Of a DNA stretch of 64,000 bases, positions 1 to 64,000 are shown piece by piece. This DNA comes from Kineosporia corallincola (GTDB lineage: Bacteria > Actinomycetota > Actinomycetes > Actinomycetales > Kineosporiaceae), in NCBI RefSeq assembly GCF_018499875.1, contig NZ_JAHBAY010000003.1, positions 434,001 through 498,000 of the forward strand, read 5' to 3'. Every line of letters starts with the position of its first letter. Position 1 is the first letter of the stretch. The translations under genes and the position numbers were made by a program. Under the pieces are notes generated by a model. That model had not been told where the DNA came from. It searched no databases and was given only the letters and a program-made list of their open reading frames with translations.

Positions 1-214
1 CTGTGGCCTGGGATATTTCACGTGCAGTCCCTAGTCGGGCACGATGCGTCGCAGCTACCCTCGAACGGCCGATGCATTGCGGGGGCGTGCTGCCGAGAAG
101 AACCGGAGAGTGAACTCGGTAGCCGGTCTTTGGGTCGGCTGGCGTCCCGGTGACCCGGGTCGCACCCACCAGCCCCACCAGGCCCTGCCCGTGGCCGGAA
201 AAGGAAGCGCACCC

Positions 215-583
215 GTGTCCAACATCGACACCGTCCTCAAGGAAGCCATGCAGATCGACGGCGCCATCGGCGTCGCGCTGGTGGACCACACCAGCGGCAT
301 GACCCTCGGCCAGGCCGGCGGCAACACGCTCAACCTCGAGGTCGCGGCCGCCGGCAACACCGAGGTGGTGCGGGCCAAGCTGCGCACGATGGAGACCCTG
401 CGCCTGCGTGAGGCGATCGAGGACATCCTGATCACCCTCGACACCCAGTACCACCTGATCCGCCTGATCACCGACAAGTCCGGCACCGGCCTGTTCCTCT
501 ACCTGGCTCTGGACAAGCAGCGCTCGAACCTGGCGATGGCCCGGCACAAGCTGGCCAACCTGGAGCGCACGATCGAGATCTGA
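215..583 (+). CDS. Roadblock/LC7-like small protein
   Basis: Predicted 122-residue soluble protein without signal peptide or membrane segment. It has a hydrophobic strand followed by a turn (IGVALVDHTSGMTLG, about residues 15-29), a helical middle and a second strand (GTGLFLYLALD). This is the alpha/beta pattern of bacterial Roadblock/LC7 proteins, which in actinobacteria often work with small Ras-like GTPases. No GTPase is adjacent here, so a role in polarity or signalling is only inferred from the family. GTG at 215 was chosen because AAGGA lies 10 bases upstream; GTG at 191 is an in-frame alternative. The gene ends just before a strong terminator shared with the convergent fgd gene. Family assignment is by pattern, not by database search. 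Confidence 0.7.
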   Translation: MSNIDTVLKEAMQIDGAIGVALVDHTSGMTLGQAGGNTLNLEVAAAGNTEVVRAKLRTMETLRLREAIEDILITLDTQYHLIRLITDKSGTGLFLYLALDKQRSNLAMARHKLANLERTIEI

Positions 584-595
584 CCGCCGCCACAC

Positions 596-633
596 CGAAG
601 CGGGCCGGGACGAGATCGTCCCGGCCCGCTTCG
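596..633. terminator. bidirectional terminator between convergent genes
   Basis: A perfect 16-bp inverted repeat (CGAAGCGGGCCGGGAC at 596-611 and its complement at 618-633) has a 6-base loop. It lies between the stop of the Roadblock-like gene (581-583) and the stop of fgd on the other strand (646-648). No long T-run follows, which is usual in very G+C-rich genomes. It should serve both genes. Confidence 0.85.
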
Positions 634-645
634 TGTCCCGACGGG

Positions 646-1638
646 TCAGAGCTTGCGCAGCAGCGGCACCACGTCGCTGGTGAACTGGGTGAGGAACCGG
701 CTCTGGTCGTCGCCCGGGCCGTGGAACACCAGGTGGGTGAAGCCGGCGTCGACGTAGTTCTTCACCGCGGCCACCACGTCGGCCGGGTCGGAGGCGACGA
801 TCCAGCGCTTCGCCACCTGCTCGATCGGCAGCTCGTCGGCCAGCCGGGCCATCTCGACCGGGTCGTGCACACCGGCCTTCTGCTCCGGCGTGAGCGACAG
901 CGGCGCCCAGAACCGGGTGTTCTCCAGGGCCTTCGCCGGGTCCTCGTCGAAGCTCAGCTTGATCTCGATGGTCTTGTCGATCGCCTCGAACGGCCGCTCC
1001 GACGCCGCGAGCCCCTCCTTCAGCGCGGGCAGCAGCGTCTCCTCGTAGAGGTCCATGCCCTTGCCCGACGTGCAGATGTAGCCGTCGCCCGCGCGACCGG
1101 CATACTTGGTGACGCCCGGCCCGCCACCGGCGATGTAGATCGGGACCGGCTGCTCCGGCCGGTCGTACACGGTGGCGTCGTGCAGGCGGTAGTAGTCGCC
1201 CTCGAAGGTGACCCGCTCCTCGCTCCACAGCTGCTTGATCAGCCGCACCGCCTCGCGCAGGCGGGCGAAGCGCTCGCGGGTCTCCGGGAAGTCCACCCCC
1301 ACGGCCGTCTCGTTCAGCGCCTCACCGGTGCCGATGCCGAGGATCGCCCGGCCCGGCGCCAGACAGCCCAGCGTGGCGAACGCCTGCGCGATCACCGCCG
1401 GGTTGTAGCGCAGGGTGGGAGTGAGCACGCTCGTGCCCAACTGCACCCGCGACGTGCGGGCGGCCACCCAGGGCAGCCAGACCAGCGCCGACGGGGCGTG
1501 CCCGCCGACGTGCCGCCAGGGCTGGAAGTGGTCCGAGATCCACACCGAGTCCAGTCCCTGGTCCTCCGCCTGCACGGCGAAGTCGGCCAGCTGACCGGGG
1601 GCGAACTGCTCGGCCGACGCCTTGTAACCCAGCTTCAC
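646..1638 (-). CDS. fgd: F420-dependent glucose-6-phosphate dehydrogenase
   Basis: Oxidises glucose-6-phosphate to 6-phosphogluconolactone and reduces coenzyme F420, feeding F420H2-dependent reductases. The 330-residue sequence closely follows mycobacterial Fgd1 from recall: the N-terminal block [21 protein letters not shown] (Asp36-His37, Trp41), TSVLTPT, and GTGEALNE with Glu106 all match known F420-binding and catalytic positions. The C-terminal [14 protein letters not shown] block is also typical. Length fits the family and the fold is the LLM-class TIM barrel. Start is GTG at 1638 with GAGG about 9 bases upstream. The gene is monocistronic here; no F420 biosynthesis gene is adjacent. Its presence implies that the host makes F420, which supports an actinobacterial source. 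Confidence 0.93.
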
Positions 1639-1745
1639 GTAAGAGACCTCATTCTTGGGTTCAATCGAGCTTCCTCGTCAACCTAGATCCCGTCCCGGGG
1701 GCCTTCAACCCGTCACCCCCGTGCCGACGATCCCGTCGCACCTGA

Positions 1746-2252
1746 TTCCGACGGGGAGAACCCGATGAGCGCTGCCGCTGTTCCGGCGCCACCGGACAGC
1801 TGAGCGCCACCGCCGCGCAGATCGCCGATGCCGCGCGGCCCATCTCGGCCCGGTCCCGGCAGGTGTCCGAGGAGGCCCAGCAGACGGTCCGCAGCGTGGA
1901 CACGGTTTCGGCCGGCGGCGAGGAGATCGGCGCGGCGATCCGGGCGATCTCGCCGAACGCCGCGCAGGCCGCCCGCGGCGGGGACGCCGGCCAGGACTTC
2001 GCGGTGGTGGCCGAGGAGGCCGGGCACCGAGGACATCTCCCGGCGGACCGGTCGAGGCGATCACCGAGGTGCCGGCCGTGATCCACCGGATCAGCGAGTT
2101 CCGGACCACCATCGCCTCGGCGGCCGGGCAGCAGAGCGCCACCACCTCGGAGATGAACCGCAGCGTGGCCGGGCGGCGACCGGTATGGCGAGATCGCGCG
2201 CGGCATCGACGGCGCGGCATCGACGGCCACGAGCGCCGGCCATGAGCCATGA
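1746..2252 (+). pseudogene. decayed methyl-accepting chemotaxis protein, signalling domain
   Basis: Three frames on the + strand carry consecutive pieces of an actinobacterial MCP cytoplasmic domain. The first runs about 1797-2020 (QLSATAAQIADAARP, TVSAGGEEIGAAIRAIS, GQDFAVVAEEAG). It then shifts near 2025 to TEDISRR, shifts again to VEAITEVPAVIHRISEF and TTIASAAGQQSATTSEMNRSV, and finally to YGEIARGIDGAA. The hairpin tip that normally carries the EQTNLLALNAxIEAARAGE block is missing: NAAQAARGGDAGQDFAVV joins sequence from before and after it, indicating an internal deletion. There is no sensor domain, no HAMP and no credible start. This is a dead remnant of a chemoreceptor. Confidence 0.8.
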
Positions 2253-2274
2253 GCGCCGGCCGCGGCGCCGACGG

Positions 2275-2400
2275 GATCAGGCGGCCACCACCGGGCGGCC
2301 CGGATCGGCCAAGATCGGCCAGGATTGGACAGGATCGACCCGGATCGGCCGGGACTGGAATGGACTGGACTGGCCCGGATGTCGGGTCAGCCGAACAGCG
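2275..2400. repeat. low-complexity GATCGGCC-rich stretch
   Basis: About 120 bases are built from variations of CGGATCGGCC and GACTGGACTGGA, with GGATCGGCC-like words recurring at 2303, 2312 and 2340. It lies between the chemoreceptor remnant and the stop of the PH-domain gene. No convincing reading frame or hairpin explains it; it may be replication-slippage debris from the same decay event. Confidence 0.5.
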
Positions 2401-2442
2401 TGGTGCCCGGGTTCCGGTTGTGGCAGGACGCTTTCGCGGTGC

Positions 2443-3036
2443 TCAGTCCTTGCGGCGCCACCAGGCCTCTTCCGGCTCGACCACCGGCACCCGGGAGCTG
2501 CCGCCGGTCTTCTGGGTGAGCCGCGGCGCGCTCGGGTCGAAGATCAGCTGGGAGATCTGCTGGTAGTGCAGGTCGGAGTCGGGGATGTAGTTGATGGTGC
2601 TGAGGGCCTGGTCCTGACCGGCGGACTCCATGACGAACTTGCCGTAGCCCAGCGCCCGCCCGGTGACCGACCGGTCGTAGCGCATGTCGGTGACCTTGGA
2701 GACCGGCATGATGTCGACCTTGCGGGTGATCACGCCGTGCACCAGCATCAGCCGTTTGTCGGTGGCCACGACCAGCTCGTACCACCACTCCCAGGCCGCG
2801 ACCAGAAGCCGCGACAGCACCAGCAGCCAGACCAGCGTGAGGGCCGTCTCGACCCCGCCGTCCACCCACGCACTCAGCACGGCCAGCACGAGCAGGCCGA
2901 ACATCGTGGTCAGGAACGGTTCCGCCAGCACCACCCAGTGCCGCCGCAGCAGGAAGACGACGTCTTCGCCCGGAACCAGATACCGGTCGAGCTCCTTCGG
3001 AACACCCGGCCCATAGCGCTCAGAATGCCCAGCCAT
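2443..3036 (-). CDS. PH domain-containing membrane protein (bPH2/YdbT-like)
   Basis: A 197-residue protein with a short cytoplasmic N-terminus, two hydrophobic segments (about residues 37-55 and 62-82), then a soluble domain reading YELVVATDKRLMLVHGVITRKVDIMPVSKVTDM. The pattern 'xxVTDKRLxxxxGxxxxxxxxxPLxKITDV' is the signature of bacterial PH (bPH2, former DUF304) proteins anchored in the membrane. Biochemical role is unknown for the family. ATG at 3036 gives a compact N-terminus. A TauE-like gene lies 90 bases upstream on the same strand, so co-transcription is possible but not clear. The gene ends beside the low-complexity stretch. Confidence 0.8.
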   Translation of the reverse strand: MAGHSERYGPGVPKELDRYLVPGEDVVFLLRRHWVVLAEPFLTTMFGLLVLAVLSAWVDGGVETALTLVWLLVLSRLLVAAWEWWYELVVATDKRLMLVHGVITRKVDIMPVSKVTDMRYDRSVTGRALGYGKFVMESAGQDQALSTINYIPDSDLHYQQISQLIFDPSAPRLTQKTGGSSRVPVVEPEEAWWRRKD

Positions 3037-3126
3037 GTAGCGGACGATAAGCGGGTTACGCCCGATTCACACCCCTGGTTGCCATGTGAGTACATTCCGT
3101 CTACCGAAAATCATGGACGGCGAGGA

Positions 3127-3837
3127 TCAGGCCGTCGCGAGCAGCGTGATCCCACCGATCGTCGCGATGCCGAGCGTGACCCACCGCACCACCCCGTGCG
3201 GCACCAGGTGCACGAACGGCAGCGACACGGCCAGGCCCAGCACCAGGCCGGCCGCCGCCCAGGACATGCCGGCCCACTGGGAGGCACTGGGCAGGCCGAC
3301 CGCGACCAGGGTGAGCAGGTTCAGCGGCAGCGAGAACAGCTGGAGGGTGGCCGTGGTGCGGGCCGGGGGCCAGCGCCGCGCCATCGCGTACAGCGCCACC
3401 GGGGGCCCGGACGCACCCGTCAGCACGTTCAGCGCCCCGCTGATCCCGCCCGCCAGCACCGGGCCGAGGCGGTGCCGGAAGAACGGCAGGGTGCGCCCGG
3501 CCGCGCTCGCCGCGGTGGCGGCCAGAACGGCCACTCCCGCAACGATGTTCAGCGGGGCGCCGCGCAGCTGACCACTCAGGGCGATCATCGGCGGGATCAC
3601 CAGCGCGGCCGGCACCAGCAGACGCAGGGCGTCGGCCGGTGCCACCTCGCGCGGCATCCGCAGGATCACCGCCAGGTTGAGCACGCACGACAGAATCAGC
3701 GTGGTGTGCAGGCCCGTCGTGTGACCGACGGCCAGCATCAGCAGCGGCGACACCACCAGCGCGAACCCGACCCCGGAGAGCACCTGGCAGGTGGCACCGA
3801 CGGCCACCACCAGGGCGACGAGGATCCCCGACGACAA
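3127..3837 (-). CDS. TauE/SafE (TSUP) family membrane permease
   Basis: A 236-residue protein that is almost entirely hydrophobic, with about eight predicted membrane spans. The glycine-rich N-terminal repeat (GATCQVLSGVGFALVVSPLL) and central GGISGALNVLTGASGPPVALY match the two pseudo-repeats of the sulfite exporter TauE/SafE family, which moves sulfonate- or sulfite-like organic anions. The substrate here cannot be told. Translation appears to begin at TTG 3837, two bases after the peptide deformylase stop, with GAGGG about 12 bases upstream. It therefore looks translationally coupled to def, as the third gene of a HAD-def-tauE run. Confidence 0.82.
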   Translation of the reverse strand: MSSGILVALVVAVGATCQVLSGVGFALVVSPLLMLAVGHTTGLHTTLILSCVLNLAVILRMPREVAPADALRLLVPAALVIPPMIALSGQLRGAPLNIVAGVAVLAATAASAAGRTLPFFRHRLGPVLAGGISGALNVLTGASGPPVALYAMARRWPPARTTATLQLFSLPLNLLTLVAVGLPSASQWAGMSWAAAGLVLGLAVSLPFVHLVPHGVVRWVTLGIATIGGITLLATA

Positions 3838-3839
3838 GG

Positions 3840-4454
3840 TCAGGCGCCCTCGGACCAGGCCGGCAGGTCACCCTTGCGGATCCGGTTCTCCAGCGACTTC
3901 ACCACCCGGCCGAGCTCCGGCCCGGAGAGCCGGTCGACGTAGAGCATGCCGTTGGTGTGGTCGGTCTCGTGCTGGAGGCCGCGGGCGAGCACGCCGTCGC
4001 CCCGCACCCGCACCGGGCGGCCGTCGACGTCCTGACCCTCCACCTCGGCCACGGCCGGCCGGGCCAGCAGCGCGTACTCGCCGGGCACCGACAGGCAGCC
4101 CTCCTCGTCCTCGGCCGGCGGCATCAGCGCCTGACCGGGCACCGGCACCAGCTTCGGGTTGATCACGACGCCGGTCCGGAACTCGCCGCTCGCGTCCGGG
4201 CAGTGGTACACGAACAGCCGCGCGTCCACACCGATCTGGTTCGCGGCCAGGCCGACGCCGTCCGCGGCCTCCATGCTGACGAACATGTCGGCCACCAGCC
4301 GGCGCAGCTCGTCGCCGAACTCGGTCACCTCCCGGCAGGGCCGGTGCAGGACCGGGTTGCCGCGCATCGTCACCTTGCGGGCGGTGCCCGAGGGCAGGCC
4401 GGCCGACGTCATCCAGGCCCGGATGTCCGGGTCGACCTCAACACTTTCAGTCAC
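3840..4454 (-). CDS. def: peptide deformylase
   Basis: Removes the N-formyl group from nascent proteins in the cytoplasm. All three metalloenzyme motifs are present: GVGLAANQIG (about residues 66-75), EEGCLSVPG with metal ligand Cys120, and QHETDH with ligands His162 and His166 and catalytic Glu163. The length of 204 residues fits bacterial enzymes, with an actinobacterial N-terminal extension of about 25 residues. Start is GTG at 4454, with AGGAGA placed well upstream. It follows the HAD phosphatase gene by 37 bases and runs directly into the TauE-like gene. It is not next to fmt, so it may be one of several def copies; many actinomycetes carry extra paralogues. Confidence 0.93.
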   Translation of the reverse strand: MTESVEVDPDIRAWMTSAGLPSGTARKVTMRGNPVLHRPCREVTEFGDELRRLVADMFVSMEAADGVGLAANQIGVDARLFVYHCPDASGEFRTGVVINPKLVPVPGQALMPPAEDEEGCLSVPGEYALLARPAVAEVEGQDVDGRPVRVRGDGVLARGLQHETDHTNGMLYVDRLSGPELGRVVKSLENRIRKGDLPAWSEGA

Positions 4455-4491
4455 CGGGGCATTCTCCTGCCCGCTCCTCGTCGTCCCAAAA

Positions 4492-5190
4492 TCAACGCGG
4501 GCCGGAGGGGACGGACGACAGCAGGGCGGGCAGGTCGGACATGCTGGTGAAGATGCTCGCGGCCCCGGCCTCGACCAGCCGTTCCGGACTGCTGTGCGCG
4601 GGGCTGTCCGGCGGGCAGTACCCGAACACCGTGGCCCCGGCGGCGACCCCGGCCCGGGTGCCGGAGACCGTGTCCTCGATCACGGCGCAGCGGGCCGGGT
4701 CGGCGCCGAGACCGGCCGCCGCGGCCAGGTACACGTCGGGCGCGGGCTTGCTGCGGGGCATCTCCTCACCGCTGTAGATCTTCCCGGCGAACACGTCGAG
4801 CAGCCCGACCCGGGCCAGCTGCATCTCCACCTTGGCCCGGTCGGCCCCGCTGGCACAGGCCACGTTCCCGGCGAACGACGCGGTGAGCCGCCGGACCGCG
4901 GCACCCGCCCCGGGGATCTCCTCCAGGCGCGCCGCCAGCGCCAGGTCACGGCGCCGGCGGAACCCGGCCAGCCAGGCCGGCCCCACCCGCACGCCGGTGT
5001 ACTGCTCGATCACGCCGAACTCGTCTTTCAGCGAGCGGCCGACGAACCGCGTGAAGCACTCGGCGGCGCTGATCTGCCAGCCCAGCTCGTGCAGCATCTC
5101 CCGGAGCACGCCGCTGGTGATCTGCTCGGAGTCGACGAGAACCCCGTCACAATCGAAAAGGACGGCCTGGAAAGGGAGTTTCTGCGGCAT
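4492..5190 (-). CDS. HAD-IA family phosphatase (beta-phosphoglucomutase-like)
   Basis: A 232-residue cytoplasmic hydrolase with the full HAD motif set: FDCDGVLVDSE (nucleophile Asp13, acid Asp15), ACASGADRAKV (motif II), RSKPAPDVYL (motif III lysine) and VIEDTVSGTRAG (motif IV acids). The DxDGVLxDSE form and the helical cap after motif I place it in the sugar-phosphate phosphatase/beta-phosphoglucomutase group (YieH/GS1-like). The natural substrate cannot be read from sequence. ATG at 5190. It is the first gene of a run with def and the TauE-like permease. Confidence 0.85.
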   Translation of the reverse strand: MPQKLPFQAVLFDCDGVLVDSEQITSGVLREMLHELGWQISAAECFTRFVGRSLKDEFGVIEQYTGVRVGPAWLAGFRRRRDLALAARLEEIPGAGAAVRRLTASFAGNVACASGADRAKVEMQLARVGLLDVFAGKIYSGEEMPRSKPAPDVYLAAAAGLGADPARCAVIEDTVSGTRAGVAAGATVFGYCPPDSPAHSSPERLVEAGAASIFTSMSDLPALLSSVPSGPR

Positions 5191-5245
5191 GGGGTGACGC
5201 TAACAAACCGGCCGGCGCGACATCACCGGTCATAGACTGCCAGGT

Positions 5246-5665
5246 ATGACCTCTTCCCAGGGATACGGCCCGGACCACCCCACCAGCACCGGCTTTTCGC
5301 TGCACCACGTGCAGCTGGCCATCCCGGTGGGCGGTGAGGACGTCGCGAGGGCCTTCTGGGTGGGCGTTCTCGGTTTCGCCGAGGTGACCAAGCCGCCGCA
5401 GCTCGCGGCCCGGGGCGGGCTCTGGGTGCGGGCCGACTCGCTGGAGATCCACCTCGGGGCCGAGAAGGAGTTCGTGCCGGCCGGCCGGGCGCACCCGGGC
5501 GTCCTGGTCGGCGACCTGGACGCCCTGGCGAAACTGCTGGAGCAGCACGGCATCACGGTGACCTGGGACGACGCGTTCCCGGGCCACCGCCGCTTCTACT
5601 CGGCCGATCCGTTCGGCAACCGCCTCGAGTTCCTCCAGCCCGACGGCACCACGCCGGCCTGGTGA
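5246..5665 (+). CDS. VOC (glyoxalase/bleomycin-resistance) fold protein
   Basis: A small 139-residue protein with the beta-alpha-beta-beta-beta pattern of the vicinal oxygen chelate superfamily: LHHVQLAIPVGGEDVARAFW at residues 18-37, a central LWVRADSLEIHLG strand, and a C-terminal YSADPFGNRLEFLQP. Candidate metal ligands are His20, His71 (EIHLG) and the Glu of RLEFLQ. Function (small-molecule binding or isomerase) is not predictable. It is divergent from the HAD gene. Its last 70 bases overlap, tail to tail, with the HXXEE gene on the other strand; both products look intact over that overlap. Confidence 0.83.
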   Translation: MTSSQGYGPDHPTSTGFSLHHVQLAIPVGGEDVARAFWVGVLGFAEVTKPPQLAARGGLWVRADSLEIHLGAEKEFVPAGRAHPGVLVGDLDALAKLLEQHGITVTWDDAFPGHRRFYSADPFGNRLEFLQPDGTTPAW

Positions 5666-6225
5666 ACTCGCCGCAGCAGCTGGTGCGCCACCAGGTGGGC
5701 GGCCGGCACGAGCGAGAGCATCAGCAGCGCCGCGGGCAACGGCACCCGGCCCGGCAGCCGCTCGGTCTCGGGCACCTGCCCGGCCTCAGCCACGTGCCGG
5801 GTCCCCGGCGGTTGCCCCGCCCGTAGCGCCCGTTCGGCCCACAGCCAGAACGGGATCACCAGCACCGGCGAGGTGGCGGCGCCGGAGGTGTAGCCGCGCC
5901 GGGCCGCGGAACCGGCCAGATGCCCGAAACCGTGCAGGCCGTAGCCGACCAGGGCGGCACGGTAGAAGCCGGACCGGACCGCGGTGCGGTAGCCGTCGGC
6001 CGAGGCCGCCGCCATCACCGCGCCGACCAGGCCGACGGCCGTGACCACCTGCTCCTGCGGCATCCCGTGCTCGCGCCAGCCCTCGGGCAGCGGCACCCGC
6101 TCCGGCACCCGGGCGAGCAGCTCAGCTGAGCCGGCCCGCATCGTCGCGACCTCTTCCAGGTCGTGCAGCAGCCAGCTGACGAACAGCCCGGCGGTGGCGA
6201 CGGTGAGGCGGCGACCCGGGCGCAT
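5596..6225 (-). CDS. HXXEE domain membrane protein
   Basis: A 209-residue membrane protein with several hydrophobic segments. The N-terminal SWLLHDLEEVATM carries the H-x-x-E-E motif that names the family, and LHGFGHLAGS in the middle is a second conserved histidine cluster. The HXXEE family is uncharacterised, although the histidines and acids suggest metal binding in the membrane. ATG at 6225. The 3' end overlaps the VOC gene by 70 bases on the opposite strand, and the last 20 or so residues are polar and basic, so the true conserved domain ends before the overlap. Confidence 0.75.
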   Translation of the reverse strand: MRPGRRLTVATAGLFVSWLLHDLEEVATMRAGSAELLARVPERVPLPEGWREHGMPQEQVVTAVGLVGAVMAAASADGYRTAVRSGFYRAALVGYGLHGFGHLAGSAARRGYTSGAATSPVLVIPFWLWAERALRAGQPPGTRHVAEAGQVPETERLPGRVPLPAALLMLSLVPAAHLVAHQLLRRVHQAGVVPSGWRNSRRLPNGSAE

Positions 6226-6254
6226 GGGAGAAGGCTAGGCCGCCGGGCACCCGG

Positions 6255-8702
6255 TCACGAGGGCCTCCTGACCCTCACCGTGTCCCCGGCCGCCGGCTGT
6301 CCGACCGCCAGCTCCAGCGTGCGCGGCAGCGCCTCGGCCATCGAAAGGCCCACGTGCAGAAGGTATTTGCCGGACTCCAGTTCCCAGGCGCCGGGCACCC
6401 GATGGCGCAGGAGGTGTGTGGGGACGTCGACGAGCAGCTCGCCACCGTCGCCGGCGGCGAACCGGGCGGTGGCGAAACCGACCAGCCAGAGCGCCGGGCG
6501 CTCCACCGTGCTGTCCGGCCTGGAGGCGTAGACCTGCACGACCACCTTGCCCTCGCGGGCACCGGTGTTGCGCACGGTCGTGCGCACCTGGGCCACCCCG
6601 TCGGCGACCGGGCCCGCCTCGGTGGCGACCACCTCGTAGGTGGTGTAGCCGAGGCCGTGACCGAAGCCGTAGGCCGGTTCGGTGCCGGCCTTCAGCCAGG
6701 CCTTGTACCCGATGTGAATGCCCTCGGTGTAGGCCAGCTTTCCGTCCACCGGGGTGACGTCGAGCACCGGCACGTCGGCCTCGGCGACCGGCCAGGTGGT
6801 GGGCAGCCGGCCGCCCGGCTCCCGCAGGCCGAGCAGCACGTCGGCCAGCGAGTGGCCGAACTCCTGCCCCGGGAAGTAGACCAGCAGCACGGCCGCGGCG
6901 GCGTCGCGCCAGGGCATCTCCACCGGTGAGCCGGAGTTCACCACGACCACGGTGCGCGGGTTGGCCGCGGTGACGGCGGCGACCAGGTCGTCCTGGCGCC
7001 CGGGCAGGCGCAGCGATTCCCGGTCGAAGCCCTCGGACTCCACCTTGGAGTTGGTGCCGACCACGACCACGGCGACCTCGGCCGCGCGGGCCGCCTCGAC
7101 GGCGTCCGCGATCAGCTGGTCGTCGGCGTCGGTGGTGGGACGCGTGCCCACACCGATCGCGACGGCGTTGGTGAAGGCCCCCACCTTGGGCAGCGTGTAC
7201 CTGACCTCGACGCGTACCGGGCGGCCCTCGGTCAGGGCGACCGGCGCGGCGGCGGTCGGCGGGGCCAGCAGGCCGGCGCCGAGCTCCTCGTCGGTGTCCT
7301 CCAGCGTCTCCTCCAGCACCACGCGGCCGTCGACCAGCAGCTGGAAGTGGCCGGTGGTGCCGACCCCGAGGTGCAGGGTCTCGGTGGCCGCCGGGGTGTA
7401 GTCGAGCGTCAGCACGAGGAACTGCGACTCCTCGGTGGGCGCGCCGCCCAGCCACTTCACGTCGGTGGCGAGACGGTCGTCGCCCAGCTTGACCTCACCG
7501 TCGAAACCGATGAACTCGGCCCGCATCCCGGGCTCGCCGGTGACCGGGTTGCGGGTCTGCGCCAGCGGGAACTCGGAGATGCCGGTCTCGGCGACGGCGC
7601 CCAGCGAGTAGGTGATCTCGGTGTCGGGCAGGGCCGCGGTCAGGCCCTCCAGCGCGCTCACCACGTGGGTCGGCACCACGGTGGCGCTGCCGCCGCCCTG
7701 GCTGCGGCCGGCCACGGCGTTGTGCCCGAGCACGGCCACGCTCCTCGGGGCCGCGAGGGGCAGCAGCCCGTCGTTGGCCAGCAGCACCGAGCCCTCGGTG
7801 GCGGCCTGGCGGATGAACGCGGGGCCGTCGATCGGCGGGAAGTCGGTGCGCACCGGGTAACCCTCGAGCGCGCCGACCCGGGAGGCGAGCAGCAGGATGC
7901 GCAGCACCTTGTCGTCGATCGCCGACTCGGGCACCTCACCCGCGCGCACGGCCTTGACCAGGGCCTCGCCCCAGGGGCCGTCCGGGCCCGGCATCACCAG
8001 GTCCTGCGCGGCCCGGGCCGAGGCGATGGTGCGCACGGCGGTCCAGTCGCTGACCACCACGCCGTCGAAGCCCCACTCGCTCTTCAGCGGGTCGGCCAGC
8101 AGGTCGTGCTCGGTGGCCAGGGTGCCGTTGACGTGGTTGTAGGCGCTCATGACCATCCAGCAGCGGGCCCGGACGATCGCCTTCTCGAAGGCCAGCAGGT
8201 ACACCTCGTGCAGGGCCTGCTCGTCCACCACCGTGTCGGCGGTGTAGCGCTGGGTCTCGTAGTCGTTGGCCACGTAGTGCTTGAGGCAGGCGGCGACGCC
8301 GCTCTCCTGGGTGCCCTCGACCACGGCGGCGGCGATCTCGGCCGACAGCACCGGATCTTCGCTGTACGCCTCGAAATGCCGCCCACCGAGCGGGGACCGG
8401 TGCAGGTTGACCGTCGGGCCGAGCACCGCGTGCACGTTCTTCGACCGGGCCTCGGCGGCGGCCAGCCGGCCGTAGTTGCGGGCCAGGGCGAGGTCCCACG
8501 ACGACGAGAGGTTGGTGGCCGAGGGCAGGTTCAGCGACGGGTGGCGCTCGTCCCAGAACTCGCCGCGCACCCCGGAGGGTCCGTCGGACAGCCGCATGGC
8601 CCTCAGGCCGATCTTCTCGATCGCCACCGTCTGCCACATGTCCTGGCCGGTGAGCAGCTCGACCTTCTCCTCCAGCGTCAGCCGGCCCAGGAGCTGCCTC
8701 AT
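6255..8702 (-). CDS. GH3 beta-glucosidase with PA14 insert and FnIII-like domain
   Basis: A cytoplasmic 815-residue glycoside hydrolase of family 3; no signal peptide. Order: GH3 N-domain (1-300, with SDGPSGVRG, KHYVANDYE and GFDGVVVSDW, nucleophile Asp219), GH3 C-domain, a PA14-type insert (about 390-530), resumed C-domain (ESEGFDRESLRLP, likely acid/base Glu), and a C-terminal fibronectin III-like domain. This layout is that of KlBglI-like beta-glucosidases acting on short beta-glucosides. ATG 8702 shares one base with the MFS stop (TGATG), so translation is coupled. The missing signal peptide and the coupled transporter indicate uptake of an intact oligosaccharide or glycoside followed by internal hydrolysis. 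Probably controlled by the divergent TetR. Confidence 0.92.
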   Translation of the reverse strand: MRQLLGRLTLEEKVELLTGQDMWQTVAIEKIGLRAMRLSDGPSGVRGEFWDERHPSLNLPSATNLSSSWDLALARNYGRLAAAEARSKNVHAVLGPTVNLHRSPLGGRHFEAYSEDPVLSAEIAAAVVEGTQESGVAACLKHYVANDYETQRYTADTVVDEQALHEVYLLAFEKAIVRARCWMVMSAYNHVNGTLATEHDLLADPLKSEWGFDGVVVSDWTAVRTIASARAAQDLVMPGPDGPWGEALVKAVRAGEVPESAIDDKVLRILLLASRVGALEGYPVRTDFPPIDGPAFIRQAATEGSVLLANDGLLPLAAPRSVAVLGHNAVAGRSQGGGSATVVPTHVVSALEGLTAALPDTEITYSLGAVAETGISEFPLAQTRNPVTGEPGMRAEFIGFDGEVKLGDDRLATDVKWLGGAPTEESQFLVLTLDYTPAATETLHLGVGTTGHFQLLVDGRVVLEETLEDTDEELGAGLLAPPTAAAPVALTEGRPVRVEVRYTLPKVGAFTNAVAIGVGTRPTTDADDQLIADAVEAARAAEVAVVVVGTNSKVESEGFDRESLRLPGRQDDLVAAVTAANPRTVVVVNSGSPVEMPWRDAAAAVLLVYFPGQEFGHSLADVLLGLREPGGRLPTTWPVAEADVPVLDVTPVDGKLAYTEGIHIGYKAWLKAGTEPAYGFGHGLGYTTYEVVATEAGPVADGVAQVRTTVRNTGAREGKVVVQVYASRPDSTVERPALWLVGFATARFAAGDGGELLVDVPTHLLRHRVPGAWELESGKYLLHVGLSMAEALPRTLELAVGQPAAGDTVRVRRPS

Positions 8703-9952
8703 CACTTCACCTTCTTCACGGGGAGCACCGCGAGGGCGCCCAGCACACCGAACGCACCGCCGGTGAGGAACAGGCCGGGGTAGCCGCCGGTGGCGCTGAT
8801 GATCGAGGGGGCGGCCGCCGGGATCAGCGACTGCGGGGCGGCCTGGGCGATGTTGATGACGCCGAGGTCCTTGGCGTTGTCGCCGTCCTCCGGCAGCACG
8901 TCGGTGACCAGGGCCAGGTCGACGGCGTAGAACGAGCCCATGCCGGCGCCCATCACGAACTCGCCGACCAGCAGCGTGCCGTAGTTCGGGGCGAGGGCGA
9001 TGGTGACCAGGCCGACGACGCCGATCAGGCCGGCGACCACGACGAACGGCTTGCGCACGCCGAGCTTGTCGCTGAGCCAGCCGGCCAGCGAGGTGGTGAT
9101 CAGCACGCCGACCACGTTCACCAGGGTGGCGTAGAAGACCTTGGTGGCGGCCTCGTCGTTGCTCATCCCGAAGTCCTCGATGAGGAACAGCGTGAGGTAC
9201 GACAGGGCGGTCATCTGGGCGCAGGTCATCAGGGCCCGGGTGAGCCAGGCCCAGCCCAGGTCCGGGTGCTTGCGGGGGTTGAACACGAAGGCGCCGAACA
9301 GCTTGCCCAGGCCGAACGGTTCCTCGGAGGGCGGCTGCGGGGTCTCCTTGAGCATCGCCACGAACCCGGCGATCAGAACCAGGCCGATGATGCCCGGGAT
9401 CAGGGCCTGGAGCACGGCGCTGCCGACCAGCTGCACGAAGAACAGGCCGAACGGGGTGGCGGCGTTGCCGGCCACGCCGATCAGGGCCGCGACCTTGCCG
9501 CGCCACTGCGCGGGCACCTGGTCGGGCAGGATCGCGAAGAGGGCGGCCAGAGCGGCGTTGAAACCGCTCTGCGCGATCACCCAGCCGACGATGATCAGCA
9601 GCACGTTCGGGGCGAAGGCGACGATCACCAGGCCGATGAAGCCCACCCCGGCACCGAGCGAGATCCAGAAGCGGCGGGCGCCGAACCGGCTGGTGGAGCG
9701 GTCGGAGAAGCGGCCGGCCACCGGGTTGACGATCATGGCGCAGAGCGCGCCGAGACCGAGCACCCAGCTCAGATTGCTGGCGGCGGTGTCCGAGTTCATG
9801 CCCTCGAGGCGCAGAGCGAGCGCGGCGTTGATCGCCGGCAGCAGCGAGATGTAGACACCGAACACGGCCAGGGGCATGCCGATCGAGGCCACCCATTCCG
9901 CTCGGGTACGCGCGGGGCCGATCGCCTCGCCACTCTGGACAGTCGTTGTCAC
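8702..9952 (-). CDS. MFS sugar/glycoside transporter
   Basis: A 416-residue transporter with about twelve membrane spans. The GRFSDRSTSRFGARRFW loop after span 2 is the MFS A-motif; the arrangement and the paired GWLSDKLGVRKP in the second half resemble the glycoside-pentoside-hexuronide and sucrose-type carriers. It likely imports the glucoside cut by the GH3 enzyme encoded immediately downstream. GTG at 9952 was chosen because GGAGGAAG sits 4-11 bases upstream; a 23-codon longer reading exists but lacks a ribosome site. First gene of the two-gene operon, divergent from the TetR gene. Confidence 0.87.
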   Translation of the reverse strand: MTTTVQSGEAIGPARTRAEWVASIGMPLAVFGVYISLLPAINAALALRLEGMNSDTAASNLSWVLGLGALCAMIVNPVAGRFSDRSTSRFGARRFWISLGAGVGFIGLVIVAFAPNVLLIIVGWVIAQSGFNAALAALFAILPDQVPAQWRGKVAALIGVAGNAATPFGLFFVQLVGSAVLQALIPGIIGLVLIAGFVAMLKETPQPPSEEPFGLGKLFGAFVFNPRKHPDLGWAWLTRALMTCAQMTALSYLTLFLIEDFGMSNDEAATKVFYATLVNVVGVLITTSLAGWLSDKLGVRKPFVVVAGLIGVVGLVTIALAPNYGTLLVGEFVMGAGMGSFYAVDLALVTDVLPEDGDNAKDLGVINIAQAAPQSLIPAAAPSIISATGGYPGLFLTGGAFGVLGALAVLPVKKVK

Positions 9953-10012
9953 AGCTTCCTCCGGGACTCCCCGGGTCGCCCACGGTGGCGGCCCCGGTTC
10001 AACGCTAGTGAT

Positions 10013-10038
10013 GGAAACCAATCATTGAAAGGTTTTCC
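10013..10038. promoter_or_regulatory. candidate TetR operator between MFS and TetR genes
   Basis: GGAAACC at 10013-10019 faces GGTTTTCC at 10031-10038, an imperfect inverted repeat centred in the 184-base divergent region. It is 60-90 bases from the MFS start and about 100 from the TetR start, a usual place for an autoregulatory TetR operator. Support is sequence symmetry only. Confidence 0.35.
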
Positions 10039-10136
10039 TGGCAACTCTGTGCTTCGTCACAGCATTCGGCCAGGTCAGGGCGGATCTGAGGGCGGCATGA
10101 GAAGCTGAAGCACCTGAATGGAGACCAAAGACGCTC

Positions 10137-10715
10137 ATGACCGCTCAGATCAACCGGAACCGGTACGCCAAGGGCGAAGCCCGGCGCGAGGCGATCCTCG
10201 CCGTCGCCCTGGAGTGCTTCGCCGAGCTCGGGTACCGCAACACCTCGATGCGTGAGGTCGCCCGCCGCGCGGGCCTGAGCCAGGCCGGGCTGCTGCACCA
10301 CTTCCCCGCCAAGGAAGACCTGTTCCTCGCCGTGCTGCGCGAGCGGCAGCAGATCGACACCCGCGACTACCACGGCGAGGCCGACGCGATCGGCTCACTG
10401 ATCCGGGCGGTGCGGCGCAACGCCACCATCCCGGGCCTGGTGCGGCTCTACATGACCCTGCTCGGCGAGGTGCCCTACAGCGACGACGCCCGCGAATACT
10501 TCGTCGGGCGTTACGATCTGGCCCGTTCGCTGATCTCGCGCGAGATCGAGCAGGGCCAGCGCGACGGCACCGTGCGGCCCGACCTGGACCCGAGAACGGC
10601 CGCCCAGGCGCTGATCGCGGTCGCCGACGGCATGCAGGTGCAGTGGCTCCTCGACGAGGATCAGCAGATGGCCGACGCCGTCGAGTTCACCTGGCAGCTC
10701 ATGGCGCACCAGTGA
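10137..10715 (+). CDS. TetR/AcrR family regulator
   Basis: A 192-residue repressor-type protein. The N-terminal helix-turn-helix reads ECFAELGYRNTSMREVARRAGLSQAGLLHHF (shown here only by its two halves: REVARRAGLSQ and LLHHFPAKEDLF), typical for TetR. The C-terminal ligand domain is helical and unlike well-known drug regulators. It is transcribed away from the MFS-GH3 operon and most simply senses a sugar or aglycone to control it; that link is inference from arrangement. ATG at 10137 with GGAG 13 bases upstream. Its stop codon lies inside the bidirectional terminator. Confidence 0.88.
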   Translation: MTAQINRNRYAKGEARREAILAVALECFAELGYRNTSMREVARRAGLSQAGLLHHFPAKEDLFLAVLRERQQIDTRDYHGEADAIGSLIRAVRRNATIPGLVRLYMTLLGEVPYSDDAREYFVGRYDLARSLISREIEQGQRDGTVRPDLDPRTAAQALIAVADGMQVQWLLDEDQQMADAVEFTWQLMAHQ

Positions 10716-10768
10716 ATTGATGGACGACGCCGGGCTTTCGGCGACTCCCCGTCGTCCGTTGATTCACT
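10711..10768. terminator. bidirectional terminator enclosing both stop codons
   Basis: Arms 10711-10729 (AGTGAATTGATGGACGACG) and 10750-10768 match at 16 of 19 positions, with the mismatches grouped in the middle. The TetR stop (10713-10715) is in one arm and the stop of the sugar dehydrogenase gene on the other strand (10764-10766) is in the other, so the hairpin is fused to both coding ends. It has a 20-base loop with its own small stem. Confidence 0.75.
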
Positions 10769-11933
10769 GTGGGGCGAACCGCAGCACGCGGTCGTCACCC
10801 GCCCGCACGTCGCCCCGCCCGTCGGTGTTCGAGGTGGTCAGCCACAGCGCACCGTCGGGGGCGGCCTGCACCGTGCGCAGCCGGCCGTACTCCCCCTCCA
10901 GCTCGGCCACCGGGTCGCCGGTCGCACCGTCGCGCAGCGGGATCGTCCAGAGCCGTTCCCCGCGCAGAGCGGCCACGTAGAGCGTGTTCCCGACGATCGC
11001 GACGCCGGACGGCGAGGCGTCGTCCGTGGGCCAGGTGACCAGCGGATCGGTGAACTTCCCGCCGCCGGTGCCACCCCTGCCCTCGACCTGTGGCCAGCCG
11101 TAGTTGCCGCCGGGCTCGATCAGGTTCACCTCGTCGAGCTCATTCTGCCCGAACTCGCTCGCGAACAGCCGGTTTTCGGCGTCCCAGGCCAGACCCTGAA
11201 CGTTGCGGTGGCCGAGACTCCAGACCGGGGAACCGCTCTCGGGATTACCGGGCGCCGGGTCACCGTCGGCCGTGAGACGCAGAATCTTGCCGTTCACGCT
11301 GTCCGGGTCCTGCGCGTGCGAGGTGTCGCCCGCGTCGCCGGTGCCGGCGTAGAGCAGCCCGTCGGGACCGAAGGCGATGCGACCACCGTTGTGGTAGGTG
11401 TTCTTGGCGATACCCCGGAAGATCACCTCGGGCTCGTCGTCGTCGAGCGCGAACCGGGCGATCCGGTTGTCGTCGGAGGCGGTGTAGTAGGCGTAAACCA
11501 TTGCGCTGGAGGTGTTGCCGGGTCGCACGGCGAGGCCGAGCAGGCCGCCCTCGCCGGCCGCGTCGACACCGGGCACGGTGTACACCGGCTCGGCGTCACC
11601 GCCCTCGGCCGGCACCCGCAGGATGCGGCCGGAGTCGCGTTCGGCCACCAGTGCGTCGCCGTCCGGCAGGAATGCCAGGCCCCAGGGAACCTCGATGCCG
11701 GTGGCGATCTCCTGAGGATCACCGACGTCGAAATTCCCTGTTGTGGAGCCAGTTCCGGTGCCGTCCGGGGATTCCGTGGCCTGCTGGCGCTGGGTGGACG
11801 ACGCGACGGTGGGGGTGTCGCTGCCTGCCGGTTCCGGCTCACCGCCGCACGCCGCCGTCCCGGTGATGAGCAGACCAGCGGCCATCAGGCCCGTGGTCCG
11901 CCGGCCGGCTCCGGAGACCCGTGCGGCGCTCAT
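10764..11933 (-). CDS. PQQ-dependent sugar dehydrogenase-like lipoprotein
   Basis: A 389-residue exported lipoprotein: basic N-terminus, hydrophobic segment and lipobox ending at Cys29 (LITGTAAC), then a low-complexity linker rich in Ser/Thr to about residue 68. The rest is a six-bladed propeller of the soluble glucose/aldose sugar dehydrogenase type (GSDH/YliI): VPWGLAFLPDGDALVAERD, GGLLGLAVRP, NTYHNGGRIAFGPDGLLYAGTGD (in parts), SLGHRNVQGLAWD and ELDEVNLIEPGGNYGWP. His of YHNGG and the GHRN block correspond to PQQ-site positions in the family. Whether PQQ is made by the host is unknown. ATG at 11933, 5 bases after the stop of a small membrane protein gene, so the two are probably co-translated. 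Confidence 0.87.
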   Translation of the reverse strand: MSAARVSGAGRRTTGLMAAGLLITGTAACGGEPEPAGSDTPTVASSTQRQQATESPDGTGTGSTTGNFDVGDPQEIATGIEVPWGLAFLPDGDALVAERDSGRILRVPAEGGDAEPVYTVPGVDAAGEGGLLGLAVRPGNTSSAMVYAYYTASDDNRIARFALDDDEPEVIFRGIAKNTYHNGGRIAFGPDGLLYAGTGDAGDTSHAQDPDSVNGKILRLTADGDPAPGNPESGSPVWSLGHRNVQGLAWDAENRLFASEFGQNELDEVNLIEPGGNYGWPQVEGRGGTGGGKFTDPLVTWPTDDASPSGVAIVGNTLYVAALRGERLWTIPLRDGATGDPVAELEGEYGRLRTVQAAPDGALWLTTSNTDGRGDVRAGDDRVLRFAPQ

Positions 11934-11938
11934 CCCGT

Positions 11939-12148
11939 TCAGGCCCGCCGGCCGCAACTGCGACGGCCCTCGCGCAGCAGCGTCAGCAGGGCCCCGATCG
12001 CCCCGGAGGCCGTGGTGACCAGCATCAGCGCGAGCACCACCGCCACCGGCGTGGGCAGGTTCAGCACCACCAGCAGGGCCAGGGTGAGCAGCGCCGTGCC
12101 CAGGGCGGCGACGGCGATCAGTGTCGAGCGGTCGGTTCCGTTGCCCAT
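11939..12148 (-). CDS. small two-span membrane protein
   Basis: Only 69 residues, with two hydrophobic stretches (about 9-31 and 33-56: LIAVAALGTALLTLALLVVL, then VAVVLALMLVTTASGAIGAL) and a basic C-terminal tail ending RRSCGRRA. ATG at 12148 is preceded by AGGAAAGAG, a strong ribosome-binding site. It directly precedes the sugar dehydrogenase lipoprotein gene and probably shares its transcript. No known family is recognised; a role in membrane placement of its neighbour would be speculation. Confidence 0.65.
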   Translation of the reverse strand: MGNGTDRSTLIAVAALGTALLTLALLVVLNLPTPVAVVLALMLVTTASGAIGALLTLLREGRRSCGRRA

Positions 12149-12290
12149 GACTCTTTCCTACCAGCCAGGTGGAGTTCTGCCAGCCGGTCACCTGGGGTTC
12201 CGTCAACGGGCTTCGGCGGCCAGCCGCAGACCCAGACCGACCAGCACCACCGGGCCGTCACGGGCTCTTCGCCGTCCCCCGTTCTGGTGC

Positions 12291-13337
12291 TCAGCCGATG
12301 GTGGAGGCGTCGATGACGAAGCGGTAGCGCACGTCCGAGGCCAGCACCCGGTCGTAGGCCTCGTTGATCCGGTCGGCGCCGATCACCTCGATCTCGGCCC
12401 CGAGGTGGTGTTCCGCGCAGAAATCGAGCATCTCCTGGGTCTGGGCGATGCCGCCGATGTTCGAGCCCGCCCACGAACGGCGGCCGCTGATCAGGGCGAA
12501 AGCGTGCACCGGCAGCGGATCCTCGGGCGCACCGACGTTGACCATGGTGCCGTCGACCTTGAGCAGGCCGAGGTAGGCGCCGACGTCGATCTTCGCGCTG
12601 ACCGTGTTGATGATCAGGTCGAAGGAGCTGGCCAGCGACTCGAACGTGGACTCGTCGGAGGTCGCGAAGTAGTGGTCGGCGCCCAGTTTCAGTCCGTCCT
12701 CCTGCTTCTTCAGCGACTGCGACAGCACGGTCACCTCGGCGCCCATCGCGTGTGCCAGCTTGACCGCCATGTGCCCCAGGCCGCCGAGGCCGACCACGGC
12801 GACCTTGCTGCCCGGGCCCGCGTTCCAGTGCCGCAGCGGCGAGTACGTGGTGATGCCCGCGCACAGCAGCGGCGCGGCCACGTCGAGCTCGATGCCCTCG
12901 GGGATGCGCAGCACGAAGTCCTCGGTGACGACGATCGCCCGCGAATAGCCACCCTGGGTCGGGTTGCCCTCGGCGTCACGGCCGCCGTAGGTGCCGATCA
13001 TGCCCTTGCGGCAGTACTGTTCGTCGCCGGCCCGGCAGTTCTCGCACTCGCCGCACGAGCCCACCATGCAGCCGACGCCGACCCGGTCGCCCACGGCGAA
13101 CTTCGTCACCCCGGAACCGATCTCGGCGACGACCCCGGCGATCTCGTGGCCGACCACGATCGGGTAGGTGGTGGCGCCCCACTCACTGCGGGCGGTGTGG
13201 ATGTCGGAGTGACAGATGCCGCTGAACCTGATGTCGATCCGCACGTCGTGCGGGCCGACGTCACGGCGCTCGAGCGTGTAGGGGGTGAGTGGGGCGGTCG
13301 CCGAGGTGGCGGCGTAGGCAGGAACCGTGAACGGCAA
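12291..13337 (-). CDS. zinc-dependent NADP alcohol dehydrogenase (cinnamyl-type, YahK/AdhC-like)
   Basis: A 348-residue cytoplasmic medium-chain dehydrogenase that interconverts aldehydes and primary alcohols. Catalytic zinc site: GICHSDIH (Cys42) and GHEIAG (His-Glu). Structural zinc cysteines: CGECENC followed by a further Cys at EQYC. Rossmann motif [20 protein letters not shown] (20 residues). The 'SQSLKK' after strand 2, in place of an acid, suits NADPH. This set is typical of mycobacterial AdhC and E. coli YahK/YjgB. TTG at 13337 was chosen because GGGGAGA lies about 6 bases upstream; the reading extends 25 codons further without a ribosome site. The Gfo/Idh gene ends 91 bases upstream on the same strand. 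Confidence 0.9.
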
Positions 13338-13428
13338 GGCATCTCCCCAACTGGGCTGGTCACAGGTCTTCGCCAGCCTAATCGGAGTTGCCCCGGCGGC
13401 CCGTCCGGACACGGCGGCACCGCACGGC

Positions 13429-14520
13429 TCACCAGTCGGTGAGCAGCCCGTCCAGTGCGGCCGGGGCGGCGCCGGGTGTGCCGACCGGCAGGCTGCGGCC
13501 CTCCCGGGCGGCGGTCAGCAGCGTCTCCATCACGTCGAGCACGTGCAGCGCGAGAGCGCCCGAGGCGCGATGCTCCTGGCCGGTGCCCAGCGACCGGGCC
13601 AGGTCGTCCATCCCGATCCCCCGGCCGCCCTCCGGGTAGCCGGCCGACGGCGGAACCGGCTGCCACTCCTGGTCTTCCGCGGTGAAGATCGCCACCTCCC
13701 CGTCGAACCGGTTGGGATCGGGCACGGCCAGGCTGCCGCCCGAGCCGTACACCTCGATCCGGGGCAGCCGGGCCGCCCACACGTCGAAGCTCATCACCAG
13801 CGTGGACACCGCGCCGGACGCGTGCACCAGCAGACCGGCGACGTGGGTGTCCACCTCCACGTCGAAGGCGGTCCCGGCACGCGGGCCGCTGCCGATCACC
13901 CGGGACGCCGTCGGGCGGGACGACACGCCGGTCACCGAGGCCACCGGCCCGAGCAGGTGCACCAGCGAGGTGAGGTAGTAGGGGCCCATGTCGAGCAGCG
14001 GGCCGCCGCCCGGCCGGTAGAGGAACTCCGGGTCGGGGTGCCAGCGTTCGTGCCCGGGGGTGGTCATGAACGCGGTGGCGGCCACCGGCACGCCGATCCT
14101 CCCGTCGTCCACCAACGCTCTTGCCGTCTGGATGCCCGTGCCCAGCACGGTGTCGGGCGCACAGCCGACCCGCAGCCCGGCGGCGCCCGCGGCGTCGAGC
14201 ACCGCGCGGCCCTCGGCCACGGTGAGCGCCAGCGGCTTCTCGCCGTACACGTGCTTGCCCGCGGCCAGGGCGGCGAGCGCGATCCCGCCGTGCACCGCCG
14301 GGACGGTCAGGTTCAGCACCAGGTCGACGTCGTCGGCGGCGAGCAGGTGCGCCGCGGTCTCGGTGCGGGCGCCCGGGTGCTGCGCGGCCAGCTGTTGCGC
14401 GCGGGCCGGGTCGAGGTCGGCGACCGAGGTCACCGGCAGGTGGGGCAGGCGCCGCAGCGTCCGCGAGTACTGGCCGCTGATCTTGCCGGCGCCGATCACG
14501 CCGACCCGCAACGGCTTCAC
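13429..14520 (-). CDS. Gfo/Idh/MocA family oxidoreductase
   Basis: A 363-residue NAD(P)-dependent sugar or cyclitol dehydrogenase-like protein. The N-terminal Rossmann motif is [21 protein letters not shown] carries the conserved EKP lysine; the C-terminal half is the usual alpha/beta sheet domain ([33 protein letters not shown]). GTG 14520 overlaps the ThuA stop by four bases (GTGA), so translation is coupled. ThuA-Gfo/Idh pairs are common in sugar-utilisation loci, where the two act on the same oxidised sugar; the substrate is unknown. Confidence 0.88.
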
Positions 14521-15224
14521 CGGCTCGCCCACAGCAGTCCCCTCTCGATGATGGTGCGCACCTGCGGAACCTCCAGCACGTCGGGGGCATGACCGGGCGT
14601 GGCCACGAAAACCCGCCCGGCGCCCCACTGCCGGGTCCAGACGGCCGGGCTGGTGACCGGCCGGGACCACTCGTTCCACGGCTGGGCAGCCAGCGTGGTG
14701 GTGGCGAGCACCTCGTCGTAGGCGTCGGAGAGCACCCAGTACTGCTCGGTGAACAGGTCGAACGGCTCGATGCCGGCGGTGATCGGGTGGTCGGGGGCGG
14801 TGATGTCGACGCGGTACGGGATGAAGTTGTCGTCGGGGGCGCCGGTGCGCTCGTCGGGGTGCCGGCCCGGGTGACAGGCGAACTGGCCACCGATCAGCTG
14901 GAGGTAGTCGGCGCTGTCGCGGTAGGAGTCGGCGATGCCACCGTGCCACCCGGCCAGCCCGGTGCCCGCCGCGACCGCCTCGCGCAGCCCTCTGACCTCG
15001 GGCTTCTCGATCGTGGACATGGTCATGCACTGCACCACCAGGTCGATCGACGACATCAGTGCGGCATCGGCGTAGACGGCCGGTTTGTCGGCGATCTCGA
15101 CCTGGTAGCCGGAGTTTTCGAGGAAGGGGATGAAGAGGGCGGTGGCGGCGACGGGCTGGTGCCCCTCCCAGCCGCCTCGGACGATCAGTGCACGCTTCGT
15201 CGCATTCACGCCACGAATTGTCAC
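14517..15224 (-). CDS. ThuA domain protein (trehalose-utilisation-like)
   Basis: A 235-residue class I glutamine-amidotransferase-like fold protein. [14 protein letters not shown] at the start, [15 protein letters not shown] in the middle (the WHGG block occupies the nucleophile-elbow position but lacks a cysteine) and [20 protein letters not shown] at the end are typical for ThuA, which takes part in conversion of keto-sugars such as 3-keto-trehalose in rhizobia. It is coupled to the Gfo/Idh gene downstream (GTGA). Start is uncertain: GTG 15224 or GTG 15209; the second begins nearer the conserved core. Its upstream region contains a truncated regulator fragment rather than a clean promoter. 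Confidence 0.83.
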
Positions 15225-15269
15225 ATCCGGGGCACTCGTTGCGAAAGACGCCCTGTTTCGCCCGCACCC

Positions 15270-15538
15270 GGACCTCGACCGGGGCGGGGACGTCGTCGAG
15301 TCGCAGGAGCAGGGCCCGGGACTCGTCCGCGGTCAGGCCGGTGACGTCGGTGCGGTGGCCCGGCAGCAACGCGATGCCGCCGTGCGGGCCGCGCACCGAG
15401 TACACCGGCACGCCCGCGGACGAGAGCGCTTCCACGTCGCGCATGATCGTGCGCGTCGACGCCTCCAGGCGCCCGGCCAGGTCATCCGCGCTCGTGCGAC
15501 GCGCGGGTCCGGAGCAGCAGAAGCCGCTCGGACCTCAC
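15270..15538 (-). pseudogene. truncated and frameshifted WYL/DeoR-type regulator (N-terminus only)
   Basis: GTG 15538 begins [14 protein letters not shown] and then hits a stop after 18 codons. Deleting one base (about 15496) rejoins [40 protein letters not shown] and [20 protein letters not shown], a textbook HTH_11 N-terminus of a WYL-domain transcription factor. The middle and WYL domain are missing: similarity stops near 15275 and the frame runs on without a stop into the next genes. The start sits one base after the SDR stop, so it once was the SDR's downstream partner. A sequencing error could explain the frameshift but not the truncation. Confidence 0.72.
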
Positions 15539-15539
15539 G

Positions 15540-16298
15540 TCACTGCTGGGTGATCCGGTGCACCTTGTGCTGCGCCGCCTGGGCCCGGGGCCGCAGCACG
15601 AGCAGGTCCACGTTGACGTGCTTGGGCCGGGTGACCGCCCAGACGATGGTGTCGGCCACGTCCGCGGCGGACAGCGGGTCGGGCACCCCGGCGTACACCG
15701 CGTCGGCCCTGGCCCGGTCGCCGTGGAAGCGGTTGAGCGAGAACTCCTCGGTGGCCACCATTCCCGGCGCGATCTCGACGATCCGCACCGGCTGCCCGGA
15801 CAGCTCCAGACGCAGCGTGCCGGTGAGGGCGTGCTCGCCGTGCTTGGCCGCGGTGTAACCGCCGCCGCCCTCGTACACGCCGTGGCCGGCGGTGGAGGTG
15901 AGCACCACGATCACCGCGTCGTCGGTGTGCCCGAACTTCGGTGCGAGCGCCTGCGTGAGCATCAGCGGGCCGATGACGTTGACCTCGTACATCGCCCGCC
16001 AGTCGGCCGGGTCGGCGCTCAGCACCGGATCCGCACCGATCGCCCCGCCGGCGTTGTTCACCAGTACGTCGACGCGCTCCAGCGTGCCCGCGAACGCCTG
16101 CACCGCCTCGGCGTCGGTGACGTCGAGCACGTGGAACGTGGCCTGCCCACCGTCGTCCACAATTTCGTCGCGCACCTGCTTGAGCCGGTCCTCCCGGCGG
16201 GCCAGCAGCACCACGTCGTAACCGGCCCTCGCCAGCCCGCGGGCGGTCGCCGCCCCGATCCCACTACTCGCGCCACTGATCACGGCCACTTTGTTCAT
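15540..16298 (-). CDS. SDR family oxidoreductase (YdfG/serine-dehydrogenase-like)
   Basis: A 252-residue classical short-chain dehydrogenase. Cofactor motif VISGASSGIGAATARGLA (residues 5-22) with ARRED after strand 2, suggesting NADP; DVLVNNAGG; catalytic serine in VLTSTAGHG and YTAAKHGEHAL with the Tyr-x-x-x-Lys pair. Substrate is unknown; family members reduce or oxidise small hydroxy compounds. ATG at 16298 lies 17 bases after the stop of the TetR gene on the same strand, so regulator and enzyme are in one operon. Confidence 0.88.
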   Translation of the reverse strand: MNKVAVISGASSGIGAATARGLARAGYDVVLLARREDRLKQVRDEIVDDGGQATFHVLDVTDAEAVQAFAGTLERVDVLVNNAGGAIGADPVLSADPADWRAMYEVNVIGPLMLTQALAPKFGHTDDAVIVVLTSTAGHGVYEGGGGYTAAKHGEHALTGTLRLELSGQPVRIVEIAPGMVATEEFSLNRFHGDRARADAVYAGVPDPLSAADVADTIVWAVTRPKHVNVDLLVLRPRAQAAQHKVHRITQQ

Positions 16299-16315
16299 GG
16301 CGTCAAAGTACCGGC

Positions 16316-16909
16316 TCAGGGTTTCAGCAGACGGCTCACGGCGTCGAGCAGCATCGCCTTCTCGGCGACGGCGTCGAACCGGTCCTGGCCGGCGATCCGG
16401 CCGAGGTACCCGTCGAGCAGCACCTCGATCCAGACGGCCAGCCGCCCGGACGGCTGGTCGGCGCGAATCTGACCGTCTGCGACAGCTTTCCGCACCCATG
16501 GCAGCAGTCCTTCGTGCACCGTGCGCTCGTCGCGCTCCAGCGCGGCCGCCACGTCGGGGTCGCCCGCCACCGCTCCGACCGCACGCACGAAACCGGCCAC
16601 CCGGGGGTCCGCGCACTCGTCCGCGTGGTGCCCCACGTAGTCGGTGATCACCCTCGCCGCGTCGTCGCGGCCGTGCTGCGCGGCGAACCACCGGCCGGTC
16701 TCGGCGGTGCCCAGGTCGAGCACCGCCAGCAGCACGGCCAGCTTGGTGGGGAAGTAGTGGAAGAAGGTGCCCGAGCCGATGCCGGCCGCGCGGCAGATCG
16801 CCGTGGTGGTGGCGCGGTCGAAGCCGTCCTCGGCGAACCGGGTGAGGGCGGCGTCGATGATCTGCATGCGCCGGGCCAGGTGCCGGGCCGGGTCCACCGT
16901 GCGCGCCAT
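16316..16909 (-). CDS. TetR family regulator
   Basis: A 197-residue regulator. The helix-turn-helix spans about residues 26-60 (RATTTAICRAAGIGSGTFFHY, in two parts: RATTTAICRAAG and IGSGTFFHYFPTK). The C-terminal domain is helical with no special motif. It precedes the SDR gene by 17 bases and probably represses its own operon from the palindrome in the divergent region at 16981-17003. ATG at 16909. Confidence 0.87.
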   Translation of the reverse strand: MARTVDPARHLARRMQIIDAALTRFAEDGFDRATTTAICRAAGIGSGTFFHYFPTKLAVLLAVLDLGTAETGRWFAAQHGRDDAARVITDYVGHHADECADPRVAGFVRAVGAVAGDPDVAAALERDERTVHEGLLPWVRKAVADGQIRADQPSGRLAVWIEVLLDGYLGRIAGQDRFDAVAEKAMLLDAVSRLLKP

Positions 16910-16980
16910 CCGATTCCTCCCGAAGATGTAGAGGGATCCGTCTTCCGCCGGATGCCGTTCCGGCCGTCGGCGACTATATT

Positions 16981-17003
16981 AATAGAGCAGTCACTCCAGT
17001 ATT
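16981..17003. promoter_or_regulatory. candidate TetR operator overlapping an AT-rich promoter
   Basis: AATAGAGCAGTCACTCCAG plus TATT forms a 23-bp imperfect palindrome with matching pattern AATA-N2-G-N-AGT-N-ACT-N-C-N2-TATT. It follows TATATT at 16975-16980, the only AT-rich patch in the region, between the TetR gene and the divergent Leu-Pro repeat protein gene. A promoter element and operator here would control both directions. Based on symmetry and position only. Confidence 0.4.
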
Positions 17004-17032
17004 GCTTCCGACCCCACGGACGGCGCGCGCAG

Positions 17033-17860
17033 ATGTCGAAAGAACCCGAACGCTGGCACCTGAGCCACGACGGCCACGAGCACACGGTCGAGATCTCGCC
17101 CGGCACCAGCCGGCGACTGCGCTGGACGAGCGACGGCACCGAGGTGGCCAGCAAGAAGACCTCCGACAACACCGTCGTGCTGGACGGTCACGAGCACGGC
17201 GCGATCCGGCTCAAACTGCCCACGCTCCCCGGCCCGGCCCGCCAGGTCACGCTGTACACGCCCGGTGCCCAGCTGGGGGCGACCGGATCGGCGCACGCCG
17301 GGGTGGGCGGCACCGACTTCGTGCCGGAGGAGGGCAGCCGGGCCGCCCGGCGCGAGACCTGGATCCGCGACCACCCGTACCTCTACACCGCCCGGCGCAC
17401 CGGCACCGCACTCGCCGGGGTGCTCCTGCCGATCGCCCTGATCTGGCTGCTGAAGCGGATCACCTGGCGACCCGACATCAATCTGCCCACGATCGACCTG
17501 CCGCGGATCCCCTGGCCACACATCGACGTCCCGTGGCCCGAGATCAACCTGCCCGACCTGCCGAACCTGCCGAATCTGCCCGACCTCCCGGATCTTCCGG
17601 GCTGGTCGCAGTACGTCTGGCCGGTGCTGCTGGCGTTCGGCGTGGCCCGGGCCGAGCTGCGCCGGCGCCGTCAGCAGGACGAGAAGCGCCGGGCCGCCGC
17701 GCTGGAGGCGCCCGAGCCGAAGCAGGCGAACGACAAGGAGCCGGGGCGCAGCAGGCCGGGCCAGGAACAGCCCGGCGTGGCCAAGCCGGACCGGCCCAAG
17801 GACGACACGAAGACCACTCAGGCGTGCCGGGTGGAGAGCGCGGCGACGAAGCCCTCCTAG
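17033..17860 (+). CDS. two-span membrane protein with periodic Leu-Pro repeat loop
   Basis: A 275-residue protein I do not recognise. The N-terminal ~95 residues are soluble and beta-rich (WHLSHDGHEHTVEISPG, then RLRWTSDGTEV). A membrane span follows at about 122-141 (ALAGVLLPIALIWLLK). Residues 148-190 are a proline-periodic segment: INLPTIDLPRIPWPHIDVPW then INLPDLPNLPNLPDLPDLPG, at the end with Pro at every third position. A second hydrophobic stretch (about 192-206) precedes an Arg/Lys-rich helix and a charged, disordered tail. The repeat therefore sits between two spans. ATG 17033 gives the whole N-domain; the ribosome site is weak. Divergent from TetR, tail to tail with the siderophore-interacting protein gene (4-base overlap). 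Confidence 0.7.
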   Translation: MSKEPERWHLSHDGHEHTVEISPGTSRRLRWTSDGTEVASKKTSDNTVVLDGHEHGAIRLKLPTLPGPARQVTLYTPGAQLGATGSAHAGVGGTDFVPEEGSRAARRETWIRDHPYLYTARRTGTALAGVLLPIALIWLLKRITWRPDINLPTIDLPRIPWPHIDVPWPEINLPDLPNLPNLPDLPDLPGWSQYVWPVLLAFGVARAELRRRRQQDEKRRAAALEAPEPKQANDKEPGRSRPGQEQPGVAKPDRPKDDTKTTQACRVESAATKPS

Positions 17861-18597
17861 CCGAAGGCCTTGTCCGCCATCCAGTAGAACTGCGAGAACT
17901 GGTGCGCCCGGTCCAGGTTCAGCTGGTTCTTCAGCACCGGGCGCAGGGCCTTGACCAGGCCGCGCTCGCCCGCCGCCCAGGCGAAGAGGCCGTCCTGCGG
18001 CTCCAGGGCGGCCACCGCCCGGGCCAGTTCGGCGCCCGGGGTGGCGCCGGGTGTCACCCAGGTCCAGGTCAGGTTCTCCCGCGCGGCCACCGGGAGCAGG
18101 TCGTGGTCGGCATGGCCGTCTTCCAGGAACACCCGCACCGGCGTGGACTCCGGCAGGGCGGGCAGCCAGCTGTTCACCGCCGGCAGCGCGGTGACGTCGC
18201 CGGCCAGCAGCACCGAGCCGATCCGGGGCGGCAGTTTCACCCGGGCCGGGGTGAGGGCGATCTCCAGCTCGTCACCCACCCGCGCGGCCTGGGCCCAGTC
18301 ACCGGCCGGGCCGCTGGCCTCGTGCAGCACGAACTCCACCGTGAACGTGCCGGCCTCCCGGTCCACGGCCACCACGGTGTAGGCGCGCTGGGCCAGGGCC
18401 TCGGGGCCCCTGGCCGGGTTCGGCAGCCAGAAGCGCACCCACAGGGTCGGGAAGACCTCCAGGTCACCGACGAAAGACGGCGCGGAGAAACGGATCCGGC
18501 GGTACCAGACGGTGACGTCGACGATCTCCTCGACCTTCACCGGATGATTGCTGATACCCATCAGGCGCATCACGCCGCGCTGCCAGTTGCCGGCCAT
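17857..18597 (-). CDS. siderophore-interacting protein (FAD-binding ferric-siderophore reductase)
   Basis: A 246-residue cytoplasmic reductase of the SIP (ViuB/YqjH) family that releases iron from imported ferric siderophores by reduction with NAD(P)H. FAD-binding beta-barrel first (VWYRRIRFSAPSF, RAYTVVAVDREAG, FVLHEASGPAGDWAQ), then the SIP C-domain (LLAGDVTALPAV, FAWAAGERGLVKALR) and the terminal YWMADKAFG typical for the family. ATG 18597 with AGGGGA upstream. A consensus-like DtxR/IdeR box is centred about 34 bases before the start, so expression should rise when iron is scarce. No siderophore transporter is adjacent. Confidence 0.92.
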   Translation of the reverse strand: MAGNWQRGVMRLMGISNHPVKVEEIVDVTVWYRRIRFSAPSFVGDLEVFPTLWVRFWLPNPARGPEALAQRAYTVVAVDREAGTFTVEFVLHEASGPAGDWAQAARVGDELEIALTPARVKLPPRIGSVLLAGDVTALPAVNSWLPALPESTPVRVFLEDGHADHDLLPVAARENLTWTWVTPGATPGAELARAVAALEPQDGLFAWAAGERGLVKALRPVLKNQLNLDRAHQFSQFYWMADKAFG

Positions 18598-18621
18598 GAC
18601 CGTCCCCTACCTCAGAATTAG

Positions 18622-18640
18622 TGAGGTAAGGCTTACCAAA
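18622..18640. promoter_or_regulatory. DtxR/IdeR-type iron box (siderophore-interacting protein gene)
   Basis: TGAGGTAAGGCTTACCAAA contains the perfect 13-base palindrome GGTAAGGCTTACC at 18625-18637, the core of actinobacterial iron boxes (consensus TTAGGTTAGSCTAACCTAA). It lies 25 bases upstream of the siderophore-interacting protein start. The same core occurs again at 25877-25889. Confidence 0.82.
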
Positions 18641-18655
18641 CTTACGAGCGGCGGG

Positions 18656-19444
18656 TCAACGGAGGAACTCGCCGACCAGCGGCGCCCAGGCGCTCACCTC
18701 TTCGGGAGTGCGGGCGGGTTCGTGCAGCGTGGCGTTCGGCAGAACCTCGGCCAGCCGCTCCGCCGTGCTCACCGGGTGCCCGGCGTCACCGGCCCAGGGC
18801 AGGATCAGCGTGGGCCGGTCCAGCACCTTCAGGTCGTCGGCCGGCGGCAGGTCGCTCAGCGCGGCGCCGCGCACCACCGAGGGGAACAGGTCGGCGCTGC
18901 CCTGCGGCTCCGTCCGGCCCTGCCGGGCCGCGGGCGGCTGCGGCTGAGCGGCCTGGGCCGCCAGCAGCGCCCGCAGGCCGTGCTTCTCCACCAGCGTGGC
19001 GGCGTCGGCGTAGGCCGCGGCCTGGGCGGCGCGGGTGTCCCAGGCGGTGGGCGGGATCAGCAGCACCAGCCGGCGGAACGCCTCGGGCACGGCGAGCGCC
19101 GCGTGCAGGATCGTGGCCGCGCCCATCGAGGCGCCGATCGCGTCGACCGGTGCCTGCGGGCTGACCTGCGACCGCACGCTCAGCAGGTCGAGCGCCAGAT
19201 GGGCCCAGGTGTAGTGGGTGGGCTCGGGCTCACCGCCGGAGTCGCCGTGGGCCCGGGCGTCGTAACGCACCAGCCGGTGGGTCGACTCCAGGCCGGAGAA
19301 GTCGAAGCCCGTCTCCCGGTCCTGCCCACGGTTGCTGCCCAGGCCGTGCGCCTGGATGACGACCGGGCCGTGCCCGGTCTCGTCGACCGCCAGCCGTGCA
19401 CCGCTGACCTGGACCGTGCTGTGCCTGGTTTCCGTCGTCCTCAC
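18656..19444 (-). CDS. alpha/beta-fold hydrolase
   Basis: A 262-residue hydrolase with HGLGSNRGQD (oxyanion-loop HG), RYDARAHGDSGG after strand 4, and nucleophile elbow GASMGAA (serine about residue 105). The candidate acid is Asp in PWAGDAGHP; the family histidine is less obvious and may be that of TLHEPART near the end, so activity should not be assumed. GTG at 19444. The carboxylesterase gene ends 30 bases upstream on the same strand, making a two-hydrolase operon. Substrate unknown. Confidence 0.82.
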   Translation of the reverse strand: MRTTETRHSTVQVSGARLAVDETGHGPVVIQAHGLGSNRGQDRETGFDFSGLESTHRLVRYDARAHGDSGGEPEPTHYTWAHLALDLLSVRSQVSPQAPVDAIGASMGAATILHAALAVPEAFRRLVLLIPPTAWDTRAAQAAAYADAATLVEKHGLRALLAAQAAQPQPPAARQGRTEPQGSADLFPSVVRGAALSDLPPADDLKVLDRPTLILPWAGDAGHPVSTAERLAEVLPNATLHEPARTPEEVSAWAPLVGEFLR

Positions 19445-19474
19445 CCCATGCGCTCGTCGTCGTCAGGCTACCCG

Positions 19475-20908
19475 TCACCCGAAGCGCCTCACCACCGGAC
19501 GGCCCTGGCTGGTGGCGTCCCAGCCGGGCCGTCCGTCACGGACGAAAGACAGCCAGGTTCCGTGCATCTCGGCGGCCAGGGCGGCCGGGCCGCCGTCCGG
19601 GCCGAGCAGCCCGGTGGGCCCGCGCAGGTCATCGGCGTCCGCCCGGTCGAACCAGAACGGCAGGTCGACGCCATGGGCGGCACCCAGTCTTCCGCCGACA
19701 GCCGTTGAGGGCCAGGCGAACTCGTACTCGTACGTGGCACGCCCGGCCGCGGCGGAGGCGTCGGCCAGGGCCCGGCTGCCGTCCCGGAACGCGGCGTCGG
19801 TGATGATCGTGCTGCGCAGGTCGTCCCAGTCGGCGTCCGGCGCGGCGGAGCGGTGGGCGGCCAGCAGGCCGGTGCCGTCGGCGCCGCCGGGCGAGGCCAG
19901 CGCCGCGGCGGCCAGCGCCTCGGCCTCGGTGGTGGGGACGCCGGTGGGCGCGGTGTAGAGGTTGCCCTCACGCATGCAGGTGCCGATCAGCAGGGGCACG
20001 TCGAGGCCGCCGCCCGCGGCGATCGTGGTGGCGGGCTGCTCGCCCAGCACCGGGGCGAACGGGGCCAGCCCGCCCAGGGGATGGCGCACCCCCGGCAGCC
20101 GCAGGTCCAGCCCGGCGAGCGCGGCCAGGCCGTCGAGCAGGTCGTCGTCCTGGAGCTCACCGAAAGCCTCTACGGTGGGCTCGATTCCGTAGAAGGCCGC
20201 GAGCTGACCGGTGACCAGCCCGGCCTGGGCGGGCAGCAGCCCGCCGAGCCCGCTGCCGCTGGCCACCACCGCCGAGCGGAACAGCCCGGCGAAACGCTCG
20301 TCGGCCAGGGCCGCGGCCACCAGCATCGCCCCGGCCGACTGCCCGGCCAGGGTGACCCGGCCCGGATCGCCGCCGAAACCGGCGATCTCCGAGCGGACCC
20401 AGGTCAGGGCCGCGAGAACGTCGAGCAGGCCCCGGTTCTCGGGGGCGTCCGGCAGGTGCAGCCAGCCCGGCGCGCCGAGTCGGTAGTTCAGCGTCACGCA
20501 CACCACGCCGTCCCGGGCGAAGGTGGCGCCGTCGTAGAGCGAGGCCGCCGACGAGCCGGCCACGAAGGCCCCGCCGTGCACGAAAACCAGGACCGGCAGG
20601 CGCTCCTCGGCGCCGGGCGTCCACACGTTGACGGTCAGCGAGGGCGAGCCCGGCACCCAGCCCGGCCCGAAGAACGGGGTCAGGTCGAGCGAGGCGAACA
20701 GGTCGCCGCGGTGCGGCTGCGGCGGGGTGGGCCCGTATCCGGTGGCGTCGCGCTCGCCCGGCCAGGCCGGGAACGGGACCGGTCCGGCGAATCGGTCGTC
20801 ACCCGAACCATTGGCGGCATAAGGGATCCCGAGGAACGCGCTGACGCCGTCCACGGTCGCCGACTCGACGCCACGAACCGTGCCCGCGCTGGTGCGCACT
20901 GTCGTCAC
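19475..20908 (-). CDS. type B carboxylesterase (COesterase family)
   Basis: A 477-residue esterase without signal peptide. N-terminal TSAGTVRGVE and FLGIPYAA; oxyanion hole VFVHGGAFVAGS; VTLNYRLGAPGWL; nucleophile elbow VTLAGQSAGAMLVA; acid and histidine region with the AAHGVDLPFWF block carrying the likely catalytic His. It hydrolyses carboxylic esters; para-nitrobenzyl-esterase-like members accept many substrates. GTG at 20908 was chosen to start just before VRTSAGTVRG; a GTG 13 codons upstream is possible. Followed by the alpha/beta hydrolase gene after 30 bases; divergent from the beta-lactamase-like gene. Confidence 0.87.
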   Translation of the reverse strand: MTTVRTSAGTVRGVESATVDGVSAFLGIPYAANGSGDDRFAGPVPFPAWPGERDATGYGPTPPQPHRGDLFASLDLTPFFGPGWVPGSPSLTVNVWTPGAEERLPVLVFVHGGAFVAGSSAASLYDGATFARDGVVCVTLNYRLGAPGWLHLPDAPENRGLLDVLAALTWVRSEIAGFGGDPGRVTLAGQSAGAMLVAAALADERFAGLFRSAVVASGSGLGGLLPAQAGLVTGQLAAFYGIEPTVEAFGELQDDDLLDGLAALAGLDLRLPGVRHPLGGLAPFAPVLGEQPATTIAAGGGLDVPLLIGTCMREGNLYTAPTGVPTTEAEALAAAALASPGGADGTGLLAAHRSAAPDADWDDLRSTIITDAAFRDGSRALADASAAAGRATYEYEFAWPSTAVGGRLGAAHGVDLPFWFDRADADDLRGPTGLLGPDGGPAALAAEMHGTWLSFVRDGRPGWDATSQGRPVVRRFG

Positions 20909-20989
20909 GGGTTGTTTGCTACCACGGCATCGCCGCCCCGGCACCACGGCGACGCGGCGGAGAGGGCCCGGGCGTGATCAAATAGGGCA

Positions 20990-22429
20990 ATGACGACCGC
21001 CCAGTCCGTCCCACTCCCCCGCAGCACTCCCTCGCAGAAGGGGGTGGACGCGGCCGGCATCAGCGCCTTCATCGACTCCGTGGCCGAGCGCAGCGGCGTC
21101 GAGCTGCACAGCCTGATGGTGCTGAAGTCGGACAGCGTGGTGGCCGAGGGCTGGTGGGCGCCCTACACCGCGCAGCGCCCGGGCCTGGTCTACTCGATCA
21201 GCAAGACCTTCACCGCCACCGCCCTGGCGTTCGCCGTCGCCGAGGGCCTGGTCGACCTCGACGCCACGGTCCTGTCGTACTTCCCCGAGCTCGACGCCGA
21301 CGTCACCGACCGGCGCGCCCGCGAGATGAAGATCCGGCACGTCGCGGCCATGGCCAGCGGTCACCTGGAAGAGACGCTCGGCGCGGCGGAGCTCGACGAG
21401 ACCGGCAACATCATCCGCGGTTTCCTGCGCATCCCGCCGGACGAGGAGCCGGGCTCGGTGTTCGCCTACAACCAGCCCTGCACCCTGGCCCTGTCGCTGA
21501 TCATCCAGCGCACGTCGGGCAGCGGGCTGCTCGACTACCTGCGGCCCCGGCTGTTCGAGCCGCTGGGCGTGCACGAGCCGATGGGCTGGCTGAAAGACGG
21601 CGAGGACCGCGAGATCGGCTACTCGGGCTTCTTCACCACCACCGAGACGCTGGCCAAGCTCGGCCTGCTCTACCTGAACGGCGGGGTCTGGCAGGGGCGG
21701 CAGGTGCTGCCCGAGGGCTGGGCCGAGCTGGCCTCCCAGGTACACGTGGCCACACCCGACGAGGAGAAGCCGGACTCGGCACGGGGTTACGGCTTCCAGT
21801 TGTGGCGCAGCCGGCACGGTTTCCGGGCCGACGGCGCGTTCGGGCAGTTCGTGCTGGTGCTGCCCGAGCAGGACGCGGTGGTGGCCATCACCTCGCAGTC
21901 GCCCGATACGCAGTCGCTGCTCGACGCGGTCTGGGAGCACCTGGTGCCGGCGTTGCAGAAGAGCGGAACGGTGGACGACGACGAGGCTCTGGCCGCGCGA
22001 CTGGCCGGCCTGAGCCTGCCGCTGGTGACCGAGCGCGGCGAGGCCACGTTCGCCGAGGGTCGCTTCGAGCCGGTCGACGTGGCCCAGGTGTCCAGCATCT
22101 ACGCGGGCACCGGGGCGTCCGAGGCCCGCGACGTGACCGAGCTCGACATCCGCCCCGGCGGCCCGACCGGCTGGGAGCTGGTGATCGGTGACGGCGGGGT
22201 GGACGTGATCGCCTCGCTGGCACCGGCCGGCTGGGTCACCACCGGTGTGGTGGCCACCCAGACCACTCCGGCCCGCGACGGCCGTGAGGGCCTGCGCATC
22301 GACATCGTGTTCCTGGAGACCCCGCACGGTCTGGTGCTGGAGCTCGACACGGTGGGCATGAAGTACGGCGCGGTCTGGGAGACCGACCCGCTGCACCCGC
22401 TGCCGCTGGCCGAGCTACGCCGCCCCTAG
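20990..22429 (+). CDS. serine hydrolase, beta-lactamase class C / esterase EstB-like
   Basis: A 479-residue serine hydrolase without export signal. The Ser-x-x-Lys motif is YSISKTF (Ser69, Lys72), followed by a class C-type fold: EGLVDLDATVLSYFPE, IRHVAAMASGH and the tyrosine region VFAYNQPCT. The RGYGFQLWRS-HGFRADGAFGQ (split) block is the usual C-terminal catalytic-pocket segment. A ~130-residue C-terminal domain follows, probably a beta-barrel lid. Likely an esterase or peptidase rather than a true beta-lactamase. ATG at 20990; last 4 bases overlap tail to tail with the ABC ATPase gene. Confidence 0.87.
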   Translation: MTTAQSVPLPRSTPSQKGVDAAGISAFIDSVAERSGVELHSLMVLKSDSVVAEGWWAPYTAQRPGLVYSISKTFTATALAFAVAEGLVDLDATVLSYFPELDADVTDRRAREMKIRHVAAMASGHLEETLGAAELDETGNIIRGFLRIPPDEEPGSVFAYNQPCTLALSLIIQRTSGSGLLDYLRPRLFEPLGVHEPMGWLKDGEDREIGYSGFFTTTETLAKLGLLYLNGGVWQGRQVLPEGWAELASQVHVATPDEEKPDSARGYGFQLWRSRHGFRADGAFGQFVLVLPEQDAVVAITSQSPDTQSLLDAVWEHLVPALQKSGTVDDDEALAARLAGLSLPLVTERGEATFAEGRFEPVDVAQVSSIYAGTGASEARDVTELDIRPGGPTGWELVIGDGGVDVIASLAPAGWVTTGVVATQTTPARDGREGLRIDIVFLETPHGLVLELDTVGMKYGAVWETDPLHPLPLAELRRP

Positions 22430-23229
22430 GGCCTACCTGTTCGGCGCACCGCACGAGCGGTCCAGCGCCCGTCTTCCCGCCCGACCGCGATCGGGTGCGA
22501 GAACGCGGCGCTGACCAGCTCGCCGGTCAGTACCTCCCCGACCGGCCCGGCGGCCACCAGGCGCCCGTCGCGCAGCAGCGCGGCGTGCGTGGTCGTCGTC
22601 GGCAGTTCTTCCAGATGATGGGTCACCAGCACCGAGGTCAGGCCCGGATGAGTCTGGTCCAGCAGGTCCACGGTGTCGAGCAGCTGCTCGCGGGCGGCCA
22701 GGTCCAGGCCGGTCGAGGGCTCGTCCAGCAGCAGCAGCTCCGGGTCACCGGCCAGGGCCCGGGCGATCAGCGTGCGCCCTCGCTCACCCTGCGACAGCGT
22801 GGGCCACAGGTGCTCGGCCCGGTGCCCCAGCCCGAGCAGTTCCACCAGGTCACCGGCCCGTTTCAGGTCGGCCCGCGAGGGTTCCCAGCGCATCGGCAGC
22901 TCGATCGTGCCGGTGATACCGGTGATCACGACGTCGCGCACGGTCAGCGCCGAGCGCAGCCGGTGCCGCGGGTTCACGTGCCCGATGCGGCGCCGCAGGG
23001 CCGCCAGCTCAACCCGGCCCAGCTGCTCGCCGAGCACCCGCACCACACCCGAGCTCGGGAACGTCTCCGCCCCGAGGAAGCCCAGGACGGTGGACTTGCC
23101 CGCGCCGTTCGGGCCGAGCAGCGCCCAGTGCTCGCCGGACCGGACGGTCAGGTCGATGCCGCGCAGGATCTGCTGGTCGCCGCGGCGGAAGGTCACGGCT
23201 TCCAGTTCCAGTACCGGTTCTTGGCTCAC
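22426..23229 (-). CDS. ABC transporter ATP-binding protein (stand-alone)
   Basis: A 267-residue ATPase: Walker A GPNGAGKST, signature LSQGERGRT, Walker B ELLLLDEPSTGLD and switch His in LVTHHLEELP. Signature LSQGERGR and the 'VNPRHRLRSALTVRDVV' region resemble the ModF/YlmA group of single-domain ATPases of uncertain partner. No permease is encoded nearby, so its transported substrate, if any, is unknown. GTG 23229 was chosen as the residue just before the conserved core SQEPVLELEAV; the ribosome site is weak. Divergent from the riboswitch-controlled exchanger. Confidence 0.82.
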   Translation of the reverse strand: MSQEPVLELEAVTFRRGDQQILRGIDLTVRSGEHWALLGPNGAGKSTVLGFLGAETFPSSGVVRVLGEQLGRVELAALRRRIGHVNPRHRLRSALTVRDVVITGITGTIELPMRWEPSRADLKRAGDLVELLGLGHRAEHLWPTLSQGERGRTLIARALAGDPELLLLDEPSTGLDLAAREQLLDTVDLLDQTHPGLTSVLVTHHLEELPTTTTHAALLRDGRLVAAGPVGEVLTGELVSAAFSHPIAVGREDGRWTARAVRRTGRP

Positions 23230-23277
23230 GGCAGACAATTTAGGCCAGATCCCGGGGGTGACGCAGGCCTCAGCGGA

Positions 23278-23307
23278 TTGTTGCCGTCCGAGACCGCGTG
23301 TTACGGT
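23278..23307 (+). promoter_or_regulatory. possible promoter of the riboswitch transcript
   Basis: TTGTTG at 23278-23283 and TACGGT at 23302-23307 are separated by 18 bases, a plausible housekeeping -35/-10 pair that would start transcription just ahead of the riboswitch. Weak consensus match, based on position. Confidence 0.35.
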
Positions 23308-23318
23308 CGTGGCCATTC

Positions 23319-23463
23319 CGAAGGGGAGTAGCTCCGTCCGGCAGGACGCGGCTGATCGACATACTGGCGCACCGGATTTCGCGGGCGCCCGGTCAGCCAC
23401 CGTGACTCACGGCGAGCGAGACCTTCGGCCAACGCGTGTTGGCCGAAGCGTCTACTTCCCCAG
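23319..23463 (+). promoter_or_regulatory. yybP-ykoY family (Mn2+) riboswitch
   Basis: The aptamer opens with AAGGGGAGTAG (23321-23331) and closes with CTACTTCCCC (ending 23461), which pair as P1. Between them are the conserved blocks GACATACTGG, CCGGTCAG and GCGAGACCTTCGGCC, the last closing a hairpin with GGCCGAAGCGTCTAC. These are the hallmarks of the yybP-ykoY element, established as a Mn2+ sensor. It is directly upstream of the CaCA-type exchanger gene, so that protein is probably a manganese exporter. Confidence 0.87.
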
Positions 23464-23465
23464 GC

Positions 23466-23493
23466 ACTCCCGGTCGGCACCTGACCGAGGAGT
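23466..23493 (+). promoter_or_regulatory. hairpin covering the exchanger's ribosome-binding site
   Basis: ACTCCCGGTC (23466-23475) can pair with GACCGAGGAGT (23483-23493) around a 7-base loop, with a single bulged A. The 3' arm contains GAGGAG, the ribosome site of the ATG at 23499. ACTCCC can also pair with the GGGAGT in the 5' strand of P1. This is the layout of a translational expression platform; which state binds Mn2+ cannot be decided from sequence alone. Confidence 0.6.
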
Positions 23494-23498
23494 TCCCG

Positions 23499-24743
23499 AT
23501 GGGCACCGCTCCCCCGGGCCGCGTCCTGGCCCGTTCCCTCAGCATCTGCGCCGTTTTCGCTCTGCCCGCGGTGGTGATGCGGGCCGGCGGCCTGCACTCC
23601 GGACCCGTGCTGTCGATGGTGGTCTTCGGCACCGCCGTGGTGGCCGCCTCGTTCCTGCTGGCCTGGGCCGCGGAGTCGGCCCAGGTGGACATCTCCGGCG
23701 GCCTGGCCATCGCCGTGCTGGCCCTGATCGCCGTGCTGCCGGAGTACGCGGTGGATCTGTACTACGCCTGGACGGCCGGCTCGAACCCGGACTACGTGCA
23801 GTACGCGGCGGCGAACATGACCGGATCGAACCGGCTGCTGCTCGGGCTGGGCTGGCCGGTGGTGGTGCTGGCGGCCCTGGCCGCCACGAAACGCCTGACC
23901 GGGAAACCGGATTCCGCCCTGCGTCTGGAGCGGGGCAACCGGCTGGAACTGGGGTTCCTGCTCACCGCCGGGGTGGCGGCGTTCTGGATGCCCCTCAGCG
24001 GCGGCATCCAGGTCTGGTTCGGCGTGCTCCTGCTGCTCTGGTTCGTGTTCTACCTGGTGCGCCTGGCCTCCGGCGAGGTGGAGGAACCGCACCTGATCGG
24101 CACCGCGGCGGCGCTCGGTGGCCTGCCGAGGCGACGCCGGCGGATCGTCGTCCCCCTGTTGTTCGTGGTGTCGGCGGCCGTGATCCTGCTGTGCGCCGAG
24201 CCTTTCGCCGAGAGCCTGGTGCAGGCCGGAACCGATATGGGGATCGACCAGTTCTTGCTGGTGCAGTGGCTCGCGCCGCTGTCGAGCGAGGCCCCGGAGT
24301 TCATCATCGCGATCATCTTCGCGAGCCGCGGCAACGGGGCCGACGCGATCGCCACGCTGATCTCGTCGAAGGTGAATCAGTGGACGCTGCTGGTGGGTTC
24401 GCTGCCGATCGTCTACTTCCTGGGTGGTGGCGGAATCACGCTGCACCTGGACGACCGGCAGGTGGAGGAGATGCTCCTGACGGCCACCCAGACGATGATG
24501 GGCGTGGCGATGCTGCTGACCCTGCGCTTCCACCGCTGGTCGGCGTGGGCGCTGCTGGCGCTGTTCGCCGTGCAGTTCCCGATCACCGGCACCGAGGGCA
24601 GGCTGATCCTCTCCGGGGTCTACGCGGCCGTCGCCCTGGCCCTGTTCGCCCACCGTCGGCGGATGATCCCGGCGACCCTCGCCGCGCCCTGGAAACCGCC
24701 TGCGGCGCAGGAGACTACGACGCCCTCTGCCGCCCGGGTGTGA
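23499..24743 (+). CDS. CaCA-family cation exchanger, probable Mn2+ exporter
   Basis: A 414-residue membrane protein with about ten spans in two halves. Each half has an alpha-repeat acid: VLPEYAVDLYYAW (Pro81-Glu82) and LSSEAPEFIIAIIFASRGNG (Pro266-Glu267), the cation-binding sites of Na+/Ca2+ exchanger-type proteins. A cytoplasmic loop with RRRRR lies between the halves. Family members move Ca2+ or other divalent cations out in exchange for H+ or Na+; the upstream Mn2+ riboswitch makes manganese efflux the best guess. ATG 23499 with GAGGAG 7-12 bases before it; upstream start candidates fall inside the riboswitch. The 3' end overlaps the AraC gene by 29 bases, tail to tail. Confidence 0.86.
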   Translation: MGTAPPGRVLARSLSICAVFALPAVVMRAGGLHSGPVLSMVVFGTAVVAASFLLAWAAESAQVDISGGLAIAVLALIAVLPEYAVDLYYAWTAGSNPDYVQYAAANMTGSNRLLLGLGWPVVVLAALAATKRLTGKPDSALRLERGNRLELGFLLTAGVAAFWMPLSGGIQVWFGVLLLLWFVFYLVRLASGEVEEPHLIGTAAALGGLPRRRRRIVVPLLFVVSAAVILLCAEPFAESLVQAGTDMGIDQFLLVQWLAPLSSEAPEFIIAIIFASRGNGADAIATLISSKVNQWTLLVGSLPIVYFLGGGGITLHLDDRQVEEMLLTATQTMMGVAMLLTLRFHRWSAWALLALFAVQFPITGTEGRLILSGVYAAVALALFAHRRRMIPATLAAPWKPPAAQETTTPSAARV

Positions 24744-25845
24744 TGCCGAACTCGCGGGTGAAGGCCACGATGAAGGCGGACGTGCTGGCATAGCCGACGC
24801 GGCGGGCCACCTCGGTCACCGGGGTGGTCTCCAGCAGCACGCGCGAGGCCAGCAGCCGTAACCGGGTGCGCCACTGCGTGTACGAGATGCCGAACTCCTT
24901 GACGAAGTCGCGCTGGAGTGTCTTCACACTCACGTGCAGGCGGCGGGCCCACTCCTCCAGGCCGGTCGGGTCACCCGGGTCGCGGGTCAGCGCCTGGGCG
25001 ACCCGCATCGCGTAACCCGCTCCGTTGACCTGGTTCCCACCCATCCGGCGGGTTCCGGCGCCGAGACCGGCCAGCACCCGGGCCCGGGCCCTGGCCACCC
25101 TGGGCACCGGGAAGCCCGCCGCGCCGAGCACCCGCACCAGCTCGGCGGCGCCCGGGTCGATGGTGGCGGCGCCCGCCCGCAGGCCACGCAGCCGCTCCGG
25201 TTCGTCGGCCAGGCAGACCCGGTACACCGGCTGCCCCGCGCGCGCCGTCACCTCGTGGGCCACGCCGCGGCGCACCCAGAACACCTCCCCCGCGGCCACG
25301 GTCAGCGCGCAGTCGCCCTGCCGCACCGAGAGCACACCGGCCGGGGCGAGGTAGAACTGGTGCAGGAACGCCTGCCGGCTCTCGGCGAACTCCAGCGGCC
25401 CGGAGCTGCGATAGCGCAGCACCAGCAGACCCTCGGGACGCCCTGGGCCGTAACCGAATTCGTCACAGGAGACCGGATGGGCGCCGGCCCGGGGAAGATT
25501 CAGGCCGAGCGATCGGGCGAGGGCGGCCGTGTTGCCGGCCGACCGGAGAACCGGCACCCGGGCGCCCCGCGCCGGGGTGGCGCCCGCCTGCCGGACGAGG
25601 GCCGGGCGGACGATGCCCGGGCGAACGGCAGCCGACAGCCGGGGGCCGCTCACCGGGACATCGCCCGCCGGAGTGCTGCGAACCGCGGCGCTGTTCGCCG
25701 CGGCGTCGTTCTCGGGCGCGCCGCCGGCCGGGGTGTCGCCCCGCGAGGCGGCGTCGGCAGTTGCGACGATGACGCCACGGGACCGGGCCGGGTGGTGACG
25801 CGGCACGCACCGATCCACGCGGGTGACCTGACCTGTGCCCGACAT
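24715..25845 (-). CDS. AraC family regulator with cupin-type sensor, iron-box controlled
   Basis: A 376-residue regulator. The first ~100 residues are Ala/Pro/Arg-rich and look disordered. Then comes a beta-barrel sensor (LVLRYRSSGPLEF, QFYLAPAGVLSVRQGDCAL, AGEVFWVRRGVAHEV) and at the C-terminus two helix-turn-helix motifs (WARRLHVSVKTLQRDFVKEF; VTEVARRVGYASTSAFIVAF), the second carrying the usual AraC signature ending in FGITPGRQR. ATG 25845 has GGGAG 8 bases before it; an ATG 15 bases further upstream has poorer spacing. The iron box at 25874-25892 is just upstream, so it is likely made under iron starvation, like AraC activators of siderophore genes. Target unknown. Confidence 0.86.
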   Translation of the reverse strand: MSGTGQVTRVDRCVPRHHPARSRGVIVATADAASRGDTPAGGAPENDAAANSAAVRSTPAGDVPVSGPRLSAAVRPGIVRPALVRQAGATPARGARVPVLRSAGNTAALARSLGLNLPRAGAHPVSCDEFGYGPGRPEGLLVLRYRSSGPLEFAESRQAFLHQFYLAPAGVLSVRQGDCALTVAAGEVFWVRRGVAHEVTARAGQPVYRVCLADEPERLRGLRAGAATIDPGAAELVRVLGAAGFPVPRVARARARVLAGLGAGTRRMGGNQVNGAGYAMRVAQALTRDPGDPTGLEEWARRLHVSVKTLQRDFVKEFGISYTQWRTRLRLLASRVLLETTPVTEVARRVGYASTSAFIVAFTREFGITPGRQRAS

Positions 25846-25873
25846 CGGGTGAACTCCCATCGCTCCAACTGTG

Positions 25874-25892
25874 CAAGGTAAGGCTTACCTAA
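25874..25892. promoter_or_regulatory. DtxR/IdeR-type iron box between AraC and LLM genes
   Basis: CAAGGTAAGGCTTACCTAA has the same perfect core GGTAAGGCTTACC (25877-25889) as the box at 18625 and a better right flank. It lies 14-30 bases from the AraC start codons and about 88 bases before the LLM oxidoreductase start on the other strand, so one site could control both divergent transcripts. Confidence 0.85.
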
Positions 25893-25979
25893 CTTGAACC
25901 GGGTTTGTCGACCCCTGCACCACCGGGCGAGATAGTGCAACAATCAACTAACTGCCGGATCACCTCAGGAGGGCATGTC

Positions 25980-26990
25980 GTGCGTGCGTTGCGGAAGCTC
26001 GGGTTCCTCACCATCGGGCTGTTCGACGAGGCCGACCCGCGGGCCGGGCACGAGTCGACGCTGAAGATCATCGAGCTCGGCGAGCAACTCGGCCTCGACA
26101 GCGCCTGGCTGCGGCACCGTCACCTCCAGTACGGAATCTCCTCGCCGGTCGCCGTGCTGGCCGCCGCCTCGCAGCGCACCAGCCGGATCGAGCTGGGCAC
26201 CGCCGTCACCCCGATCGGCTGGGAGAACCCGCTGCGTCTGGCCGAGGACTGGGCCACCGTGGACATCCTGTCCGGCGGCCGCCTGAACCCGGGGCTGAGC
26301 GTGGGCCCGCCGATGTTCTACGACACGGTGAAGGACGCCCTGTACCCCGACACCGCGGAGGCCGAGGACTTCTCCTACGAGAGGGTGGAACGGCTGCTGC
26401 GTTTCGTCCGCGGCGAGAAGGCCTCGGACTTCAGCGGGGCCCGGGCGTTCGAGGAGTTCTCCGACCACGTGCAGCCGCACGCCGCCGGACTGGCCGACCG
26501 GCTCTGGTACGGCGGCGGCAGCCTGCGCTCGGCCGTCTGGGCCGGCGAGCACGGGATGAACTTCCTGACCAGCAGCGTGGTGAAGGCGGAGGGCGACTCC
26601 ACCGACTTCGCGCAGATCCAGCGCAGCCACATCGAGGCCTTCCGCGCCGCCCACCCGCTGGGCGAGAAGGCCCGTGTGTCACAGGGTCTCGTGGTGATCC
26701 CGACCGACTCGGCCACCCCCGAACAGGTGGCGAGGTACGAGGAATACGTCGCGCGACGCACGCCCCGCACCACGCAGCCCCAGGGCCCGGCCCGCATGCT
26801 GTTCGCCCGCGACCTGATCGGCACGAGCGAGCAGATCGCCGAGCAGCTGCACGCCGACGTGGCCTATCAGCAGATCGACGAGGTCGCCTTCGCCCTGCCG
26901 TTCAGCTTCGGGCACGACGACTACGTGCAGATCCTCACCGACATGGCCACGAAACTCGGCCCGGCCCTGGGCCGGCCAGCGGCTCAGTAG
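25980..26990 (+). CDS. LLM class flavin-dependent oxidoreductase
   Basis: A 336-residue luciferase-like monooxygenase-fold protein. N-terminal KLGFLTIGLFDEADPRAGHE, then IIELGEQLGLDSAWLRHRH, TSRIELGTAVTPIGWENPLR (20 residues), AEDWATVDILSGGRLNPGLSVG and RLWYGGGSLRSAVWAGEHG match FMN- or F420-using LLM members. It oxidises an unknown organic substrate, possibly a siderophore precursor or xenobiotic. GTG at 25980 is set by AGGAGGG at 25967-25973, a near-perfect ribosome site; an upstream in-frame start would read through that site. The promoter region is shared with the AraC gene and contains the iron box. Tail overlap of 7 bases with the next gene. Confidence 0.87.
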   Translation: MRALRKLGFLTIGLFDEADPRAGHESTLKIIELGEQLGLDSAWLRHRHLQYGISSPVAVLAAASQRTSRIELGTAVTPIGWENPLRLAEDWATVDILSGGRLNPGLSVGPPMFYDTVKDALYPDTAEAEDFSYERVERLLRFVRGEKASDFSGARAFEEFSDHVQPHAAGLADRLWYGGGSLRSAVWAGEHGMNFLTSSVVKAEGDSTDFAQIQRSHIEAFRAAHPLGEKARVSQGLVVIPTDSATPEQVARYEEYVARRTPRTTQPQGPARMLFARDLIGTSEQIAEQLHADVAYQQIDEVAFALPFSFGHDDYVQILTDMATKLGPALGRPAAQ

Positions 26991-27643
26991 CCGCAGCCGA
27001 CCGCGTGCCCGGCGCTCTCCGGGCGCCCGGCCAGGTCGAGCATCAGGTGCGCCACGTCGGGCCGGGAGATGGTGTACCCGGCCCGCACGCTCTGGTCGAC
27101 GGCCGTGCGGTAGGTACCGGTCAGCGGCCCGTTCGTGAGCCGGGGCGGCCGCACCGCCGTCCAGTCCAGACCGCTCGCCGCCAGATCGTCCTCGGTGCGC
27201 CCGAGGTCCACGTACACGCCCCGCAGCACCCGGGTCAGCACCGGGTAGGCCAGGTGGCGCAGGATCGCGCCCTGCCCCGGATCCGGCTGCGGGGGCGTGC
27301 GGAACGCCGCCACCGGGGCCGCGCTCACCACCAGCAGCCGCCGCGCACCCGCGTCCCGCATCGCCCGGATCAGCGCCCGGGTGCCCTGGGCCACCACACC
27401 GGCGTCCGAGCGGTGGCGCGCCCCCAGCCCGGAGAGCACCGCGTCGGCCCCCGCCACCGCCGCCTCCAGGTCGGCCGCGGCCTGCCCGGACACGGCACCC
27501 AGGTCGACGCCGGCCGTCCGCACCCCGTCCGCGACCCGGCTCGGGTCGCGGGCCACCGCGGTGACGTCGTGCCCCGCCGCCACCGCCTGTTCCAGTATCG
27601 AACGACCGATTCCGCCGGTCGCGCCGATCACCGTGAGTTTCAT
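26984..27643 (-). CDS. NAD(P)H-binding atypical SDR (NmrA/SDR_a5-like)
   Basis: A 219-residue Rossmann protein. MKLTVIGATGGIGRSILEQA at the N-terminus has the GATGxxG motif of atypical SDRs; TAVARDPSRV marks the end of strand 2, and RLLVVSAAPVAAF and GLDWTAVRPPRLTNGP follow the usual pattern of biliverdin-reductase-B/flavin-reductase-like proteins. No Tyr-x-x-x-Lys pair is visible. Function unknown; it may sense NADP(H). ATG 27643 with GGGAGGA at ideal spacing. Divergent from pntA by 173 bases. Confidence 0.85.
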   Translation of the reverse strand: MKLTVIGATGGIGRSILEQAVAAGHDVTAVARDPSRVADGVRTAGVDLGAVSGQAAADLEAAVAGADAVLSGLGARHRSDAGVVAQGTRALIRAMRDAGARRLLVVSAAPVAAFRTPPQPDPGQGAILRHLAYPVLTRVLRGVYVDLGRTEDDLAASGLDWTAVRPPRLTNGPLTGTYRTAVDQSVRAGYTISRPDVAHLMLDLAGRPESAGHAVGCGY

Positions 27644-27816
27644 GGTTCCTCCCGTCGACTCCTGACGCGCAGAACAGCGCCCGAACGCCCCATTGACGCC
27701 GGATCGGGCCGGAAGACCGGCGATCCAGGTCACAGGAAAGGGCATTCCGGGCCTTCTGCACGTCTGGTCATCCTGGTATCCCTGGGACAACTGACGGAAG
27801 ACGAACGGAATGACCC

Positions 27817-29403
27817 GTGTCTGACGCACCACCAGAAGCCGCTGAATCCGCAGAAGCAGCCACACCCCTGCGGATCGGGATCGTGGCCGAGTCCGCTCCC
27901 GGGGAGACCCGCGTCGCCGCCACCCCGAAGACGGTCGAGCAGCTCATCGCCCTCGGGTACGAGGTCCTGGTCGAGTCCGGGGCGGGCACCCACGCGGCCT
28001 TCACCGACGAGGCCTTCCGTGAGGCCGGCGCCGGGACCGTCGACCGGGCGCACGCCTGGGACGCCGACGTCGTCCTCAAGGTGAACGCCCCGACGGCCGA
28101 GGAGATCGCCCGGCTGCACGACGGTGCCACGCTGATGGCACTCCTGAGTCCCCGGCTGGACCCGGACCTGGTGGAGCGGCTGTCCGGCCGCCGGATCACC
28201 GCCCTGGCCATGGACGCCGTGCCCCGCATCTCCCGCGCGCAGTCACTCGACGTGCTCAGCTCGATGGCCAACATCGCCGGCTACCGCGCCGTGGTGGAGG
28301 CCGCCCACCTCTTCGGCCGCTTCTTCACCGGCCAGGTCACCGCGGCGGGCAAGGTGCCGCCGGCCAAGGTGCTGGTGGCGGGCGCCGGGGTGGCGGGGCT
28401 CGCGGCCATCGGCACGGCCAGCAGTCTCGGCGCGATCGTGCGGGCCACCGACCCCCGACCGGAGGTCGCCGAGCAGGTCGGGTCGCTCGGTGGCAGTTTT
28501 CTCGCGGTCACCACCATGGACGACGAACAGCGGCGCAGTACCGACGGATACGCGCGCGGGACCTCGGCCGACTACGACGCCGCGGCGGAACGGCTCTACG
28601 CCGAGCAGGCCGCCGACGTGGACATCATCATCACCACGGCGCTGATCCCGGGACGCCCCGCGCCCCGGCTGCTCACCGCCGAGCACGTCGCGGCGATGCG
28701 GCCGGGCAGCGTGATCGTCGACATGGCGGCCTCGCAGGGCGGCAACGTGGAGGGCACCCGGGCCGGCGAGGTGGTGGTGACGGCGAACGGCGTGTCGATC
28801 GTCGGGTACACCGACCTGGCCGGGCGGCTGCCCACCCAGGCCTCGCAGCTGTACGGCACCAACCTGGTGAACCTGATGAAGCTGCTCACCCCGGCCCGGG
28901 ACGGGCAGCTGGTGCTCGACTTCGACGACGTCGTGCAGCGGTCGATGACCGTGGTGCGTGACGGGGTGACCACCTGGCCACCGCCCCCGGTGGAGGTGTC
29001 CGCCGCACCCGCCGCCGTCGCCCCGGAACCGGTTGCGGCGCAGCCGGAGACGCCGCGCGGCCCGGGACGGCTGTATGCCGCGGTCGGCGTCACCGGTGCG
29101 CTGATCTTCGTGCTGGCGGCGTTCTCGCCGGCCCAGCTGATCGGCAACCTCACGGTGTTCACGCTGGCCGTGGTCATCGGCTACTACGTGATCGGCAAGG
29201 TGCACCACGCCCTGCACACCCCGCTGATGTCGGTGACGAACGCGATCTCCGGCATCATCGTGGTGGGCGCGCTGCTCCAGATCGGGCACGACGACACGCT
29301 GGTTACCGTGCTCGCGGCGATCGCCGTGTTCCTGTCCAGCAGCAACATTTTCGGCGGGTTCGCCGTGACCCGGCGCATGCTCGGCATGTTCTCGAAGGGC
29401 TGA
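27817..29403 (+). CDS. pntA: NAD(P) transhydrogenase subunit alpha (fused PntA)
   Basis: The 528-residue alpha subunit of proton-translocating nicotinamide nucleotide transhydrogenase, which makes NADPH from NADH using the proton gradient. N-terminal soluble NAD-binding domain dI ([39 protein letters not shown] in pieces, [20 protein letters not shown]) to about residue 385; a Pro/Ala-rich linker; then four membrane spans (about 430-520). Actinobacteria often split this into PntAA and PntAB; here it is one chain as in E. coli. GTG 27817; ribosome site modest. pntB follows after 4 bases. Confidence 0.94.
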
Positions 29404-29407
29404 TCCG

Positions 29408-30832
29408 ATGACCGCCGAAAGCGCCGCGCAGGCCGCGTACATCGTCGCCGCACTGCTGTTCGTGCTCAGCCTGGCCGGGCTGTCGAAGCACGAGACAGCG
29501 GGCCAGGGAGCACTTTCCGGCATCGCCGGAATGGGGATCGCGCTGGCCGCGACCGTCGCCCTGGCGGTGGACCGGCTGGACCTCGACTCCGGGGCGGCGA
29601 TCACCGGGCTGGTGCTGATGGCCGTGGCGGTCGCCGGCGGGGCGACGATCGGGCTGGCCCGGGCACGCCGCGTCGAGATGACCGCGATGCCCGAACTCAT
29701 CGCTGTGCTGCACAGTTTCGTCGGCCTGGCTGCCGTACTGGTGGGCTGGAACGGCTACCTCCAGGTGGAGCACGCCGGGCCCGCGCAGACCGAGGTGGCC
29801 GCCGAGCTGCTGACCATCCACCACGCCGAGGTGTTCATCGGTGTCTTCATCGGCGCCGTGACCTTCACCGGGTCGATCGTGGCCTGGGGCAAGCTGGCCG
29901 GCCGGATCCGGTCGGCACCGTTGACGCTGCCCGGGAAGAACGCCCTGAACCTCGGCGGTCTGGGTCTTTTCGCCGTCCTCACGCTGGCTTTCACGATGAC
30001 GCCCAACCTGTGGCTGCTGATCGCCGTCACCGTGGTGGCCCTGGCGCTGGGCTGGCACCTGGTCGCGTCGATCGGCGGCGGTGACATGCCGGTGGTGGTG
30101 TCGATGCTGAACTCGTACTCCGGGTGGGCCGCGGCCGCCTCCGGGTTCCTGCTCGACAACAACCTGCTGATCGTCACCGGCGCCCTGGTCGGTTCCTCCG
30201 GCGCGTACCTGTCGTACATCATGTGCCAGGCGATGAACCGGTCGTTCATCTCGGTGATCGCCGGCGGGTTCGGCAGCCAGACAGAGGTTTCCGGCGACCG
30301 CGACTACGGCGAGCACCGGGAGATCCTGGTGGACGACGCGGTGCAGCTGCTGAAGGAGGCGTCGTCGGTGGTGATCGTGCCCGGCTACGGGATGGCGGTG
30401 GCACAGGCCCAGTACCCGGTCGCCGACCTGACCCGGCGACTGCGGGAACGCGGCGTGCAGGTGCGGTTCGGCATCCACCCGGTGGCCGGGCGACTGCCCG
30501 GGCACATGAACGTGCTGCTGGCCGACGCCAAGGTGCCCTACGACATCGTGCTCGAGATGGACGAGATCAACGACGACTTCGCCGATACCACGGTGGTACT
30601 GGTGATCGGCGCGAACGACACCGTCAACCCGGCCGCGATGGACGATCCGGGCAGCCCGATCGCCGGCATGCCGGTGCTGCGGGTGTGGGAGGCGGCCGAC
30701 GTGATCGTGTTCAAGCGGTCGATGGCCGCCGGGTACGCGGGGGTGCAGAACCCGCTGTTCTTCCGGGAGAACACGCAGATGCTGTTCGGCGACGCGAAGC
30801 AGCGGGTGGAGGAGATCGTGCGGGCTCTGTGA
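29408..30832 (+). CDS. pntB: NAD(P) transhydrogenase subunit beta
   Basis: The 474-residue beta subunit: eight to nine membrane spans (proton channel, first ~270 residues, including the [18 protein letters not shown] block with its conserved His) and a C-terminal NADP-binding domain dIII ([74 protein letters not shown]). All signature blocks are intact and the length equals that of E. coli PntB. It starts 4 bases after pntA and is in the same operon. A 50-codon gene follows 49 bases later. Confidence 0.95.
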
Positions 30833-30881
30833 TCGGTGCTTACCCTGGTGTCCTGTTGATCCCGGCGTGAAGGAGCACCCG

Positions 30882-31034
30882 ATGGCGGTCACCCGTGAAG
30901 AAGTCATGCAGGAGCTGCTGGAGGCGATGAACCGCCAGGCCGGCACCCCGAGCTCGCTCGGCGGCTCGAACGCCACCGCCGTCAAGACTTTCGCGGAGGC
31001 CTACCAGATCCTGCACTCCTGCACGGACGACTAG
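30882..31034 (+). CDS. 50-residue small protein downstream of pntAB
   Basis: MAVTREEVMQELLEAMNRQA opens a mostly helical 50-residue protein that ends ILHSCTDD. AAGGAG lies 6 bases before the ATG, and the codon use matches neighbouring genes, so it is very likely translated. It is 49 bases after pntB on the same strand and may share its transcript. No family is recognised. Its TAG stop forms the palindrome CTAG with the TAG stop of the convergent gene on the other strand. Confidence 0.65.
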   Translation: MAVTREEVMQELLEAMNRQAGTPSSLGGSNATAVKTFAEAYQILHSCTDD

Positions 31035-31321
31035 ACACCGTACCGGCGCGGCCGGCCCGGGTAGGGGTGCTCCCCCGGCCCGGGCCGGTTGGTGTGCGGG
31101 ATCTTCGGCCCCAGCCCGATCACCACGTCCACCCGATCCATCCCGTCGGCCTCGAAACCCAGGATGGAAAGCCGACCTTCGTGATCCAGCTCGCGAATGG
31201 CGGCGTCGGTGTGGGCCTGCGTCTCACCCGGGGGCACGAAGGCGTCGAAAGGCTGCGGCCAGTCGCCGATCTTGTCGAACTCCTGGGCCTTGTGAATGAT
31301 CTGGTCTTCGAGAACGGTCAT
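31031..31321 (-). CDS. hypothetical protein, 96 residues
   Basis: MTVLEDQIIHKAQEFDKIGD begins a small acidic protein with FDAFVPPGETQAHTDAAIRE and a conserved-looking LSILGFEADGMDRVDVVIG stretch; the tail is Pro/Gly-rich (TNRPGPGEHPYPGRPRRYGV). It has no membrane segment. Not recognised. ATG at 31321. It meets the 50-residue protein gene tail to tail with a shared CTAG. Confidence 0.6.
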   Translation of the reverse strand: MTVLEDQIIHKAQEFDKIGDWPQPFDAFVPPGETQAHTDAAIRELDHEGRLSILGFEADGMDRVDVVIGLGPKIPHTNRPGPGEHPYPGRPRRYGV

Positions 31322-31374
31322 GAATTCACGCTAGCCCGCCGGTCGGCGGGTTCAACCGCTACCACTCTTGCGGG

Positions 31375-32229
31375 TTAAGCGTCGGCCTTGCGCCCCATGC
31401 CCGCCAGCACGTAGCTCGACGACGGATCCGTGCCCACGCCGTCCGGCCAGTCCGGGTGCCACTGCGGCACCCAGACCAGGCCCGGCTCGACCAGGGGCCA
31501 GCCCTCGAAGAGCTGCTCGATGCGGGGGCGGGTGCGCACGGTGATCGGGTCGGCGCGGCGGTAGACGCCGAGCACCTCCTTGCCCTCGCCCGCCAGTTGC
31601 TCGGCCGGGGGCGCCGCACCGGCGCCGACGGCGTCGAGGCGGGCGTCGTAGCCGTGCGAGATGACCAGGTAGCTGCCCGGCGCCGCGACGGCGTGCAGCT
31701 CGGCGATGGTGTCTTCCGGGCGGTCGCTCTCCGGGATGAAGTGCAGTACCGCGACCATCAGGAAGGCCACCGGCTCGGAGAAGTCGATCAGCCCGGCCAG
31801 CTGGGGCGCGGCCAGAACCTCTTTCGGGCGGCGGAGGTCGGCGTTGACCACGGCGGCGTTGCGCACGCCGTCGAGGATGAGCTGGCTGTGCGCCACGGCG
31901 ATCGGGTCGATGTCGACGTAGACCACGCGGGCGTCGGGCGCCTCACGCTGGGCCACCTCGTGCACGTTGCCGACCGTCGGGATGCCCGAGCCCAGGTCGA
32001 TGAACTGCCGCACCCCCTGCTGCACCAGGTGCCGCACGGCCCGGTGCAGGAACGCCCGGTTGGCCTGTGCGTTGGCCTCGGCCGTGGGGTGCAGGTCGAG
32101 GATGCGCCGGGCCATCTCCCGGTCGGGCGCGAAATTGTGCGCACCGCCGAGGAAGTAGTCGTACACCCGCGCCGCGGAGGGCGTGGTCAGGTCGATGTTC
32201 CTGGGAGCCCAGTCGGGGAGCTCGTCCAT
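31375..32229 (-). CDS. SAM-dependent methyltransferase, DUF574 / Methyltransf_19 family
   Basis: A 284-residue protein of a family abundant in Streptomyces-like actinomycetes. Typical opening IDLTTPSAARVYDYFLGGAH NFAPDR (in two parts), then QFIDLGSGIPTVGNVHEVA (the SAM-binding glycine motif), VYVDIDPIAVAHSQ (acidic loop), and FLMVAVLHFIPESDRPED. No substrate is known for the family. ATG at 32229. Divergent from the 52-residue protein gene; stop is 53 bases from the next gene. Confidence 0.9.
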   Translation of the reverse strand: MDELPDWAPRNIDLTTPSAARVYDYFLGGAHNFAPDREMARRILDLHPTAEANAQANRAFLHRAVRHLVQQGVRQFIDLGSGIPTVGNVHEVAQREAPDARVVYVDIDPIAVAHSQLILDGVRNAAVVNADLRRPKEVLAAPQLAGLIDFSEPVAFLMVAVLHFIPESDRPEDTIAELHAVAAPGSYLVISHGYDARLDAVGAGAAPPAEQLAGEGKEVLGVYRRADPITVRTRPRIEQLFEGWPLVEPGLVWVPQWHPDWPDGVGTDPSSSYVLAGMGRKADA

Positions 32230-32359
32230 CTGCGCCGTCCTCCGTCACCATCATCCGGAATCTCGCAAACCGGACTCTATCCGCATCCGGGCGGGCCGGT
32301 GGAAATCTTGAGGTTCGGCGCGCAGCCTGGCCGGAGGGTTTCTTCCCGAGGAGGCCACC

Positions 32360-32518
32360 ATGCGCGACGTCCAGGAGATGAAGGACGAACTCGACCAGCT
32401 GCGCCAGACCATCGAGGAGGCGAAGGCGTTGGCGAAGAAGCTGGCCAGGAACCGGCTCATCGACCCGGGCGTCCCGCAACAGCGTCGCTACCTCCCCCCG
32501 CCGGACCCGGTCTTCTGA
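32360..32518 (+). CDS. 52-residue helical small protein
   Basis: MRDVQEMKDELDQLRQTIEE opens a charged heptad-like helix (about residues 3-33, a likely coiled coil), followed by a Pro-rich tail ending PPPDPVF. GAGGAGG at 6-12 bases before the ATG is a strong ribosome site. It is divergent from the methyltransferase gene and ends 7 bases before the cydC stop on the other strand. Not recognised; possibly a structural or adaptor peptide. Confidence 0.65.
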   Translation: MRDVQEMKDELDQLRQTIEEAKALAKKLARNRLIDPGVPQQRRYLPPPDPVF

Positions 32519-32525
32519 ACGACGC

Positions 32526-34433
32526 TCAGGCCGCCTGCTCGCCGCGTTCCGCGGCCCAGGCGTCCCGGTAGGCCGGGAAGGCGGCGATCAGCTGGTCGTG
32601 CGTGCCCCGCGCCGCCACCACCCCGCCGTCGATCCACAGCACCTCGTCGGCCAGCGCCAGCGGGGTGACCCGATGGGTGACGACGACCGCCGTGCCCGCC
32701 TCGCGCCCGGCCCCGAGCACCTCGCCGACCAGGTCGTCGGCGGTGGCCGGGTCGAGGTGCTCGGCCGGCTCGTCCACCAGCAGCACCGGGGCACCGCTCG
32801 CGAACGCCCGCGCCATCAGCATCCGGCGCCGGATGCCGCCGGAGAGCAGGTGCGTGCCCGCGCCCTGACCGGGCCCGGCCGGGTCGCCCACCACCACGTC
32901 CAGCCCTCTCGCCCCGGAGGCGTCGCCCAGCCCGGCGATCCACTCCCCCAGACCGGCCCGGCGCAGGGCCTCCAGCAGGTCGTCGTCCGTCGCGTCCTTC
33001 CTTGCCACGCGCAGGTTCTCGCGCACGGTGGTGCCGAAGACGTGGGCGTCGTCGGCGGTCAGGTGCACCAGGTGCCGCACGCTGCGGGTGTGCACGTCGG
33101 CCAGGTCGACGCCGTCACCGACGTCGGTGCCGTCCATCAGCATGTGCCCGTCCGCCACCGGCAGCAGCCCGGCCAGGGTGCGCAGCAGGGTGCTCTTGCC
33201 CTGCCCGCTGGGCCCGACCACGGCGATCCGCCGCCCGGCCGTCAGGTCCAGGTCGACGCCGCGCACGGCGGGCTCCCGGCCGGGCCAGCCGACGGCCAGG
33301 TTCTCGGCGCGCAGGTGCACTCCGGCGTATTCGCGCACCACCCGCAACCGGCTCGCCCCCTGCACGTGGGCGTTGTTGCGCACCGGCCGGGCCTGCACGT
33401 CGAGCGTGCGCCCGGCGCCGGTGGGCTCGGTGTCGAGCAGCGGCACCACCCGGCGCGCCGCCTCGGCCGCCTTCACCATGGCCACCGCGGCGGCCGGCAG
33501 CCCGGCCACCACCTCGGCCAGCGCCTGCGGCACGAAAGTCAGCACGGCGAGGGCGACCTCGCGGATCCGGCCGTCCGACACCGCCTCCGCGCCGACCAGC
33601 AGGCAGCCGAACACCGCGGCCGACATCACCGCCGAGCCGAGACCGGCGGCCCAGCCGAACGGCCGGGCGGCGGCGTCCAGGCCACGGGAGAGCTCGTCGT
33701 CGTCGCGCCGGATGCCACCGACCTGGTCGCCGGTGCGGCCCGCGACGGTCAGTTCCGGCAGGTTGTCGAACAGCGCCAGCACGTTCTCCGACATCGCCGC
33801 GCGGGTGCGGGCGGTGCCCACCACGTCACGCCGGCCGCCGACCGCCCCCAGCCAGGGCACCGCGACCAGGGCCACGAGAGTGCAGACTGCCAGGACCGTT
33901 CCGGCCTGCGGCAGGATGATCCACAGCGCCACCACCGACGCCACGCCGGTGACGGCTGCGGTGACGAACGGCAGCAGGCCGCGCACCACCACGTCGCCGA
34001 GCTCGTCCACGTCGGCGCCCAGGCGGGCCAGCAGGTCGCCACGCTTCAGGCCGGCCGCGACGGTCTCGTCGGCGGTGGCCAGGTGGGCGAAAAGGCTTGC
34101 CCGCAACCGCACCACGCCGCGCAGGGCGACGTCGTGCGAGACCAGGCGCTCGGTGTAACGCAGCACACCACGACCGATGCCGAAGGCCCGCACCCCGACG
34201 ATGGCGACCATCAGGAACAGGATCGGCGGCTGCTGGGCGGCCCGGGTGATCAGCCAGCCGGACACCCCGAGCAGGGCGATCGAGCAGGCCACCGCGGCCG
34301 CCCCGGCCAGCGCGGCCAGCACCAGGCGCCACGGGTCGGGACGCATCTCGTCGAGCACCCGCAGCAGCGCCGCGCGCCCGTCCGCAGCTGGCTTCATGCT
34401 CGGCTTCACGGGCGTCTTCATGCTCGATTTCAT
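32526..34433 (-). CDS. cydC: thiol reductant ABC exporter subunit CydC
   Basis: The 635-residue CydC half of the CydDC heterodimer, which exports reductants (or, by newer evidence, moves haem) needed to assemble cytochrome bd. Six membrane spans occupy about residues 40-330; the C-terminal ATPase has Walker [10 protein letters not shown], a degenerate-looking signature LLSGGIRRRM, Walker B VLLVDEPAEHLD and VVTHRVTPLALAD. ATG 34433 overlaps the cydD stop by four bases (ATGA). The N-terminus MKSSMKTPVKPSMKP is a short basic repeat with several possible internal starts. Last gene of cydABDC. Confidence 0.92.
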   Translation of the reverse strand: MKSSMKTPVKPSMKPAADGRAALLRVLDEMRPDPWRLVLAALAGAAAVACSIALLGVSGWLITRAAQQPPILFLMVAIVGVRAFGIGRGVLRYTERLVSHDVALRGVVRLRASLFAHLATADETVAAGLKRGDLLARLGADVDELGDVVVRGLLPFVTAAVTGVASVVALWIILPQAGTVLAVCTLVALVAVPWLGAVGGRRDVVGTARTRAAMSENVLALFDNLPELTVAGRTGDQVGGIRRDDDELSRGLDAAARPFGWAAGLGSAVMSAAVFGCLLVGAEAVSDGRIREVALAVLTFVPQALAEVVAGLPAAAVAMVKAAEAARRVVPLLDTEPTGAGRTLDVQARPVRNNAHVQGASRLRVVREYAGVHLRAENLAVGWPGREPAVRGVDLDLTAGRRIAVVGPSGQGKSTLLRTLAGLLPVADGHMLMDGTDVGDGVDLADVHTRSVRHLVHLTADDAHVFGTTVRENLRVARKDATDDDLLEALRRAGLGEWIAGLGDASGARGLDVVVGDPAGPGQGAGTHLLSGGIRRRMLMARAFASGAPVLLVDEPAEHLDPATADDLVGEVLGAGREAGTAVVVTHRVTPLALADEVLWIDGGVVAARGTHDQLIAAFPAYRDAWAAERGEQAA

Positions 34434-36220
34434 GCCGGGACCTCCATCTGCGAGCCGGTTTCCAGTCCTGCCACGGTGTGCCCGGAGACGTCGATCGTGC
34501 GGTCCGCCGCCGCGACCAGCGCCGGCCGGTGAGCCACCATCACCACCGTGCGGCCGCGGCGGCGGAGTTCGGTGAGCAGGTCGAGCACGGCCCGCTCGGA
34601 CCCGGCGTCCAGGTGCGCGGTCGGCTCGTCGAGCACGACCAGCGGCGCGTCGCTCAGCAGCAGCCGGGTGAGCGCCAGGCGCTGACGCTGACCGGCCGAC
34701 AACCCGGTGCCGCCCTGACCGACCCGTCCGGACCAGCCGCCGGGAACGGTGCTCACGACGTCATCGAACTTGGTCACCCGGGCGGCCTCGGCGATCTGTG
34801 CGTCGGTGGCCGAAGGGCACAGCAGACGGACGTTCTCGTGCAGGGTTCCGGGCACCAGCACCGGGTGCTGGGGGCACCAGGCGATCTGCCGCCACCAGCT
34901 CTCCGGTTCCACGTCGGCCAGCGAGACCGGCCCGGCGCCGGACAGCGTCACCGGCTCGGCGCCGGACAGCGTCACCGCGCCGGAGTCGGACAGCACGACC
35001 GCGCCGGAGTCGGGGGCACGCAGGCCGAGCAGCACCGCGACGGCGGTGGACTTGCCGCTGCCGCTGGGGCCGGTGAGCGCGACGATCTCGCCCGGGGCCA
35101 GACCGGCGCTGAGCCGGTCCGGGGTGGGGGTGGGGACGCCGTCGTGCCGCACACTCACGGCGTCGAGAGAGATGGTGGTGCGGGCCAGGTCGGGGGCCGG
35201 GACGGTGCCGCGTACGGGCACCGGCCGCTCCAGCACGTCGAACGCCTGCTGGGCGGCGGCCAGCCCGTCGACGCTGGCGTGGAAGTGGGTGCCCACCGTG
35301 CGCAACGGCAGGTAGACCTCGGGGGCCAGCAGCAGCACGGCCAGTCCGGTGTGCAGGCCGAGCGAGCCGTGCACCAGGCGCAGCCCGATGCCGACCGCGA
35401 CCAGCGCCACCGACAGGGTCACCAGCACCTCCAGCACCAGGGCCGAGAGGAAGGCGGTACGAAGGGTTTTCATGGTGGCCCGGCGGTGGGCGTCACCGGC
35501 CACCCGGACCCGCTCGGCCTGGTGCGACGCGGTGCCCAGAGCACGCAGGGTGGGCAGGCCGGCGATCAGGTCGAGCACCTGCGTGCCCAGCCGCTGGAGG
35601 GAGGCCAGACCGCGGTCGGCCTCGCTCTGGCTGACCATGCCGATGAGCGCCATGAACAGCGGGATCAACGGGAGGGTGAGCAGAATCGTCAGACCCGCGA
35701 TCCAGTCCTCCCACCAGATCACCACCAGCACGGCCGGGGTCAGGGTGGCCGACAGCAGCAGCTGCGGCAGGTAGCGGGTGAGGTAGCCGTCGAGGGCGTC
35801 GAGGCCACGGGTGGCGAGGAGCGCGAGAGGGGCGCCGGAGGGGGTGACGCCCCCCTCGCCGTTCTCGGTGCCGTTCTCATTTCCTGGAACCCGCTGCCCG
35901 GCACCGAGTTCCCGGGTCGCGTGATCGATCAGCCGCTCGCGCAGCTGACGCACCACGGCGGTGGCGGCGCGGTGGCCGAAGCGCTCCTGCGCCCCGGCGA
36001 TCACCGCCCGCGCGGCCAGCACGATCCCCAGCACGACGACCTGGGCACGGACGTCCGCGAGCGACTCACCGTCCATCGCCACCCCGGCGATGATCCGGGC
36101 CAGCAGCAGCGACTGCACCACCAGCAGTGCGGTGGTGGCCACTCCGAGGCCGGTGGTGAGGACGACGTACCTGCGGGCCGCACGGGCCTGGCGCAGCAGC
36201 CGGGGATCGAGCGGTTTCAT
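34430..36220 (-). CDS. cydD: thiol reductant ABC exporter subunit CydD
   Basis: The 596-residue CydD half of the exporter. Transmembrane domain (about 1-320), ending in EVYLPLRTVGTHFHASVDGL, which is typical for CydD; ATPase with Walker A ALTGPSGSGKSTAV, signature LSAGQRQRLALTR, Walker B LVVLDEPTAHLD and MVAHRPALV. Between Walker A and the Q-loop (WCPQHPVL) is an insert of 8-residue repeats (DSGAVVLS, DSGAVTLS, GAEPVTLS, GAGPVSLA) encoded by 24-base tandem repeats. The start is one base after the cydB stop. Confidence 0.93.
   Translation of the reverse strand: MKPLDPRLLRQARAARRYVVLTTGLGVATTALLVVQSLLLARIIAGVAMDGESLADVRAQVVVLGIVLAARAVIAGAQERFGHRAATAVVRQLRERLIDHATRELGAGQRVPGNENGTENGEGGVTPSGAPLALLATRGLDALDGYLTRYLPQLLLSATLTPAVLVVIWWEDWIAGLTILLTLPLIPLFMALIGMVSQSEADRGLASLQRLGTQVLDLIAGLPTLRALGTASHQAERVRVAGDAHRRATMKTLRTAFLSALVLEVLVTLSVALVAVGIGLRLVHGSLGLHTGLAVLLLAPEVYLPLRTVGTHFHASVDGLAAAQQAFDVLERPVPVRGTVPAPDLARTTISLDAVSVRHDGVPTPTPDRLSAGLAPGEIVALTGPSGSGKSTAVAVLLGLRAPDSGAVVLSDSGAVTLSGAEPVTLSGAGPVSLADVEPESWWRQIAWCPQHPVLVPGTLHENVRLLCPSATDAQIAEAARVTKFDDVVSTVPGGWSGRVGQGGTGLSAGQRQRLALTRLLLSDAPLVVLDEPTAHLDAGSERAVLDLLTELRRRGRTVVMVAHRPALVAAADRTIDVSGHTVAGLETGSQMEVPA
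34935..35014. repeat. 24-base tandem repeats inside cydD
   Basis: Units begin at 34935, 34959 and 34983, with a partial fourth at 35007. The first two share GCGCCGGACAGCGTCACCG exactly; the third diverges (GAGTCGGACAGCACGACCG). The period is a multiple of three, so the frame is kept and the protein gains 8 residues per unit. They lie at the surface-loop position of the ATPase where neighbours of the family have a short beta-turn. Confidence 0.85.
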
Positions 36221-36221
36221 G

Positions 36222-37277
36222 TCAGCTCGCAGCTTCCTGCGTCGTGCGCGGCGCCTTCTTGGTGGCCCAGGGCAGGCCGTGGCCCGGCGGGATGTGGCTG
36301 ACGCCGATCCGGTGCCGGAACACCCAGTAGCTCCACGACTGGTAGGCGATGACGACCGGCAGCATGATGCAGGTCACCACGCTCATCACCACCAGCGTGT
36401 AGTGCGTGGACGAGGCGTTGTGCACGGTCAGCGAGAAGGCCGCGTCGGTGCTGGAGGGCATCACGTCGGGGAACAGCGAGCCGAACAGCAGGGCGACGGC
36501 GGCCGCGACGGCGACGGCCGTGCCGGCGAACCCGATGCCCTCCTTCTGCTTCAGCGCGGCGTAGCCCGCGGTGATCAGGGCGGCCGCGGCGATCACCACG
36601 AGCGCCCAGGTCCACGGCTTGCCGTGGGCCAGCTGCGTCCACACCGCGAACACCGCGGCCACGACGATGGTGGGCAGGGCCAGCTTCGCGCCGATCGCGA
36701 TCGACCGGGTGCGCACCTCACCGGTGGTGCGCAGCCCCAGCCACAGCGCGCCGTGGAAGGCGAACAGCAGCACCGTGGTCACACCGCCGAGCAGGCCGTA
36801 CGGGTTGAGCAGGGTGAAAAGTGTTCCGGTGAAATGCTTGTCGGCGTCGATCGGCACACCGGCCACGATGTTGGCGAACGCCACACCCCACAGCAGGGCG
36901 AGCAGCGTCGAGCCGGCGATGATCATCCCGTCCCAGAACCGGCGCCACCTGGCGGACTCGATCGTGCCCCGGTACTCGAAGGACACGCCGCGGATGATCA
37001 GGGCCACGATGACGAGGAAGAGCGGCAGGTAGAAGCCGGAGAACAGGGTGGCGTACCACTCCGGGAAGGCGGCGAAGATGCCGACGCCGGCCGTGATCAG
37101 CCAGACCTCGTTGCCGTCCCAGACCGGGGCGATGGTGTTGATCAGCACGCGGCGCTCGGTGTCGTCGCGGCTCACGAAGGGCAGGAGCATGCCGACGCCG
37201 AAGTCGAATCCCTCAAGGGTGAGGTAGACGATCCACAACACGCTGATCAGGATGAACCAGAAGGTGACGAGTTCCAT
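36222..37277 (-). CDS. cydB: cytochrome d ubiquinol oxidase subunit II
   Basis: The 351-residue CydB subunit with about nine membrane spans. TLEGFDFGVGMLLPFVSRDD and PVWDGNEVWLITAGVGIFAAF near the N-terminus are the strongest CydB signatures (the second in parts); FPEWYATLFSGFYLPL follows. CydB supports the haem-bearing CydA in the high-affinity oxidase used at low oxygen. ATG 37277 with GGAG 9 bases before it. It follows cydA by 31 bases and precedes cydD by one base. Confidence 0.94.
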   Translation of the reverse strand: MELVTFWFILISVLWIVYLTLEGFDFGVGMLLPFVSRDDTERRVLINTIAPVWDGNEVWLITAGVGIFAAFPEWYATLFSGFYLPLFLVIVALIIRGVSFEYRGTIESARWRRFWDGMIIAGSTLLALLWGVAFANIVAGVPIDADKHFTGTLFTLLNPYGLLGGVTTVLLFAFHGALWLGLRTTGEVRTRSIAIGAKLALPTIVVAAVFAVWTQLAHGKPWTWALVVIAAAALITAGYAALKQKEGIGFAGTAVAVAAAVALLFGSLFPDVMPSSTDAAFSLTVHNASSTHYTLVVMSVVTCIMLPVVIAYQSWSYWVFRHRIGVSHIPPGHGLPWATKKAPRTTQEAAS

Positions 37278-37308
37278 GAAAGGACTCCAGTTTCCGAAAG
37301 TCGAGGGC

Positions 37309-38790
37309 TCAGTAGGCGAAACTGAGCGGGCGCTCGGCGTCGTCGTCGCTGTCGGACCGGGGCGGGTCGACCTCGGGGGCACCGTGCGCCGCGTACCGGC
37401 GCACCAGACCGAACCAGACGATCCCGAGACCGCCGTAGAGCAGCGTGAAGACCGTCAGCGAGATGCCCACCGACCACGGGCCCACCGTCGAGACGCCGTC
37501 CGAGGTCAGCATCCGGATGGTCCAGTCGCCGTCCGGGTTCGGCGCGACGACCCACGGCTGACGGCCCATCTCGGTGAACACCCAGCCGGTCAGGTTCGCC
37601 AGGAACGGGGCCGGGATGCTGAACAGCGCCAGGCGGCCGAACCACCGGCCGGGGGTGCGGCCCTTTCGGGTGGCCCACAGACCCACGGCGCCGAACGCGG
37701 CCGCGATCACGCCGAACAGGATCATGAAGCGGAAGTTCCAGTAGGTGGAGGCCAGCACCGGGACGTAATCCGTTCCGTCGCCGTACTTCTCCGAGTACTC
37801 CGCCTGGAGCTGGTTGACGCCCTTGACGGTGGCGTTGAAGTCACCGGTCGCCATGAACGAGTAGATGTACGGGATCGACACAGTGGTGACGTCGCAGTGC
37901 CCCGGGCCCGGGTTGCCGATCGCGAAAAGACTGAACCCGGCGCCGGTCTCGGTATCGCAGAGACCCTCGGCCGCGGCCATCTTCATCGGCTGCTGCTGGT
38001 ACATCAGCTTGGCCTGGCCGTCACCGGTGATGGCCACCCCGACGCCGGCGATCAGCAGAACCACGCAGGCCAGGCGGAACATCGGCCGGTACAGCTCGAC
38101 CTTCGGGTGCTTGATGCCGCTGTCGTCGGCGCCGTCGGCAAGATCGGCCCGGGCCTGGAACCGCGCCTTGATCATCCACCAGCCGGAGATGCCCGCGACG
38201 AACGTGGCGGCGGTCATCCAGGCGGCGGTGATCTGGTGCGGGAAGGCCCACATCGCCGTGTTGTTGGTGAGAACGTCGAAGATGCTGGTCATCTCGGCGC
38301 GACCGGTCTCGGCGTTGTACTCGACGCCGACCGGGTGCTGCATGAACGAGTTCGCCGCGAGGATGAAGAAGGCCGAGAGATTCACCCCGACCGCGGCCAG
38401 CCAGATCGACATCAGGTGGATCTTCTTCGGCAGCAGGTCCCAGCCGAAGATCCACAGGCCGATGAAGGTGGATTCGAGGAAGAACGCCAGCAGGCCCTCC
38501 ATGGCCAGCGGCGCTCCGAAGACGTCACCCACGAAGCGGGAGTACTCGCTCCAGTTCATCCCGAACTGGAACTCCTGCACGATGCCGGTGACCACCCCGA
38601 TCGCGAAGTTGATCAGGAAGAGCTTCCCGAAGAACTTCGTCATGCGCAGCCAGCGTTCGTCGTTGGTGCGCACCCACAGGGTCTGCATGATCGCGACCAT
38701 CGGGGCCAGGCCGATGGTCAGCGGAACGAAGATGAAGTGGTAGACGGTCGTGACACCGAACTGCCATCTGGCCAGGTCGAGGGCGTTCAT
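37309..38790 (-). CDS. cydA: cytochrome d ubiquinol oxidase subunit I
   Basis: The 493-residue CydA subunit, which oxidises quinol and reduces O2 to water. Haem ligands are visible: His18 (WQFGVTTVYHFIF), His185 (WAFPHQITAA) and Met356 (YWNFRFMILFG); GRQPW is at about 409-413. The quinol loop is of the short (actinobacterial/Bacillus) type. ATG 38790 is preferred; GTG 38799 is three codons upstream. A perfect palindrome in the promoter (38815-38829) is the likely regulator site. First gene of cydABDC. Confidence 0.95.
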   Translation of the reverse strand: MNALDLARWQFGVTTVYHFIFVPLTIGLAPMVAIMQTLWVRTNDERWLRMTKFFGKLFLINFAIGVVTGIVQEFQFGMNWSEYSRFVGDVFGAPLAMEGLLAFFLESTFIGLWIFGWDLLPKKIHLMSIWLAAVGVNLSAFFILAANSFMQHPVGVEYNAETGRAEMTSIFDVLTNNTAMWAFPHQITAAWMTAATFVAGISGWWMIKARFQARADLADGADDSGIKHPKVELYRPMFRLACVVLLIAGVGVAITGDGQAKLMYQQQPMKMAAAEGLCDTETGAGFSLFAIGNPGPGHCDVTTVSIPYIYSFMATGDFNATVKGVNQLQAEYSEKYGDGTDYVPVLASTYWNFRFMILFGVIAAAFGAVGLWATRKGRTPGRWFGRLALFSIPAPFLANLTGWVFTEMGRQPWVVAPNPDGDWTIRMLTSDGVSTVGPWSVGISLTVFTLLYGGLGIVWFGLVRRYAAHGAPEVDPPRSDSDDDAERPLSFAY

Positions 38791-38814
38791 GGTGCCCACC
38801 CTGGCGAAAGACCT

Positions 38815-38829
38815 ACTACAAGCTGTAGT
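38815..38829. promoter_or_regulatory. perfect palindrome in the cydA promoter region
   Basis: ACTACA-AGC-TGTAGT, 6-bp perfect arms with a 3-base centre, 25-39 bases upstream of the cydA ATG. The TACA/TGTA half-sites resemble those of BlaI/CopY-type repressors rather than the Rex site (TGTGA-N-TCACA) usual for cyd operons in streptomycetes. Likely the operator for oxygen- or respiration-linked control of cydABDC. Confidence 0.6.
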
Positions 38830-38835
38830 GACAAA

Positions 38836-38855
38836 GGTCCCGGCGGGCCGGGACC
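38836..38855 (-). terminator. terminator of the ABC importer operon
   Basis: GGTCCCGG and CCGGGACC form a perfect 8-bp stem with a 4-base loop, 3 bases after the last permease's stop, in the direction of that operon's transcription, followed by TTTGT on the minus strand. It also lies upstream of the cydA promoter and would insulate it. Confidence 0.7.
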
Positions 38856-38858
38856 GTC

Positions 38859-39746
38859 TTACTCACTCCATCGGGTCAGCCGACCGGTCACCCGGTTGAC
38901 CAGGCGCAACGTGCTCAGCGACAGCCCGGTGAACACGGCTGCCACCACCAGCATCTGGGGCACGAGCGAATACACCAGGGTCTGGTTCAGTGCCCAGCCC
39001 AGGCCGGACTGCACCCCGTAGAGCTCCGAGGCCAGGACGCATGCCCAGGCGGTTCCGGCCGCCAGCATCAGCGGCCCGCGCAGTTCCGGGCCGATGGCCG
39101 GCAGGATCACCGACAGACGCAGCCGCACCGGGCCCAGACCGAGCGTGCGAGGCTGGTCGACCAGGCTTCGGGGCAGGTTCTCCACGGCGTTCGCGGTGGA
39201 CAGAAGCACCACCCAGAAGGCGCCGAAGGTCACGAAGGCGACGCAGGCCGCCGAGGAGGCCCCGAACCACAGGGTGAACAACGGGGACATGGCCAGCAGC
39301 GGCAGCATGCGCAGCAGCCCGGCCACCCCGCCGACGGCCTGGCGCACCGGCCGGGCCGCCGCCACCAGCAGCCCGGCGGGCACGGCCAGCGCGACGGCCA
39401 GCAGATACCCGGCGCCGAAGCGGCCCAGGGTCACGAGCGAGTTCTGGAGCACGGCGAGCGCGGCCAGCCCGGCCGAGTCCGGCGCGCCCTGGAGTGTGGT
39501 GGCCGCGCCCCAGCCACCGCGGTAGAAGTGGCTCAGCCCGGTGATGCCCTCGGTCATGATCGTCCAGAGCGTGGGGACGACGTTGCGCCCCTGACGCGTC
39601 GTGGCGCCGACCACCAGCGCCAGCACCTGCCACCCGGCGAGGCCGGCCAGGGTGCCCGCCAGCAGCGCCCGGCGCCGCGGCCGGGTGCGCAGGGCGACCC
39701 CGAAACCCCGCTGCCCGTGGTCGCGTACGAGTCGCTGCCGCTTCAT
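38859..39746 (-). CDS. ABC transporter permease (nitrate/sulfonate/taurine type), second
   Basis: A 295-residue permease with about six spans. The EAA-loop region ENLPRSLVDQPRTLGLGPVR and PAIGPELRGPLMLAAGTAW mark a BPD_transp_1 permease of the SsuC/TauC group. ATG 39746 overlaps the ATPase stop (ATGA). The operon has two different permeases around one ATPase, so it may form a heterodimeric channel. Last gene before the terminator. Confidence 0.87.
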   Translation of the reverse strand: MKRQRLVRDHGQRGFGVALRTRPRRRALLAGTLAGLAGWQVLALVVGATTRQGRNVVPTLWTIMTEGITGLSHFYRGGWGAATTLQGAPDSAGLAALAVLQNSLVTLGRFGAGYLLAVALAVPAGLLVAAARPVRQAVGGVAGLLRMLPLLAMSPLFTLWFGASSAACVAFVTFGAFWVVLLSTANAVENLPRSLVDQPRTLGLGPVRLRLSVILPAIGPELRGPLMLAAGTAWACVLASELYGVQSGLGWALNQTLVYSLVPQMLVVAAVFTGLSLSTLRLVNRVTGRLTRWSE

Positions 39747-40573
39747 GCGGATGCCCCGGACGCGGGCCGTTGCGAGGTGCTGGACTCCTGCGGGGTGCCG
39801 GGCCGTTGCGGGGTGCCGGGGGCCAGGGCATCGAGCAGCGCCGAGCGCAGGGCGTTCGCCTCGCCGTCCATGCGCAGTTCGTCGCCCCGGGGCCGGTGGA
39901 ACGGGACCTCGACGTCGGCGCGCACTCCCCCGCCGGCCACCACGACGATCCGGTCGCCCAGGGCGATGGCCTCGTCGACGTCGTGGGTGACGAACACGAC
40001 GGTCTTCTCCGTCTCACGCCACAGCCGCAGCACGGTCTCGTGCAGGCCGGCCCGGGTGAGATGGTCGAGGGAGCCGAAAGGCTCATCCATCAGCAGAAAC
40101 TCGGGATCGTTGGCGAACACCGCGGCGATCGCGACCCGTCGGCGCATGCCGCCGGACAGCTCGCGGGGCCACGCCCGCTCGCGACCGTCCAGCCCCACGG
40201 CCCTGGTGAAATAGCTGACCCGCTCCCGCCATTCGCTCTCCGGCAGCCCGCGGCCGCGCGGCCCGAGGGCGATGTTGTCGGCCACCCGCAGCCAGCCCGG
40301 GATCGCGTCCTGCTGGAACACCATGCCGCGGTCGGCACCGGGCCCGGTCACCGGCACACCGTGGGCCAGCACGCTGCCCGCCGCCGGGCGCAGCAACCCG
40401 GCCAGGCAGCGCAGCAGCGTGCTCTTGCCCTGGCCGGAAGGCCCGAGCACGCACAGGAACTGGCCGGCCGGCACGTCAAGGTCGAGGTCACGCAACGGGG
40501 TGACGGCGTCCGCCCCGCGGCCGTACCGCACCGTCAGGCCACGCACCTGCAATCCTCTGCCGGTCGTCGTCAT
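39743..40573 (-). CDS. ABC transporter ATP-binding protein (SsuB/TauB-like)
   Basis: A 276-residue ATPase: Walker [13 protein letters not shown]-loop [10 protein letters not shown], signature [14 protein letters not shown], Walker [13 protein letters not shown], switch [13 protein letters not shown]. The [11 protein letters not shown](H)LTR form is diagnostic for the nitrate/sulfonate/taurine group. The C-terminal ~30 residues are a low-complexity Pro/Gln/Ser tail ([18 protein letters not shown]). ATG 40573 overlaps the upstream permease stop. Confidence 0.92.
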
Positions 40574-41364
40574 TCCCGCCACCTCAGCGCGGGCGCCACG
40601 GCCACGCGGATCGTCGTGTCCAGCGCCAGCGCCACCAGCCCGAGGGTGATCGAGAGGGCCAGCACCGATGCCACATTGCCCTGCTGGGCCCGGACGGCGA
40701 CGAGCCGTCCCACCCCCACCCGGGAGCCGAGCAGCTCGGCGCTCGCCTCCAGGCTGATGCCGGTGGCCAGGGCCAGGCGCAGCACCGCGACGATCGCCGG
40801 GAAGGCCGACGGCAGCAGCACGGCGCGGGAGCGGGCCCGCGGGCCCAGCCCGAGCGCGGCCGCGTACTCCTCGGTGGCCGGCGGCAGGTTCAGCGCCGCC
40901 GACTGCGCCACCAGGGCCACCACGACGAAGCAGTAGAAGGCCACCAGCACCAGCTTGCTCAGCGGCCCGGCGCCGAACCAGACCAGCAGCAGCGGGGCGA
41001 CCACCAGCACCGGCACGGCGCCGAAGACGAACAGCACGGGCTCGGTGACGTCGCGCAGCCACTGCCTGCGGGCGGCGGCGAGCCCGGCCGGCACGCCGAG
41101 CGCGCTGCCGATCAGCCAGGCCGCCGTGGCGGTTCCGACGGTCCAGGCCAGGTTCACCGGGTAGTCGCTGTGCTCGATGCCGAGGAACTCCAGCCCCCGG
41201 TCACCCCCGGCGCTGTGCTCGAACTCCCAGAGGACGACGCGGGGCCCGGGCAGCACGGCATCGTTCCCGACCCCGAGGGCGACCAGCTCCCACAGCCCCC
41301 AGAAACCGAGCACACCGATCGCCGCCCAGAACACCGGAGACGCCGCCCCGCCCGCCCGCTTCAC
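40570..41364 (-). CDS. ABC transporter permease (nitrate/sulfonate/taurine type), first
   Basis: A 264-residue permease with about six spans; the EAA-loop is [20 protein letters not shown] and [20 protein letters not shown] follows. GTG 41364 is chosen because GGAGG is just upstream; a TTG at 41412 overlapping the binding-protein stop by four bases is an alternative that adds 16 Gly/Arg-rich residues. Second gene of the importer operon. Confidence 0.87.
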
Positions 41365-41408
41365 GACGCCTCCACCACCCGCACGCCCGAGGCCGCCCAC
41401 CGGCGTCC

Positions 41409-42716
41409 TCAATTCTGGGCGGCCGCGGCGAACCGGTAGGCGTCCAGGTAGTTGCGGGCGTCGTACTGGGCCTGGGCCCTCGTCTTGAGGTCGCCGGCCG
41501 GAGCGGAGGCGAGCGCCTTGTCCGCCTCCTGCCGGTAGCGGACCAGCGCCGCGTAGACCTTTCCGGCGATGCTCAGCTCGTCGGGGGTGTGGCCCTCGTC
41601 GATCACGCCCTGCCCGGCCAGCACCGCCAGGTTGGCGGTGGCGACGGTCTCGTAGAAGAACGGGTCGTCGGAGTCGGTGTAGAAGGCCGTGGCCTCGTCG
41701 AAACCGCGCAGCGAGTAGATGTTGTCGAAGGTGCCGGCCAGCTCGGCCGCGGTCAGGTCGGTGCCGGTGTACGAGTTCACGTAGTCCACGAAGGTGGCCG
41801 CGGTGGCCTCGGAGTCGGCCTGCATCTCGTCGATCAGCCGGTAGATCACGCTGGTGAAGCGCAGCAGCGTCTCGAAGTTGTCCTGCGCGTAGTCGGTGGT
41901 CGTGACCAGCCCGGAGTAGGTGAAGCGCAACGGCAGGGTCTGCTCGGCGGGCAGGTTGTCGATCACCTGGCGCAGGTCGACCAGGGGCTCCCAGCCGTCT
42001 TGCTGGAGCTGCACGATGTGGACGGCGGAGGACGGCGAGAGGAACTCGGCCCGGCCCGCGAAACCGGCCTTCACCATGTCGGGGCTGGAGAGGAACTCGA
42101 TCGTGACGTCTTTCTCCAGGTCGAGACCCGCCGCCTCGGCCACGGCGTTGCGGAAGAGCGGGCTGCCGGACTCGACGCAGATCAGTCTCTCGCCCTTGAG
42201 CTGGGCCATCACCGTGGTCAGGGCCTCGGTGAACGTCTTGCCCGCCGTCATCTCCCGGGCGACCGTGGTGTATTTCCCGGTGGGCGCGACGATGCGGTAG
42301 GTGTACGACACGTCGCTGATGCAGAACCCGACCACGTTCTTCACCGTGTCGATCTGGTTGGCGACCGTCGGCACGTATCCGGCGCCCAGGTCGACCTGGC
42401 CGTTGACCAGGGGCGTGAGGTTCATCAGCAAATCGAGCTGGGCGCCGTAGGGCTCCGGCGACACGGTGAGGCCGACGGCCTCGTAGTACCCCCGGTCGAT
42501 GCCGGCCACGCCGAGCAGCTCGTCGCCGTAGGGCGTGAACGCGCCCTTGATCGTGACCTGGGGAATCGAGTCACCGGGCGCGGCCAGGTCGGACGAGGGC
42601 GAGAACGACGCCCCCGCGCTCCCGGCCGACGACGGCGCCTGGGCACATCCCGTGAGCACTCCTGCTGCCCCGGCGGTGATGGCGGCCAGCACCGCGCGGC
42701 GGCTGACGATGTTCAC
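41409..42716 (-). CDS. ABC substrate-binding lipoprotein (NMT1/THI5/TauA-like)
   Basis: A 435-residue exported lipoprotein with a twin-arginine signal (SRRAVLAAITAGAAGVLTGC) and lipobox Cys24. The mature part begins with IPQVTIKGAFTPYGDELLGV and GIDRGYYEAVGLTVS, the usual form for binding proteins of nitrate, taurine, alkanesulfonate or thiamine-precursor uptake; the body has two alpha/beta lobes. The ligand cannot be chosen from sequence. GTG 42716 with GGGAGC about 8 bases before. First gene of the importer operon, divergent from the M15-like peptidase gene. Confidence 0.88.
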   Translation of the reverse strand: MNIVSRRAVLAAITAGAAGVLTGCAQAPSSAGSAGASFSPSSDLAAPGDSIPQVTIKGAFTPYGDELLGVAGIDRGYYEAVGLTVSPEPYGAQLDLLMNLTPLVNGQVDLGAGYVPTVANQIDTVKNVVGFCISDVSYTYRIVAPTGKYTTVAREMTAGKTFTEALTTVMAQLKGERLICVESGSPLFRNAVAEAAGLDLEKDVTIEFLSSPDMVKAGFAGRAEFLSPSSAVHIVQLQQDGWEPLVDLRQVIDNLPAEQTLPLRFTYSGLVTTTDYAQDNFETLLRFTSVIYRLIDEMQADSEATAATFVDYVNSYTGTDLTAAELAGTFDNIYSLRGFDEATAFYTDSDDPFFYETVATANLAVLAGQGVIDEGHTPDELSIAGKVYAALVRYRQEADKALASAPAGDLKTRAQAQYDARNYLDAYRFAAAAQN

Positions 42717-42921
42717 TGGGGTTGCTCCCTCATTGGTCTCCCGAACGGTCCGGCCCACTACAACATCCGCCGTCACCCCCCGTCGATGGAGAACCACGAC
42801 AACGGGAGAGCGGGGATCTTGTCCGGATCGGCGTGTGATCTGATTCACGCCGCGTCACCGATCCTTCGCCGACACAGAGTGATTCGAAATATTCACAGTT
42901 TCTTCACTGGGACCAATCCGG

Positions 42922-42936
42922 TTGCACACGTTGCAA
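42922..42936. promoter_or_regulatory. inverted repeat between importer and peptidase genes
   Basis: TTGCA-CACGT-TGCAA, perfect 5-bp arms, in the 249-base divergent region. Similar TTGCAA-type palindromes are bound by LacI-family regulators; no such gene is in view. Symmetry only. Confidence 0.3.
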
Positions 42937-42965
42937 GCGTCACTCCTCTTCCCAATCATGGGGCG

Positions 42966-43856
42966 GTGACACCCGACGACGACGCCTTGACCGCCACCGA
43001 AGACACACCCCGCCTCGTGCAGAACGAGGTGCCAGACTCCCCGGAGGAACTGGCCGACGAGCCGATCGCCGAGGCGAGCCCGGACGACAACGAGCGCAAC
43101 CCCTTCTCCCCCCGCTCGGACGTCTCCGGCGAACCGATCGGCCTCGAGCAGGGTCTGCCCGACGACAGCCCGGTGGACAAGGGCCGCCTGAAGACCGGCG
43201 ACGACCTGTACCTCCCCCTCTCCACCGCCCGCTCCGCCGTCACGGCCCCCACCCCGAACGCGGCCTCGCTCACCGCGACCGAGGTGACCAAACGCCTGCG
43301 CGCCATCGGTTTCCGCATCCGCAGCACCGGCGAGCAGGACCAGGCCGTGCGGGCCTTCAAGACCGGCTGGTTCAAGCTCGGCCCGTCGCTGATGGACGGC
43401 AGCGTGGCCAACAGCATCCTCGGCCCCCGGGCCAGCCAGGCCATCGATGATTCGTACGAGCGCGACAAGGACGGCCTGACCACCATGTCGCCGCACTTCT
43501 CGTTCCTCGAGACCCGCTGCAAGTGCGGCGGGAACTACAGCGACTGCCGGCGGATCTGGCCCACCCGCAACTCGGTGATCGCCGCCGAGGAACTGCGCCA
43601 GGCGTTCTTCCCGAACGGCCTGACCCCGATCTCCTGGTGCCGCTGCACCGGCCACAACAAGGCGGTCGGCGGAGCCTCGTCGTCTCGTCACCTCAAGGGC
43701 GACGCACTCGACATCCCGCACACCGTCTCGCTGCGCCGGATCAAGAGCCTGGAGAACTACACCGGCATCGGGATCCACCGGGCCGACGGCAACGTGCAGC
43801 ACGTCGACCTGCGTCAGGGCTCCCCGCTCGCGCCGGTCGTCTGGTACTACTCCTGA
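42966..43856 (+). CDS. M15-like peptidase (Peptidase_M15_3-like)
   Basis: A 296-residue protein: first ~110 residues acidic and disordered, then a peptidoglycan-binding-like helical segment (TATEVTKRLRAIGFRIRSTG), and from about 165 a metallopeptidase domain: FSFLETRCKCGG, SRHLKGDALDIPH (Zn ligands His and Asp) and GNVQHVDLRQG (third ligand His). This is the D-alanyl-D-alanine carboxypeptidase-type domain used on peptidoglycan. No signal peptide is visible from the GTG at 42966, and one further upstream in frame is not convincing either, so the export route is unclear. The extra cysteines (CKCGG, CRCTG) are unusual. Confidence 0.75.
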   Translation: MTPDDDALTATEDTPRLVQNEVPDSPEELADEPIAEASPDDNERNPFSPRSDVSGEPIGLEQGLPDDSPVDKGRLKTGDDLYLPLSTARSAVTAPTPNAASLTATEVTKRLRAIGFRIRSTGEQDQAVRAFKTGWFKLGPSLMDGSVANSILGPRASQAIDDSYERDKDGLTTMSPHFSFLETRCKCGGNYSDCRRIWPTRNSVIAAEELRQAFFPNGLTPISWCRCTGHNKAVGGASSSRHLKGDALDIPHTVSLRRIKSLENYTGIGIHRADGNVQHVDLRQGSPLAPVVWYYS

Positions 43857-44017
43857 TCCCTGGCATTCCCCTCACCCCCAGCTCCAACCCGAAAAGCCGT
43901 GTCCCGCAGCGTGTCTCCCCTGGACGTGGTGCGGATGCCCACCACTCACCGGGCCGCGGACGTCCCGCGGCCCGGTGAGGCGGCAGTTCTTGCGCCGTAA
44001 CGTCTTCGGCCCGCTCC

Positions 44018-44250
44018 GGCGCGGCGCCCGTGTACGGCGCCCCTCAAGGCTCTGGCACCCGTATGCGGCGCCTTCTCACGGTCCGGCACCCGCATGCGGC
44101 ATCCCCCCAAGGCCCTGGCACCCGTATTCGGCACGCCCTCTAGGCCCCCCGGCACCCGTCAACGACGCCCCTCAAGGCCCGGCAGCCGCATACACGGCAC
44201 CTCTTCAAGTCCCCAGGCCGCTCGCGACGCCCCCTCATGCCTCCGTGCCC
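44018..44250. repeat. degenerate ~30-35-base tandem repeats
   Basis: At least six imperfect units follow the plan GGCACCCGTATGCGGCGCCC then CTCAAGGCCC, starting near 44024, 44054, 44085, 44117, 44151 and 44181. The unit length drifts from 30 to 35 bases, so it does not encode a regular protein repeat. A second family, GTGCCCCCGCCGGTC, follows at about 44247-44310 and enters the 3' end of the M4 gene. Fills the 424-base gap between the M15-like and M4 genes; no gene is seen in it. Confidence 0.75.
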
Positions 44251-44280
44251 GCCGGTCGTGCCCCGCCTAATGTGCCCCGC

Positions 44281-45423
44281 CTACTGTGCCCCCGCCGGTC
44301 GTGCCCCCGCCTGCTGCGTCTCGGTCAGGTCGAGCGCGTCTTCCGCGTCGGGGTCCGGGAGCTCGACCGTGGTCTCCACCCCCACCTCGTTCCAGGCGGC
44401 GAGCACCACCGCGCGGGCCTGCGCGCCGAACAGTTCCTCGGCCTGGGCCACGGTGATCGCGGCGAACTCGGCGAACGTGGCCGTGGTGGTGAGGTCAGGG
44501 CTGGACAACGCCCCGAACCAGATGCGCCCCGCCTGCTCCCAGGCGAATCCCCCGAAACCGGTTGCGGCCAGGTAGAAGGCGCGGTTCGGAATGCCCGAGT
44601 TGATGTGCACGCCGCCGTTGTCGTCGGTGGTGTCGACATAGCCGGCCATCGAGTCGGGCTGCGGGTCCTTGCCGAGACTCGGGTCGTCGTAGGCGGTGCC
44701 CGGCGCCTTCATCGAGCGCAGCGCCACCCCCTGCACCGAGGAGGTCAGCAGGCCGGCGCCGATCAGCCAGTCGGCCTGCTCCGCGGTCTGCTGCGGCTGC
44801 GCGGCGTACTGCTTGACCAGGCTGCCGAAGACGTCGGACATCGACTCGTTGAGGGCCCCGGACTGCCCCTCGTAGACCAGGTCGCGCACGGCACCGGTGA
44901 CGCCGTGGGCCAGCTCGTGCCCGATCACGTCGAGCGAGACGGTGAACCGGTTGAACAGCGTGCCGTCGCCGTCGCCGAACACCATCTGCTCGCCGTTCCA
45001 GAAGGCGTTGTCGTAGTCGCGGCCGTAGTGCACGGTGGCGTCGAGCGGCAGGCCGCTCGCGTCGATCGAGTTGCGCCCGAACACCTCCCACCAGAACGCG
45101 AACGTGGCGCCCAGGCCGTCGTAGGCCTCGGTGACGGCGACGTCGGCCACCGCCGCGCCGCCCTCGCGCAGAACCTCGGTGCCGGGCAGGTTCTGCCGGT
45201 GCTGCGCGTCGTAGACGGTGCGGTCGGGTGCGGCCTGCGGCGTGTCGCCGGCGACGGCGGTGCCGGGCCGGGCGGCCGGACGCACGGCCCGGGCGGCCCG
45301 CAGGGTCCGGTCGACGGTGAGATCGGCGCGGGCTCCCTCGCGCAGGTGCTCGGGGCCGTGCTCGGCCAGGTGCTCGAGCATGTAGGGCGGAAGGACGTGG
45401 TGCAGGCCGAGATTCGGATTCAT
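44281..45423 (-). CDS. protealysin-like M4 metalloprotease
   Basis: A 380-residue thermolysin-family protease without signal peptide. Catalytic features: HELAH (169-173), Zn ligand Glu193 in ALNESMSD, and His273 in VHINSGIPNRAF. A ~60-residue N-terminus replaces the long thermolysin propeptide and carries HHVLPPYMLEHLAEHG, the short protealysin-type precursor with its PPY/PPL motif. Protealysins are intracellular or non-classically released. ATG 45423 with AGAGGGGG. The upstream gene (17 bases away) looks like the protealysin inhibitor emfourin. The C-terminus runs into a tandem-repeat region (QQAGARPAGAQ tail). Confidence 0.9.
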   Translation of the reverse strand: MNPNLGLHHVLPPYMLEHLAEHGPEHLREGARADLTVDRTLRAARAVRPAARPGTAVAGDTPQAAPDRTVYDAQHRQNLPGTEVLREGGAAVADVAVTEAYDGLGATFAFWWEVFGRNSIDASGLPLDATVHYGRDYDNAFWNGEQMVFGDGDGTLFNRFTVSLDVIGHELAHGVTGAVRDLVYEGQSGALNESMSDVFGSLVKQYAAQPQQTAEQADWLIGAGLLTSSVQGVALRSMKAPGTAYDDPSLGKDPQPDSMAGYVDTTDDNGGVHINSGIPNRAFYLAATGFGGFAWEQAGRIWFGALSSPDLTTTATFAEFAAITVAQAEELFGAQARAVVLAAWNEVGVETTVELPDPDAEDALDLTETQQAGARPAGAQ

Positions 45424-45440
45424 CGGTGTTCCCCCTCTGG

Positions 45441-45737
45441 TCAGGAGTAGGACGACAGCATCTCGATCAGGGTGCCCACCGGGTCTTCGAGCGGCTCGGT
45501 GACGGTCACCGTGTGCGTGGTCGTTCCGTCGGCCACGGTGAGGTCGTAGACGTAGCGATCACCCGCCCCGGGTGCCGGGGTGGGCTGCGCCGCGAGCTGG
45601 TCGACCCGGACCGCCCGGACCGCCGACTCGAGTTCCTCGGCCTCACCTTTCGGGAGCGTAGCGGTGTCCACCGACAGTTTGCGGCTCAGGCCGGGGACGG
45701 CGGCGAACCCGCCGCTGCGACGCAGGGTGATGAGCAC
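45441..45737 (-). CDS. emfourin-like protease inhibitor
   Basis: A 98-residue protein without signal peptide. VLITLRRSGGFAAVPGLSRK, SVDTATLPKGEAEELESAV and YVYDLTVADGTTTHTVTVTE follow the pattern of emfourin, the small inhibitor of protealysin-like M4 proteases whose gene is found beside theirs. It is 17 bases upstream of the M4 gene on the same strand, so inhibitor is made first. GTG 45737 was chosen to start just before the conserved core; longer readings lack a ribosome site. Assignment is from pattern plus location, so a search should confirm it. Confidence 0.72.
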   Translation of the reverse strand: MLITLRRSGGFAAVPGLSRKLSVDTATLPKGEAEELESAVRAVRVDQLAAQPTPAPGAGDRYVYDLTVADGTTTHTVTVTEPLEDPVGTLIEMLSSYS

Positions 45738-45864
45738 GGGACCACCGCCGGTTCCATCGGATTCCGTTGACGCGAACACCTTCGGCTGGACGTGCCGATG
45801 ATCTGAAGGATACGGCCACGCAACGGGAAAAGCTTGTTCGGCGGCGAGATTCAGAACGGCCGGA

Positions 45865-47205
45865 TCACTCGTTCTGTGCGATGCCGTCCGGCGCCGTCCG
45901 GGAGTCACCGGCCGGGCGGGCCTCCGGAACCGCCCGGCCCCGGCGGCCGGTCGCACCCTCGTCGGGGCCTGGCCCGGCGGCACCGCCCGGCTCCGTGGCC
46001 TCCTCACCGGGCGGCAGGGCGGCCGGCGGGCGAGGACCTCCGGTCACCTCACCCGGCACCGTCTGCGCCCCCGGCGCCTGCCGGGCCTCTCGAACGGCCG
46101 GCGACTCCTGCGCCTCCTGCGCCCGCAACGCCGCCTTGGCCTGGGCCCGGGCCAGCCGCCGCTTGCGCCGGGCCGTGGCGTTCTGGCCGCCGTGCTCGAA
46201 ACCGACGTCGACCCACTCGAAGTCCTTGGTGCGCTGGGCCCGGGCGTAGCTGCGGTAGGCGCGCTGGTCGGCCTCGGTCAGGTCGACGTCGTCGGTGAAC
46301 GGCGTGAGCAGCGTGCGCGGGTACAGGTGCCGCACCCGCACCACGTTGGCCTCGGCGCAGATCAGCAGGGCGACCACGGCCAGGTAGATCCAGGCGATCA
46401 GGCCGAGCACGATCGCGAACACCCCGTTGGTGGCGTCGGCGTGCCGCACCACACTGCCCACGTAGACGGTGCCGAACTGCTGGAGCCCCTGCCAGACCAG
46501 CGCCGCACCGATCGCCCCGGGCAGCACGTCCATGCGGCTGAGCCTGCGGGTGGTGCCCCAGCGGAACAGGAACATGAAGAACACCGTGATCAGCGTGATC
46601 CCGGCCAGTCCCGCGACCAGTCGCAGGATCTCGTTGAAGTTGATCAGGTCGGCGAAACCGTTGACGTTGGTGCCGATACCGCCCAGGCTGCCGGTGATCA
46701 CGAAGGTCAGGCCGCCCACCGCGAGCAGGAAGAGGCTGCGCAGCCGGGCCGCGATCGGGTTGGGCCGGCGGTTGCGCGGCACGGCCCACATGGTGTTCAT
46801 CGCGTTCTGCGTGGCGTTGGCGACGCCGAGTGCACCGTAGAGCGAGCCGACCAGACCGATGGCGACGGCGGTGGTGCTGCCGCGCAGCCCCTGCGGGTCA
46901 CCCAGCTGGTCGCCGATCACCGGGAACTGACGCAGCGCCGAGTCCAGGATCTCCTGCTGGAGCTCGGGGTTGTCTTGCAGGATGAAGCCGAGCACCGAGG
47001 CCAGCAACAGCAGCAGCGGGAACACCGACAGGAAGCCGTAGTAGGTGATCAGCGCCGCCAGGTAGCCGCCCTGGTCGTCGAAGAACTTGTAGATGACGGC
47101 CAACGGGAACCCGATGACGGCGTGCTTCTGCTGGAAGCGGTCCACCCGATCGTGGAGCTTCTCCGCCTGCCTGCCCGCCTGTCTGCCGACCGACCTCACC
47201 GACAC
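45865..47205 (-). CDS. YihY/BrkB family membrane protein (first copy)
   Basis: A 446-residue protein: N-terminal basic helix, then six spans of the YihY/virulence factor BrkB family (GGYLAALITYYGFLSVFPLL, VGSLYGALGVANATQNAMNT, FRWGTTRRLSRMDVLPGAI, VFAIVLGLIAWIYLAVVALL). The C-terminal ~130 residues are charged and Pro/Ala-rich, presumably cytoplasmic and disordered. Function of the family is unsettled (transport or membrane integrity). GTG 47205; start not firmly fixed. A second family member lies 3.7 kb away. Confidence 0.87.
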   Translation of the reverse strand: MSVRSVGRQAGRQAEKLHDRVDRFQQKHAVIGFPLAVIYKFFDDQGGYLAALITYYGFLSVFPLLLLLASVLGFILQDNPELQQEILDSALRQFPVIGDQLGDPQGLRGSTTAVAIGLVGSLYGALGVANATQNAMNTMWAVPRNRRPNPIAARLRSLFLLAVGGLTFVITGSLGGIGTNVNGFADLINFNEILRLVAGLAGITLITVFFMFLFRWGTTRRLSRMDVLPGAIGAALVWQGLQQFGTVYVGSVVRHADATNGVFAIVLGLIAWIYLAVVALLICAEANVVRVRHLYPRTLLTPFTDDVDLTEADQRAYRSYARAQRTKDFEWVDVGFEHGGQNATARRKRRLARAQAKAALRAQEAQESPAVREARQAPGAQTVPGEVTGGPRPPAALPPGEEATEPGGAAGPGPDEGATGRRGRAVPEARPAGDSRTAPDGIAQNE

Positions 47206-47304
47206 CCGCGCACCACGCCCTCTCCGATGGGCATGTGTCCGCCCCCTGCCAGGGCTACCAGGATGCCGGTACGCAGCAGTGACGGCGAGCCGGACACCGG
47301 GTGT

Positions 47305-48150
47305 TTACTCCATCTCCATGTGTTTGCGTGCCAATTCGTCACCTGCCTCGACCGCGGCCAGCAGCAGCGCCATGCCCTCGGTCTCGCGATCGGTGGCCCG
47401 CAGCAGCAGGGCCAGGTTGAGCCGGCAGTTGGCATCGCCCAGGCTCAGGCCCATGCGGTAGGCCGCCTCCGCCGCCTCAGAGTTGTCGGCCACCTCGTAG
47501 AGCAGGTTGCCCATCGGCAGGAAGCACTCCACCTCGAGCGCCTCGGTGCCCGCCCGCAGCACCGCCAGGGCCTCGGGGGCGCGCCCCTGCTCCAGGTACA
47601 TCTCGGCCAGCGGCGGGCGGGCCGGCGGGTACAGCTGGAGTGCCCGCAGCAGCAGGCCCTCGGCCTCCCGGGCACGCTCCTCCTCCCACAGCCGCACCCC
47701 GAGCACGCCGGCGGCCAGGTCGCTGCCCCGCCCGACGGCCGAGCGCAGCAGCTCGAACGACTCGATGCGGTGCCCGCGGTCGCTGAGGATCCAGCTGGCG
47801 CCGATCGCGCCCTTCGGGTCACCCTCGGCCCAGGCCTGCCGGTACGCCTCGAAGGCCGCGTCGACGTCTCCCAGGTCTTCGAGGGCGCGCCCCAGGCTGT
47901 ACGCCGCGCCCTTCTCGCCGGCCGCCAGCGCCGCCCCGAACGCCTCGGCCGCCTCGGCCCGGCGGCCGAGCTGCATGTAGGTGTTGCCCAGATTCAGCTG
48001 GGCCGCGCCGTCTCCCGTCAGCGCCGCGGCACCGAACAGGCGCAGCGCCTCGCGCAGATGGCCGCGATCGGCCGCCCGGCACCCGGCCCGGACGAGGGCC
48101 TCGGGTTCGAGGGGATCACCGCATTCACTGGTGCTGGTGGACTGCGTCAT
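47305..48150 (-). CDS. TPR/Sel1-like repeat protein
   Basis: A 281-residue all-helical protein made of about seven TPR/Sel1-like helix pairs, for example LREALRLFGAAALTGDGAAQ, AEAAEAFGAALAAGEKGAAY and VDAAFEAYRQAWAEGDPKGA. It is cytoplasmic, acidic and probably a protein-interaction scaffold. ATG 48150 has AAGGAGC in front; an in-frame ATG 19 codons upstream has no ribosome site. Partner proteins unknown; downstream is the first BrkB gene after 99 bases. Confidence 0.75.
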   Translation of the reverse strand: MTQSTSTSECGDPLEPEALVRAGCRAADRGHLREALRLFGAAALTGDGAAQLNLGNTYMQLGRRAEAAEAFGAALAAGEKGAAYSLGRALEDLGDVDAAFEAYRQAWAEGDPKGAIGASWILSDRGHRIESFELLRSAVGRGSDLAAGVLGVRLWEEERAREAEGLLLRALQLYPPARPPLAEMYLEQGRAPEALAVLRAGTEALEVECFLPMGNLLYEVADNSEAAEAAYRMGLSLGDANCRLNLALLLRATDRETEGMALLLAAVEAGDELARKHMEME

Positions 48151-48207
48151 CGAGGGCTCCTTCTTCACCGTCGCTACCCTGGTCGGCCCGACGTGGGCAA
48201 AAGCCAA

Positions 48208-48589
48208 ACGTGACGCCTGACACCCACCTCTGGAACGACATTCGTGCCGCGGGGCCCGTGCGATGGTTCAGATGCCGCACAGCGTGGGCAAGCCGTACAA
48301 GCGGCCCGAGTCGGACCTGCCCGGCACAGGCATTCTGTATGCCCACCATCAACACTTCAGGGATGTATGCACGATGACCTCCTGTCTTGCAGCGGTTTTC
48401 ACCGCCGAAGATTCCTGGCACCACCGATACTAGGCGCCCCCGCCGGCAATCTCGCCCCCGGAACCGAAATCTGTGGATAACTGAGGTGCCGTATCGACGC
48501 GCCCCCGGCGTGTCGGCAAATCCTCGACACCCCAAGCCATCTCGACACCGAGTGATGTAAGCATGTCGTATCGCCCAACACCCCCGGCG
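48208..48589. other. gene-free spacer, 382 bases
   Basis: No frame here has a good start, codon bias or recognisable family, and no clear hairpin or regulatory motif was found. It should hold the promoter of the TPR/Sel1-like gene and the 3' region of the Excalibur gene. Confidence 0.5.
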
Positions 48590-49267
48590 TCAGCGTTCGC
48601 AGGCGATCCCGTCCCGATCCGTGTCGAGCGGTTGATTAGCACTGTAAAGCGCTGTGCTACGCCCGAAATCGACGACCGGAGCCTGCACCCGGTCCGCCGC
48701 GGTGGGCTCGTCGGGAGGCTCCGGCTCACGACCGGGACCCTCGCCGGAACGCACCCCGCGCCCCGGTGCGGTGGCGGTGCGCTTCACGTCCCGGTACCTC
48801 CCGGGACGGTCCACTGCGTCGGGCAGCCCCACACCGTGCGGGTACACGGCGGTCAGCGCACCGCAGCTGTGAAAGCGCGGCGCGGTGGCGGCGGTCAGCG
48901 GACTGACGGCACTCAGCGGCGTGGCACCGGCATCGTCACGGGGAGGGAGATCCGGGGTGAGCGTGCCCAGCTGCGCGGGCAGGCCGGCGCCGGACGCCCC
49001 GTCGTCCACCTGTGCGTCGCTGCCCGACAACAGGGCCGCGTCGGACATCCGGGGCAGCCAGAGCGTCGCGGCCAGCACCAGCCCGACCGCGCCCGCGGTG
49101 CAGACGACGGAGGCCCAGGATCGGCGCGGGGTCGGCACCCAGAGCTGCCAGCCGGGAGGCAGGGGCGCCCAGTCCGGGTCCGGTTCCCAGCCCGGTGGCG
49201 GCATCCAGCCACGAGGGGGGTGCGGCCAGCCCGGCGGCGGGTTGAAACTCCACCCCTCGACCATCAC
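48590..49267 (-). CDS. Excalibur calcium-binding domain membrane protein
   Basis: A 225-residue protein. The cytoplasmic N-terminus has Pro-Pro-Gly-Trp repeats (PPPGWPHPPRGWMPPPGW, PPGWQLW); a span follows at about 50-68 (VVCTAGAVGLVLAATLWLP). The extracellular part ends in an extended Excalibur domain: FHSCGALTAVYPHGVGLPDA and LDTDRDGIACER, an EF-hand-like calcium loop (D-x-D-x-D-G) closed by a Cys pair. It is likely a surface calcium binder. ATG chosen as annotated; ATG one codon downstream is equally likely. Confidence 0.85.
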   Translation of the reverse strand: MMVEGWSFNPPPGWPHPPRGWMPPPGWEPDPDWAPLPPGWQLWVPTPRRSWASVVCTAGAVGLVLAATLWLPRMSDAALLSGSDAQVDDGASGAGLPAQLGTLTPDLPPRDDAGATPLSAVSPLTAATAPRFHSCGALTAVYPHGVGLPDAVDRPGRYRDVKRTATAPGRGVRSGEGPGREPEPPDEPTAADRVQAPVVDFGRSTALYSANQPLDTDRDGIACER

Positions 49268-49537
49268 GCCCTCCGTTCACTGCGGGGACGCCGGAACCCC
49301 GGCCCCGGTGCCCACGCTAGGGACGGTCCGGCGCCGGGCCGAATACCCCGCCGCCCGAACCGCCCCTTCTCCCGAGTCCCGGCCCGGCGGACCGGGTGAG
49401 GGGCGGACCGGGCGCAACCGCGTGATCGTGAACAAAGGCGCAGCACAGGCCTTCCCGGGCCGGGAAGGGATCAGGAACCGGTTCGGACCCGGCAGGCTCA
49501 CGGCGATCGCACGGGCTCACCCGGCAGCCGGGCCGGT

Positions 49538-50611
49538 CTACCAGTACCCGCGCTCCGGTGGCGCCTGGCCGGCCCGGCGCAGCGACTTGTGCAGCACCCG
49601 GCGCCGGCGCACCTCGTCGTGACGCAGCCGGGCGTCACGACGTAGCTCCTGCCGGAACCCCTCGGCCACCAGCCGCCGGAACGAGTCCAGCCGGGAGGGC
49701 AGCAGCTCCCCTGTCCCGATCGCGGCGATCACCGCGCAGCCGGGCTCCACCGCATGGCCGCAGTCGGCGAACCGGCAGGCCGCGGCCAGCCGGGTGATGT
49801 CGGCGAACGTGTCGTCCAGCCCGGCCGCGGAGTTGATGCCGACGCTGCGCAGCCCGGGCCCGTCGATCACGTGGCCGCCGGCCACCGGGTGCAGCTCGCG
49901 GGTGACGGTGGTGTGCCGCCCCTTGCCGTCGCGGCGCAGCGCGTTCACCCGCATCACCGTGGCCCCGGTCAGCGCGTTCACCAGGCTGGACTTGCCGGCG
50001 CCGGACGGGCCGAGCAGCGCCACGGTGTGCCCGCCCGCGAACAGCGCCCGCACCGGCTCCAGCCCGTGCCCCAGCGACGACGAGACCGGCAGCACCGGGC
50101 AACCGCAGTCGGCCTCCAGCTCGGTCGCGATGCGCGCGGCCTCGGGCTCCAGGTCGGCCTTGGTCAGCACCACCACCGGCTCGGCACCGCTCGCCCGGGC
50201 CAGGGCGAGCAGGCGGGCGATCCGGTTGCGGTCCGGCTCGGGCAGCAACCCCTCGACCACGGCGACCACGTCGACGTTGGCCGCGAGCGTCTGCCGCCGG
50301 GCGCTGCCGTCGGCGTCGGCCCGGATGAGCACGGTGCGCCGGGGCTCGACCGCCTCGACGGTGACCCGGCCGTCCGGCCAGAAGCACAGCCGCACCCGGT
50401 CGCCGGTGGTGGGCGCGGCGTCGGGATCGGCGTGCACCACCCCGAGCAGGGATCCGCCCCAGCCGGCGCGCACGACGCCGGGACCGGTCACGGCCGGCCC
50501 CTCGTCGTCCCTGAGCAGTTCGACCGTGGCCACGCCCCGATCGACGCGGACCACCACTCCCAGTGGCAGCCTGTCACTGTTCGTACTGATGAATGGGCGT
50601 GCTGAAGTCAC
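49538..50611 (-). CDS. rsgA: ribosome small-subunit-dependent GTPase A
   Basis: A 357-residue circularly permuted GTPase that helps mature the 30S subunit. N-terminal OB-fold, then G-motifs in permuted order: G4 VVLTKAD, G5 LPVSSSLG, G1 LLGPSGAGKSSLVN, G2 region RHTTVTRELHP and G3 VIDGPGLR. The C-terminal zinc domain has CRFADCGHAVEPGCAV. All parts are intact. GTG 50611 with GAGAGG 8 bases before. A short reading frame with a strong ribosome site precedes it by 28 bases. Confidence 0.93.
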   Translation of the reverse strand: MTSARPFISTNSDRLPLGVVVRVDRGVATVELLRDDEGPAVTGPGVVRAGWGGSLLGVVHADPDAAPTTGDRVRLCFWPDGRVTVEAVEPRRTVLIRADADGSARRQTLAANVDVVAVVEGLLPEPDRNRIARLLALARASGAEPVVVLTKADLEPEAARIATELEADCGCPVLPVSSSLGHGLEPVRALFAGGHTVALLGPSGAGKSSLVNALTGATVMRVNALRRDGKGRHTTVTRELHPVAGGHVIDGPGLRSVGINSAAGLDDTFADITRLAAACRFADCGHAVEPGCAVIAAIGTGELLPSRLDSFRRLVAEGFRQELRRDARLRHDEVRRRRVLHKSLRRAGQAPPERGYW

Positions 50612-50639
50612 GGGTGGTACCTCTCGGATGAGCGCCCGG

Positions 50640-50720
50640 TCAGGCGGGCGCGGGAGGAGCGGACGGAGGGGTGCACGCGCGGATGTGCGCGGGACGTTCC
50701 TCCCGGACGGGCGTGGACAT
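50640..50720 (-). CDS. possible 26-codon leader peptide of rsgA
   Basis: ATG 50720 is preceded by GGGGAGGAGG at ideal spacing, the strongest ribosome site in the region. The 26-residue product begins MSTPVREERPAHIRACTPPS and ends in Pro/Ala; it stops 28 bases before the rsgA GTG. The 288-base region upstream of rsgA contains no other gene. Short frames with AHIRAC-like middles occur ahead of actinobacterial genes as translational leaders, but whether this one is used is unknown. Confidence 0.4.
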   Translation of the reverse strand: MSTPVREERPAHIRACTPPSAPPAPA

Positions 50721-50899
50721 CTCGACCTCCTCCCCTGCGCCGGTGGGCGCGCCGCTACGACTCCCGCGCCACGACCGGGCTCGCCGGTGTGGCGGACGGG
50801 ATCCCGGGGATCGCCCGGGACGTGATTCCACGGTAAGCACGGCCCCGCCCGATGTCGCCTGAATTTCCTGATCGGGCGACGGTGGGGCGGTGTGGGAGA

Positions 50900-52135
50900 T
50901 CAGAGCGGGCGCTCGTCGCGCCGGCGATCCATCTCGCGCTCCAGGTCACGCGTCAGGCCGGGCATCAGGTCACGCTCGACGTCCAGGTCCAGGTCGAGTG
51001 GTTCGGGTCGCGGGGCGAGCGGCGTCAAGGTCTCCGGCTGCCGCCCCTCGCCGGAACCACCGAACCTGCCGGAGCCACCGAACCCGCCGGGGCCGTCGAA
51101 CCCGTCGGGACCGGTGCGCCCCTCCGCGTCGTCCACCGGCGCCCGGCCGGGCTTGTCCAGGAGCCGCTCACGCACCCGGGCGCGGGCCTCGACCCGCTCC
51201 GGGGTGGGCCAGCGCTCGTCGATGGCGGCGTTCAGCGCGGCGCCGATCAGCACCGCGATGGCCAGGAAGTACAGCCAGATGAGGACGACGATGGGCGCCG
51301 CCAGCGGGCCGTAGATCGAGGTGCCCCCGACCGATTCGTTCAGCGTCCAGCGCAGCACGAAGCTGGCGACCACCCAGATGGTGAGGGCGAGCGCGGCGCC
51401 GGGCAGGTCGCGGTACCAGCGCGAGCGCACCGGCGTGGACAGGTGGTAGAGCGCGGTGATCCCGGTGATCGCGGCGAACGACACCACGGGCCAGTAGATC
51501 CAGTCCGAGCCGCCGATGTCCGCGAGCAGCTCGAACCCGGCCCCGCGCAGCACCTTGGACAGCCAGCTCGGCCCGATCAGGACGAGCGGGATGACGACGA
51601 TGCCGACCACCAGCGACAGGCAGTAGAGCGAGAACGACAGCACCCGGGCCCGGACGATGCCACGGATGCCGCCCAGGCCGTACATGATCGAGACGGTGTC
51701 GAGGTAGACGTTCAGCACGCGCGAGCCGGACCACAGCGACAGCACGAAACCGATCGAGACGATGTCGGCCCGCCCGGCCCCGACCACCTGGTCGAACGTG
51801 GGCAGGATGACCGAGCTGACGCTGTCGGCGGTGAGGAAGGTGAGGGTCAGCTCGCGCAGCCGCTGGCGCAGGTCGGCCACCGCCTCGGTGCCCATCAGGT
51901 CGCCGACGAAGCCGATGCTGCCGACCAGGCCGAGCACCAGCGGGGGCAGCGAGAGCAGGGCGAAGAAGCCGACCTCGGCGGCCAGGCCGGTGACCCGGTA
52001 GCGCAGGCAGATCCGGGTGGTCTCGGTGGCAAGCCACCAGAACAGGGCCAGGGCACGCCGGATCCGGGCCCAGGCCGACGGCCGGACGGCCCTCACCTGG
52101 GCCATCTGCCCGCTCGCGCCCGTCTCTGTGACCAC
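50900..52135 (-). CDS. YihY/BrkB family membrane protein (second copy)
   Basis: A ~411-residue protein with the six-span YihY/BrkB core: YRVTGLAAEVGFFALLSLPP, FVLSLWSGSRVLNVYLDTVS, VLSFSLYCLSLVVGIVVIPL and IVVLIWLYFLAIAVLIGAAL (adjacent segments). The C-terminal ~110 residues are acidic, with a GFDGPGGFGGSGRFGGSG repeat. GTG 52135 has GGTGA at proper spacing; ATG 52105 is an alternative. It is divergent from the AidB-like gene by 160 bases. Confidence 0.87.
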   Translation of the reverse strand: MVTETGASGQMAQVRAVRPSAWARIRRALALFWWLATETTRICLRYRVTGLAAEVGFFALLSLPPLVLGLVGSIGFVGDLMGTEAVADLRQRLRELTLTFLTADSVSSVILPTFDQVVGAGRADIVSIGFVLSLWSGSRVLNVYLDTVSIMYGLGGIRGIVRARVLSFSLYCLSLVVGIVVIPLVLIGPSWLSKVLRGAGFELLADIGGSDWIYWPVVSFAAITGITALYHLSTPVRSRWYRDLPGAALALTIWVVASFVLRWTLNESVGGTSIYGPLAAPIVVLIWLYFLAIAVLIGAALNAAIDERWPTPERVEARARVRERLLDKPGRAPVDDAEGRTGPDGFDGPGGFGGSGRFGGSGEGRQPETLTPLAPRPEPLDLDLDVERDLMPGLTRDLEREMDRRRDERPL

Positions 52136-52294
52136 GCCGGTCACCGTACAGACGTTTGTGCCCCTACTCGTAACGGAAGGGACGAAGGTGAGCTCGGGAG
52201 GGTGATGAGCGACACGCCGCCTGAGAGCCGGCTGAGCGCCGCGACGCGCCGTGCGGGCACCTGGTGACCGGCTTGTCGGTATCCGGCGGTGGCG

Positions 52295-53986
52295 ATGGGT
52301 ACGGTGACGTTCGTGGCCGATTCCGACGACGCGCTGAACCTGGTGCCCGCGCCGGTCGACCGCGACGTCTTCTCCGAGGACCAGGTGCTGGTCGAGGCGG
52401 TCGAGCGGCACGAGGGCAAGGCCCACCTGGCCCGGCTGCGCGACCTGGGCCGGCTGGCCGGGGCGCCGCGCTCGGTCGGCTGGGCCGATGCCGTCGACCG
52501 GTTCCCGCCCACCCTGCGCACCCATGACCCGTTCGGGCGGCGGGTCGACGAGGTCGACTACCACCCGGCCTGGCACCGCCTGATGCAGTCGGGCGTGCGT
52601 ACCGGGCTGACGGCCGCTGCCTGGGACCCGGCCGCGCCCCTGGCCGCGCACACCGGCCGGGCCGCCGCGATGATCGTCTGGTCGCAGGTCGAGGGCGGGC
52701 ACCTGTCGGCGCTGAGCACCAGCTACGCGGCCATCCCGTCGCTGCGCACCGACCCGGCGCTGGACGCGGTCTGGCGGCCCCGGCTGGCGGCCCGTTCGTA
52801 CGACTCGGCGGTGCGTGCCCCCGGCGAGAAGCTCGGCTGCCTGGCCGGTCTGGCGGTGACCGAGCGGCAGGGCGGCTCCGACCTGCGCAGCGGCACCACG
52901 GTGGCGGCTCCGCAGCCCGACCTGACCGGCAACGGCCCGGTCGAGGGTGAGCACATCTACCGGCTCACCGGGCAGAAGTGGTTCGTCTCGTCACCGATGA
53001 GCGACGTGTTCCTGGTGCTGGCGACGGCGCCGGGCGGGCTCACGGCCTTCGTCGTCCCCCGGGTTCTGACCGACGGCACCCGCAACACCTGGCGCCTGCT
53101 GCGGCTGAAGAACGCGGTGGGTACCCGCTCCAACCTGCCGGCCGAGGTCGAGCTGGACGGCACCTGGGGCGCGCGGCTGGGCGAGGAGGGCAAGGGCCTG
53201 CGCACGATGACCGGCATGCTCACCGCCACCCGGCTGGACTCGGTGCTGCGCTCGGCCGGGCAGATGCGCCAGGCGGTCGCCCGGGCGGTGCACCACTGCC
53301 GGCACCGCGAGACGTTCGGCTCGCCGCTGACCGACAAGCCACTCATGCAGAACGTGCTGGCCGACCTGGCGCTGGAGAGCGAGGCCGCGACCGTGCTGGC
53401 CATGCGGCTGGCGGCGGCGGTGGACGCCGGGGAGACCGAGCTGCTGCGCGCGGCGGTCCCGGTGGCCAAGTTCTGGGTGTGCAAGCGCGCCACCGGGGTG
53501 GTGGCCGAGGCCCTGGAGTGCCTGGGCGGCAACGGCTACGTGGAGGAGCACGGCCTGGCCCGGGTGTTCCGTGACTCGCTGGTCGGGCCGCTGTGGGAGG
53601 GGCCGGGCAACATCAGCGCCCTGGACGTGCTGCGGGCGATGGCGATGCAGCCGCGCTCGATGGAGGTGCTGCTGGCCGAGATCGACCGGGGACGCGGCTC
53701 GGACCCGCGGCTGGACCGGGCGATGGACGAGGTGGCCGGCTTCCTGATGGCGGCCTCCCGGGAGGCCCGCCGCGACCCGGCGGCGGTGGAGGCCGGGGCC
53801 CGCTGGATGGTGGAGCGCCTCGGTGTCGTACTCCAGGCGTCCCTGCTCGTGCGGCACGCCCCCGAACCGGTCGCCTCCACGTTCCTCACCACGCGGGTGG
53901 CCGGGGCCGGTGGCGTGCTCTACGGCACGCTGCCGGTGGGCCGCAAGGCCACCCGGCTGATCGTCGAGCGCTCACTTCCCGCATAA
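52295..53986 (+). CDS. aidB: AidB-like acyl-CoA dehydrogenase
   Basis: A 563-residue flavoprotein. AidB hallmarks are present: LAVTERQGGSDLRSGTTVA (FAD-binding), GQKWFVSSPMSDVFLV, HCRHRETFGSPLTDKPLMQN and WEGPGNISALDVLRAM; the last, in place of a catalytic Glu loop of ordinary fatty-acid enzymes, is typical of AidB. E. coli AidB is an alkylation-response protein with weak isovaleryl-CoA dehydrogenase activity that binds DNA; whether DNA binding holds here is unknown. ATG 52295 follows a GTG two codons earlier; both are plausible. Confidence 0.9.
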   Translation: MGTVTFVADSDDALNLVPAPVDRDVFSEDQVLVEAVERHEGKAHLARLRDLGRLAGAPRSVGWADAVDRFPPTLRTHDPFGRRVDEVDYHPAWHRLMQSGVRTGLTAAAWDPAAPLAAHTGRAAAMIVWSQVEGGHLSALSTSYAAIPSLRTDPALDAVWRPRLAARSYDSAVRAPGEKLGCLAGLAVTERQGGSDLRSGTTVAAPQPDLTGNGPVEGEHIYRLTGQKWFVSSPMSDVFLVLATAPGGLTAFVVPRVLTDGTRNTWRLLRLKNAVGTRSNLPAEVELDGTWGARLGEEGKGLRTMTGMLTATRLDSVLRSAGQMRQAVARAVHHCRHRETFGSPLTDKPLMQNVLADLALESEAATVLAMRLAAAVDAGETELLRAAVPVAKFWVCKRATGVVAEALECLGGNGYVEEHGLARVFRDSLVGPLWEGPGNISALDVLRAMAMQPRSMEVLLAEIDRGRGSDPRLDRAMDEVAGFLMAASREARRDPAAVEAGARWMVERLGVVLQASLLVRHAPEPVASTFLTTRVAGAGGVLYGTLPVGRKATRLIVERSLPA

Positions 53987-54218
53987 CCGTCTCGACGGAG
54001 GGTGATCCGGGCTCACCTATGCTGTGACCCCCGCCATTCACGACCCGTCCGGGGAACGGACATATGGTCTCAACCGGCGCGTCGTCGGCCCCTCGCCCGG
54101 CACCCGGGCCCGCGAGCCGCAACAATGCACGTGTTTCCGGCGCGTCCCGCGACGCTGCGTGGCCCGCCGGTCGCACAACCATGCCAGTTGAAGCAGCAGA
54201 CGCAGATTCGGGACGTTC

Positions 54219-56525
<2,307 letters not shown>

Positions 56526-56533
56526 AATACCAG

Positions 56534-58942
56534 GTGCCATCGGGGAACTCACCCATCTCGACCTACCGTTTCCAGATTCGCGACTCGTTCGGGTTCGAGG
56601 ACGCCGGCGCCCGCGCCGGTTACCTCGCCCGGCTCGGCGTGAGTCACGCCTACCTGTCGCCGATCCTGCGGGCCACGCCCGGCTCCGCGCACGGGTACGA
56701 CGTGGTCAGCCACGCCGAACTGTCCCAGGACGCCGGTGGCCGGCCGGCTTTCGACGCCATGGTCACCGCGCTGCGGGCGGCCGGGATCGCCGCGATCGCC
56801 GACGTCGTGCCCAACCACATGGCCACCCCCACCCCGGCCCGGCTCAACGAGCAGTACTGGTCGCTGCTGCGCTCCGGCCCGGAGTCGGAGTACGCGTCGT
56901 GGTTCGACGTGAACTGGGAGCCCGGCCGGATCATCGTGCCGGTGCTCGGTGACCGGCTGCCGAAGGTGCTCGCCGCCGGCGAGATCTCGGTGGACGACGG
57001 CGTTCTGCGCTACTACGACCACGAGTTCCCGATCCGGCCCGGCACCGAGAACCTGCCGCTGGAGGAGCTTCTCGCCCGGCAGTGGTACCGCCTGGCGTTC
57101 TGGCGCACCTCCGACGAGGAGCTGAACTACCGCCGGTTCTTCGACGTGACCACGCTGATCGCGGTGCGGGTGGAGGACCGCGCGGTGTTCGACGCCACGC
57201 ACGCCCTGATCGCCGAGCTGGTGAGGAACGGCTCGCTGGAGGGTCTTCGGATCGACCACCCGGACGGCCTGGCCGACCCCCGGGGCTACCTGCGCGACCT
57301 GGCCACGGCCACCGACGGCACCTGGGTGGTGGTGGAGAAGATCCTGGAGGGCGAGGAGACGCTGCCCACCGACTGGCCGTGTGCCGGCACCACCGGCTAC
57401 GACGCGCTGAACCGGATCGGCGGCCTGTTCGTCGACCCGGCGGGCGCCGCCCCGCTGACCGATCTGCTGACCGGCTTCACCGGCGACCGGCGCACGCTGG
57501 AGGAGATCGTCGAGGCGTCGAAGCGGCAGATCATCGACACCAGCCTGAACACCGAGGTGCGCCGGCTGGTCGACCTGCTGGCCGGGATCCGCGACGCCGA
57601 GCCGGCTTTCGCCGACTTCACCCGGCGCGGCCTGCACTCGGCGGTGGTCGAGCTGCTGGTGGCGATGGACCGCTACCGGGCCTACGTGGTGCCGGGCGAA
57701 GCCGCCCCCGCCGAGGCCGTCGAGACCCTGGAGCGGGCTCACGCGGTGGCCGCCGACCGGATCGCGCCGGAGTTCCGGCCCGCGCTGGACCTGGCGAAAG
57801 ACCTTCTGCTCGACGGCGTGGCGGCCGGTGACGACCCGGTGCGGGCCGAGCTGGTCACCCGGTTCCAGCAGACCTGCGGGCCGGTGATGGCCAAGGGCAT
57901 CGAGGACACCACGTTCTACCGCTACCACCGGCTGCTCTCGCTGAACGAGGTGGGCGGCGAGCCGGGGCATTTCGGGGTGTCCGCCGACGAGTTCCACGCC
58001 TTCGCCGGACGGCTGGCCCGGGACTGGCCGCTCACCATGACCACGCTCTCGACGCACGACACCAAACGCTCGGAGGACGCCCGGGCCCGGCTGGCCCCGA
58101 TCAGCGAGGTGCCGGCGGAGTGGGCCGCGGCGGTCGGGCACTGGCACGAGCTGGCGGCGAAGTACCACTCCCCCGACGCGTCCACCGAGTACCTGCTCTG
58201 GCAGACACTTCTCGCGGTGCCGGACATCGACGCCGAGCGGCTCACCGCCTACCTGTCCAAGGCCACCCGCGAGGCCAAGCAGCTCACCACCTGGACCAGC
58301 CCGAACACGGCGTTCGACGAGGCGGTCGAGTCGTTCGCCCGGGCCGTGCTGGCCGACGCCGGGATCACCGGCTCGGTGCGGGAGTTCGGCGACCGGATCG
58401 CCCCGGCGGTGCGGGCGACGGTGCTCGGGCAGAAGCTCGTGCAGCTCACCATGCCCGGCGTACCCGACGTGTACCAGGGCACGGAGATCGTCGATGCGTC
58501 GTTGGTCGACCCGGACAACCGGCGTCCCGTGGACTACGCCCTCCGCGAGCGGCTGCTCACCACGGTCGAGTCCGGATCGCTGAGCAGCCTTGCGCCGCAC
58601 GAACTTCTGGACGGCGAGAAGTTGCTGATCACCCAGGCCGCGTTGCACCTGCGGCGGGGGCACCCGGACTGGTTCACCGGTGGTGGGTACGGCGCCGTGC
58701 CCACCTCGTCGGAGCACGCCGTGGCCTTCGGGCGCGGTGCCGGTGACGAGGTCAGCGTGATCACCGTGGCCACCCGCCTGCCGCTCACCCTCCAGGAACA
58801 GGGCGGCTGGGGCGAGGCCGTGGTGGTGCTGCCGGAGGGCAACTGGCTGGACGCCCTGACCGGGGAGTTCGTGCAGGGCGGCCCGGTGAAGCTGGCCACC
58901 CTGCTGGACCGCTACCCGGTGGCGCTGCTCACCCGTCGCTGA
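56534..58942 (+). CDS. treY: malto-oligosyltrehalose synthase
   Basis: An 802-residue GH13 enzyme that turns the reducing-end alpha-1,4 bond of a maltodextrin into alpha,alpha-1,1, giving maltooligosyltrehalose. Signatures: ISTYRFQIRDSFGFEDA, GSAHGYDVVSHAELSQDAGG (regions of the active site), GIAAIADVVPNHMAT, LRIDHPDGLADPRGYL (nucleophile Asp), WVVVEKILEGEETLP (acid Glu) and STHDTKRSEDARARL. GTG 56534 is preferred because AAGGTGA is 8-14 bases upstream; GTG 56522, overlapping the glgX stop as GTGA, would add four residues. Same operon as glgX. Confidence 0.95.
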   Translation: MPSGNSPISTYRFQIRDSFGFEDAGARAGYLARLGVSHAYLSPILRATPGSAHGYDVVSHAELSQDAGGRPAFDAMVTALRAAGIAAIADVVPNHMATPTPARLNEQYWSLLRSGPESEYASWFDVNWEPGRIIVPVLGDRLPKVLAAGEISVDDGVLRYYDHEFPIRPGTENLPLEELLARQWYRLAFWRTSDEELNYRRFFDVTTLIAVRVEDRAVFDATHALIAELVRNGSLEGLRIDHPDGLADPRGYLRDLATATDGTWVVVEKILEGEETLPTDWPCAGTTGYDALNRIGGLFVDPAGAAPLTDLLTGFTGDRRTLEEIVEASKRQIIDTSLNTEVRRLVDLLAGIRDAEPAFADFTRRGLHSAVVELLVAMDRYRAYVVPGEAAPAEAVETLERAHAVAADRIAPEFRPALDLAKDLLLDGVAAGDDPVRAELVTRFQQTCGPVMAKGIEDTTFYRYHRLLSLNEVGGEPGHFGVSADEFHAFAGRLARDWPLTMTTLSTHDTKRSEDARARLAPISEVPAEWAAAVGHWHELAAKYHSPDASTEYLLWQTLLAVPDIDAERLTAYLSKATREAKQLTTWTSPNTAFDEAVESFARAVLADAGITGSVREFGDRIAPAVRATVLGQKLVQLTMPGVPDVYQGTEIVDASLVDPDNRRPVDYALRERLLTTVESGSLSSLAPHELLDGEKLLITQAALHLRRGHPDWFTGGGYGAVPTSSEHAVAFGRGAGDEVSVITVATRLPLTLQEQGGWGEAVVVLPEGNWLDALTGEFVQGGPVKLATLLDRYPVALLTRR

Positions 58943-58948
58943 TCCTGA

Positions 58949-58978
58949 CTCCGGCCCCCTCCGCCGAGGGGGCCGGAG
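58949..58978. terminator. bidirectional terminator between treY and the PPK2 gene
   Basis: CTCCGGCCCCCT and AGGGGGCCGGAG form a perfect 12-bp stem with a 6-base loop, beginning 7 bases after the treY stop and ending just before the PPK2 stop on the other strand. Confidence 0.87.
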
Positions 58979-58979
58979 C

Positions 58980-59873
58980 TCAGCGGGTCCGGGTGGCCAG
59001 CAGGGCCGCCAGCCGGGCCCGTTCCCGGTCCACGTCGAAACCCGCTGCGGGCCACTGCGGATCGACCTGCGCGAGGGCACCGATCAGCAGGCTCTGCACG
59101 GCCCAGCGGGCGTACCACTTCTTGTCGGCGGGCACCACGTACCAGGGCGCGGACGACGTGGAGCAGCGGGTCAGGGCGGCCTGGTATGCCTCCTGGTAGC
59201 CGTCCCAGAACGCGTGCTCGTCCAGGTCGGACGTGGCATATTTCCAGTACTTGTCCGGGCGGTACAGCCGCTTCTCCAGCCGGCGCAGCTGCTCGGCCGG
59301 CGAGATGTGCAGCATCACCTTGACCATGGTGGTGCCCTGCCCGGCCAGCTCGGCCTCGAAGGCGTTGATCGCGTCGTAGCGCTGCTCCCACTCGGCGCGG
59401 GGCACCAGGTCGTGAACGCGCACGATCAGCACGTCCTCGTAGTGCGACCGGTCGAACACGCCGATCAGGCCCGGGCCGGGCACCCGGGGCCGCACCCGCC
59501 AGAGGAAGTCGTGGGCCAGTTCCTGCGCGGTGGGCGCCTTGAACGCGGTGTGCCGCACGCCCTGCGGGTCGACGGAGCCGACCACGTGCCGCACGATGCC
59601 GCCCTTGCCGGAGGTGTCCATGCCCTGGATCACGAGCAGCAGCCGATCGTTGCCGGCGCCGGTGAAACCCGCTGCGAAAAGCCGCTCCTGGAGCCCAAAC
59701 AGGGTCTGGGCCCCGGCCGCCAGGGCCGTCTCACCGGCGGCCCGGCCGGCCAGGAACCCCGGTGTGGCCGAGGTTTCCACGGTCGCCAGGTCGAACCCCG
59801 GCCCCACCCGCAGCATCTCGGCCAGGCGCCGGGGGTTCGCGGGCTCCTCGTCGTCCGTACGCTTCTTCGCCAT
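58980..59873 (-). CDS. polyphosphate kinase 2 family protein
   Basis: A 297-residue P-loop phosphotransferase that exchanges phosphate between polyphosphate and nucleotides. Walker A LVIQGMDTSGKGGIVRHV, lid-side GVRHTAFKAPT and Walker B-like GVFDRSHYEDVL match PPK2; single-domain length and sequence type fit the class that phosphorylates NMP or NDP with polyP, though the preferred nucleotide is not clear. ATG 59873 is set by GAGAGG 11-16 bases upstream; ATG 59882 is too close to that site. The SDR gene ends 14 bases upstream on the same strand, so the two form an operon facing against treXY and treZ. Confidence 0.9.
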   Translation of the reverse strand: MAKKRTDDEEPANPRRLAEMLRVGPGFDLATVETSATPGFLAGRAAGETALAAGAQTLFGLQERLFAAGFTGAGNDRLLLVIQGMDTSGKGGIVRHVVGSVDPQGVRHTAFKAPTAQELAHDFLWRVRPRVPGPGLIGVFDRSHYEDVLIVRVHDLVPRAEWEQRYDAINAFEAELAGQGTTMVKVMLHISPAEQLRRLEKRLYRPDKYWKYATSDLDEHAFWDGYQEAYQAALTRCSTSSAPWYVVPADKKWYARWAVQSLLIGALAQVDPQWPAAGFDVDRERARLAALLATRTR

Positions 59874-59887
59874 CGTGGCCATGCCTC

Positions 59888-60652
59888 TCAGGTGCGGGAA
59901 CGGCCGCCGAGCGCGGCGGCGACCGTGCGGGTGAGCCGGCGCGGCATCAGCCGGGACGCCGTCACCAGGGCCTTGTAACGCAGGCTCGGGATCGAGACCA
60001 CGGCGTCGCGGTGCAGGTCTGCCAGACCCTGGTCGACCACGTACTCCGCGTTCAGCCAGAGCGCCTCCGGCGCCCAGGTCATGTCGATGCCGGCCCGGGC
60101 GTGGAACTCGGTGTGCACGAAGCCGGGGCACAGGGCCAGCACCCGCACGCCGGTGCCGCGCAGCCCGTTGGACAGGCCCTCGCTGAGCGCGATCACGTAG
60201 GCCTTACTGGCGGTGTAGGTGGATCCCCGGCCGGGGGTCAGCCCGGCCACGCTGGCCACGTTGATCACCCCGCCCGCGCCGCGCCGCTTCATGCCGGGCA
60301 GGGCGGCGTGGGTGAGCTCGACGACGGCGGTGACGTTCAGCTCCAGCTGGTGGTGCAGCCGGGCGAAGTCGGTGGCCCAGAACTCGCCCTGGCCCCCGAT
60401 ACCCGCGTTGTTGACGAGCAGGTCGACGGGGCGCGACTCGTCGGCGACCCGCTCCACCACGGCCCGGCGCTGGTCGGGCACGCCGAGGTCGGCGACGATC
60501 ACCTCCGCGTCGTTTCCCAGTTCTTCGCGCAGCGCGGCGAGCCGTGCGGCGTCGCGGGCCACGAGTACGAGGTGGTAGCCGTCCTTGGCGAGCCGCCGCG
60601 CGAACGCGGTGCCGAGGCCGGCGGTGGGACCGGTGATCAGGGCGGTGGGCAT
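59888..60652 (-). CDS. SDR family NAD(P)-dependent oxidoreductase
   Basis: A 254-residue short-chain dehydrogenase: ALITGPTAGLGTAFARRLA (G-x-x-x-G-x-G), LVARDAARL after strand 2, DLLVNNAGIGGQG, catalytic block INVASVAGLTPG with Ser and YTASKAYVIALSEGL with Tyr-x-x-x-Lys. The C-terminal basic stretch (SRLMPRRLTRTVAAALGG) is typical of DltE/KR-like lipid-active members. Substrate unknown. ATG 60652. First gene of the SDR-PPK2 pair; divergent from treZ by 62 bases, so the promoters face each other. Confidence 0.88.
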   Translation of the reverse strand: MPTALITGPTAGLGTAFARRLAKDGYHLVLVARDAARLAALREELGNDAEVIVADLGVPDQRRAVVERVADESRPVDLLVNNAGIGGQGEFWATDFARLHHQLELNVTAVVELTHAALPGMKRRGAGGVINVASVAGLTPGRGSTYTASKAYVIALSEGLSNGLRGTGVRVLALCPGFVHTEFHARAGIDMTWAPEALWLNAEYVVDQGLADLHRDAVVSIPSLRYKALVTASRLMPRRLTRTVAAALGGRSRT

Positions 60653-60714
60653 GCCGTCACGGTACCGGTCCGCCCCGGCGGGTGGAGGGACCGAAATTCT
60701 GCCAGGCTGACCCC

Positions 60715-62505
60715 GTGCACGAGTTCACCGTCTGGGCGCCCGCCGCCTCCCGCGTCATGCTGCACCTGCCCGCCGCCGACCCCGACGGGTACCGGCGCGA
60801 GCCGATGCGCCGGGTGGCCGACCCGGCGCTGGGTCAGGAGGCCACACCCGACACCGACGGCTGGTGGCACCTGGCCGTGCCGGAGGCCGGGCACGGCACC
60901 GACTACGCCTTCGCGCTGGACGGCGGCGACCCCCGCCCCGACCCGCGCAGCGCCTGGCAGCCGGAGGGGGTGCACCGGCACAGCCGGGTGTTCGACGCCT
61001 CGCGACACGCCTGGGGCGACGCCGGCTGGAAGGGCCTGGACTGCCGGGGCGCGGTGTTCTACGAGCTGCACATCGGCACGTTCACGCCGGAGGGCACGCT
61101 CGACGCCGCCATCGGCCGGCTCGACCACCTGGTGCGGCTGGGCGTGCAGATGGTGGAGCTGCTGCCGGTCGCGGAGTTCTCCGGGGAACGCGGCTGGGGC
61201 TACGACGGGGTCGGCCTCTACGCCGTGCACCACGCCTACGGCGGGCCGGAGGCGCTCGCCCGGTTCGTCGACGCCGCGCACGGCAAAGGCCTCGGGGTCT
61301 GCCTCGACGCGGTATACAACCACCTCGGTCCGGACGGCAACTACCTGCGTGAGTTCGGGCCCTACTTCACCGACGCGCACACCACGCCCTGGGGCGACGC
61401 CGTCAACCTCGACGACGACGGCTCGCACGGCGTGCGGTCCTGGATCATCGACAACGCGCTGCGCTGGTTCCGCGACTTCCACATCGACTGCCTGCGGCTC
61501 GACGCAGTGCACGCGCTGGTCGACGCCTCACCGCGGCACCTGCTGGCCGAGCTGTCCGACCGGGTGGCGGCGCTGTCGGCCCAGATCGGCCGTCCGCTGG
61601 GCCTGGTCGCGGAGAGCGACCTGAACGACCCCTCCATGGTCGACCCGGTGGTGAACGGCGGGCGCGGCATGACCGGGCAGTGGGACGACGACGTGCACCA
61701 CTCGATCCACGCCTTCATCACCGGCGAGACACAGGGCTACTACTGCGATTTCGGCACCTCGTCGGTGCTGGCCCGGGTGCTCACCGAAGCGTTCCGGCAC
61801 GCCGGCGACTATTCCACGTTCCGCGGGAAACACTGGGGCGCACCGGTTTCGCCGGACCGGCACCGGGGCCACCAGTTCATCATCGCCACCCAGAACCACG
61901 ACCAGGTGGGCAACCGGGCCACCGGTGACCGGCCGTCCGCGACGGTCTCCCCCGGCCGGCTGGCCGCCTCGGCCGCCCTCATGCTGACCAGCATCTACAC
62001 CCCGATGCTGTTCATGGGCGAGGAGTGGGGCGCCCGCACGCCCTGGCAGTTCTTCACCGCCTTCGAGAACCCGGAACTGGCCGAGGCGGTGCGCAAGGGC
62101 CGCCGGGCGGAGTTCGGCTCGCACGGCTGGGCGCCCGAGGAGGTGCCCGACCCGCAGGCCCTCTCCACCCGTGACGACTCGGTGCTGAACTGGGCCGAGC
62201 CGGAGCAGGAGGCGCACGCGGCCATGCTCACCTGGTACCGCGACCTGATCGCGTTGCGGTCCGCCTCGCCCGACCTGCTCGACGACTCGTTCGACTCTGT
62301 CTCGGTGCAGTACGGCGACGCCTGGATCGCCATGCGCCGCGGCTCCTTCACCACCGTGCTGAACATCGGCGCCGAGCCCGCGCGGGTCCCGGTCCCGGCG
62401 GGTTCGGCGGCGCGGCTCACCTGGGGTTCGGTGGTGCTTGACGACGACGAGGAGACCGCGCTGGTGTCACCGGACTCGGTCGCGGTGTTGCAGGTGCGCG
62501 ACTGA
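60715..62505 (+). CDS. treZ: malto-oligosyltrehalose trehalohydrolase
   Basis: A 596-residue GH13 enzyme that releases trehalose from maltooligosyltrehalose. N-terminal CBM48-like domain (FTVWAPAASRVMLHLP), then GLGVCLDAVYNHLGPDGNYL (region I), DCLRLDAVHALVD (nucleophile Asp), LGLVAESDLNDPSMV (acid Glu) and IATQNHDQVGNRATGD (region IV). MFMGEEWGARTPWQFF is the usual C-terminal active-site segment. GTG 60715 with AGGCTGA upstream. It completes the TreX-TreY-TreZ route to trehalose, separated from treY by the opposite-strand SDR-PPK2 operon. Confidence 0.94.
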   Translation: MHEFTVWAPAASRVMLHLPAADPDGYRREPMRRVADPALGQEATPDTDGWWHLAVPEAGHGTDYAFALDGGDPRPDPRSAWQPEGVHRHSRVFDASRHAWGDAGWKGLDCRGAVFYELHIGTFTPEGTLDAAIGRLDHLVRLGVQMVELLPVAEFSGERGWGYDGVGLYAVHHAYGGPEALARFVDAAHGKGLGVCLDAVYNHLGPDGNYLREFGPYFTDAHTTPWGDAVNLDDDGSHGVRSWIIDNALRWFRDFHIDCLRLDAVHALVDASPRHLLAELSDRVAALSAQIGRPLGLVAESDLNDPSMVDPVVNGGRGMTGQWDDDVHHSIHAFITGETQGYYCDFGTSSVLARVLTEAFRHAGDYSTFRGKHWGAPVSPDRHRGHQFIIATQNHDQVGNRATGDRPSATVSPGRLAASAALMLTSIYTPMLFMGEEWGARTPWQFFTAFENPELAEAVRKGRRAEFGSHGWAPEEVPDPQALSTRDDSVLNWAEPEQEAHAAMLTWYRDLIALRSASPDLLDDSFDSVSVQYGDAWIAMRRGSFTTVLNIGAEPARVPVPAGSAARLTWGSVVLDDDEETALVSPDSVAVLQVRD

Positions 62506-62516
62506 GGAGAACCCGG

Positions 62517-63332
62517 TCAGGCCAGCAGGCGTAGCAGCCTCTCCACCTCGCCGGCCACCGCCTGACGACCGGCAGCCACGTACTTCCGTGGGTCCACGAG
62601 CTGCTCGTCGTCTGCCAGCCTGCTCCGGATCGCCCGGGTGAACAGGCCGTTCAGGTGTGTGGAGATGTTCACCTTGACCAGGCCGGCGGCCACCGCCCCG
62701 GCCAGCTGCTCGTCCGGCACCCCGGACGATCCGTGCAGAACCAGCGGCACCGGAACGGTTTTCGCCAAGGTGGCGATCAGGTCCAGGTCGAGCACGGCGG
62801 TGCGCTCGGTCATCGCGTGCGAGCTGCCCACGGCCACCGCCAGGCTGTCCACGCCGGTGGCCCGCACGAAACGGGCGGCGTCGGCCGGGTCGGTGCGCAC
62901 GCCGGGGGCGTGCACACCGTCCTTGCCACCCACCTCGCCGAGCTCAGCCTCCAGATGAACCCCTGCGGCGTGGCAGTATTCGGCCATGGCGGCGGTGCGG
63001 CGGAGGTTCTCGTCGTACTCGTCGTGGGAGGCGTCGAACATGACGCTGTGCACGCCCAGGCCGACGGCCTGCCGCACCAGGTCCTCGTTCTCGGCATGGT
63101 CCAGGTGCACCACGGCCTGCACCTTGGCCGCGCGGGCGATGGCCAGCGTGCCGGCCAGGATCGGTTCCAGGGCGCCGTGGTAACGCACACAGTTCTCGCT
63201 GATCTGGAGGATCACCGGCAACCCGGCCGCCTCCGCCCCGGCGACGACGGCCTCGGCGTGTTCCAGCAGGATCACGTTGAAGGCCCCGACTCCGTGGCCG
63301 TTCTCGCGGGCCTGTTCCAGCACTGCGCTCAT
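62517..63332 (-). CDS. class II fructose/tagatose-bisphosphate aldolase-like protein
   Basis: A 271-residue zinc aldolase of the GatY/KbaY/FbaA group. VGAFNVILLEHAEAVVAGA starts the barrel; AVVHLDHAENEDLV carries the catalytic Asp and a zinc His; LEAELGEVGGKDG and VPLVLHGSSGVPDEQL hold the other zinc ligands and the phosphate loop. It cleaves a ketose-1,6-bisphosphate into glyceraldehyde-3-phosphate and DHAP. Which ketose is unclear; its neighbour is a PfkB kinase. ATG 63332 with GAGGGA upstream; the kinase gene ends 31 bases before it. Confidence 0.88.
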   Translation of the reverse strand: MSAVLEQARENGHGVGAFNVILLEHAEAVVAGAEAAGLPVILQISENCVRYHGALEPILAGTLAIARAAKVQAVVHLDHAENEDLVRQAVGLGVHSVMFDASHDEYDENLRRTAAMAEYCHAAGVHLEAELGEVGGKDGVHAPGVRTDPADAARFVRATGVDSLAVAVGSSHAMTERTAVLDLDLIATLAKTVPVPLVLHGSSGVPDEQLAGAVAAGLVKVNISTHLNGLFTRAIRSRLADDEQLVDPRKYVAAGRQAVAGEVERLLRLLA

Positions 63333-63363
63333 CCCTGATCCCTCGGTCGTTCCCTGACTCGTC

Positions 63364-64000
63364 CTACTGGCCGGACCTCAGCCGTTCCTCGAACACCCGG
63401 ACCTGGCCCGGGTCGACCTCTCCGGCCGTCGGCCGGAGCACCGCCGCCGCGCCCAGTGCCGCGGCCCGGCGCAGGCCGACGGCCGTCGGCTCACCCCGGA
63501 CCCGGGCCAGCGCCAGCCCGGCGGTGGCCGCGTCACCGGCCCCGGTCGGATTGCCGGTAACTCCCCGCACGGCAGCCTGTTCCACCACGCTGCCGTCCGG
63601 GCCGAAGGCGATCAGCCCGTCCGCCCCACGGGAGACGACGACATCGCGGGCCCCGAGACGCTGAAGCAGCGCGACGGCGTCGCGGAGCCGGGTGCCCTCG
63701 CCGGCCGAATCCTCCCGGCCCGCCGAATTTTCGCGACCCGTCGGATGCCCCAGGGCCGCCGGCGCCTCCCAGCCCGCCGCCTCGATCGCCTCCGCCGCAT
63801 TGGGTTTCAGCAGGTCGGCACCTGCCCGGGCCGCGGCCAGCAGGGCCGAGCCGGAGGTGTCGGCCAGCACCTGGGCACCGGCCTCCTGGACCGCCACCAC
63901 CAGGCGCACGATCCACCCGGGACCGATCCCGGGCGGCAGCGAGCCCGCCACCACCACGACACCGCCGGGCTCGCAGTGCCTCACCGTCGCGGCGATCAGG
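63364..64000 (-). CDS. PfkB family sugar-phosphate kinase, 5' end outside window
   Basis: The visible 212 codons are the C-terminal two-thirds of a 1-phosphofructokinase/tagatose-6-phosphate kinase-type PfkB protein: VVVAGSLPPGIGPGWIV, KPNAAEAIEAAG, VVVSRGADGLIAFGPDGSVV and TGNPTGAGDAATAGLALA (ATP/substrate site with the catalytic Asp of GAGD). The frame is open to the window edge and reads LIAATVRHCEPGG there. A short insert with an ENSAGREDSAG repeat lies before TRLRDAVALL. With the aldolase downstream it should convert a ketose phosphate to bisphosphate and then trioses. Confidence 0.88.
   Translation of the reverse strand, partial: LIAATVRHCEPGGVVVVAGSLPPGIGPGWIVRLVVAVQEAGAQVLADTSGSALLAAARAGADLLKPNAAEAIEAAGWEAPAALGHPTGRENSAGREDSAGEGTRLRDAVALLQRLGARDVVVSRGADGLIAFGPDGSVVEQAAVRGVTGNPTGAGDAATAGLALARVRGEPTAVGLRRAAALGAAAVLRPTAGEVDPGQVRVFEERLRSGQ

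What the first reader, a model, noticed from the sequence alone, without database searches (positions are those of the whole stretch)
44281..45737. Emfourin-like inhibitor encoded ahead of a protealysin-like protease
Both proteins lack signal peptides and lie 17 bases apart with the inhibitor first, so it should be made before the protease. In the described Serratia system the protease gene comes first. An inhibitor-first, toxin-antitoxin-like order in an actinobacterium deserves testing, also as a possible interbacterial or defence module.
Basis: partly seen in the sequence, partly recalled or inferred. Interest (0 to 1): 0.7.

Follow-up and report, generated by a model that had tools for sequence, protein, structure and literature searches.

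The report
Protease inhibitor gene before its protease
An actinobacterium carries a known type of inhibitor–protease gene pair in the less usual order, inhibitor first, and the related species examined share this order; the pair itself is of a familiar kind.

Summary
On the minus strand a 98-residue protein matches Pfam Emfourin (83.8 bits, cut-off 27) and ends 17 bases before a 380-residue protealysin-like M4 protease (closest solved structure protealysin 2vqx, E 9e-120). Each is the only hit of its Pfam family in the genome.
Inhibitor-first is not an actinobacterial trait. It is in 6 of 6 genomes of the genus, own included, within a conserved neighbourhood. The 25 other loci fetched from the order are protease-first, as are 23 of 26 further phylum loci; the other 3 show no protease. 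Of 80 named relatives, 59 are protease-first, 5 inhibitor-first, 16 show no inhibitor. One of 13 plasmids is inhibitor-first. The number of origins is unresolved (AU p 0.39).
Most likely this is an ordinary emfourin–protealysin pair restraining a leaderless, self-maturing protease, with its order fixed in one lineage. No defence or delivery link was seen at the locus. The competition idea is already in print for Serratia (PMC9505478). Inhibition is inferred, not shown.

The parts
45441..45737 (-). Emfourin-like metalloprotease inhibitor, 98 aa, GTG start (stop included)
   Evidence: PF20242 83.8 bits; profile A3 finds 6zyg alone at E 2.5e-9; Foldseek best match 6zyg, E 5.5e-4, probability 1.00
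45424..45440 (-). 17-base gap with an AGGGGGA Shine-Dalgarno-like stretch; 16-22 bases with GGGGGA in the five genus loci compared, own included
44281..45423 (-). Protealysin-like M4 metalloprotease precursor, 380 aa (stop included): propeptide-like start with LPPYML, then the catalytic part with HELAH, ALNES and GGVH
   Evidence: PF02868 and PF01447; 2vqx E 9.3e-120; alignment A1
45738..45864 (-). 127-base spacer between the BrkB/YihY gene and the inhibitor; the likely place of the pair's promoter or leader
   Evidence: coordinates; spacing differs widely between congeners; no promoter shown
45865..47205 (-). BrkB/YihY-family membrane protein, conserved upstream neighbour, not part of the pair
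   Evidence: PF03631 144 bits; found upstream of the pair in the five congener regions taken

Best explanation
This is an emfourin–protealysin-like pair with the usual gene order reversed. The protease is made without a signal peptide as a precursor and matures by removal of its propeptide. The small inhibitor made from the gene just upstream binds the mature active site one-to-one and keeps the protease silent in the cytoplasm until it is needed or released. Placing the inhibitor first on a shared transcript would bias expression towards inhibitor, but the arrangement is most simply a lineage-fixed variant of a known module. Shown: the homologies, the order, its conservation in the genus, and correlated divergence of the two proteins over the wider family. 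Inferred: co-transcription, inhibition, maturation and any consequence of the order.
For: Emfourin family match, with emfourin 6zyg the only solved chain found by the family profile and the top Foldseek match of the model. Protease 403.7 bits to protealysin over nearly the full length, with zinc-ligand and catalytic motifs aligned. Short gap with a Shine-Dalgarno-like stretch in 5 of 5 genus loci measured. 6 of 6 genomes of the genus, own included, keep the pair inhibitor-first, in a conserved neighbourhood in the five congener regions read. Distances of the two proteins correlate over 112 pairs, Mantel r 0.526, 0 of 999 permutations as high, and the 8 inhibitor-first rows used lie within the 5-95% spread of the protease-first rows, as expected of cognate partners. 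In Serratia, deleting the inhibitor gene lowered FtsZ and raised actin cleavage by extracts from 40% to 65% (PMC9505478, passages).
Against: No expression or inhibition data for this organism. Low identity to Serratia emfourin: a single-sequence search gives 6zyg only at E 0.11. The model is of medium confidence (pLDDT 79.7), and VIA-align ranks Mago-nashi chains (Z 7.4-7.7) above 6zyg (Z 5.5). The propeptide model is below its cut-off. Part of the Mantel signal may come from shared host ancestry and near-copies. Inside the genus the inhibitor distances and the protease tree disagree slightly on the window's nearest relative.
Confidence: 0.75

Rival explanations
1. Interbacterial effector and immunity pair: the protease is delivered into neighbours, where it cuts proteins such as FtsZ and RecA, and emfourin protects the producer and its kin.
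For: Proposed for Serratia in PMC9505478 (passages). Both proteins lack evident signal peptides. The genome holds 2 sheath-protein matches and 6 WXG100 matches, so contractile or ESX-type machinery may exist.
Against: None of these matches lies at the pair; the sheath matches may belong to prophages (not checked). Neighbours are housekeeping-like and syntenic. Pfam shows no delivery domain on the protease.
Confidence: 0.1
2. Toxin-antitoxin or anti-phage module: phage infection or stress removes emfourin and frees the protease to stop the cell's growth.
For: Antitoxin-first order is usual in type II toxin-antitoxin loci (recalled). In Serratia the inhibitor deletion brought an earlier fall in culture density (passages).
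Against: No PADLOC match for the pair or 4 neighbours. Synteny in the genus rather than a mobile island. The propeptide would be a second safety lock, unlike usual toxins (recalled).
Confidence: 0.05
3. About the order alone, and compatible with the best explanation: it is a neutral accident of rearrangement with no effect on inhibitor-to-protease ratio or timing.
For: Most relatives examined are protease-first. The spacing upstream varies among congeners.
Against: Order is kept in 6 of 6 genomes of the genus and the short gap in 5 of 5 measured, though descent alone could explain that. Inhibitor-first also occurs in Amnibacterium, three other MAG lineages or members (two Acidobacteriota, one unassigned), a Synechococcus MAG and a Hymenobacter plasmid.
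Confidence: 0.5

Closest known systems
Protealysin–emfourin operon (pln-m4in) of Serratia proteamaculans
   Same: Emfourin-family inhibitor with a leaderless protealysin-type M4 precursor, in one operon (there shown, here inferred)
   Different: Inhibitor gene first here; host is an actinobacterium; C-terminal extension of about 30 residues on the protease beyond the 2vqx match; inhibitor only distantly alike
Protease-first pairs annotated 'M4 family metallopeptidase' and 'protealysin inhibitor emfourin' on plasmids of Streptomyces, Rubrobacter, Rhizobium, Nostoc and Caballeronia
   Same: Same two families side by side on one strand
   Different: Order reversed
Inhibitor-first pairs: Hymenobacter volaticus plasmid, Amnibacterium sp. 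CER49, MAGs of Acidobacteriota, of Synechococcus and one unassigned
   Same: Same families and same order as here
   Different: In the five named loci, 85-121 bases from the inhibitor's stop to the start of the protease profile match; no other neighbour of the window found in them; two Acidobacteriota inhibitors score below Pfam's cut-off
SSI/sermetstatin inhibitors of Streptomyces
   Same: Small protease inhibitors with a weakly similar shape, Foldseek E 0.04 or weaker
   Different: Weak structural match only; SSI proteins are secreted (recalled)

Membership tests
Emfourin (PF20242) | Match above the curated Pfam cut-off | tested here: met
   83.8 bits against 27
Emfourin (PF20242) | Fold of Serratia emfourin 6zyg | tested here: inconclusive
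   Foldseek top match, E 5.5e-4, probability 1.00, but TM-score 0.42; VIA-align Z 5.5, below Mago chains at 7.4-7.7; by sequence the profile matches at E 2.5e-9
Emfourin (PF20242) | Tight one-to-one inhibition of a protealysin-like or thermolysin-like protease | not testable with these tools
   needs purified proteins
Protealysin-like proteases (M4) | M4 catalytic domains and zinc/catalytic motifs | tested here: met
   PF01447, PF02868; HELAH, ALNES, GGVH in line with known M4 enzymes
Protealysin-like proteases (M4) | Short protealysin-type propeptide | tested here: inconclusive
   PF16485 19.6 bits, below 28.1; but the alignment to the 2vqx precursor begins at residue 3 and includes PPYML
Protealysin-like proteases (M4) | No signal peptide | tested here: met
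   by hydropathy only
Protealysin–emfourin operon | Adjacent genes on one strand with a short gap | tested here: met
   17 bases
Protealysin–emfourin operon | Protease gene first, as in Serratia | tested here: not met
   inhibitor first; pairs of these two families occur in both orders, so this marks a variant
Toxin-antitoxin or defence system | Match to a described defence protein family or a defence neighbourhood | tested here: not met
   0 PADLOC matches in 6 proteins; housekeeping-like neighbours
Effector–immunity pair | Delivery into other cells | not testable with these tools
   no linked delivery gene among the neighbours read

The most novel reading that the evidence does not exclude
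Inhibitor-first order was selected as a fail-safe: translating the inhibitor ahead of a self-activating cytoplasmic protease guarantees inhibitor excess, so that the pair acts as a proteolytic toxin-antitoxin switch whose trigger is loss of the inhibitor. The order may have been reached more than once.
Probability: 0.1. Interest if true: 0.55.

Novelty: new variant of a known kind. Interest (0 to 1): 0.3.

Why it matters
If the order matters, comparing inhibitor-first and protease-first pairs gives a natural test of how cells keep a cytoplasmic protease harmless. If it does not, the locus is still a clean actinobacterial example of the emfourin–protealysin pair for biochemistry. What these pairs do for the cell was still put forward as a proposal in the one emfourin paper I could read passages of (PMC9505478).

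Tried and rejected
Actinobacterium-wide reversal: rejected by the survey.

Several proven independent origins of inhibitor-first: parsimony on the trees asks for 4 changes of the label and starred branches force at least 2, but an AU test does not reject all ten inhibitor-first rows as one clade (p 0.39). I therefore claim no number of origins. The grouping of the genus with Amnibacterium has SH-aLRT 95 in the quick tree and 94/18 in the careful one: not firm.

Absence of the pair from the rest of the family: searches (Pfam; profile A3) find no inhibitor in the 7 genomes of five other genera. But one search finds a protealysin-like protease with its N-terminal part, 46-47% identical, in 4 of those 7 (genera g3 and g4). 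In the two loci with enough sequence behind it (L209, L211, both g4) an open frame directly after the protease, with VEGGF near its start, looks to me like a far-diverged emfourin in protease-first order. It scores only 12.5 bits with my own profile in L209 and has no Pfam match. So absence is not claimed.

The genome searches miss members: in four genomes listed without a Pfam match or 18 (L075, L077, L079, L081) my own profile finds emfourin-like stretches of 41 to 73 bits beside the protease, all protease-first. The tallies 29 of 149 and 31 of 396 are lower bounds.

A C-terminal protease tail as a mark of the inhibitor-first form: tails occur in both groups. Shared promoter motif: only TCCGTTCC in 4 of 6 upstream stretches, not interpreted. 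Phage or viral emfourin pairs: 7 viral-contig loci and 2 of the 16 phage records with a protease match gave no emfourin match nearby; several of the viral loci end close to the protease. NCBIfam: nothing above cut-off.

Not reached: the original emfourin paper (Chukhontseva 2021, known here from the reference list of PMC9505478) is not held; whether it treats gene order is unknown to me. Only two papers of the library contain the word emfourin; among the rows listed by searches none is on gene order of this pair. PMC12844201 was seen only as a listing.

Rows dropped before counts: L007, L011, L012 and L023 hold a cut-off protease and were left out of the tree, though all four have it upstream on the same strand; L054, L056 and L057 have no protease in the locus; L168 (sixth genus genome) came after the tree was built; L058-L087 repeat genomes already held, bar the four named above. 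L029, L038, L040, L053 and L055 (long branches), near-copies and all but one of the rows without an inhibitor were left out of the careful tree. Five pairs with inhibitor matches of 60 residues or fewer were left out of the Mantel test, two of them inhibitor-first (L104, L128). Matches without a fetched locus: two; three, of which one is L031, one (G170:C1:3023604) is protease-first by the coordinates, and one (G435) is under the cut-off. My emfourin profile was built from the hits and used at 10 bits or more; the weakest protease-first call scores 21.2, the weakest inhibitor-first.9 (L110).

Full report
Observation. The upstream one (45737 to 45441, GTG start, 98 residues) matches Pfam Emfourin PF20242 at 83.8 bits, far above the cut-off of 27; the downstream one (45423 to 44281, 380 residues) matches both M4 thermolysin-family domains. 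By sequence the protease's best solved relative is protealysin 2vqx, E 9.3e-120 over residues 3-349, far ahead of the next M4 enzyme at E 3.1e-51. The inhibitor alone reaches emfourin 6zyg only at E 0.11, but a profile of 44 inhibitors headed by it finds 6zyg as the only solved chain, E 2.5e-9. The predicted model (pLDDT 79.7) has 6zyg as its best Foldseek match (E 5.5e-4, probability 1.00, TM-score 0.42); VIA-align ranks Mago-nashi chains higher (Z 7.4-7.7 against 5.5), a level that the tool's own notes call common. The family assignment therefore rests on sequence profiles, with the fold in agreement but not decisive.

Anatomy. The gap is 17 bases with AGGGGGA; in the five genus loci compared, own included, it is 16 to 22 bases and always holds GGGGGA. 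The protease keeps LPPYML near its start, in line with the 2vqx precursor, although the propeptide profile is under its cut-off (19.6 against 28.1 bits). HELAH, ALNES and GGVH line up with known M4 enzymes; their roles are recalled. Neither N-terminus looks like a signal peptide by hydropathy. The GTG start of the inhibitor has a weak ribosome-binding stretch by eye; the four congeners compared start with ATG at the same place.

Neighbourhood. Upstream lie a BrkB/YihY membrane protein, a TPR protein, an Excalibur-like protein (below its cut-off) and RsgA; downstream, converging, an M15 peptidase, then a presumed substrate-binding protein (no Pfam match) and an ABC-transporter permease. The same series surrounds the pair in the five congener regions taken, except that RsgA is not found in L196 and the permease not in L195, where the stretches end. 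The spacing between the membrane-protein gene and the inhibitor runs from 127 bases in the window to about 2 kb in L195, where another gene lies between, so the pair is probably its own transcription unit (inference). PADLOC has no match for the pair or four neighbours. The genome has two sheath-protein and six WXG100 matches elsewhere; none lies at the pair.

Order survey. In the family, 6 of 13 genomes have an emfourin match, all six of the window's genus (the same six with profile A3). All six loci are inhibitor-first. The 7 genomes of five other genera have no match, but four of them have a protealysin-like protease at 46-47% identity, and two loci show a frame just after it that may be a far-diverged emfourin, protease-first (no Pfam match). 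In the order sample 29 of 149 genomes matched; the 25 loci fetched outside the genus (L007-L031) all have the protease upstream on the same strand, four of them about 1 kb away and cut by the end of the locus. In the phylum sample 31 of 396 genomes matched; of 26 further loci (L032-L057), 23 are protease-first and 3 have no protease in the locus. These tallies are lower bounds, since four genomes listed without a match have emfourin-like stretches by my own profile, all protease-first. The five are Amnibacterium sp. CER49, a Synechococcus MAG, two Acidobacteriota MAGs (L110, L128) and an unassigned MAG (L104) that groups with them. By Pfam their inhibitors score 39 (Amnibacterium), 74.6 (Synechococcus), 22.1 (L110), 21.2 (L128) and 36 bits (L104); L110 and L128 are below the cut-off of 27, so emfourin-like rather than assured. 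Of 13 plasmid records in which one place covers 80% of the protease, 9 are protease-first, one (Hymenobacter volaticus, inhibitor 82 bits) is inhibitor-first, and 3 show no inhibitor in the stretch read.

Trees. On a tree of 133 proteases (107 protease-first, 10 inhibitor-first, 16 without), the five genus rows form a clade (99) and Amnibacterium joins them (95, SH-aLRT); L104, L110 and L128 plus one row without data (L095) form another (99); the Synechococcus row stands apart. The careful 63-row tree keeps the genus (100/100) and the trio with its companion (99/90) but not firmly the link to Amnibacterium (94/18). The AU test does not reject one clade of all ten (p 0.39). So the order is rare and clustered in this sample, and its number of origins is open. 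Distances of protease and inhibitor correlate over 112 pairs (Mantel r 0.526, 0 of 999 permutations as high); the eight inhibitor-first rows used have median residuals of -0.29 to 0.27, inside the 5-95% range of the protease-first rows, -0.46 to 0.38: no sign that the reversed pairs are mismatched.

What it most likely does. By homology, the inhibitor restrains the mature form of its neighbour. In Serratia the two genes are one operon, deletion of the inhibitor gene lowered FtsZ and raised actin cleavage by extracts, and the authors proposed interbacterial competition (PMC9505478, passages read). Reversed order would put inhibitor synthesis ahead of protease synthesis on a shared transcript; since the protease also seems to be made as an inactive precursor, this is a second safeguard at most. 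None of this has been measured for the window's proteins.

Verdict. A well-formed emfourin–protealysin pair, in a minority gene order kept throughout the genus as sampled. No tool here names the genus. The families, the pairing and the competition idea are known; the lineage-wide reversal is the new part, and I found no discussion of it among the papers listed, with the original emfourin paper out of reach.

Noticed in passing
L173 (Streptomyces phage JustBecause) 3486-4385; L174 (Streptomyces phage Kradal) 3486-4382: Protealysin-like metalloproteases near one end of large Streptomyces phage genomes (six such phages among the rows listed), without an emfourin match beside them in the two read. 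In Kradal the next gene overlaps the protease by 4 bases and does not match the emfourin profile.
   Followed up: partly
L209 and L211 (sister genus g4), just after the protease: A frame starting about VSLVVEGGFTG directly downstream of a protealysin-like protease; possibly a far-diverged emfourin that Pfam does not recognise, protease-first.
   Followed up: partly
L195 4975-6831; L003 1012-1476: In congener G535 a 618-residue protein resembling an alpha-amylase-type enzyme (by eye, not searched) lies directly ahead of the inhibitor; in G121 a short frame with the same ending (RLHVP) suggests a remnant.
   Followed up: no
L004 protease, C-terminus: The protease of congener G135 ends in a long low-complexity tail of repeated NSGANSASN-like units, 464 residues in all.
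   Followed up: no
L054, L056, L057: Emfourin-like genes with no protealysin-like protease match within the 1.5 kb held on each side.
   Followed up: no
L120, L127, L138, L147, L161; L125, L133, L165; L132, L149: Protealysin-like proteases of Streptomyces, Catenulispora-type and Frankia genomes without a recognisable emfourin in the locus; they cluster on the tree.
   Followed up: partly
G000 C14:112032-112469 (L177) and C2:113907-114326 (L178): Two sheath-protein matches in the window's genome, from contractile systems or prophages.
   Followed up: no
window 44000-44290: Imperfect GC-rich repeats (runs like GGCACCCGTA) between the converging M15 peptidase gene and the protease gene, seen by eye.
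   Followed up: no
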